A DNA stretch of 26,406 bases, from IMG/VR virus record IMGVR_UViG_3300028393_000294, positions 1-26,406 of that record; one strand, written 5' to 3'. How positions within the stretch are numbered: position 1 is the first letter of the stretch; each line of letters opens with the position of its first letter. The notes beneath the pieces were generated by a model. It saw nothing but the letters and a program-made list of their open reading frames with translations. It ran no database searches and was not told where the DNA came from. A program made the position numbers and the translations under genes. Shown one piece after another: positions 1 to 26,406 of this stretch. This DNA comes from a virus.

Positions 1-156
1 CAGAAGTTCGGGAATGAAATTGAAATTCCAGATGGTGCTATTGAAGACCGGCTTCTGGAAATTGCAAAGCTTCGGAACAACCTTCCAGAAGTTGTTGACC
101 CAGATACCGGACTCAATGCAGAAGTCATTGATATGTTCACAAAGCGTCCGATTTGA
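1..156 (+). CDS. C-terminal end of an unknown protein (partial)
   Basis: An open frame runs from the first base to a TGA at 154-156 and gives 51 C-terminal residues, mostly charged and probably helical. No motif is recognised. The stop codon lies inside the TTGACA box of the next promoter. Its start is outside the window. Confidence 0.6.
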   Translation, partial: QKFGNEIEIPDGAIEDRLLEIAKLRNNLPEVVDPDTGLNAEVIDMFTKRPI

Positions 157-181
157 CACGAGGCCTGAAAGGGCGTAAACT
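153..181 (+). promoter_or_regulatory. sigma70-like promoter
   Basis: TTGACA at 153-158 and TAAACT at 176-181 are 17 bp apart. It overlaps the stop codon of the upstream gene and should drive the peptide starting at 214. A TCATAGA heptamer seen in many promoters of this window follows at 184. Confidence 0.6.
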
Positions 182-213
182 CCATCATAGATTCATTACG
201 AAGGGAGAATCAC

Positions 214-366
214 ATGCGTAATTGCGACATTTGCAAAGACCGCGAATCAAAGTACGATGCTCGTACGATTTGGGGTCCTTGGGCTTATGTGTGCGAGAAC
301 TGCTTCAAGCAGTACACACATAACAAAGTTGAACTCGGTTTTGCTACCAAGTTGACAGCGGCGTAA
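214..366 (+). CDS. 50-residue zinc-ribbon mini-protein
   Basis: ATG at 214 follows AAGGGAG at 201-207. The 50-residue product has CDIC near the N-terminus and CENC near residue 30, a four-cysteine pattern typical of a zinc ribbon. Such mini-proteins recur in this window (11474, 11635, 11835, 12309, 14750, 15210, 23931). Binding partner and role are unknown. The metal site is inferred from cysteine spacing alone. Confidence 0.75.
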   Translation: MRNCDICKDRESKYDARTIWGPWAYVCENCFKQYTHNKVELGFATKLTAA

Positions 367-393
367 GACCCGTGTATAACTGAACAACAACAT

Positions 394-619
394 TCTATCC
401 CTAGATTATTTTGGACATTTAGGGCTAGATAACCGCACAGGCCTGAGGGTTTTGCCTTACTCCTCCCTCAGACTTTTGGGAGTGCGTTGTCCCGGCACTC
501 GCGAACACGGGACACTTAAGTTTCCTAACTCAAAAGGTTAGGATTTCGCAAGCATCAAAGGAACGGTTCTGGAGATGCGAGGCTTGGTGGGTTGCTCCGC
601 CACCTGCGAACACGGAGCA
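394..619 (+). ncRNA. multi-hairpin RNA region with twin covarying hairpins
   Basis: At least five inverted repeats occur between 394 and 619: TCTA-CCCTA/TTAGGG-TAGA (about 394-432), CTGAGGG/CCCTCAG (about 444-473), TGTCCCG/CGGGACA (488-494/508-514), TCCTAAC/GTTAGGA (about 523-543) and TGCTCCG/CGGAGCA (593-599/613-619). The third and fifth are diverged copies of one hairpin: both have 7-bp stems, 13-nt loops ending GCGAACA, and two compensatory base-pair swaps. No convincing ORF fits here. It may be a small RNA or a long leader of the HTH gene at 649. Confidence 0.55.
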
Positions 620-648
620 TTTCAAACTACAGAAGGAAAAAAACTACA

Positions 649-870
649 GTGACAAAACAACTGACCGGCATGCCGTGGCTTCGCCAGCGCATGACCACAC
701 TGAAATACACATCACTAGAGCAAGTAGCTGTTGACATGGGAATCAACCGTGGCAACCTGTACCGGTACTTCGCGTTAGAGACGCGGCCAAGTATCGCGAT
801 GCTTCCGGTGATGACAGAAGTTCTCGGCGTGAAGACGGACGAGATGCTACGCGTACTGGAAGTCAAGTAA
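649..870 (+). CDS. small helix-turn-helix protein (Cro/XRE-like)
   Basis: The product is 73 residues. The sequence around 'LEQVAVDMGINRGNLYRYF' followed by a C-terminal helix resembles an XRE/Cro helix-turn-helix, so DNA binding is likely. The GTG at 649 was chosen over a TTG at 592 because AGAAGGA lies just upstream and the 592 extension runs through a hairpin of the RNA region. The upstream site contains a GGAAAAAAA box (635-643). The stop overlaps the next start (TAATG at 868-872), so translation is probably coupled. It may regulate this operon; the target is unknown. Confidence 0.7.
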   Translation: MTKQLTGMPWLRQRMTTLKYTSLEQVAVDMGINRGNLYRYFALETRPSIAMLPVMTEVLGVKTDEMLRVLEVK

Positions 871-1058
871 TGGAATACCTAATCGGTTCTATTATTTTGA
901 TAGTCGGCCTGATTGGATACTCCATCTGGTGGGACTTGTACAAATCACGGCGTGTACTTGTCCCAATCATCTTCAATCAGAAGAAGTATGAACGGATACA
1001 GAACGGCCTGGATAAGCACATTGAAGCGATGTGGGAACTAGCTGGAGGAAAAAAATAG
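870..1058 (+). CDS. small single-pass membrane protein
   Basis: The 62-residue product starts at an ATG overlapping the stop of the HTH gene. Residues 4-21 form one hydrophobic helix, followed by a basic and amphipathic tail, so it is probably anchored in the membrane with the tail in the cytoplasm by the positive-inside rule. Family unknown. Confidence 0.65.
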   Translation: MEYLIGSIILIVGLIGYSIWWDLYKSRRVLVPIIFNQKKYERIQNGLDKHIEAMWELAGGKK

Positions 1059-1267
1059 TGACGGACATCTTTCAGAGATTTGTCGCAGACATCTCTAACG
1101 AATACGGTTACTTCTGCGAAGAAGAAGGTAACACGGTGTCAATCTACAAATCGGCTCAATCCGTTGAAACCGGTGCTCAGAAGATTGGCAATTACAAAGA
1201 CACAAAGACATCAACCAAGTGGGCTAAAGCAGCTATCTCATTGATTGCAGAGATTGCAGCAGCCTAG
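1058..1267 (+). CDS. unknown 69-residue protein
   Basis: GTG at 1058 overlaps the upstream TAG by one base (TAGTG). GGAGG sits 9 nt upstream, and the same run continues as a GGAAAAAAA box at 1047-1055. An in-frame ATG at 1031 is less likely because it has no ribosome site. The product is soluble with an alanine-rich C-terminal helix and no recognised domain. It is the last gene of a three-gene operon with 649 and 870 and is followed by a strong terminator. Confidence 0.6.
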   Translation: MTDIFQRFVADISNEYGYFCEEEGNTVSIYKSAQSVETGAQKIGNYKDTKTSTKWAKAAISLIAEIAAA

Positions 1268-1279
1268 CAAGAAAAAATA

Positions 1280-1330
1280 AATCCCCCTTCAAGCTGGTGC
1301 AAAGATGCCAGCAAGGGGGATTTTCTTTTT
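1280..1330 (+). terminator. strong intrinsic terminator
   Basis: AATCCCCCTT pairs with AAGGGGGATT, with an inner GCTGG/CCAGC stem, and is followed by a T-rich tract. Confidence 0.85.
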
Positions 1331-1334
1331 GCTA

Positions 1335-1408
1335 GGTCCGGGAAAAAAATTTTTGATACCTCGTGCGGCCGGCCAACTCAGCTGCCCCCGGACCAGAAAA
1401 GATAATTT
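1335..1408. repeat. A-box pair flanked by an inverted repeat
   Basis: GGTCCGGG (1335-1342) runs straight into GGAAAAAAATT (from 1341) and is matched by CCCGGACC at 1387-1394. Directly after it lies AGAAAAGATAATTT at 1395-1408. The two A-rich boxes are about 55 bp apart, like the pair at 14540/14594. Function unknown. Confidence 0.6.
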
Positions 1409-1448
1409 CGGTTCTCGTCATCTCCGGCGATTGACGACACGCTACGAT

Positions 1449-1478
1449 TTGACAAAAAAGAAATAATAGACATAGAAT
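1449..1478 (+). promoter_or_regulatory. sigma70-like promoter
   Basis: TTGACA at 1449-1454 and TAGAAT at 1473-1478, spacing 18. TGTAAG follows near the predicted transcript start. GACACGC lies 13 bp before the -35 box. Confidence 0.7.
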
Positions 1479-1517
1479 CAGTTTTGTAAGTCCAACACCT
1501 ACACAAGGGAGATACCA

Positions 1518-1718
1518 GTGAACTGGAATCAGTTTCTAAATGCAGTACGCGAGAGTTACAACTTCTGGGAAGATGAAGAAACTCTCACCAAGTTACAAGA
1601 TGCTTTCTACAACACAGAGAAAGATGTTGAGAACGAAGGCAACGAAGAACTTGACCAAGATGGTTGGTGGGAGATTGCAATCATCAACATCGAGCAACTC
1701 GGATTTGAGGTGAAGTAG
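1518..1718 (+). CDS. unknown acidic 66-residue protein
   Basis: GTG at 1518 follows AAGGGAG. The product is acidic and tryptophan-rich, with no recognised domain. Two bases separate it from the Api92-like gene, so the two form an operon. Confidence 0.65.
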   Translation: MNWNQFLNAVRESYNFWEDEETLTKLQDAFYNTEKDVENEGNEELDQDGWWEIAIINIEQLGFEVK

Positions 1719-1720
1719 AG

Positions 1721-2248
1721 ATGCCAAACTGGGTCTACAACTCGTTACTCATAGAAGGTGACGAAGACACGATTGACAAACTTCGTGCGACTCTCAAACA
1801 GCCTCACGACTTAGTAGATGGTGGTACTCCATACAAAGTGGACCAACCAATCTCATTTCATAACATCGTGCCGCTACCTTCAGAAGAACTAACCACGATT
1901 GACCAGCACACAGCGTGGGGAACAAAATGGGACGCTTGTTATCCAGAAGAAAGTGATGCTGATGATGTCACACAACTCGTCTACACTTTCCAGACTGCGT
2001 GGTCTGTTCCTACTCCGGTGATGTACGCACTCGCAACTCAATGGCCGACTCTGGACATCTTTCTTGACTTTGAAGAAGAGACAGGTTGGTTCGGAGAACT
2101 TCAATTCAAAGGTGGAGTTATGGTCAAGGAAAGCTTCATCGAACCTGTCTGCCATCAAGACTATGTTGATGGTGACAGAGTGTGTCAATGCGAGAATGAC
2201 GAAGCACGATACGAAGACTGTCCAAACTACGAAGACCCTGAAGACTAA
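1721..2248 (+). CDS. Api92-like (DUF1281-related) phage protein
   Basis: The 175-residue protein begins MPNWVYN and later has an aromatic core with WGTKW near residue 65, TAWS near 94 and an ETGWFGEL segment near 123. This pattern matches my memory of the ferredoxin-like domain of Api92-like phage proteins. That family is common in phages and plasmids, and its biochemical role is not known to me. The tail is acidic and contains a few cysteines. It is the second gene of a two-gene operon with 1518. Confidence 0.7.
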   Translation: MPNWVYNSLLIEGDEDTIDKLRATLKQPHDLVDGGTPYKVDQPISFHNIVPLPSEELTTIDQHTAWGTKWDACYPEESDADDVTQLVYTFQTAWSVPTPVMYALATQWPTLDIFLDFEEETGWFGELQFKGGVMVKESFIEPVCHQDYVDGDRVCQCENDEARYEDCPNYEDPED

Positions 2249-2275
2249 GGACGACACGCGGTTTTCTAGATGGAT

Positions 2276-2304
2276 TTGACATTGGAATAATAAGTCGCTA
2301 ATGT
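2276..2304 (+). promoter_or_regulatory. sigma70-like promoter of the repeated cassette
   Basis: TTGACA at 2276-2281 and TAATGT at 2299-2304, spacing 17; TGTAAG begins 7 nt after the -10 box. About 45 bp are nearly identical to the promoters at 7963 and 8487. GACACGC is at 2253-2259. A second promoter follows at 2355. Confidence 0.8.
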
Positions 2305-2354
2305 CTGTTATGTAAGACAAAATAACTGAATAAAGATTCTCTAGCAGATACGAT

Positions 2355-2383
2355 TTGAAAATGTCATAGAGTGATGCTAGAGT
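2355..2383 (+). promoter_or_regulatory. second promoter for the 2442 gene
   Basis: TTGAAA at 2355-2360 and TAGAGT at 2378-2383, spacing 17, with an extended -10 (TGC before it) and TCATAGA inside the spacer. Confidence 0.65.
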
Positions 2384-2441
2384 GTGAATACTTCATTAGA
2401 AGGTCTACTGAAGTAAGACACCTACAAAGGGGTGATGCGGT

Positions 2442-2783
2442 GTGAGTACCGCAACTGTAAGCAAGACCAAGACCACGACAGCAGTCGTCTTGGAGTCCAA
2501 TACCATTGCACTTGATGGTACGAATCTCGCTGAGCTTATCGCTACGCTCAACGACACCAAAGATGCACTCAAGGTGCTAGAAGCACAAGAGAAGGCAACT
2601 CGCTCTGCAATTCTAGATTTGATGCAGGGTGCTGAAGAAGCCACCATTGGTGGAGTCGTTCAGGTCAAGGCAGTAGAGCAGACTCGCTCTGGCATTGACA
2701 GCAAGATGCTCAAGGAAGTTTTCCCTGAAGCAGCCTCTGCTTGTGCGACCAGCACGACCTACACGACTCTGCGAGTCAAGTAA
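2442..2783 (+). CDS. unknown coiled-coil-like 113-residue protein
   Basis: GTG at 2442 follows AAAGGGG. Residues about 25-60 look like a helix that could form a coiled coil, and the C-terminal part resembles the short tail of some phage nuclease-associated proteins, but no family is assigned. It has its own promoter pair and terminator, as the first of four units leading into the ATPase/VWA module. Confidence 0.6.
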   Translation: MSTATVSKTKTTTAVVLESNTIALDGTNLAELIATLNDTKDALKVLEAQEKATRSAILDLMQGAEEATIGGVVQVKAVEQTRSGIDSKMLKEVFPEAASACATSTTYTTLRVK

Positions 2784-2795
2784 GTTCTCGTCAAG

Positions 2796-2832
2796 TCGGG
2801 GGGTGCGACACACCATCTCACTCCCCGATTTG
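2796..2832 (+). terminator. terminator fused to the next promoter
   Basis: TCGGGG (2796-2801) pairs with CCCCGA (2823-2828). The following TTT is also the start of the TTTGACA of the next promoter. The loop carries GCGACACA. Confidence 0.65.
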
Positions 2833-2858
2833 ACACCATTCTAGAAGTAATGTACCTT
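2830..2858 (+). promoter_or_regulatory. sigma70-like promoter
   Basis: TTGACA at 2830-2835, TACCTT at 2853-2858, spacing 17, TGTAAG at 2865. Confidence 0.75.
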
Positions 2859-2913
2859 TAGAGATGTAAGACAGTAAGACACCAAAACGACACCTACACA
2901 AGGGAGAAATAAA

Positions 2914-3375
2914 GTGAGCACAGCATCACTCGTAGCACCGGCTACAAAAGAAGTTCAGGGTTGCGCGTTCTACGCGGAATTCACGAACGCTGCTGGTGAC
3001 ATCTATCAGATGTTCATCACGCCAGATGGTATCAACGAAGAGGGAGACTTCGTAGTCTCTCATGTATTCAAGCGTCGCTTGACTGCCGAAGCTCAGAAGA
3101 AGCAGTGGAGAACTACGGTTCTTTCAGCGATGCTGGTGGACGAAAATGGAATGAGCACAGAAGAACATCGCTTGACTCGTCTCAACAACATCAAAGACAC
3201 ATTGAATCGTCTCAACTTGCGTTTCACGCTCGTGGGTGAACCATTCTTTGTTGAAGTATCAAAAACAGACTTGAGTGAAATCGCTCAAGGTAAGACACCA
3301 ATCAAAGTAATCTATCGAATTGGACAGACTCGCAAAGGCTTAGGCTTTGACGAGATGTTCGCAGAAGCCAAGTAA
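2914..3375 (+). CDS. unknown protein paired with the MoxR-like ATPase
   Basis: GTG at 2914 follows AAGGGAG. The 153-residue soluble protein has mixed alpha/beta character and no recognised motif. It lies 14 nt upstream of the AAA+ gene with no terminator between, so the two are co-transcribed. It could be a substrate or adaptor of the ATPase; this rests on position alone. Confidence 0.65.
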   Translation: MSTASLVAPATKEVQGCAFYAEFTNAAGDIYQMFITPDGINEEGDFVVSHVFKRRLTAEAQKKQWRTTVLSAMLVDENGMSTEEHRLTRLNNIKDTLNRLNLRFTLVGEPFFVEVSKTDLSEIAQGKTPIKVIYRIGQTRKGLGFDEMFAEAK

Positions 3376-3389
3376 GGGAGAAAATCATA

Positions 3390-4436
3390 ATGGCTACTAT
3401 CAAAGACACATACGCAATCATAGGCACGACTTTCGCATCTCGTCTTGACGAGTTTATGGCTCAATCAACTGTCGTTGATGCTGCACTTCGCATCAACTCA
3501 ATGGTGACTCCACAGGGTCGCTACACGAAGCGAGCACCACGCACCACGAAGCCAAAGAGCACGACACCAGCAGTTGATGTTGATGTAGTTTCTGCGACTT
3601 CTGTAATCGCAAGTGAAGATAACATCTTTACTCGTCCTAATGGCTCTGCCTATCACGCACGCAAGTGGGGTGAACATCAAGATGTCGCAACTCTTCGCAA
3701 AGCTCGTGAAGCAACTGCGATGGTGATGTCAGGTGTTGTAGGTTCGCCTATGTTCGCACTTCTCTATGGTGCGCCGGGAACTGGCAAGACTGCTCTCGTT
3801 GAGGGTGCGTTTGGTGAAGTCAATCTTGTAATGGGAACTGGCGACACAGAAGTCTCTGACTTCATTGGTGGTTATGTTCAGACTCCATCAGGTGGCTTTG
3901 AGTGGATTGATGGTCCACTACTAAAGGCCGCAGAAAATGGTGAAGTTATCTTCATTGACGAGATTGGTCTCATTGACCCAAAGGTCTTGTCTGTTGTTTA
4001 TGGAGCGATGGACGGTCGCAAGGAAATCGTAGTAACTGCGAATCCGGAGCGCGGAGCAGTCGCTATCAAAGAAGGTTTCTATGTTGTAGCAGCGACTAAC
4101 CCTAACGCTCCCGGCGTTCGACTTTCGGAAGCATTACTATCTCGCTTTACTATTCAAGCAGAGATGGCAACTGACTGGTCACTTGCTCGCACTCTACATG
4201 TTCCAACTGCGATTGTGACTTGCGCTCAAAACTTGAGCAAGAAGCAAAGTTCAGGTGAAGTTAGTTGGTCTCCACAGATGCGTGAGTTGCTCGCGTTCCG
4301 CGACATCGCAGGTGTCTTTGGTAACACATTCGCTGTATCAAACCTACTCGCCTCTGCACCAGAGATGGACCGACCTGTTGTGTCTGATGTCCTGTCTCGC
4401 GTGTTCGGTAGCGAGTGCAAGCCAGCGAGAATCTAA
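3390..4436 (+). CDS. MoxR/CbbQ-like AAA+ ATPase
   Basis: The 348-residue protein has a Walker A GAPGTGKT at residues 127-134 and a Walker B VIFIDEI at 186-192, then a sensor-like AATNPNAPG segment and an arginine-containing LLSRF. This order is typical of MoxR/CbbQ AAA+ ATPases, which work with VWA-domain partners as chaperones or metal-insertion machines. The next gene encodes such a partner. Residues 1-90 are a less conserved basic and threonine-rich extension. ATG at 3390 has AAGGGAG upstream. Confidence 0.88.
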   Translation: MATIKDTYAIIGTTFASRLDEFMAQSTVVDAALRINSMVTPQGRYTKRAPRTTKPKSTTPAVDVDVVSATSVIASEDNIFTRPNGSAYHARKWGEHQDVATLRKAREATAMVMSGVVGSPMFALLYGAPGTGKTALVEGAFGEVNLVMGTGDTEVSDFIGGYVQTPSGGFEWIDGPLLKAAENGEVIFIDEIGLIDPKVLSVVYGAMDGRKEIVVTANPERGAVAIKEGFYVVAATNPNAPGVRLSEALLSRFTIQAEMATDWSLARTLHVPTAIVTCAQNLSKKQSSGEVSWSPQMRELLAFRDIAGVFGNTFAVSNLLASAPEMDRPVVSDVLSRVFGSECKPARI

Positions 4437-4456
4437 CTCCCTTTAGGTTCTCGCTA

Positions 4457-4498
4457 GGGTGGGGTTGAGTCGCACTTGGTGTCGCGACTCCCCCACCC
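4457..4498 (+). terminator. long GC-rich hairpin between ATPase and VWA genes
   Basis: GGGTGGGG-tt-GAGTCGC pairs with GCGACTC-CCCCACCC, 15 bp around a 10-nt loop. There is no T run, so it may attenuate transcription or protect mRNA ends. Confidence 0.6.
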
Positions 4499-4508
4499 AC
4501 CACTCAAC

Positions 4509-4537
4509 TTGACACCATCATAGAACTACTGTAACTT
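4509..4537 (+). promoter_or_regulatory. promoter of the VWA gene
   Basis: TTGACA at 4509-4514, TAACTT at 4532-4537, spacing 17, with TCATAGA in the spacer. Confidence 0.7.
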
Positions 4538-4577
4538 TGGTCTTAGACACACAGACCCTTTTAGGGAAGGACAAGAA

Positions 4578-6356
4578 ATGGCACATCTAGACACAGCAAC
4601 AACAGAGCAAGGAACTCGTCACAATGAGTGGCTCACAGTTGGAGCACAGATTGGACAGCTCGTCAATGAGGCAGCAGGTCGCTACGACCTTGTAGGTCTT
4701 GCAGGACCTGTCGCCGGTAGTGGAGCACCAGCGTGTTTCAAGCCAGCGATTGCGGAAGTTGAAGTGAACACCACAGTCGCGTTCGGCGCAGGTACAACAC
4801 CAGAGATGATTGGTGACATCAACCTACGCGAAACTCAATACGAGTTTCCAAAAGCAACTGGAGCAATTCTTCACGAAGCTTTTCACGCAAGATTCTCTGC
4901 TTGGGAACTTGTAGATGCTCAAGCAGTTCTCAAAGCAGACGAGTACGAAGCACTCGTGCTACTTGAAGAGACTCGCATTGAGAAGCAGGGTCTTGACCTT
5001 GACTACAAGAATCGCGTGTTCTTGCGTGCATCAGCACTTGAGATTGCACTAGGTGACATTGAGGCCGCCAAAGAAGCAAGTAGTGTTTCACAACTTGCAC
5101 AGTTGGTTGGTCTGATTCACGGACGAGTGCTCGCCGGTATTCTTGAATTTGACGAAGTTGAAGAAGTCATAACATCTGTGAACTCCGCACTTGGTGAAGA
5201 CATCGTTCGCCAACTCTCAACTATCTTGCGTAAGTTTCAATCACACTACAACAATTCAGATTTGACTGATGTCTACCCACTAGCAATCGAATGGGCACGA
5301 ATCGTTCGCGAAGCAAAAGAAGAGCGTGGCGAAACTGATGGTGGTTCAGGTTCAGGTGCAGGTGCTGGAGAGATTGCAGAGATTCTTGAGAAGTTAGCAG
5401 AAGCAGCTGATGGAGTTTCTATCAAGAACTATGGCGAACTTTGTGACCAGCAAGAAAGCGAAGAGTGGGAGCAAGAAGTCAAAGAGCGTGCATCAGCATC
5501 TAAAGAACAGCACGAGCACGCAAGCGAAGCAGCAGAAGTATTTGGTAAAGGTACAGGACCTGCACCAGAGTCTTCAACAACAAGTCACCTGATTGAAACT
5601 CGCAAGCCTACAAGTAGCGAGCGTTCGGCAGCAGTTGTGGTTGCTCGTATGCTTGAGAAAGCAAAGTATCGTGAGCGCGATGCGATTGAGATTACCAGCG
5701 TACTTCCTCCCGGTCGTCTTCGCACAAAGGCTCTCGTCCAGCAAGCAGCACTTCGCGACAAGGGCATACACAAACCTGTTGAAGCTTTCCGCAAGACTGT
5801 ACGCAAGCACACAGACGACCCAACTCTTTCTGTTGGTGTCTTGGTAGACATCTCTGGCTCAATGAACTCTGCGATGAACCCAATGGCAGTTACAGCGTGG
5901 GTAATGAGCGAAGCAGTAAAGCGTGTTCAAGGTCGCGCATCTATGGTCTACTTTGGTCAAGATGTATTTCCAACTCTCAAAGCCGGACAAAGCCTTGATG
6001 ATGTGAATGTGTATTCCGCGACAGATGGCACAGAGAAGTTTGACAAAGCGTTCAAGGCTCTTGATGGCTCTCTCAACCTGCTACACGGAAATGGAGCACG
6101 ATTGCTAGTTGTCGTCTCTGATGGCTGCTTTACAGGTAAAGAAGTCAAAGCGACACGCAAGTGGATTGCTAGATGTGAGCAAGCCGGAGTTGCGGTATTG
6201 TGGATACCGTTCGATGGTGGCTATCACGCACGGAAACTCTTGAGCGACTCAAAGGTGAAACCTTTAGTCGGAGTGAGTGACCCTGTTGAGGCCGCCACAG
6301 AAATCGGGCAAGCGTGCGCTAAGGCTCTTACTCAAGCAGGTGCTCGCAACTCATAA
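4578..6356 (+). CDS. VWA-domain protein with HExxH motif, partner of MoxR-like ATPase
   Basis: The 592-residue protein has HEAFH at residues 99-103 and an EETRIE segment at 130-135, which together look like the zinc ligands of a gluzincin-type metallopeptidase fold. Residues about 255-345 are acidic and low in complexity. The C-terminal VWA domain carries a complete MIDAS start, DISGS at 424-428, and a later VVSDG. This resembles CobT-like or CoxE-like VWA proteins that pair with MoxR/CobS AAA+ ATPases, as here. In phages the target is not known to me; peptidase activity is untested. ATG at 4578 follows AGGGAAGGA. Confidence 0.82.
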   Translation: MAHLDTATTEQGTRHNEWLTVGAQIGQLVNEAAGRYDLVGLAGPVAGSGAPACFKPAIAEVEVNTTVAFGAGTTPEMIGDINLRETQYEFPKATGAILHEAFHARFSAWELVDAQAVLKADEYEALVLLEETRIEKQGLDLDYKNRVFLRASALEIALGDIEAAKEASSVSQLAQLVGLIHGRVLAGILEFDEVEEVITSVNSALGEDIVRQLSTILRKFQSHYNNSDLTDVYPLAIEWARIVREAKEERGETDGGSGSGAGAGEIAEILEKLAEAADGVSIKNYGELCDQQESEEWEQEVKERASASKEQHEHASEAAEVFGKGTGPAPESSTTSHLIETRKPTSSERSAAVVVARMLEKAKYRERDAIEITSVLPPGRLRTKALVQQAALRDKGIHKPVEAFRKTVRKHTDDPTLSVGVLVDISGSMNSAMNPMAVTAWVMSEAVKRVQGRASMVYFGQDVFPTLKAGQSLDDVNVYSATDGTEKFDKAFKALDGSLNLLHGNGARLLVVVSDGCFTGKEVKATRKWIARCEQAGVAVLWIPFDGGYHARKLLSDSKVKPLVGVSDPVEAATEIGQACAKALTQAGARNS

Positions 6357-6372
6357 CTGAATAACACAGACC

Positions 6373-6420
6373 CTTGTCGTCGGGTATCGTCCTTCCAGCG
6401 TGTGTCAGCCTTACGACAAG
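6373..6420 (+). other. inverted repeat after the VWA gene
   Basis: CTTGTCGT and ACGACAAG flank about 30 nt just before the terminator. They may form an RNA stem at the 3' end of the mRNA. Confidence 0.4.
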
Positions 6421-6426
6421 TTTTGG

Positions 6427-6460
6427 AAAAGCCTCTGCCAATCGGTGGGGGCTTTTTCTT
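6427..6460 (+). terminator. intrinsic terminator
   Basis: AAAAGCC pairs with GGCTTTTT, with an inner GCC/GGT stem and a T-rich tail. Confidence 0.75.
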
Positions 6461-6478
6461 TGGTCGGCGTGTTGTGAT

Positions 6479-6509
6479 TTGACAAGATGTCAGGGGGAGC
6501 GTGTATGAT
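6479..6509 (+). promoter_or_regulatory. promoter of the 6539 gene
   Basis: TTGACA at 6479-6484 and TATGAT at 6504-6509. The spacing is 19 bp, longer than usual. Confidence 0.5.
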
Positions 6510-6538
6510 AGGTACATAACACCTACAAGGGAGAAATT

Positions 6539-6838
6539 ATGAAAAGACTTACAAAAGAATACGCAATCGTATTTGACGGCGACCGCTCAAACATTGTTCT
6601 ATCGGACGGCGTGGAAGCGTATGTGACGGCGTACTTCTCGGAGCTGATTGACGATAGTCGCGCACGGTTGGTATCTTTTGACCGGAGCGAGATGACGGCG
6701 GTCTACTCATACGAACCAGCAGACTGCTTGGCGTGCTGTGAGACCGATGAAGACAACGGCGAGGACATCTGTACGAAGCACCAAGAGACGGTAGAACTTG
6801 AGTACCGGTCCGTTGATGTATGGACGGCGGTCTCATAA
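6539..6838 (+). CDS. unknown acidic 99-residue protein
   Basis: ATG at 6539 follows AAGGGAG. The product is acidic with a cysteine cluster (CLACCETDE, then C at about 78) that might bind metal. The gene contains several GACGGCG words, shared with the non-coding DNA just downstream. No family recognised. Confidence 0.65.
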   Translation: MKRLTKEYAIVFDGDRSNIVLSDGVEAYVTAYFSELIDDSRARLVSFDRSEMTAVYSYEPADCLACCETDEDNGEDICTKHQETVELEYRSVDVWTAVS

Positions 6839-7452
6839 CGGGACGGCTCTCGACTGGCGGTAAGAAGAGCAGGAAAAAAACTTGACGGCCAGCTTCTGAA
6901 GCAGTGGGGAAGTAAAACATAGGGCAACTGGTCCTACCGAATACGACCGGAAAATTGATTAGACGGCGAGAACCCAGACGAACGGTGTCTGGGTTTCTTT
7001 GTGTCCGGACCCAGATGACGGCGTGCTGTGTAGGAAAAAAACTTTGCGGCGTGCTTGTATGTAGCACTGAAGATGACGGAGTGCTAACGGGTGGGAAAAG
7101 ATAAGTTCTAGATGCTGGGACTGAAGACCGGATTGCCGGGTAGTTACCGGGTAACTAGCTGCTCTAGCTGGTGGGGAAAAAATAATAAGCGGCTGAAGAC
7201 TGGGTCGTCAGCTCCCAGGCGCAGCCGAAGAAAAGATAAGTTCCAGATGCTGATGACGCGCAGCTGGAAGATGGCCAAAAATTTTTTTCCCGTAGCTCGC
7301 AGCCGAAGCTTCGCCGCTTAGGAAAAGATAATTTCCCCGGTTCCCGGTTCCCAGGCAGCTCCGGATTTTCCAGCTGGTCAGGAAAAAAATTATGCGCCGC
7401 ACAATCCAGATGCCAGCTGAGCTGACCAGGCCGATTTTTAATTTTATTTTGC
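6839..7452. repeat. non-coding block of A-rich boxes in GC-rich spacers
   Basis: No convincing gene lies here. A-rich boxes recur every 40-80 bp: GGAAAAAAA at 6872, 7033 and 7381, GGAAAAAATAA at 7175, GGAAAAGATAA-type at 7094, 7230 and 7321, and one reversed TTTTTTTCC at 7282. The spacers are rich in CCGG, AGCTG and GACGG words and are not copies of one another. A terminator is embedded at 6971-7000. It could be a protein-binding array such as a replication, partition or packaging locus. Confidence 0.6.
6971..7000 (+). terminator. intrinsic terminator
   Basis: AACCCAGAC pairs with GTCTGGGTT, followed by TCTTT. It would end transcripts running out of the 6539 gene. Confidence 0.75.
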
Positions 7453-7479
7453 GTTATCAAATTGTTATCAAAATAATCT
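7453..7479. promoter_or_regulatory. upstream site with GTTATCAAATTGTTATC
   Basis: The 17-bp core occurs here and, inverted, at 20112-20128; related forms are at 9973 and 15531. The tail TTATCAAAATAATCT ends 9 bp before the -35 box, exactly as at 9988-10002. Likely a regulator-binding or UP-like site. Confidence 0.6.
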
Positions 7480-7488
7480 CATTTGGAT

Positions 7489-7517
7489 TTGCTTTTATCA
7501 TAGAGGTACGCTATGTT
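7489..7517 (+). promoter_or_regulatory. promoter of the 7566 gene
   Basis: TTGCTT at 7489-7494 (weak -35), TATGTT at 7512-7517, spacing 17, TCATAGA in the spacer, TGTAAG at 7524. The weak -35 and the upstream site suggest activation. Confidence 0.65.
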
Positions 7518-7565
7518 TAGTTTTGTAAGTAAAACACTTACGACACCTAACAAGGGAGAAATGAA

Positions 7566-7919
7566 ATGGGTCAATACCATTCACTTGTCAATGTAGACAA
7601 GAAAGAAATTGTCAATCCACACCTACTAGGTATGGGCGCAAAGCAATACGAACACACAGGGTTCATTGGTTCACTATCTGATGTTCTCTACACGCTCGTC
7701 ACAACATCACCTGCTCGTGGTGGTGGCGACTACCCATTTACAGAAATTGCTGGTCGCTGGGTAGGCGACAGAGTTCTTGTAGTTGGCGACTACACAGAGG
7801 CAACAGATTTTCCAGAGTTCCCCAATCTGGCTGCTGAAACTCATAGTAGCGAAAGCCCCTTCACAGACATCTCCGAGATGTGTAATAAGGCGATGGAAGC
7901 AGTTCGGGCAAAATACTAA
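7566..7919 (+). CDS. conserved phage protein of unknown function (MGQYHSLVN type)
   Basis: The 117-residue protein begins MGQYHSLVNVDKKE and has a central AGRWVGD. The opening resembles a conserved hypothetical phage family I recall, without a known activity. ATG at 7566 was preferred to the ATG at 7561, which opens only a short frame. A terminator joined to the next promoter follows. Confidence 0.75.
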   Translation: MGQYHSLVNVDKKEIVNPHLLGMGAKQYEHTGFIGSLSDVLYTLVTTSPARGGGDYPFTEIAGRWVGDRVLVVGDYTEATDFPEFPNLAAETHSSESPFTDISEMCNKAMEAVRAKY

Positions 7920-7923
7920 TCAG

Positions 7924-7962
7924 GTCGGGGAAGCCTTGCGACACGCAGGGTTTCCCCCCGAT
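7924..7962 (+). terminator. terminator fused to the next promoter
   Basis: TCGGGGAAgcc pairs with gggTTTCCCCCCGA. The loop carries GCGACACGC, and TTTGACA of the next promoter starts directly after the stem. Confidence 0.7.
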
Positions 7963-7991
7963 TTGACAATGGAATAATAAGTCACTAATGT
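7963..7991 (+). promoter_or_regulatory. promoter of the repeated cassette
   Basis: TTGACA at 7963-7968, TAATGT at 7986-7991, spacing 17, TGTAAG at 7998. Near-identical to 2276 and 8487. Confidence 0.8.
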
Positions 7992-8033
7992 TTGTTATGT
8001 AAGATGAAGACACCAACAACAAGGGAGAAAAAC

Positions 8034-8447
8034 ATGTCAAAGACATTTGAGCAAGTTTGGGAAGATGTAAGAGCAGAGCTTGACGAAGCAAAGGGAATTG
8101 CTTTTGATGGTTGCCACAAGATTTACATTTTGATGGACCACGCACAGGTTCACGAGATGGCCGGCTATGGCTACGGAATTGACGACACACACCTAATCAC
8201 AGAACAAAGTATGACCCCTGCGGAAATGCTGGTCACAATCAAGAAGTGGTACGAAGATTCTTGTGGTCTTGAGTTTGTCCAGTCAGTAGCAACTGTTGAG
8301 GGCGACCCTAACAAGGGGTTTGACAACATAATCCCACAGGGATACAGAGAAGAGTTCTGCCAACTATGTGGCGAGTTCGGTGCTAACTACGATGGAACTT
8401 GTGACGAGTGCGCCGAAGAACACGACCAAGACGAAGACGACGAATAA
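8034..8447 (+). CDS. unknown protein with C-terminal zinc ribbon
   Basis: The 137-residue product has CQLC near residue 109 and CDEC near 122, followed by a strongly acidic tail. ATG at 8034 follows AAGGGAG; an upstream in-frame ATG at 7992 would extend it into the promoter leader. The N-terminal 100 residues match nothing I know. Confidence 0.72.
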   Translation: MSKTFEQVWEDVRAELDEAKGIAFDGCHKIYILMDHAQVHEMAGYGYGIDDTHLITEQSMTPAEMLVTIKKWYEDSCGLEFVQSVATVEGDPNKGFDNIIPQGYREEFCQLCGEFGANYDGTCDECAEEHDQDEDDE

Positions 8448-8454
8448 ATTGTTC

Positions 8455-8480
8455 GGGGGTCGGCGACACGCTGACCCCCA
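8455..8480 (+). terminator. hairpin terminator with GCGACACGC loop
   Basis: GGGGGTC (8455-8461) pairs with GACCCCC (8473-8479); the next promoter starts 7 bp later. There is no T run. Confidence 0.6.
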
Positions 8481-8486
8481 CTCAAT

Positions 8487-8515
8487 TTGACAAGGAAACA
8501 ATAAGTCAGTAATGT
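8487..8515 (+). promoter_or_regulatory. promoter of the repeated cassette
   Basis: TTGACA at 8487-8492, TAATGT at 8510-8515, spacing 17, TGTAAG at 8522. Confidence 0.8.
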
Positions 8516-8556
8516 TTCTTATGTAAGACAAAATGACACAAACAAGGGAGAACAAA

Positions 8557-8811
8557 ATGTCAGACACAATCGTAAACAGCGACACACGAGCTACTGCTCG
8601 CTACACGCTGGTACAAGCAATCCTAGAAGCCGACAATCGGGAAATAATTCTAGGTGCGCTAACTCAACTTGGCTACGAGTACGCAGTCACAGTTCAGGTT
8701 CGAGCAGAACAAAACGACAAAGAAAGCGCGGTGCGCTGGGCGCACGCTGCCAACGAAATTGGCACAATCTTGGCTTGCGCTGCCTACAACCTAGAAGACG
8801 AAGGGAACTAA
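8557..8811 (+). CDS. unknown 84-residue protein
   Basis: ATG at 8557 follows AAGGGAG. The product is predicted mostly helical and soluble. It leads an operon of five genes reaching to 9976 with small gaps or overlaps. No family recognised. Confidence 0.7.
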   Translation: MSDTIVNSDTRATARYTLVQAILEADNREIILGALTQLGYEYAVTVQVRAEQNDKESAVRWAHAANEIGTILACAAYNLEDEGN

Positions 8812-8815
8812 AGAA

Positions 8816-9088
8816 ATGACAAATGACAATTTTGCGGAAGAAGACCTACGCGCTCTACCAGATACCGTGCCAGATTATGTGGCACAACTGTTTGACCTGT
8901 CCGAGCAGATGCTACGCGCTGAGATGACAGGTTGGGCGGTAGAGGTGCGAGTAATCGCAAACTGCCTTGCTGAAGGCTTAGGGCTTTTTGAGTACGCAAC
9001 TGACAATAATGCGGTGCTTGACTCCGTGTATGTCAATGGTGACTTGATTGACTATGACAAAAACGGTAATCCGTTGGAAGCAGACTAA
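8816..9088 (+). CDS. unknown acidic 90-residue protein
   Basis: ATG at 8816, four bases after the previous stop, with AAGGGA further upstream. Acidic, mostly helical. No family recognised. Confidence 0.7.
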   Translation: MTNDNFAEEDLRALPDTVPDYVAQLFDLSEQMLRAEMTGWAVEVRVIANCLAEGLGLFEYATDNNAVLDSVYVNGDLIDYDKNGNPLEAD

Positions 9089-9095
9089 GGGGATA

Positions 9096-9320
9096 ATGAT
9101 GGAAAAAAATCTTCCAGAGCGCATAAATGTGATGAAAGTTATTTCGTATGATGTTCAGAACATTATGGAAAGTATTGTTGCTATGAATAGCGACAGAGAT
9201 TTTGACAGCATAACTTTAGAAGAAGTTATGGAACAGGTTGAGGCGTGGGTTCAAGAAGATTTCCCTGCCGACAGAATAAAGGATTTGATTATCCAAGACC
9301 AAGACGGAGAGGACATCTAA
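9096..9320 (+). CDS. unknown acidic 74-residue protein
   Basis: ATG at 9096 follows AAGGGG. Codons 2-5 fall in a GGAAAAAAA box (9101-9109) read as M-E-K-N. The stop overlaps the next ATG (TAATG at 9318-9322). Helical, family unknown. Confidence 0.68.
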   Translation: MMEKNLPERINVMKVISYDVQNIMESIVAMNSDRDFDSITLEEVMEQVEAWVQEDFPADRIKDLIIQDQDGEDI

Positions 9321-9556
9321 TGCCATACACAATCACAGCAGTAAGCGATGAAGGGCGAGTAGCTTTGGGAGGCCCGAAGAAGGGCGAACCGGTTGAGCAT
9401 CGCTGGGAAAAAAACTTTGATACCTTAGCCGAAGCGATTGAGGAATACGGCAAGTTCGTAGACCACGGTTTCGCTGCTTGGGAACGAGTCATAAGCATCA
9501 TTGACACGCACGGCGAGGTTCTTGCCAGCAAGACGCTCGTAACACCGACAGATTGA
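9320..9556 (+). CDS. unknown 78-residue protein
   Basis: Translationally coupled to the previous gene by overlap. A GGAAAAAAA box at 9406-9414 is read as W-E-K-N-F. The C-terminal half looks like a small alpha/beta fold; no family is assigned. Confidence 0.68.
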   Translation: MPYTITAVSDEGRVALGGPKKGEPVEHRWEKNFDTLAEAIEEYGKFVDHGFAAWERVISIIDTHGEVLASKTLVTPTD

Positions 9557-9562
9557 TGCGGT

Positions 9563-9976
9563 ATGGCTACGCTACTGATTTCGTGGAACAAACATAATGA
9601 GCCGGTGACGGAGGCTACTGATGCTGCTTTCTATCGCGTCTACGGACACGACTTGGTAGGCACGGTCTTCTTGGACGGTGTGGAGTACGCGCACATTTAT
9701 TGTGACGGCGAGATGCGGTTGTATCCAGCAGAAGACAATCCAGAACAGCAAGTGCTACGCGATTGTCTTGACCTAGCTGATGTTGGGATTTTGACTGACA
9801 AGCAACTCTTTGATGCGGTGGAAAAAAATTTATGGACCTGGGACATGAACCCCTGGTTTGATTTCTATTTAGCTGACGGAACGCATCTGGACATTGTGTG
9901 CGACACCATTGACGAGGCGGTTTCGGTCGCAGAGTTTATGGCAAATCAAGACGGCTCGGAAGAGGAAGAAATTTGA
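9563..9976 (+). CDS. unknown 137-residue protein
   Basis: ATG at 9563 lies six bases after the previous stop, with only a weak ribosome site, so it probably relies on coupling. The product is acidic and aromatic-rich with an acidic tail. A GGAAAAAAA box at 9820-9828 is read as V-E-K-N-L. Confidence 0.65.
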   Translation: MATLLISWNKHNEPVTEATDAAFYRVYGHDLVGTVFLDGVEYAHIYCDGEMRLYPAEDNPEQQVLRDCLDLADVGILTDKQLFDAVEKNLWTWDMNPWFDFYLADGTHLDIVCDTIDEAVSVAEFMANQDGSEEEEI

Positions 9977-10002
9977 TAACGAAATTGTTATCAAAATAAT
10001 CT
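9973..10002. promoter_or_regulatory. upstream palindromic site
   Basis: TTGATAAC (9973-9980) and GTTATCAA (9987-9994) are perfect inverted arms, followed by AATAATCT. It overlaps the end of the 9563 gene and lies 9 bp before the next -35 box. Confidence 0.6.
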
Positions 10003-10011
10003 AGTTTCGGG

Positions 10012-10040
10012 TTGCGTCTGTCATAGATGTATGCTAGATT
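10012..10040 (+). promoter_or_regulatory. promoter of the structured leader
   Basis: TTGCGT at 10012-10017, TAGATT at 10035-10040, spacing 17, TGC extended -10 and TCATAGA in the spacer. The predicted start at about 10047 coincides with the first base of the leader's closing stem. Confidence 0.7.
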
Positions 10041-10046
10041 ATTTCT

Positions 10047-10151
10047 TGTAAGGTGGTGAGAGTCACTCTCTAAGCTAGGCGGAGCAAGTGCCGAACAGAT
10101 ACCTGCTAAGACAGAGGTCAGACTTCCGAAGTCCACCGCGGCCACCTTACA
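10047..10151 (+). ncRNA. riboswitch-like structured 5' leader
   Basis: TGTAAGGTGG (10047-10056) pairs perfectly with CCACCTTACA (10142-10151). Inside are GAGAG/CTCTC, GGCG/TGCC, and GGT-GACTT/AAGTC-ACC hairpins, so a multi-branch fold is likely. The outer stem starts at the predicted transcript start and ends about 10 nt before AAGGGAG of the 10174 gene. It matches no riboswitch consensus I could recall. Confidence 0.65.
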
Positions 10152-10173
10152 CTTACAACAAAGGGAGAAATAC

Positions 10174-10650
10174 ATGCACATTGGACACATCTTGTTAGTT
10201 GAGGCAGAGAGCCTTGACGAAGCAAAAGCAGAGGTGAACCACCGGCTAGACGAAGGATACTTTCGCTGGTCAGACTGGTCAGAAATCGGCGGTCGCTACA
10301 TTGACTTTTATGTAGACGGCGACTCGCTACGGTACTCAGATAATCCTGAAAAGGCAGAGCAAGCGATTGCGACAGCCGAAGGTTTCCGTGAGGAGTGCTT
10401 AGAGCGTTACATTGACAGATGCGTAAAGGCTGGCATCACCATTGAGGGGCTTGATGTACCGAAGGATACAAAACAATCGTTTGATGTGTATCCGCTTTAC
10501 AAGGCGGCACAGATTGCGACAGGGCTGAACTGCGAAGAAACTTATGTCTACGACATAACTTACTCAAGTCAAGAACTTGACGACTTCCGCAAGCGAGTTG
10601 CGGATAATCCAGAGAACCAATACCTAATCGTGGTGGACTTTCACCACTAA
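10174..10650 (+). CDS. unknown 158-residue protein under the structured leader
   Basis: ATG at 10174 follows AAGGGAG. The protein has a WSDWSEIGGRY segment near residue 35, similar to 'GGRW' proteins seen in other phages, and the 7566 product has a comparable AGRW. Its last codons form a GTGGTG/CACCAC hairpin at 10630-10647. Function unknown. Expression is probably controlled by the leader RNA. Confidence 0.7.
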   Translation: MHIGHILLVEAESLDEAKAEVNHRLDEGYFRWSDWSEIGGRYIDFYVDGDSLRYSDNPEKAEQAIATAEGFREECLERYIDRCVKAGITIEGLDVPKDTKQSFDVYPLYKAAQIATGLNCEETYVYDITYSSQELDDFRKRVADNPENQYLIVVDFHH

Positions 10651-10665
10651 AACTCCCAGCGAATT

Positions 10666-10695
10666 GGGGTCGGGCATCAGCTCGGCCCCTTTTTG
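10666..10695 (+). terminator. intrinsic terminator
   Basis: GGGGTCG (10666-10672) pairs with CGGCCCC (10683-10689), then TTTTT. Confidence 0.8.
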
Positions 10696-10696
10696 T

Positions 10697-10726
10697 TTGC
10701 GCCGGTCAGCTGGCTGCTGGTATGAT
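10697..10726 (+). promoter_or_regulatory. promoter of the basic peptide gene
   Basis: TTGCGC at 10697-10702 and TATGAT at 10721-10726, spacing 18; similar to the promoter at 14157. Confidence 0.5.
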
Positions 10727-10759
10727 GATGCTAGGAAAAAAATTATGGAGGTGTATCTC

Positions 10760-10915
10760 GTGCCGAAGAAGAAGAAGCCGCTTGACAAACTTGTCCGGTC
10801 GCGGGGAAACTATGTTCTCAACCAAAAATCATTTGTGTTTCTGGACCGGAGGACACGGAGAAATCGTGATAAAAGTTCCCAGCAGCGACACGCAATAAAA
10901 GAAAGTTCTGAATAA
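10760..10915 (+). CDS. very basic 51-residue peptide
   Basis: GTG at 10760 has a perfect GGAGG eight or so bases upstream; an ATG at 10745 directly after a GGAAAAAAA box (10734-10742) is an alternative start. The product begins MPKKKKPLDK and is lysine/arginine-rich throughout, as expected of a nucleic-acid-binding peptide. Family unknown. Confidence 0.5.
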   Translation: MPKKKKPLDKLVRSRGNYVLNQKSFVFLDRRTRRNRDKSSQQRHAIKESSE

Positions 10916-10916
10916 T

Positions 10917-10946
10917 TAGGTATTTGTCATAGACCTATGCTAAAGT
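10917..10946 (+). promoter_or_regulatory. extended -10 promoter
   Basis: TCATAGA at 10927 and TGC-TAAAGT at 10938-10946. No good -35 box is present. GACACGC lies at about 10886. Confidence 0.55.
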
Positions 10947-10975
10947 ATCTACATAAGGGAAAAAGGAGAAACCCC

Positions 10976-11209
10976 ATGAAGTGGAAAACAGTACGAAGCG
11001 TAGTAGACAACAAGGTACGCGGTTATGACAGCGTGGACTTAGTTGATGGTCGCTCAATCTCAATCAGTCGGTGGAACACCAAGTTGTACCCAGATTGCTG
11101 GTCGGTTCATCACCCACGCATTGAGGCGCACAAATTGGACAACAATCGGGCTTTCTTTAGCACTCTTGCTAAGGCAAAAGAGTTCGCAGAAACTCTCGTC
11201 CGGTCCTAG
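10976..11209 (+). CDS. unknown basic 77-residue protein
   Basis: ATG at 10976 follows AAGGAG. The product is basic with several tryptophans and histidines. Monocistronic between two promoters. No family recognised. Confidence 0.65.
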   Translation: MKWKTVRSVVDNKVRGYDSVDLVDGRSISISRWNTKLYPDCWSVHHPRIEAHKLDNNRAFFSTLAKAKEFAETLVRS

Positions 11210-11230
11210 AAAAATAAATACCAAATAGAC

Positions 11231-11259
11231 TTGACACGGCTCTATGATACGATTAGTAT
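11231..11259 (+). promoter_or_regulatory. promoter of the zinc-ribbon operon
   Basis: TTGACA at 11231-11236, TAGTAT at 11254-11259, spacing 17, TCTATGA in the spacer. GATACGA/TATCGTA inverted repeats overlap the -10 box, so a repressor could bind here. TGTAAG at 11267. Confidence 0.7.
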
Positions 11260-11300
11260 CGTAGATGTAAGACAAACACACAAACAAAAGGGAGAAAGAA

Positions 11301-11474
11301 ATGACAAACACAATCACAATCAAGTTTGCGGCAGACCGGGTTCTGACTCAACAAGAGATTGACAATCTTGCTAACGCTCTTTACGCACAGGTACAAGAGC
11401 CAGCAGATGAGTTCGGTGATGATGAAACTTACACCACCAGCGACATCGAGATTGACTTAGAGGTGGAGGCATAA
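11301..11474 (+). CDS. unknown acidic 57-residue protein
   Basis: ATG at 11301 follows AAGGGAG. Acidic C-terminal half, no recognised domain. First of five genes joined by start-stop overlaps up to 12265. Confidence 0.65.
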   Translation: MTNTITIKFAADRVLTQQEIDNLANALYAQVQEPADEFGDDETYTTSDIEIDLEVEA

Positions 11475-11635
11475 TGAGTCGTGACTTGATAGTAAAAGGA
11501 AATGGTGCTTGTTGCGCCAACTGCGGCAAGTCTAAAGTTAGTCCGTTTGTTCTACTTGGCTACAAGGTTTGGGCTTGCGACTCAACTTGCGGTAGAGATG
11601 CGGTACACAAAACAATCTACGGAGCGAGAGTGTGA
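11474..11635 (+). CDS. 53-residue zinc-finger mini-protein
   Basis: TAATG overlap with the previous gene. The product has CCANC near residue 13 and a second cysteine pair near 35-39, consistent with a zinc site. It overlaps the next gene (TGATG). Confidence 0.68.
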   Translation: MSRDLIVKGNGACCANCGKSKVSPFVLLGYKVWACDSTCGRDAVHKTIYGARV

Positions 11636-11835
11636 TGAACAAAATTGAGATACCGGTCGGCACGACTTGCGAAAGTTGTGACGAGGTAGATGCCACAGTT
11701 GTAGATGACCATAGCGGTTGGCTATTAGCATCTTTTTACTGCGCGGATTGCGTGGAAAAAAGGCAAGATGCTTATGACCCAACACCTAGTTCGTATAGCA
11801 TCATTGTTGAGAACGAATACGGAAGGGTGTTCTAA
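11635..11835 (+). CDS. 66-residue zinc-ribbon mini-protein
   Basis: CESC near residue 12 and CADC near 36 make a zinc-ribbon pattern. ATG at 11635 is preferred to the GTG at 11632 because it gives the standard TGATG overlap. It overlaps the next gene by one base. Confidence 0.68.
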   Translation: MNKIEIPVGTTCESCDEVDATVVDDHSGWLLASFYCADCVEKRQDAYDPTPSSYSIIVENEYGRVF

Positions 11836-11933
11836 TGAGGTGTCCTAAATGCGGTACTGAGCCGCACACGCCGGTACAAATACAACGCAAGGGCATGTGC
11901 CGCTGGTGCGAAGAAGAGGTAGCAGCGAAATGA
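11835..11933 (+). CDS. 32-residue zinc-ribbon peptide
   Basis: The peptide begins MRCPKCG and has CRWC near residue 22, so nearly the whole protein is one zinc ribbon. It is coupled on both sides by overlapping start and stop codons. Confidence 0.6.
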   Translation: MRCPKCGTEPHTPVQIQRKGMCRWCEEEVAAK

Positions 11934-12265
11934 GTTGGGAAAAAAATTTTAGTGATGTGCAGCCAGAAGATGTTGGTTCGGTCCTGGTTGCGGCTTCGGA
12001 AACAAATAAATACCAGCTCGGCGTTGATGCGGTAGAACTGGCGATAAAACACGGCTATGACATTGTTCTTGATGTGTGGAATCAAGACAAGCCAACCTTT
12101 CTTGCCGGACACGCCACACCTGAGATGCTTGATGACCTAAGCGTTGTTGTTGATTTCGCAATCCAATACCTTGAGGAAAAGTTGCCAGATGGTTTTTACC
12201 TTGATGCGGATACAAAAACAGGAATAGTTTTGCGACACGCCGACCACGATTTGACATTGGAATAG
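11930..12265 (+). CDS. unknown 111-residue protein, last of the operon
   Basis: ATG at 11930 overlaps the previous TGA (ATGA). Codons 3-7 lie in a GGAAAAAAA box (11938-11946) read as W-E-K-N-F. The last codons contain the TTGACA of the next promoter, so coding and regulatory sequence share bases. No family assigned. Confidence 0.65.
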   Translation: MSWEKNFSDVQPEDVGSVLVAASETNKYQLGVDAVELAIKHGYDIVLDVWNQDKPTFLAGHATPEMLDDLSVVVDFAIQYLEEKLPDGFYLDADTKTGIVLRHADHDLTLE

Positions 12266-12279
12266 AAATAAGCAATAAT
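12251..12279 (+). promoter_or_regulatory. promoter inside the 3' end of a gene
   Basis: TTGACA at 12251-12256 lies within the 11930 gene; AATAAT at 12274-12279, spacing 17. GACACGC at 12234. Confidence 0.6.
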
Positions 12280-12308
12280 GGTGTTATCACAAAGGGAGAG
12301 GTGAGAAA

Positions 12309-12455
12309 ATGAACACAGTTTCATGCACTAAGTGCGCTAAAGAGATTGACCGTTTAGAGGTCTTTCCGAAGGGCGTATGCCTAGACTGTCACGCAGAAAC
12401 CTTCGTAATGCCAACAGCAGACGAATTGGTTGCTATGTGGGGTGGCAAGGCGTAA
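12309..12455 (+). CDS. 48-residue zinc-ribbon mini-protein
   Basis: ATG at 12309 follows AAGGGAG. CTKC near residue 6 and CLDC near 24 form the zinc-ribbon pattern; the tail is helical. Confidence 0.68.
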   Translation: MNTVSCTKCAKEIDRLEVFPKGVCLDCHAETFVMPTADELVAMWGGKA

Positions 12456-12465
12456 TTAAGATGTT

Positions 12466-12491
12466 GGGGGTGGGGCGAAAGTCTCACCCCC
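12466..12491 (+). terminator. hairpin terminator
   Basis: GGGGGTG (12466-12472) pairs with CACCCCC (12485-12491). An A-rich rather than T-rich tract follows, so efficiency is uncertain. Confidence 0.55.
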
Positions 12492-12536
12492 TACAAAAAA
12501 ACCAAAATGACAAAATGACAAAAGGAGAAATGCCAG

Positions 12537-12947
12537 ATGGCAAATTACTACGGCGTTACACGCAGCAATTATTTTGCGGTGAAGAATGAAGAAGAGTTCC
12601 GTGCGGAGATTGCGAATCTTCCGGTGGAGCTGATTGAGGCAAAAGAAGAAGGAAAAAAAGTTTTCGGATTCATTGACTCAGACTCAGATGGCGGCGGAGA
12701 CATCTTCTCTCGCTGGAATGAAGAGACAGAAACACACGAAGAGGTTGATTGGGAGGCGTTCTTCCAAAAGCATCTCGCAGATGATTGGGTTGCCATCATT
12801 GTTTCTTCTGGCGCAGAAAAGCACCGATACATAAATGGTTTTGCGGTTGCTTACAACAACAAGGGCGAGAGTCGTTCGGTTGGTGTTGAGGACATCTACA
12901 GACTTTCTGAAGATTTAGGTTCTCGCCGGACTCACGCAAGTTATTAA
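12537..12947 (+). CDS. conserved phage protein of unknown function
   Basis: ATG at 12537 has AGGAG ten bases upstream; the ATG at 12530 is too close to it. The 136-residue protein begins MANYYGVTRSNYFAVK, an opening I have seen in other phage hypothetical proteins, and has a central DSDGGGD acidic loop. A GGAAAAAAA box at 12651-12659 is read as E-G-K-K-V. No activity known. Confidence 0.7.
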   Translation: MANYYGVTRSNYFAVKNEEEFRAEIANLPVELIEAKEEGKKVFGFIDSDSDGGGDIFSRWNEETETHEEVDWEAFFQKHLADDWVAIIVSSGAEKHRYINGFAVAYNNKGESRSVGVEDIYRLSEDLGSRRTHASY

Positions 12948-12973
12948 AAAATAATAATTCAGGAGGGGTGGAC

Positions 12974-13003
12974 TTGACAGTCTGCCCCTTCTGGGTTTAT
13001 CAT
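12974..13003 (+). promoter_or_regulatory. promoter whose -35 lies in a hairpin loop
   Basis: TTGACA at 12974-12979, TATCAT at 12998-13003, spacing 18. CAGGAGGGG before and CCCCTTCTG after the -35 can pair, so the upstream gene's terminator hairpin would enclose it. Confidence 0.6.
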
Positions 13004-13034
13004 AGAGGTATCAGCTCAAACAAAGGAGAAAACA

Positions 13035-13379
13035 ATGAGCAAGCAAGGGACAGCACTAATTTTAACCTCGATGATGCGGTCAGAAGAAAAGACATTCACC
13101 ATTGGTGATTCATACCAGATGATACGAGATGCCGTTGATGGGTACATTGAGTGCGTACATCTACCATCTATTGGCGTTGACATGTGGTGTAACGAAGAAG
13201 GAAAACTTATCGGTCTTCCACAAAATGATTTCGCATCTTTATTCTTCCAAAAAGAATACGGCGTATTTGATTCCGTGCGTGGAGATGTTATCTTCACTGG
13301 TGGAGTAGACAAAGAAGGCGAAACTCTTGGGCTTACGGACACACAACTTGATGAACTAAAGAAACGGTTGGGGGTGTAA
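13035..13379 (+). CDS. DUF3846-like protein
   Basis: The 114-residue protein has the pattern I recall for DUF3846: a Y-x-x-I-x-x-A-V-D-G-Y-I-E start, a central DMWCNEEGKL at about residues 49-58, PQNDFA, then GDVIFTGG. The family is widespread in phages and plasmids; function unknown. ATG at 13035 follows AAAGGAG. The stop overlaps the next ATG (TAATG). Confidence 0.75.
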   Translation: MSKQGTALILTSMMRSEEKTFTIGDSYQMIRDAVDGYIECVHLPSIGVDMWCNEEGKLIGLPQNDFASLFFQKEYGVFDSVRGDVIFTGGVDKEGETLGLTDTQLDELKKRLGV

Positions 13380-13633
13380 TGATGAGGGACATTGAGCTCC
13401 GCCTGAGCGCGGAAAAAAAGTCATCTAGATGGGAACTCCAGGTGTATGACCCCAATGTCGCGCATCAGATTGGGCAGCAGGAAAAAAAGTTTGATAGTGT
13501 CGGCCACGCGGAAGTTTGGCTGGAAGTTTTCTCCAGCAGCAGCATTAAAGTTATGGACCTTGGAGCATCTACCGTTCTTCGTGCGCTTGCTCCGGCTGAA
13601 GACTTCAACCTTGAGAAAATACTTGCTGGATAA
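13379..13633 (+). CDS. unknown 84-residue protein with two A-boxes
   Basis: ATG at 13379 overlaps the previous stop (a second ATG follows at 13382). The gene carries two GGAAAAAAA boxes, 13411 and 13480, both read as E-K-K, 69 bp apart. Soluble, no recognised domain. Confidence 0.62.
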   Translation: MMRDIELRLSAEKKSSRWELQVYDPNVAHQIGQQEKKFDSVGHAEVWLEVFSSSSIKVMDLGASTVLRALAPAEDFNLEKILAG

Positions 13634-13635
13634 AC

Positions 13636-13664
13636 TTGACACAAGCATCATAGAGGCGTATTAT
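13636..13664 (+). promoter_or_regulatory. promoter with TATCGC leader hairpin
   Basis: TTGACA at 13636-13641, TATTAT at 13659-13664, spacing 17, TCATAGA in the spacer. The transcript leader holds TATCGC/GCGATA (13670-13687); a related ACTTATCGCA leader follows the 14679 promoter. Confidence 0.75.
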
Positions 13665-13703
13665 TTACTTATCGCAACAAGGCGATACTGAAGGGAGACT
13701 CAC

Positions 13704-14093
13704 ATGAGTGAGATTCAGACTGCGGAGAAGGTTGTTATCTCAAACAACTGCTCCTGCGAAAATGAAGACGGAAGTTACACAACTGAGTGTTTCGGCTGCT
13801 ACGAAGATGCGGTGTACGAACTTGACCAACTAATGAAGAACTGGGTTGAGGCTCAAGGCAACGAACTCACCAACACAGTACGCATTGAGGGTTCGGCTAT
13901 GGGTTGGACAAGAGCCGAAGGCTATGCCGTGGTTGAGTTTGACGAAGTGTTTAATGCGCTCAAACTTAATGGCGACTGGACGCTGACTCTCAAACTAGAA
14001 GGCGCAACGCTGACTGCGGTGCGTACCTCACACGACGAGCCAACTGGCGCGTCATTCACTTTCGCGTTCATTCCGGACGACGAGCAAGATTAA
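13704..14093 (+). CDS. unknown 129-residue protein with N-terminal cysteines
   Basis: ATG at 13704 follows AAGGGAG. Residues 16-32 contain four cysteines (CSC then CFGC), which may bind zinc; the rest looks beta-rich and acidic. Monocistronic, ending in a clear terminator. Confidence 0.68.
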   Translation: MSEIQTAEKVVISNNCSCENEDGSYTTECFGCYEDAVYELDQLMKNWVEAQGNELTNTVRIEGSAMGWTRAEGYAVVEFDEVFNALKLNGDWTLTLKLEGATLTAVRTSHDEPTGASFTFAFIPDDEQD

Positions 14094-14111
14094 CCCTTGC
14101 GCCCCCTGAAG

Positions 14112-14142
14112 AAAGCCCTCACCGAAAGGTGGGGGTTTTTCT
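14112..14142 (+). terminator. intrinsic terminator
   Basis: CCCTCACC-GAAA-GGTGGGGG followed by TTTTT. Confidence 0.85.
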
Positions 14143-14156
14143 TTGGCGTGTTCGGT

Positions 14157-14186
14157 TTGCTTTTTGTCGGTGGTTGGGTGTATGAT
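14157..14186 (+). promoter_or_regulatory. promoter of the 14229 gene
   Basis: TTGCTT at 14157-14162 and TATGAT at 14181-14186, spacing 18. Confidence 0.55.
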
Positions 14187-14192
14187 GAGTTT

Positions 14193-14213
14193 ATGAAGTT
14201 AGGGAAACTTCAT
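14193..14213 (+). promoter_or_regulatory. ATGAAG leader hairpin, copy 1
   Basis: ATGAAGTT-aggga-AACTTCAT forms a hairpin immediately before AAGGAGA of the gene. Copies stand at 15584-15605 and, on the minus strand, about 20037-20057. Confidence 0.65.
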
Positions 14214-14228
14214 AGAAGGAGAAACAAA

Positions 14229-14387
14229 GTGAACTACACGATAAGACTCACGCAGACAACTGCTTGGGAAGTAGAAGTCGAGGCAGATGACGAAGCACAA
14301 GCAATGGAACTTACAAAGGACTGGGGACGAGACGAACTCAGCGATGAAGAGATTGTGAGTAATTGTTGGGATACGGAAGTCCGATGA
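14229..14387 (+). CDS. unknown 52-residue protein (MNY/MNW type)
   Basis: GTG at 14229 lies after AAGGAGA. The product resembles the leftward gene at 24796-24978 (both start MN-aromatic-x-I/V-x, then an acidic D-D/E-E-A/S-Q-A-helix), so the two are probably distant paralogues. The stop overlaps the next ATG (ATGA). Confidence 0.6.
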   Translation: MNYTIRLTQTTAWEVEVEADDEAQAMELTKDWGRDELSDEEIVSNCWDTEVR

Positions 14388-14479
14388 TAAAAACAAAGCC
14401 AATTCAGATTCTTGGATTCACGGTTGAGTTAGAGATTACTCCACGAGAACTGCCGTTCATTGGTAGATTCTTCCGATAG
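14384..14479 (+). CDS. 31-residue peptide
   Basis: ATG at 14384 overlaps the previous stop. Short peptide with mixed basic and hydrophobic residues; reality rests on the overlap and the terminator just after it. Confidence 0.45.
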   Translation: MIKTKPIQILGFTVELEITPRELPFIGRFFR

Positions 14480-14492
14480 ATTCCAGAACAAG

Positions 14493-14520
14493 CCCCCTCT
14501 TCGGAGGGGGTTTTGTTTTG
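14493..14520 (+). terminator. intrinsic terminator
   Basis: CCCCCTC-TTCG-GAGGGGG followed by TTTTGTTTT. Confidence 0.88.
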
Positions 14521-14537
14521 CCGGAGATGACGCGGCT

Positions 14538-14605
14538 CAGGAAAAGATAATTTGATGCAGCAGCAGCCAGAGCCCGGAAGGTTGGCCTGGGTGGGAAAAA
14601 AATTA
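14538..14605. repeat. A-box pair in non-coding DNA
   Basis: GGAAAAGATAATTT at 14540 and GGAAAAAAATTAC at 14594, 54 bp apart, in GC-rich DNA with AGCAGC and CCGG words. Confidence 0.6.
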
Positions 14606-14678
14606 CTGCCAGATGCCGGGAAGGGGAAGCTGGTCTCGTCCGGAGAAAACGCATCTAGACACGCTGAAGAATAATGGA

Positions 14679-14708
14679 TTTGACATAGGTATGATAAACG
14701 CGTACTAT
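14679..14708 (+). promoter_or_regulatory. promoter of the 14750 operon
   Basis: TTGACA at 14679-14684, TACTAT at 14703-14708, spacing 18. GACACGC at 14658. The leader carries TCGCA-gtaa-TGCGA. Confidence 0.7.
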
Positions 14709-14749
14709 GTACTTATCGCAGTAATGCGAAACTAACAAGGGAGAACAAA

Positions 14750-14899
14750 ATGAAGATGGAAACAACAACTTGCTACAAGTGCGACACTCAGATTGAGGCA
14801 CTAGAGGGACAGGTACACCCATTGTGTGCCGATTGTGAAAAGTCGTTTGACAACTGGTTTGAGAAGACTCTTGCCGAAATGGGAATGGGGAACAAGTGA
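14750..14899 (+). CDS. 49-residue zinc-ribbon mini-protein
   Basis: ATG at 14750 follows AAGGGAG. CYKC near residue 8 and CADC near 26 form a zinc ribbon, followed by an acidic helix. The stop overlaps the next GTG. Confidence 0.7.
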   Translation: MKMETTTCYKCDTQIEALEGQVHPLCADCEKSFDNWFEKTLAEMGMGNK

Positions 14900-15210
14900 A
14901 CACACAAGAAATTACTTACAGCAAGGAAATAAAGAAACTACTGAGTGGTCTTCGCCACCCAGCAACTCAACAGACACTAAAGAGTCGTGTGACATTACAC
15001 CCTTTGGTATCTGACTGTATCTACATTGAGATTGCTGAGAACGCTGATGCTCAGATTACGGCTTATCACTTTGATGAGGAACAGGTTATTTACACGATTG
15101 AACTTTATGTAGATAATGTTGATGGGGACACGAAAGAAGTTTTCTCGTGGACTACCACGGACTGGAAAGAAATGCGGTCTAAGGTCCTAGAACTCAAGGC
15201 AGGGTTGTGA
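14896..15210 (+). CDS. unknown 104-residue protein
   Basis: GTG at 14896 overlaps the previous TGA (GTGA), indicating coupling. Soluble alpha/beta protein, no family recognised. The stop overlaps the next ATG. Confidence 0.65.
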   Translation: MNTQEITYSKEIKKLLSGLRHPATQQTLKSRVTLHPLVSDCIYIEIAENADAQITAYHFDEEQVIYTIELYVDNVDGDTKEVFSWTTTDWKEMRSKVLELKAGL

Positions 15211-15314
15211 TGGCTAAGAAGCATTACATCTTCCCTTGCTGCTGGAAGTGCGGAAAGCAATTCCGGATTGAGGAAAAAGACTACACGAATCACGCTTGTT
15301 GCGGTGATTGCTAG
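15210..15314 (+). CDS. 34-residue cysteine-rich peptide
   Basis: ATG at 15210 overlaps the previous stop (TGATG). CCWKC near residue 10 and CCGDC at the C-terminus suggest one zinc site taking up most of the peptide. Confidence 0.6.
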   Translation: MAKKHYIFPCCWKCGKQFRIEEKDYTNHACCGDC

Positions 15315-15485
15315 AACGGAAGAAGTCTGAAGACTGAGCCGCGCCTCCTTGCGGCTTAGTCTCAGATGGGACTCATCACAGGAAAAAAATTTGTGATAGA
15401 GTTTCAATGTCTGTCGAGCCGGGTTTTCTCCCTTCTCCCAGAGCTCCAGACAAACTGGATGAGGCCACCCCTTTCCTCATCCTCC
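15315..15485. other. non-coding stretch with hairpin and A-box
   Basis: Holds a 10-bp hairpin ACTGAGCCGC/GCGGCTTAGT (15333-15360) without a T run, then a GGAAAAAAA box at 15381-15389. An open frame at 15366-15566 runs through the terminator and is not called. Confidence 0.5.
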
Positions 15486-15527
15486 GGATGCGTCACCTTA
15501 CTCCCTTTCGGTGGCGCATCCTTTTTT
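15486..15527 (+). terminator. intrinsic terminator
   Basis: GGATGCGTCACC pairs with GGTGGCGCATCC, followed by six T. Confidence 0.85.
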
Positions 15528-15530
15528 ATT

Positions 15531-15544
15531 AAATTGTTATCAAA
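15531..15544. promoter_or_regulatory. upstream site, short copy
   Basis: AAATTGTTATCAAA, a partial copy of the 7453 site, ends 5 bp before the -35 box. Confidence 0.5.
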
Positions 15545-15549
15545 TGAAC

Positions 15550-15578
15550 TTGACATACATCTATGATGAGCATAGTAT
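15550..15578 (+). promoter_or_regulatory. promoter of the 15621 gene
   Basis: TTGACA at 15550-15555, TAGTAT at 15573-15578, spacing 17, TCTATGA in the spacer. The ATGAAG leader hairpin (copy 2) follows at 15584-15605. Confidence 0.75.
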
Positions 15579-15620
15579 GTAGTTATGAAGTTAAGGGAAC
15601 TTCATAGAAGGAGAACTCAA

Positions 15621-15836
15621 ATGAGTCAGGACGCTTTTTACAACAAGTACTACAAGGCACTAGAAGGAGCAACGATTCTCAAATTCGTTGAGATGCGTGG
15701 AGATGAGTTTGGTGGCAAATCATTCCCAGTATTCTCAGTTATGTTTTCTGATGGTTCAGTAAACGAAGTTGAGGTTTCTCAAGATGAGGAAGGTAATGGC
15801 GGAGGTTTCTTGTTCGGACTCCCAGTACCTGCCTAA
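15621..15836 (+). CDS. unknown 71-residue protein
   Basis: ATG at 15621 follows AAGGAGA; an upstream in-frame ATG at 15585 lies inside the leader hairpin and is rejected. Small beta-rich acidic protein with a glycine-rich loop near the C-terminus. No family. Confidence 0.65.
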   Translation: MSQDAFYNKYYKALEGATILKFVEMRGDEFGGKSFPVFSVMFSDGSVNEVEVSQDEEGNGGGFLFGLPVPA

Positions 15837-15837
15837 C

Positions 15838-15890
15838 CCATAAGCCGAAAGCCCTCCACTACTCCTTAGGGTGGGGGGCTTTCTTATGCC
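15838..15890 (+). terminator. intrinsic terminator
   Basis: CATAAG...GAAAGCCCTCCAC pairs with GTGGGGGGCTTTC...TTATG. Confidence 0.75.
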
Positions 15891-15926
15891 CAAATAGCCT
15901 TCGCTAGGGTGCGGTAATCTCAGGGT

Positions 15927-16202
15927 ATGAAAAGATTAGAAATCCTTCAGCACGAATACCACGAGAACAAAAGTGGTGAACCCTTCGTCGTTGCCATCGT
16001 AGAAGATGTAGAACACAACGACACAAAACTTATTATTATGTTTGAGGACGATGGTTATACTGCGGTTCTCTCTCTTGACCAAATCATAGATGAAGAAGAC
16101 ATCTCGGAGAAGACGAACAGTTGGAACGCTGGCAAGTATGAAGAACGACTCCGGAACTTTCTTTGGAGCGAAGAAGGCGACAATTACTCAATTGAGTATT
16201 AG
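15927..16202 (+). CDS. unknown acidic 91-residue protein
   Basis: ATG at 15927 lacks a ribosome site; a TAATCT -10-like box ends 5 bp upstream, so the mRNA may be leaderless. Acidic product, no family. Nine bases separate it from the Ntn-hydrolase gene. Confidence 0.6.
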   Translation: MKRLEILQHEYHENKSGEPFVVAIVEDVEHNDTKLIIMFEDDGYTAVLSLDQIIDEEDISEKTNSWNAGKYEERLRNFLWSEEGDNYSIEY

Positions 16203-16211
16203 GAAGAACTA

Positions 16212-16772
16212 ATGACAACGATTGTTGGGATACAAGGAGATGGGTTTGCCGTTATTGGCTACGACTCTCGCGTATCCGGAGAAAACGGTCGTATTTATGT
16301 TTTGCCAAAAGACACCGGCAAGGTTGTGCGGAACGGAAATTATCTTTTAGGAGCAGCTGGGGACTTACGAGCGATAAATCTTCTGGCCGACATTGAGCTG
16401 CCGGACCCAGAAGAACTCGTGGGAAAAAAATTAGATAAGTTCTTCTCCACCCAGGTCGTGCCGCGCATCCGGACGCACTTTGAGCGACATGGTTACGGTC
16501 GTGATGGTAGCCAGAGTTCTGACATCTTGGTGTGTATCTCTGGAATTATCTATGAAATCGCAGAAAACTATGACTGGAACAGGGATGCGTTTGGCATCTA
16601 CGGTGTAGGAAGTGGTTCTGATTACGCAGTTGGAGCATTACATACATTAGTTGATGGCGACATAACAGTTGATGCGGCTAAGCTTTGGATTAAAGCTGCG
16701 ATGAAGATTGCGCTGCGGCTTGACTCCGGAAGCGGCAACCCGGTAAACATTGTCGTCCAGCAGAACAGCTAA
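16212..16772 (+). CDS. proteasome-beta/HslV-like Ntn hydrolase
   Basis: The 186-residue protein begins M-TTIVG, with Thr2 as likely N-terminal nucleophile after Met removal. GYDSR near residue 16 matches the conserved acidic position, a lysine near 33-37 could be the catalytic partner, LLGAAGD near 45 and GVGSGSDYAVGAL near 135 are fold signatures. This matches the proteasome beta/HslV class of threonine peptidases. No unfoldase lies next to it, so it could work alone or with host factors. A GGAAAAAAA box at 16422-16430 is read as G-K-K-L. Confidence 0.8.
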   Translation: MTTIVGIQGDGFAVIGYDSRVSGENGRIYVLPKDTGKVVRNGNYLLGAAGDLRAINLLADIELPDPEELVGKKLDKFFSTQVVPRIRTHFERHGYGRDGSQSSDILVCISGIIYEIAENYDWNRDAFGIYGVGSGSDYAVGALHTLVDGDITVDAAKLWIKAAMKIALRLDSGSGNPVNIVVQQNS

Positions 16773-16803
16773 TAATTTTTTTCCTACTTCCGGGCGCGGC
16801 GAC

Positions 16804-16831
16804 TTGACATCCCGGACAAAGCTGCTAAGCT
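16804..16831 (+). promoter_or_regulatory. promoter giving a leaderless methyltransferase mRNA
   Basis: TTGACA at 16804-16809 and TAAGCT at 16826-16831, spacing 16. The -10 ends 7 bp before the ATG, and there is no ribosome site, so transcription probably starts at the start codon. Confidence 0.65.
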
Positions 16832-16838
16832 TGTCTGC

Positions 16839-17591
16839 ATGGGAACATTTGTATCTTTATTTGCCGGAGTAGGTGGCTTTGACCTCGGTCTTGAGTCTGG
16901 AGGACACACTTGTGTCGGTCAGGTTGAGATTGACCCGAAGTGCCTTGCGGTATTGGAAAAGCATTGGCCAGATGTGTCAAAGCATAATGATGTAGTAACA
17001 GCAAAGGAATGGGCTAATGAGCAAAACATCATCGGAAAAGTTGACATTGTCTGCGGAGGATTTCCGTGCCAAGACGTTAGCGTTGCAGGAAAAAGGGCTG
17101 GACTGGCTGGCGCAAGGACTGGACTATTCTTTGATGCACTCTCTTTCGCAACGCACGTCAAAGCAAAAACTCTCATCTTGGAGAATGTCCCAGGACTTTT
17201 ATCAAGCAACAACGGACGCGATTTCGGAGTCGTCCTCACTAGTCTGGCCGACGCAGGGTATAGCGACATCCAATGGCGTGTTCTTGATTCGCAATTCTTC
17301 GGAGTCCCCCAACGCCGTCGTCGAGTCTTCATTGTCGCAAGTACTCCAGACGGAAGTTTCCCCGAAGTACTCTTTGAGCGCGAAAGCCTCGGAGGGAATC
17401 ATCCGGAGAGCGGAACGCAGGGGCAAGACTCTACCGGAAGCACTGAAGAACGCGCTGCAAGCAGTGGTGGACGCGGCGAAGACCAGCGAGTAGGAAACTT
17501 TGAACTCTGGACTTTTCCAGAAGAAGCAGTAACACCAGCGTTATCAGCTCGTCGTTCCGGTGACATGCTGAACTACCAGCAGCCTGAGTAG
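16839..17591 (+). CDS. C5-cytosine DNA methyltransferase, catalytic half
   Basis: The 250-residue product has motif I FAGVGG (residues 8-13), motif IV GGFPCQ with catalytic Cys77, motif VI ENVPG (115-119) and motif VIII QRRRR (158-162). The family transfers a methyl group from S-adenosylmethionine to cytosine C5. Motifs IX and X are missing because a TAG at 17589-17591 ends the frame within the variable recognition region. The next ORF continues in the same frame after E-K and supplies motifs IX and X. Either the enzyme works as two subunits, as known split C5 enzymes do, or the TAG is read through. Confidence 0.9.
   Translation: MGTFVSLFAGVGGFDLGLESGGHTCVGQVEIDPKCLAVLEKHWPDVSKHNDVVTAKEWANEQNIIGKVDIVCGGFPCQDVSVAGKRAGLAGARTGLFFDALSFATHVKAKTLILENVPGLLSSNNGRDFGVVLTSLADAGYSDIQWRVLDSQFFGVPQRRRRVFIVASTPDGSFPEVLFERESLGGNHPESGTQGQDSTGSTEERAASSGGRGEDQRVGNFELWTFPEEAVTPALSARRSGDMLNYQQPE
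17017..17493 (+). CDS. ORF nested in the methyltransferase gene in another frame
   Basis: An open frame of 158 residues lies wholly within the catalytic half, in the +1 frame. It starts with ATG and has AAGGA eight bases upstream. Its sequence, with SSLVWPTQGIA in the middle and SPKYSLSAKASEGIIRRAER near the C-terminus, resembles a phage protein family I recall as '...YLSPKACAGILRRAERRGK...', often annotated beside phage cytosine methyltransferases. Both frames therefore look like known proteins. It may be a true overlapping gene, or a shadow that databases have propagated. Confidence 0.5.
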   Translation: MSKTSSEKLTLSAEDFRAKTLALQEKGLDWLAQGLDYSLMHSLSQRTSKQKLSSWRMSQDFYQATTDAISESSSLVWPTQGIATSNGVFLIRNSSESPNAVVESSLSQVLQTEVSPKYSLSAKASEGIIRRAERRGKTLPEALKNALQAVVDAAKTSE

Positions 17592-17597
17592 GAAAAA

Positions 17598-18422
17598 ATG
17601 TTAAGCTGGTTCGTGAAGACGATTCGGTCTGGTGCGCGAGCTGCTGATGGAAGCCTTCCAGCTGATGTTTGGACTGAAGGAGTTGTTCATCCAACTCTGA
17701 ACTTGTTTGATGTTGGAGATACAAGGGCGGTTACATTGGTAATTCACTGGAAGCCGATTGACGAAGGGGTCGTTGGACCTTTAACAACTGGGATGGATTC
17801 ACCACGCGGTTCTGAAACATCTGACTCAAAGCATCTTGTGATTGGAGAAGAAGTGCCGACATACCCTATTGACACTCGTAATGCTCTTCGTGACCCAGAT
17901 AAGAAAGATGCGATGAACAGGCAAGGTCTTGGTGTTGGAGAAGATGGTGACCCATCACCAACATTGACAAGTCTTTTCGTACCAGCAGTAATTTCTACGG
18001 AGGAAGCAGAAGTGAGTAGCGTATTTCCCATCCAGAACACAGTGATTGGTCGTAAGGACACAGCCGGACCTCAGGGTCGTGGGCACGGAGATGCGGATGG
18101 ACCGATGTTCACTCTTGACACCGGGGGAGGTCACGCAGTGGCCGTAGCTGAAGAGGAAAAAAATTTGGAACCAGCGGCTTACGATGAGTTTAATGATTCA
18201 ATTTCCCCGGTACATCACACGCTGCGTGCCGGAACAAAGCAGTCAACTGGGGTTTTTGCCAGCGTAGTTCGCCGGCTCACCCCGGTAGAGTGCGAGCGGC
18301 TACAAGGATTTCCAGATGACTGGACAATGGCTGATGCCAAAACAGTTGATTCGCATCGTTACAAGCAGATGGGTAATGCGGTTACAGTAAATGTGATTGG
18401 GTGGATTGGCTCTCGCCTCTGA
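17598..18422 (+). CDS. methyltransferase C-terminal module 1 (TRD plus motifs IX and X)
   Basis: The 274-residue ORF continues the frame of the catalytic half beyond the TAG. It starts at the ATG in TAGGAAAAAATG, so the A-box may serve as ribosome site. The N-terminal part has repeated 'PTLN', 'PSPTLTS' and 'GGGHAVA' segments typical of the variable region of phage C5 enzymes. Motif IX RRLTPVECERLQGFP lies at 225-239 and motif X RYKQMGNAVTVNV from 254. It is the longest of the five modules. A GGAAAAAAA box at 18155 is read as E-E-K-N-L. Confidence 0.82.
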   Translation: MLSWFVKTIRSGARAADGSLPADVWTEGVVHPTLNLFDVGDTRAVTLVIHWKPIDEGVVGPLTTGMDSPRGSETSDSKHLVIGEEVPTYPIDTRNALRDPDKKDAMNRQGLGVGEDGDPSPTLTSLFVPAVISTEEAEVSSVFPIQNTVIGRKDTAGPQGRGHGDADGPMFTLDTGGGHAVAVAEEEKNLEPAAYDEFNDSISPVHHTLRAGTKQSTGVFASVVRRLTPVECERLQGFPDDWTMADAKTVDSHRYKQMGNAVTVNVIGWIGSRL

Positions 18423-18670
18423 TGGAGAAGCCTTTCCCCACCATCATTGCTGGGTTGTCGCATCGCGGAGGAACGACTCAGGATGCTTATGTCTTTGCTC
18501 TCATAGATGCTCTTGACCAAGTACGCCGTGTCACCCCTCCTGAGTGCGAGAAGTTACAAGGATTTCCTGAAGGCTGGACTGACCAACACTCAGATACAAC
18601 TCGCTACCATCAGATTGGTAATGCGGTAACAGTAAATGTCAGCAGTTGGATTGGTAGAAGGCTCAGATGA
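18422..18670 (+). CDS. methyltransferase C-terminal module 2
   Basis: 82 residues. ATG at 18422 overlaps the previous TGA (TGATG). About 32 variable residues precede motif IX (RRVTPPECEKLQGFPEGW) and motif X (RYHQIGNAVTVNV). An upstream in-frame GTG at 18401 is less likely. It lacks all catalytic motifs and should need the catalytic half as partner. Confidence 0.72.
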   Translation: MEKPFPTIIAGLSHRGGTTQDAYVFALIDALDQVRRVTPPECEKLQGFPEGWTDQHSDTTRYHQIGNAVTVNVSSWIGRRLR

Positions 18671-18930
18671 TTGTCAAATACCCTGAAGAGGTAGTAGGAA
18701 CTATTACCACAGCCTTCGGTGCGAAGAACTACTCAAACCACCAAGAACTGATGGAAGGGAGCGTTGTTGTGTTAGAGAACGATGTTCGTCGTCTGTCACC
18801 GGAGGAGTGTGAACTCCTACAAGGATTCCCTTCTGGTTGGACTTGGATAAGTGCAGACGAGCCTCGGTACAAACAAATGGGCAATGCGGTAACAGTTAAT
18901 GTTATTAAATGGATTGGTGGAAGATTATGA
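18667..18930 (+). CDS. methyltransferase C-terminal module 3
   Basis: 87 residues, ATGA overlap with module 2. The variable start contains a TITTAFGAKNYSNHQELMEG segment similar to target-recognition stretches in full-length phage enzymes. Motifs IX (RRLSPEECELLQGFPSGW) and X (RYKQMGNAVTVNV) are intact. Confidence 0.72.
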   Translation: MIVKYPEEVVGTITTAFGAKNYSNHQELMEGSVVVLENDVRRLSPEECELLQGFPSGWTWISADEPRYKQMGNAVTVNVIKWIGGRL

Positions 18931-19202
18931 TTCTTTACGACGCAACACGAAATGAAGACCATCGTGAATACCACGACCTTTCTCCAACAGCCACGGCTCG
19001 CTGGGGCACCGGGGGAAACAATGTTCCGTTCCTGGTTGATGCCGGAACAGCTCGCCGCCTGAGCCCGGAGGAAGTTGAGCTGCTCCAGGGGTTCCCGGTT
19101 GGTTGGACAGCTCCAGCAGCAGTATCTACCCGGTACAAACAGCTCGGAAACGCAGTTACGGTCAATGTAATTGGTTGGATTGCTGGAAAAATTGATGTCT
19201 GA
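18927..19202 (+). CDS. methyltransferase C-terminal module 4
   Basis: 91 residues, ATGA overlap with module 3. It starts MILYDATRNEDHREYHD, then motifs IX (RRLSPEEVELLQGFPVGW) and X (RYKQLGNAVTVNV). Base composition shifts here to CCGG- and AGCTG-rich DNA compared with modules 2 and 3, although the protein motifs stay conserved. Confidence 0.72.
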   Translation: MILYDATRNEDHREYHDLSPTATARWGTGGNNVPFLVDAGTARRLSPEEVELLQGFPVGWTAPAAVSTRYKQLGNAVTVNVIGWIAGKIDV

Positions 19203-19677
19203 GGAAGAAATAATAGCGTTTAGTCACACTCAGGGGCTAGATTGTCAGCCATCTAACGAAAACTTTCCAACTTTGCGTTCCGGAGGCGGCGGACATGCGG
19301 TGATGGTAGCAGCTCCGATTCAGGATGGTAGAGAGATGGAAAAAAACCAGAACGGCCTTGGCGTAGCATCACCGGGCTCACCAAGTTACACGCTGGATTC
19401 AACCGGAGCACAGGCAGTTGCTACTTGGTGGGACGGCGGCCAAATCAGCCAGACGCTTGATGCCGTGCTTGCTAAAGGTCAAACTATGCCAGATAAGAAT
19501 CGTTTCCCTGCGGTGATTCAAGAAAGCAGGGTTCGCCGGCTGACACCAATTGAAGCGGAGCGTCTTCAGGGATTCCCCGATAACTGGACAGACCTACACG
19601 CTGATACAAACAGGTACAAGCAAATGGGTAATGCCGTGACAGTTGATGTCGTGGCTTGGATTGCGTCACGCCTCTAA
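19195..19677 (+). CDS. methyltransferase C-terminal module 5
   Basis: 160 residues. ATG at 19195 overlaps module 4 by 8 bases; the GTG at 19171 lies deeper in module 4 and is less likely. The variable part again has 'GGGGHAVMV', 'GLGVASPGSPSYTLDS' and 'TLDAV' segments as in module 1, then motifs IX (RRLTPIEAERLQGFPDNW) and X (RYKQMGNAVTVDV). A GGAAAAAAA box lies at 19338. A terminator follows, closing the operon. Confidence 0.75.
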   Translation: MSEEEIIAFSHTQGLDCQPSNENFPTLRSGGGGHAVMVAAPIQDGREMEKNQNGLGVASPGSPSYTLDSTGAQAVATWWDGGQISQTLDAVLAKGQTMPDKNRFPAVIQESRVRRLTPIEAERLQGFPDNWTDLHADTNRYKQMGNAVTVDVVAWIASRL

Positions 19678-19684
19678 ACAAGAA

Positions 19685-19712
19685 AGCCCCACCCTTTCGG
19701 GTGAGGCTCACT
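19685..19712. terminator. terminator between convergent genes
   Basis: AGCCCCACCC-TTTC-GGGTGAGGCT lies between the last methyltransferase module and the leftward 19724 gene, and could serve both. Confidence 0.6.
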
Positions 19713-19723
19713 TGGGGATTTAT

Positions 19724-20014
19724 TTATTCGTCTTCGTCATCTTCTTCAGGAGCATCTGAACAAGTTACGCGAGTCCAATAAACGATTGTGTCGTAGCCCA
19801 TTGAATCGGTTCGGCTATTGCTGAGTAGTTCCTTGCGGAGTTCTTCGTCCTCAACCGTTTCAGCGATTGCTGCGCCAAGTTCTAGCAGGTCACTAGCAAC
19901 GATTCCTACGCAAACATTGCCGTACATTCCGCGACCTGAGTAATCAGCGCGAGCATCGCCATTAACTTCCTGAGCGATTTCTTCTAGCAGGTCTAGTGAG
20001 ATTGTGTATGTCAT
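19724..20014 (-). CDS. unknown acidic 96-residue protein
   Basis: Leftward gene. ATG at 20014 follows AAGGGAG and the ATGAAG leader hairpin (copy 3). The product is helical with a very acidic C-terminus. No family recognised. Confidence 0.7.
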   Translation of the reverse strand: MTYTISLDLLEEIAQEVNGDARADYSGRGMYGNVCVGIVASDLLELGAAIAETVEDEELRKELLSNSRTDSMGYDTIVYWTRVTCSDAPEEDDEDE

Positions 20015-20036
20015 CTCGGTTCTCCCTTATGAGTTT

Positions 20037-20057
20037 TATGAAGCCTCCCTGACTTCA
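20037..20057 (-). promoter_or_regulatory. ATGAAG leader hairpin, copy 3
   Basis: On the minus strand ATGAAG-tcagggaggc-TTCAT gives the same hairpin position and loop style (AGGGA) as at 14193 and 15584. Confidence 0.55.
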
Positions 20058-20064
20058 TACCTCT

Positions 20065-20092
20065 ATCATACGCTTATTAGGGTAGGTGTCAA
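20065..20092 (-). promoter_or_regulatory. leftward promoter of the 19724 gene
   Basis: On the minus strand TTGACA (20092-20087) and TATGAT (20070-20065), spacing 16. Confidence 0.7.
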
Positions 20093-20111
20093 GTTGAAAT
20101 GATGTGATTTA

Positions 20112-20128
20112 GATAACAATTTGATAAC
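20112..20128. promoter_or_regulatory. upstream site between divergent promoters
   Basis: GATAACAATTTGATAAC is the inverse of the 17-bp core at 7453. It lies between the leftward promoter at 20092 and the rightward one at 20167. Confidence 0.6.
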
Positions 20129-20166
20129 GCTAGAAAACCTTTATGACACGCCATAAAATCATTAAC

Positions 20167-20195
20167 TTGACATTGTGCAGGAAGGTCTGTATCTT
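20167..20195 (+). promoter_or_regulatory. promoter of the 20237 operon
   Basis: TTGACA at 20167-20172, TATCTT at 20190-20195, spacing 17, GACACGC at 20145. A short TCACC/GGTGA hairpin is in the leader at 20204. Confidence 0.75.
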
Positions 20196-20236
20196 TAGAT
20201 TATCACCAAACGGTGACCTTCCCCAAAGGAGACGAA

Positions 20237-20419
20237 ATGACAACTGCAACACACGAACCAATCCGCTTGACTCGCCGTGGACGAATCGTTCGCGCAATCC
20301 TAGTTACGGTATTAGCACTTGCTGTATTTAATTGGGTAGACGCAAAGATGACACCAGCAGAGTGCAAAGTACCTGCTAGTCAGATGTCACAAGGCTGTAA
20401 GGACTTGCTGTACCCATAA
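20237..20419 (+). CDS. small membrane protein (60 residues)
   Basis: ATG at 20237 follows AAAGGAGA. A basic N-terminus (RLTRRGRIVR) precedes one hydrophobic helix at about residues 18-34, then a short tail with two cysteines. It is probably a signal-anchored protein with the tail outside, where the cysteines could form a disulfide. First of four overlapping genes. Confidence 0.65.
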   Translation: MTTATHEPIRLTRRGRIVRAILVTVLALAVFNWVDAKMTPAECKVPASQMSQGCKDLLYP

Positions 20420-20721
20420 TGCTGAGAGTAACAATAGAACTTGTGCCGTTCGGCGATGAGCGATACGCAAAGCCCATCGCCGAACTGTTCATCGCAAACA
20501 CAGGCGGTGGCAACAACGAGGTAGCAAACTACGAAATGGTTGGCTATCACAAGTCCCCTGATAGGGGAGAGATACTTACATCAAAGGTCTACAACTTCAG
20601 CCGTGATGCCGGAGCGATACAACTGCTTGGTCAAATCCTGAAGAGGATGAAGACTGGAGAGCCAGAAATGAAAACCAGATTAACAAACGAACTCAGAAAG
20701 AGAGTGAAGATGCTGCGATGA
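20419..20721 (+). CDS. unknown 100-residue protein
   Basis: TAATG overlap with the previous gene. Mixed alpha/beta N-terminal half and a basic C-terminal helix. No family recognised; the overlap supports it as real. Confidence 0.65.
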   Translation: MLRVTIELVPFGDERYAKPIAELFIANTGGGNNEVANYEMVGYHKSPDRGEILTSKVYNFSRDAGAIQLLGQILKRMKTGEPEMKTRLTNELRKRVKMLR

Positions 20722-20912
20722 TTAGTAAAAAAATTTCAACGCAAGCAGCCGAGCTGTATCAATCCGGAATGTCGGTAGATGCAGTTGCGGCTGAACTAGA
20801 TGTTGCTTACCGGACAGCCCGGAAAGCAATCAAGAGTACGGGAACTGAACTCCGGAACTCATCAGAAAGACTCGTTGGTCGTACTCGACCACACAGAAAG
20901 GTAAAAGGATGA
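20718..20912 (+). CDS. small helix-turn-helix protein
   Basis: 64 residues, ATGA overlap. 'YQSGMSVDAVAAELDVAYRTARKAI' is a resolvase/Trp-repressor-like helix-turn-helix, and the C-terminal tail is basic, so DNA binding is likely. The C-terminal part of the 25653 protein has a similar fold. Confidence 0.72.
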   Translation: MISKKISTQAAELYQSGMSVDAVAAELDVAYRTARKAIKSTGTELRNSSERLVGRTRPHRKVKG

Positions 20913-21058
20913 ACAATCCAAACATTATCTGGACTGCGGTTATCGCTACAGTCCTTGGCTTGGGAAGTTTAATTGCTTCTTTAGCAGGAAATGACTCGTT
21001 GGCGTTGTCAATGGGACTTACATCAATCACATCTGCTCTGCTTGCAGGACGAGAATAA
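20909..21058 (+). CDS. 49-residue hydrophobic membrane peptide
   Basis: ATGA overlap with the HTH gene. Two hydrophobic stretches (about 6-24 and 30-45) suggest a small membrane hairpin. It lies upstream of the lysis genes, so a second holin-like role is possible. Confidence 0.6.
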   Translation: MNNPNIIWTAVIATVLGLGSLIASLAGNDSLALSMGLTSITSALLAGRE

Positions 21059-21077
21059 CAAGAAAAAGGAACACTTT

Positions 21078-21431
21078 ATGTGGCTATTCACAGAGACAGG
21101 ATTCGTTAGCGCAGTCTGCGAATCAAAAGACAGCAACACAATGGCAGTACGCTCACGCGACAAGCAGTCGCTAGAGGGACTTGCTCTCATCTCAGGTACG
21201 GAAATCCTAGAACTTCCCAATCGTGATTACCCCTACAGGGTCATCGTGTCAAAGGAAATCCTCACGGACTGGATGACCAGCACAATCTCCGATGCAGGGT
21301 ACACGAACTTCAAATCACGCATCTATCAAACTCGCGGTGAGAAGTTTGAACACGCACTTCACGATGTGTGGGCAACGATGCACAAGGTGACTGATACGGC
21401 GAAAGCAAAGGCTAGGTCTCTCTATTACTGA
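21078..21431 (+). CDS. conserved actinobacterial/phage protein (MWLFTETGF type)
   Basis: 117 residues. ATG at 21078 has AAAAAGGA upstream; an earlier in-frame start at 20991 would overlap the previous gene deeply. The opening MWLFTETGFVSAV and a later PYRVIV resemble hypothetical proteins common in Streptomyces and their phages as I remember them. Function unknown. Its stop lies in a GGTCTCT/AGAGACC hairpin that may act as terminator. Confidence 0.72.
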   Translation: MWLFTETGFVSAVCESKDSNTMAVRSRDKQSLEGLALISGTEILELPNRDYPYRVIVSKEILTDWMTSTISDAGYTNFKSRIYQTRGEKFEHALHDVWATMHKVTDTAKAKARSLYY

Positions 21432-21470
21432 GAGACCTTCCTGCACTTTCTGTGGTAAAGTTGATACACA

Positions 21471-21554
21471 ATGACGTACACCACAGAACGGATTAGACAA
21501 GTCGCCATAAGGCTGACACAGACCCTGCCCCCAATCAAAGGAACATTCCAATGA
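21471..21554 (+). CDS. possible 27-residue peptide coupled to the endolysin
   Basis: ATG at 21471 opens a 27-codon frame whose TGA overlaps the endolysin start (ATGA at 21551). A TAAAGT -10-like box ends 9 bp upstream and there is no ribosome site, so it would be leaderless. It may only tune endolysin translation. Confidence 0.4.
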   Translation: MTYTTERIRQVAIRLTQTLPPIKGTFQ

Positions 21555-22135
21555 ACCAGCAGAAAGATACGCCAAACAAACTATCCAAGATACTTCTTGG
21601 AGGTGTACTTCTATCCATAATAACAACTCAAGTCGGACAATCACTGCCTTCGCCGGCAGCGGCTGAACACAAGACTGCAGCACCTTCCGCAACTGCGGCT
21701 AAGGCAAAAAAGAAAGCACCAACAGTCCTTGACAAACTCTCCGGAGCAAAGCGGCTTACCGACAAGCAACTCGTACAACTCCTCTACGCAACTGGCTTCA
21801 GAGGCAACTCCCTTCGTACTGCGTGGGCAATTGCCAAGCGTGAATCAGGTGGTCGCCCAACTGCGTACAACGGTAACTCAGGAACTGGAGATAATTCATA
21901 CGGGTTGTTCCAAATCAACATGATTGGCAATCTTGGTCCATCTCGCCGTGCAACATTCCACATCAAATCAAACAATGAGTTACTCAACCCAGTCGTTGCG
22001 GCTCGTGCGGCGTACCAGATGTCCGGAGGCGGCAAGAACTGGTCAGCTTGGGACATTGATAGCAACGGGTACAATGGTGGAGTACACAGGTCGTCCTACC
22101 TAAGATGGTTGGCGAAATACCCAGGAAGTAGTTAA
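21551..22135 (+). CDS. exported lysozyme-like endolysin
   Basis: 194 residues. Residues 1-38 look like a signal sequence or signal anchor: a basic start, a hydrophobic stretch (15-27), then SPAAA. A linker of A/K/P follows. The C-terminal domain is of the soluble transglycosylase/lysozyme type: AIAKRESGGRP with likely catalytic Glu98, then GDNSYGLFQINM near 113-124 and a late YNGG. It should cut the glycan backbone of host peptidoglycan. Ribosome site AAAGGA. It is followed by an acidic protein and a holin, forming a lysis cassette. Confidence 0.85.
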   Translation: MNQQKDTPNKLSKILLGGVLLSIITTQVGQSLPSPAAAEHKTAAPSATAAKAKKKAPTVLDKLSGAKRLTDKQLVQLLYATGFRGNSLRTAWAIAKRESGGRPTAYNGNSGTGDNSYGLFQINMIGNLGPSRRATFHIKSNNELLNPVVAARAAYQMSGGGKNWSAWDIDSNGYNGGVHRSSYLRWLAKYPGSS

Positions 22136-22138
22136 AAA

Positions 22139-22435
22139 ATGCCAGTAGACATTAAAGAGTTTGATGACCCAGAGTGGGCAAAAGAACTTTTAACAGAAGA
22201 GACTGCGGCTGAAGAAGATGCAGCCCAGGAGCCAGTGAAGGCTGCAAGCAGCAGGAAAAAAATTACTGAGACCCCAGCAGTTGAAGAGGAAGTTGCCGCT
22301 GCTGCTGCAGAACCTGAGGCCCCAGCTGAGGTCTTACCGGTAGAAGAAGTAACAGTTGTTGATGTTGCTCAGGAAGTTATCGTCCCAACAATTGCTGTAA
22401 ATAAAGACTCAGGCTTCACTATCCACCTCGCATAA
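22139..22435 (+). CDS. acidic low-complexity 98-residue protein
   Basis: ATG at 22139 is three bases after the endolysin stop. The product is rich in E, A, P and V in the middle (about residues 20-80) and probably disordered. A GGAAAAAAA box at 22254 is read as R-K-K-I, and 21 bp around it are repeated exactly in non-coding DNA at 23653. Its place between endolysin and holin suggests a lysis role, but this is inference. Confidence 0.65.
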   Translation: MPVDIKEFDDPEWAKELLTEETAAEEDAAQEPVKAASSRKKITETPAVEEEVAAAAAEPEAPAEVLPVEEVTVVDVAQEVIVPTIAVNKDSGFTIHLA

Positions 22436-22453
22436 TTAAATAAATCTAGCGTC

Positions 22454-22497
22454 TCAGCACTTAGTGCTACGAGTAAAATCGTAGTGCTGAGTGCTGA
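22454..22497 (+). other. 19-bp hairpin before the holin gene
   Basis: Arms 22454-22472 and 22479-22497 pair over 19 bp with three G-U pairs around GTAAAA. There is no T run. It may be a processing site or a regulator of holin expression. Confidence 0.6.
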
Positions 22498-22540
22498 AAT
22501 GTTTTCAGCATCAGGTGTGACTCTTGGAAGGACGACACCT

Positions 22541-22804
22541 ATGGCACTAAATAAACTGCGTCAAGTATTGCTTCGTATCGTTGCTGTATTTGCTGCATCA
22601 GGACTATCTATTGTTGGAGCCGGAACGATTGCTGGAGTTGAACTTTGGCAAGCGATTATGATTGCTGGAGTAGGTGGAGTTGCTACTGTAATAGAAGGAC
22701 TCTCTCGTGCTTACCTTCAGGACGGCGAACTATCTGAAGATGAGATTGATGAAGTATTTGCTTCAGTAGATAAGAAGAAACCTTCTCGTTCTACGAGTGA
22801 GTAA
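22541..22804 (+). CDS. two-helix holin-like protein
   Basis: 87 residues. ATG at 22541 follows GGAAGGA; the upstream in-frame ATGs at 22484 and 22499 fall in or near the hairpin. Two hydrophobic helices (about 9-33 and 38-58) with a glycine-rich second helix and a charged C-terminal tail fit a class II holin that opens the membrane for the endolysin. Assignment rests on shape and on the endolysin nearby. Confidence 0.68.
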   Translation: MALNKLRQVLLRIVAVFAASGLSIVGAGTIAGVELWQAIMIAGVGGVATVIEGLSRAYLQDGELSEDEIDEVFASVDKKKPSRSTSE

Positions 22805-22820
22805 TACAACGCACATAAAG

Positions 22821-22858
22821 AAAGCCCCCTTACCTGAAGCGGTAGGGGGGCTTTTCTT
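22821..22858. terminator. bidirectional terminator
   Basis: AAAGCCCCCTTACC pairs with GGTAGGGGGGCTTT, with T and A runs on both sides, between the convergent holin and 22867 genes. Confidence 0.85.
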
Positions 22859-22866
22859 AAAGTTTA

Positions 22867-23100
22867 TTAGTACTTATTGACTACTTCATCTGCGACCATT
22901 CCACCGATTGCGGATAGTGCCAAACCTACAATTAGTAGGAAGATGCTTGTATCGTGGTGACCAATGTCGTAGATACCATCTTCACCGAATAACCAATTGT
23001 CTGTCATTCTTTCCCAAGTTGCTACTGTCGCACCAATTACTAGACTCGCAAGTCCTACGAATGTTGCTACTGCTTCGCGGTAAAGGCTTAGTGTTTCCAT
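22867..23100 (-). CDS. two-helix membrane protein (77 residues)
   Basis: Leftward gene. ATG at 23100 follows AGGGAG. Hydrophobic segments at about 12-28 and 52-70 are separated by an acidic and histidine-containing loop. First of five leftward one-gene units. Family unknown. Confidence 0.68.
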   Translation of the reverse strand: METLSLYREAVATFVGLASLVIGATVATWERMTDNWLFGEDGIYDIGHHDTSIFLLIVGLALSAIGGMVADEVVNKY

Positions 23101-23145
23101 CGTGATTTACTCCCTGTTTCTTAACGCTCCCTGCGTTATGTATCT

Positions 23146-23174
23146 AGTTAATCATCTATCATAGAACTTGTCAA
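23146..23174 (-). promoter_or_regulatory. leftward promoter of the 22867 gene
   Basis: On the minus strand TTGACA (23174-23169), then TCTATGA in the spacer and a poor -10 TTAACT at spacing 17. GACACGC lies about 30 bp upstream. Confidence 0.55.
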
Positions 23175-23215
23175 GTCCATTTAGAAATTATTTTCTTCGG
23201 CGTGTCTAACATAAG

Positions 23216-23246
23216 AAAACCCCCCTGCCGTAAGGCAGAGGGGCTG
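23216..23246 (-). terminator. leftward terminator
   Basis: On the minus strand CCCCTCTGCC pairs with GGCAGGGGGG, then TTTTCTT. Confidence 0.75.
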
Positions 23247-23260
23247 TCTGGAGTCTAAAA

Positions 23261-23413
23261 CTAGACTAACTCAAAACTATCTAGAGTTGGCTTAGGTTCC
23301 ATAGTCTCCCATAGGTTGTAGTGGCTTGCTAGAATCTCAAGTGCCTTAGCGTACGAGTGGCACTCAAAGGTGTAAGCCGTACCATCTACGGTGATAACTA
23401 GTGAATTGAACAT
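23261..23413 (-). CDS. unknown 50-residue protein
   Basis: Leftward frame from ATG at 23413 with AAGGGG upstream, ending in TAG at 23261. The sequence starts MFNSLVITVDGTAY and is a compact alpha/beta peptide. It has its own promoter (23493-23465) and terminator. Family unknown. Confidence 0.65.
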   Translation of the reverse strand: MFNSLVITVDGTAYTFECHSYAKALEILASHYNLWETMEPKPTLDSFELV

Positions 23414-23464
23414 TGTAACCCCTTAAGGTTATTAAGCCTCGCCCCTTGCTTGGCTTATGTATCT

Positions 23465-23493
23465 ATCTAATCATCATCATAGAGGATTGTCAA
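23465..23493 (-). promoter_or_regulatory. leftward promoter
   Basis: On the minus strand TTGACA (23493-23488), TCTATGA in the spacer, TTAGAT at spacing 17. Confidence 0.55.
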
Positions 23494-23884
23494 GTCGTAG
23501 GCGTGTGAGGTGTGTCACACTCTCAAGGTGCTTGCGGTGTGCTTGCGATTTGCTCACGAGATTTGCGGAAAAGATAACTTGACTTCAGCAGCCCGGTCAG
23601 CTGACCCGGACGCAGCCCGGCTGCTGCAGCCCGGCACCCGGCTTGCGGCGCAGCAAGCAGCAGGAAAAAAATTTCTGACATGTGCCCGGCTGGAACCCAG
23701 AACCAGGAACCCGGCGGCTTGCGCCTTGGCCGACTCGCTGCTTGCCGGTCAGCTTCGCTAGTTACCAGCACTCACGCTCCTGCGGTGTTGTGACTCACTC
23801 ACCCACTCTGTTTGTCTGCGGTGTTACCACACACGCGAACACATCTGCCCTCCGTCTGCCGTCAGGTGTAAGAGGGCAAGAAAG
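23494..23884. repeat. GC-rich non-coding stretch with an A-box pair
   Basis: GGAAAAGATAACTT at 23567 and GGAAAAAAATTTC at 23663 lie in DNA dense in CCCGG, AGCTG and AGCAGC. The 21 bp at 23653-23673 repeat 22244-22264 exactly. TGCGGTGT occurs at 23533, 23781 and 23817. Open frames on both strands here look like composition artefacts. Confidence 0.55.
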
Positions 23885-23915
23885 AACCCCCCTCACCTTG
23901 CGGTGAGAGGGGCTA
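23885..23915 (-). terminator. leftward terminator
   Basis: On the minus strand CCCCTCTCACC-GCAA-GGTGAGGGG followed by GGTTCTTTCTT. Confidence 0.75.
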
Positions 23916-23930
23916 ACTCTGTCTACGGTC

Positions 23931-24146
23931 TTAGCAACGGCAGTGGTCTTGACCTACACAGACACAGCCTGTGTACTCAAGGCTTACGGTGTTCTCGTAT
24001 TGGCACTTCTCGCAATCAACCTCTGCGGTGTTGCTTGTTGCCCAAACGCTTGTCTCAATGTCCTCATTCTCGTGTCCACACTCTTCATTTGAGCAGGTGA
24101 ACGATACGGTGACATCTGCGGTGTCAGGTTCATCGTAGTAACCCAT
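23931..24146 (-). CDS. 71-residue zinc-ribbon protein
   Basis: Leftward gene. ATG at 24146 follows AAGGGAG. Two C-x-x(-x-x)-C pairs (CSNEEC near residue 18 and CEKC near 45) form a zinc ribbon; the C-terminus adds CVCVGQDHCRC, a possible second metal site. Confidence 0.7.
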   Translation of the reverse strand: MGYYDEPDTADVTVSFTCSNEECGHENEDIETSVWATSNTAEVDCEKCQYENTVSLEYTGCVCVGQDHCRC

Positions 24147-24193
24147 TTGCTTCTCCCTTGCTAGTAACCGCCCCTTGCGGTGTCTATGTATCT

Positions 24194-24222
24194 ATTAGAC
24201 ACCCATTAGTCTGCGGTGTCAA
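24194..24222 (-). promoter_or_regulatory. leftward promoter
   Basis: On the minus strand TTGACA (24222-24217) and TCTAAT (24199-24194), spacing 17. The 17-18 bp around the -10 are shared with the 25053 promoter. Confidence 0.7.
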
Positions 24223-24266
24223 GTCCATTTGAGATTTATTTATCTTGGCGTGTCGGGGCAATAAGT

Positions 24267-24295
24267 AACCCCCCTAACTCTCGCTAGGGGGGTTG
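24267..24295 (-). terminator. leftward terminator
   Basis: On the minus strand AACCCCCCTA-GCGAGAGT-TAGGGGGGTT, then ACTT. Confidence 0.75.
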
Positions 24296-24308
24296 CTTGC
24301 GGTGTTAC

Positions 24309-24551
24309 TTAGTAGATGTAGGTGTCTACTAATTCATCTATCGCCATTGCGGTAGGCACTAGGAATAGTGTGCCAAACGCTAGTGCTAGGTAGCCACAGA
24401 TACCGTAGGTATCGTAACCCTCGCCCCATACAGGTGCGGTGGCTAGGTAAGCCCAATTAGCAACTACGGTTGCGATTAAGATTAGTTCAAGAACGATGAA
24501 TGATACTGTGCCTACGGTGTAGGTCTTTAGTGTGTCTAGTAAATCGTACAT
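24309..24551 (-). CDS. two-helix membrane protein (80 residues)
   Basis: Leftward gene. ATG at 24551 follows AAGGGAG; a longer frame starting at 24575 would lack a ribosome site. Hydrophobic helices at about 14-36 and 50-68. Similar in plan to the 22867 product, but sequence similarity is not obvious. Function unknown. Confidence 0.68.
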   Translation of the reverse strand: MYDLLDTLKTYTVGTVSFIVLELILIATVVANWAYLATAPVWGEGYDTYGICGYLALAFGTLFLVPTAMAIDELVDTYIY

Positions 24552-24605
24552 TTTGTACTCCCTTTGTCTTAGCACCTAGCCCCTCGCTCTGTGCTTATGC
24601 TATAA

Positions 24606-24633
24606 GTATTACATACGGTTAAGGGCTTGTCAA
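24606..24633 (-). promoter_or_regulatory. leftward promoter
   Basis: On the minus strand TTGACA (24633-24628) and TAATAC (24611-24606), spacing 16. Confidence 0.6.
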
Positions 24634-24747
24634 GTCAATTCTAAAAATAAATTTTATAGGCGTGTCGCCCTTTATTCTCAAGGGTTTTAAGTCCCTGTCC
24701 AGCGTGTCGCTTGCGGTGTTGCTTGCGGTGTTGCTATCTAAATAAGT

Positions 24748-24776
24748 AACCCCCTGACCTTGCGGTCAAGGGGTTG
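24748..24776 (-). terminator. leftward terminator
   Basis: On the minus strand AACCCCTTGACC-GCAA-GGTCAGGGGGTT, then ACTTATTT. Confidence 0.75.
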
Positions 24777-24795
24777 CCTTAGTGTCTGCGGTTGC

Positions 24796-24978
24796 CTAGC
24801 CCAGTCGGTTGCCATAGATGAGAGAGTAGAACTCCAACTTCATAGGTATTTCACACTCAACTGACAGAACTTCTACGCCTTTAACTAAGTCAAGTGCTTT
24901 ATCTTGTGCCTGTGACTCGTCATTTGCCTGTACACGACAGAAATCTCCGTCAATGAACTTGACCTTGTACCAATTCAT
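24796..24978 (-). CDS. unknown 60-residue protein (MNY/MNW type)
   Basis: Leftward gene. ATG at 24978 follows AAGGGAG; a longer frame to 25170 reads through the promoter and AC repeat and is rejected. The N-terminal plan resembles the 14229 product (MN-aromatic start, acidic 'ANDESQAQDKAL' helix). Function unknown. Confidence 0.68.
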   Translation of the reverse strand: MNWYKVKFIDGDFCRVQANDESQAQDKALDLVKGVEVLSVECEIPMKLEFYSLIYGNRLG

Positions 24979-25024
24979 TTGCTTCTCCCTTGTTAGAACT
25001 AGCACAACCCCTTGTGCTATCTCT

Positions 25025-25053
25025 ATTAGACACCCATTTGACCCCCTTGTCAA
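25025..25053 (-). promoter_or_regulatory. leftward promoter
   Basis: On the minus strand TTGACA (25053-25048) and TCTAAT (25030-25025), spacing 17. Confidence 0.7.
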
Positions 25054-25126
25054 GTCAAACGCTGGACTTATTTGGGCGTGTCTTAGCCTCTTTAACTTCG
25101 CCTTGACCTTTGCTTGCTTCTCCTCA

Positions 25127-25300
25127 CTCACTTGACAAGCACACACAAGCACACACGCACAAGCACACACTCAAGCACACAAGCACACCCACCTAGTCAC
25201 TCAAGCACACACGCACAATCACCTTGACCAACTCACCTGACTCACCTCAACAATAACCTAAGCACACACTCAAGCACACACTCAAGCACAACACACAACA
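25127..25300. repeat. AC-rich short tandem repeats
   Basis: The unit CAAGCACACAC(T) and variants recur about ten times, mostly made of A and C on the plus strand with almost no G outside AAGCAC. The clean tandem part is at about 25261-25290. No gene fits. It stands at the switch from leftward to rightward genes. Confidence 0.7.
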
Positions 25301-25528
25301 TCAGCTGACCCTCAGCTGACTCTGACCCAGACCCCGGACGCAACCAGAGCAAGCAAGCAGCAGCAAGAACCATTCAAAAAGAGGAAACGATTTGCGACAC
25401 TCCCGACTGCGAGCGTAGCCGACTCGCAGGCCAAATCCAAAAATAGTAAAGGTTCACTCTTTTTCCATTTCCGTACGAAATCCCTCGGCCTCTTCGGATA
25501 TATACTCTTATTAGCAAAGGAGTACGAT
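25301..25528. other. non-coding DNA with a 7-bp perfect hairpin
   Basis: CTGCGAG (25407-25413) and CTCGCAG (25423-25429) are perfect inverted arms. The rest holds AGCAAGCAGCAGC-type runs and a TATATACT stretch at 25499 that may belong to a promoter of the 25529 gene. Confidence 0.45.
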
Positions 25529-25648
25529 TTGGCTTCAAGCAAGTACGACCATCTTTGGTTTTGCGACTGGTGCGGAAAACATTACGTTGTTCCGTCTCTT
25601 GCGAGAGACTGTGAAGATAAACACTTACAAGAAAACACTGTACAATAG
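25529..25648 (+). CDS. 39-residue C2CH zinc-finger peptide
   Basis: TTG at 25529 follows AAAGGAG at eight or so bases. CDWC at residues 12-15, then 12 residues, then C-x3-H, a spacing like a classical zinc finger with Cys in the third position. Ends at TAG 25646-25648. Confidence 0.6.
   Translation: MASSKYDHLWFCDWCGKHYVVPSLARDCEDKHLQENTVQ
25618..25646 (+). promoter_or_regulatory. promoter for a leaderless mRNA
   Basis: TAAACA at 25618-25623 and TACAAT at 25641-25646, spacing 17. The -10 ends 6 bp before the ATG at 25653, which has no ribosome site. Confidence 0.55.
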
Positions 25649-25652
25649 AACC

Positions 25653-26117
25653 ATGCTTCCAGATGATGAACTCAAGTATCTGAACTCGCTAGAAAACCCC
25701 TCAGCACGCCTGAGAGCCTTACACGAGGCTGGGTGGTCTCTTTCCACTCTTGCATCCTCTATAACGCCTCCACGCCCTAAATCTAGCCTCTACTACCAAG
25801 TCAAGAACGCCCCTTCTTCTGACCTTTCCCGACCCATTCCTTCTCCTCCGCTTCCAGCCCTTCCAGTTCGGTCTATTTCCCCCCAAGTATCAAGCAAAAA
25901 TGCTGAAGAATTGGCTCGTCTTTCCGCTCTTGCGAGGAACTGTAGGTCTAGGACTCCTCCGTCTTCTCCATACCGAGTAGCAAACAACAAACTTACTGAT
26001 TTAGCCGTTTCTTTATACCTTCAAGGCGTTCCAGTCGCTGCAGTTGCCAAGGCTGCTAAGGTTTCGGCTCGTGCTATGTTTCGCCGAGTAAGCAGGGGGT
26101 TAGGAAATGTCAAGTAA
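25653..26117 (+). CDS. helix-turn-helix protein with proline-rich linker
   Basis: 154 residues. A first helix-turn-helix-like segment lies at about 17-45 (LHEAGWSLSTLASSI), then a P/S-rich linker (60-115), then a clear helix-turn-helix at about 125-150 (LYLQGVPVAAVAKAAKVSARAM). Likely a DNA-binding regulator or a small terminase-like protein; the latter is only a thought from the two-part layout. An upstream ATG at 25587 overlaps the zinc-finger gene. Overlaps the next gene by 11 bases. Confidence 0.65.
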   Translation: MLPDDELKYLNSLENPSARLRALHEAGWSLSTLASSITPPRPKSSLYYQVKNAPSSDLSRPIPSPPLPALPVRSISPQVSSKNAEELARLSALARNCRSRTPPSSPYRVANNKLTDLAVSLYLQGVPVAAVAKAAKVSARAMFRRVSRGLGNVK

Positions 26118-26406
26118 AATTGACAAAGTTGTCCTGATTTGGCTCAATCCTGACCGAACACATCACTCACAGGCTCGTCTTCTTCAGACTTTCTCCACCC
26201 CATCATCTACCCCTACCCCCTTTTGCTTCAACCTTGAAGACATTAAGGCCTCAAAAATCGCATCTGATGCGTTTTTTACTCATTCCGAGCAAGATTTTAT
26301 TGATTTTTTACCAAAATCTACAAAAAATACCCCTTTAGTAGTGTCAACCGCTCTTGCAGAAGAAATTCTCGGCTGGAAGGTTTTTCAACCCTCAAAGTAC
26401 GCAGGT
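26107..26406 (+). CDS. unknown protein, cut by the window end
   Basis: ATG at 26107 lies within the end of the previous gene, with TAGGAA just before it. The frame is open to the last base (100 residues). It starts MSSKIDKVVLIWLNPDRTHH and shows no motif I recognise. Confidence 0.65.
   Translation, partial: MSSKIDKVVLIWLNPDRTHHSQARLLQTFSTPSSTPTPFCFNLEDIKASKIASDAFFTHSEQDFIDFLPKSTKNTPLVVSTALAEEILGWKVFQPSKYAG

Follow-up and report, generated by a model that had tools for sequence, protein, structure and literature searches.

A conserved pseudoknotted three-way junction RNA, found in uncultivated phages, with a possible role in blocking 5'→3' decay

The window analysed here is the whole 26,406-nucleotide stretch of the IMG/VR virus record IMGVR_UViG_3300028393_000294. 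Within one short leader it carries two hairpins whose stems differ by paired swaps, which raises the question of whether they belong to a selected RNA structure and, if so, what such an RNA does for the phage. An earlier note, made from the sequence alone, described 7-bp stems with 13-nt loops ending in GCGAACA. Both hairpins stand, with perfect stems, where it placed them, at 488-494/508-514 (TGTCCCG/CGGGACA) and at 593-599/613-619 (TGCTCCG/CGGAGCA), and two stem pairs indeed differ compensatorily between them. The GTTG that it read before the stem was slightly off, as GT alone precedes and TG is part of the stem. It proposed no function, and its unit, the hairpin, needs correcting, since each is the 3' half of a three-way-junction pseudoknot.

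The core GCGAACACGG occurs exactly twice in the 26-kb window, against 0.08 expected. In both hairpins the first five to six loop bases pair with the bases directly before GT: GAGTGC (480-485) with GCACTC (495-500) in copy A, and GGTGG (586-590) with CCACC (600-604) in copy B. This makes each unit an H-type pseudoknot. A sequence-free descriptor of this shape (5 bp, 2 nt, 7 bp, 7 nt) matched the window, on either strand, only at the twin sites, compared with a mean of 0.48 when both strands were shuffled. Folded thermodynamically as a whole, the leader was only mildly unusual against shuffles (z -1.87), and the structural case therefore rests on comparative evidence.

The leader and the features that follow it lie on the plus strand. 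A promoter (352-380) is formed by TTGACA at 352-357, a 17-nt spacer and TATAAC at 375-380, with a predicted transcription start near 387. It is followed by a hairpin predicted by folding, P0 (394-429), with GATTATTTTGGACATT in its loop. The same loop is found in P0 of a different phage (L370, 11325-11360), the stems differing. Copy A of the element spans 434-514 (model R2 match 431-516, 53.2 bits, E 3.9e-9) and consists of helices P1 (434-436/501-503), P2 (443-449/465-471, the hairpin spanning 443-471) and P3 (480-485/495-500), the loop GT (L1, 486-487) and the pseudoknot (488-494/508-514). A spacer hairpin, CCTAAC/GTTAGG, is predicted by folding at 524-542. Copy B spans 545-619 (model R2 match 544-621, 54.2 bits, E 2.4e-9), with P1 at 545-549/606-610, P2 at 552-556/574-578 (hairpin 552-578), P3 at 586-590/600-604, GT at 591-592 and the pseudoknot at 593-599/613-619. 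A Shine-Dalgarno-like AGAAGGA (631-637) then precedes a gene at 649-870 with a GTG start, encoding a 73-aa helix-turn-helix protein (Pfam HTH_3). The short unit led by both elements ends at an intrinsic terminator (1283-1330; CCCCCTT...AAGGGGGA and a T-run).

Elsewhere in the window, promoter-like boxes GATTTGACA are repeated at about 150, 1447, 2273 and 2823, several of them followed by near-identical leaders (GACACCTACA..AAGGGG) ahead of small genes. A separate region, 16839-19677, opens with the start of a Dcm-like cytosine methyltransferase and continues with several ORFs in which RRLTPxExERLQGFPxxWT...YKQMGNAVTVNV recurs as a C-terminal motif; apparently the methyltransferase's target-recognition end has been duplicated about five times.

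The earlier note had named the absence of further copies as what would refute it. Copies were found in quantity. Starting from the phage ATPase at 3390, 80 related viral loci were reached, and in several of them this hairpin recurs some 2-3 kb upstream of the ATPase, its stems altered yet matching. A pattern scan of IMG/VR with the hairpin core gave many more members. Three more scans, each with another part of the fold unconstrained, and a covariance model brought the total to about 80 phage contigs. When the pseudoknot was unconstrained, true members nevertheless carried CCG/CGG, and when P1 was unconstrained the sole deviating group was L403/L410/L411 (GCGCACA); these conserved parts are therefore not artefacts of the search pattern. 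ACA was fixed in all the scans and GCGAACA in most, so their invariance is partly ascertained. The element is present once per contig, except in the window phage and its relatives, which have two in tandem. Copies A and B resemble different subfamilies, and elements near-identical to copy A occur in L003, L004, L007 and L008. The ATPase itself is MoxR-like (AAA) and is paired with a VWA (CoxE/CobT-like) protein in the window (3390-6356) and at the 80 viral loci; the pair is found widely among large actinophages, cultured phages of Gordonia and Microbacterium and the lake phage DSL-LC01 included.

Comparison of the members revealed the complete fold. Every clear member has CGCA upstream, followed by a variable hairpin, and the CGC pairs with the GCG of GCGAACA around that hairpin, which makes the element a three-way junction. 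A short P1 (CGC/GCG) closes the junction with the variable hairpin P2 and a P3 of 5-6 bp. The P3 loop is 9 nt, GU plus seven nucleotides that form a 7-bp pseudoknot with the seven directly 3' of P1. Members with a long P2 (L004, L008, L086, L113, L403 and the window at 450-464) expose pyrimidine loops such as UUCUCCUUU, similar to the 16S rRNA tail that serves as anti-Shine-Dalgarno; the L008 loop matches the phage's own downstream Shine-Dalgarno.

A MAFFT alignment of 16 compact members, on which model R1 was built, contained 43 double-change cells compared with 13.6 in shuffles. In a MAFFT alignment of all members (A1) the 5' strand was wrongly aligned, and a model-based alignment was used instead. 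The R1 search of 68 sources returned 70 matches, 56 of them distinct, and these are the basis of the covariation counts. Standard pairs fill 95.5% of paired cells, and P2, P3 and the pseudoknot together hold 187 double-change cells, as against 51 in shuffles and 15-35 with slid partners. The pseudoknot cells are 95.2% paired although the aligning model omitted the pseudoknot, so this pairing does not derive from the fit. By parsimony, 52 compensatory events were inferred on a tree (26 in P2, 10 in P3 and 16 in the pseudoknot), compared with 0-4 for slid partners. One such change separates copy A from L003, the closest relative of the window, where the P2 strands CTGAGGG/CCCTCAG have become CTGAGAG/CTCTCAG. 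G-U pairs outnumber A-C pairs 77 to 18, and the RNA is therefore the sense strand. The claim of a selected RNA structure is thus supported by 56 distinct homologues with strong sense-strand covariation.

The pseudoknot is invariant in its inner CCG/CGG, and so are CGCA, GU and GCG.ACA elsewhere in the fold; unpaired among these residues are the (nearly invariant) A after CGC, the loop GU and the ACA before the 3' strand of the pseudoknot. The J2/3 junction lacks conservation between subfamilies. P1, with a 3-bp core, is constant across members and for that reason remains unproven by covariation. With this reservation, we regard the fold, a three-way junction that a pseudoknot locks, as nearly certain. 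The element is a conserved sense-strand RNA module of phage transcripts.

Rfam 15 gave no family match at gathering or relaxed thresholds (E up to 5-10), and BLAST of the leader, several members and short core pieces against a phage collection found no homologue. The element was not recognised in 394 sampled Actinomycetes genomes, a search of limited sensitivity, nor was there a convincing match in 13 cultured actinophages (12 sharing early genes or the ATPase, plus D29). It is absent from DSL-LC01, one of the large relatives, in which the ATPase is present. Candidates that arose in these searches were rejected: the best model match in mycobacteriophage D29, examined for its stable leader RNAs, reached 13.9 bits without a pseudoknot; matches in Microbacterium (G041) and in L029 are chance, apparently within coding sequence; and matches of a 14-base pattern in bacterial genomes are mostly chance, none combining P3, GT and the pseudoknot. 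WhiB, an actinobacterial regulator, is encoded in 26 of 38 contigs and, among 14 control genomes, in Corynebacterium alone, so the hosts are Actinobacteria. As far as Rfam and the literature searched show, the family is undescribed; its carriers are uncultivated phages of Actinobacteria.

By computed position the element is intergenic in every case, and the flanking genes vary. Four classes of placement were seen. In the first (L045, L046, L048, L367, L369) it lies at the 5' end of the transcript: TTGACA-17-TA..AT boxes end 4-5 nt before it, so P1 starts at about +1. In the second (the window and L004/L007/L008/L363) it lies in a leader, at least 50 nt from the promoter. Near-consensus promoters precede it in L004/L007/L008/L363 and in L045/L046/L048/L367. 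The third class sits between early-operon genes, in some cases 0-3 nt past a stop codon and usually 18-25 nt before the next start; in the related phages L202, L131 and L360 it occupies differing places within the same operon. Stop-codon read-through was considered and dropped, as other members have a frame that does not run on into the following gene, and spacing is variable. The fourth class has no same-strand gene downstream, the element forming part of a 3' UTR or of a stand-alone RNA gene ahead of a terminator. In L113/L401 a consensus promoter, an upstream hairpin, the element and a terminator-like GC-rich hairpin make up a putative RNA gene of about 180 nt; L086, closely related, shares the element and the hairpin after it; and in L403 a gene, the element and a terminator are followed by a convergent gene. 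Neighbouring genes are mutually unrelated (Pfam, ten nearby proteins), and in the large phages several genes have their own promoters. Varied positions and unrelated neighbours speak more for a module that acts on RNA itself than for one that controls a single gene. In L089, L131, L168 and L406 a long hairpin lies downstream of the element (for example L406:686-735). The PD-(D/E)XK exonuclease gene that comes next has the Shine-Dalgarno AGGAGAC, to which the hairpin loop GTCTCCTTT is complementary, and this hairpin is probably a separate pseudoknot for translational control.

The reading that we favour is that the element is a roadblock or 5' stabiliser against 5'→3' decay. This function is inferred by analogy, and we put it at slightly worse than an even chance. 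The preference rests on the helix order, which is that of the exonuclease-resistant flaviviral xrRNAs, on the recurrence of their ring without sequence similarity, and on the near-universal presence of RNase J, found in 57 of 60 Actinomycetes genomes. Once the pseudoknot closes, the segment 3' of P1 would encircle the 5' strand in an xrRNA-type ring, and this ring would halt or keep out 5'→3' decay, mainly that by RNase J. Whatever RNA lies 3' of the element would be stabilised: early mRNA where the element leads or interrupts an operon, and a small stable RNA where it stands before a terminator. In the window, the tandem pair would shield the leader of an early unit of three genes. Support comes from the varied flanking genes, the five loci at a transcript 5' end and the two groups in which the element precedes a terminator without a same-strand gene. 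Several observations stand against it. P1 is short, invariant and without covariation support; the stand-alone form leaves little RNA to protect beyond the element; a terminating ribosome would disturb P1 in the members 0-3 nt past a stop codon; and the many invariant bases could as well bind a protein, RNA polymerase or a ligand. A bolder version, in which DNA phages of Actinobacteria independently evolved an xrRNA-class ring that blocks RNase J, and either stabilises early mRNAs or ties up RNase J through a small stable RNA, is possible, though less likely than not.

The rival that survives best is a trans-acting small RNA or decoy. Its fold would bind a protein of the host or the phage, perhaps a defence factor or even RNase J, and the positions would be mere routes to transcription. 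This remains possible. Its best support is the RNA gene of L113/L401, with its own promoter, upstream hairpin and terminator-like hairpin; the single copy per genome, variable adjacent genes and strongly invariant core residues also agree with it. Against it, most members sit inside operons, and the exact 5'-terminal position in the five loci of the first class would have no obvious reason.

Two cis-acting alternatives appear unlikely. As an antiterminator like HK022 putRNA, the nascent fold would bind elongating RNA polymerase so that terminators are ignored. The size of about 70 nt, the position just past early promoters or inside early operons, and the strong terminator three genes downstream in the window speak for this. 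However, putRNA is built of two stem-loops and has no pseudoknot; a terminator and a convergent gene follow immediately in L113/L401/L086 and L403, where read-through would be useless; and the separate promoters of the large phages count against it too. As a translation element or riboswitch, the fold, with or without a ligand, would gate the Shine-Dalgarno of the downstream gene. Many members do have a start codon 18-25 nt downstream, the L008 P2 loop is complementary to a Shine-Dalgarno, and so is the loop of the hairpin that follows the element in four loci. Yet there is no consistent class of downstream gene, the genes being unrelated or, in two groups, absent from the strand, and compact members lack anti-Shine-Dalgarno loops.

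A new self-cleaving ribozyme separating phage cistrons is very unlikely: the fold is small and pseudoknotted with few invariant unpaired bases, and small ribozymes do occur in phages, but there is no match to an Rfam ribozyme family, J2/3 is not conserved between subfamilies and a cleavage site cannot be assigned. That the hairpins are a feature of the DNA, as inverted repeats bound by a protein, or arose by chance is supported by the stem symmetry alone and is all but excluded by the covariation, with its one-strand G-U excess and the conserved pseudoknot and three-way geometry.

What has been established is a well-supported RNA family, absent from Rfam and with an intricate tertiary fold, carried by phages of environmental Actinobacteria. 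To our knowledge, no exonuclease-resistant RNA has been described in bacteria before. If the block to RNase J is real, this would be the first such bacterial RNA, a convergence with flaviviruses and a handle on actinobacterial mRNA decay. If another function is the true one (RNA polymerase modification, decoy or ribozyme), the compact conserved core would make it a tractable new regulatory RNA.

Among known systems, mycobacteriophages L5 and D29 produce stable leader non-coding RNAs (PMC5712189), and an abundant stable RNA near an early actinophage promoter is thus a shared theme; D29, however, lacks the element. Antitoxin RNAs of type III toxin-antitoxin systems are H-type pseudoknots, and each unit here contains one of about 35 nt. 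The element differs by its added P1 and P2, the lack of a repeat array and the lack of an Rfam match. Such antitoxins are tandem repeats upstream of a ToxN/CptN/TenpN-type toxin, which the single-copy element does not satisfy: none of ten nearby proteins matched a toxin family (Pfam), and no ToxN-like gene was recognised. HK022 putL, located immediately after PL, needs no phage protein and exerts its effect across 10 kb (PMC9378689). Like putRNA, the element is about 70 nt, lies near early phage promoters and is a candidate for cis action independent of adjacent genes; putRNA differs in being two pseudoknot-free stem-loops, a definition that the element does not meet, and occurs as two copies per genome in an E. 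coli phage.

The closest likeness is to flaviviral xrRNAs. Their arrangement encircles the 5' end with a ring, and Xrn1, Dxo1 and bacterial RNase J1 are stopped by it, the last as shown for a West Nile xrRNA (PMC5760640). Xrn1-resistant RNAs of different viruses have this ring in common and no sequence similarity (PMC12191101). The element departs from them in its 7-bp pseudoknot, its loop linkers of 2 nt and 0 nt and a P1 core of just 3 bp, and in its location in DNA phages, often at 5' ends or within operons. It may work like an xrRNA, the ring and the resistance being inferred, yet we do not assign it to that family, because it has no sequence match to it, nor to any described family in Rfam 15, and its function is untested. 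What it does share is a junction whose P3 loop pairs 3' of P1, with P2, P3 and the pseudoknot covarying and P1 constant; the order P1, P2, P3, loop, P3', P1' and downstream loop partner, equivalent to the L3-S4 pseudoknot; and an occurrence singly or in tandem, the two copies in the window recalling tandem xrRNAs.
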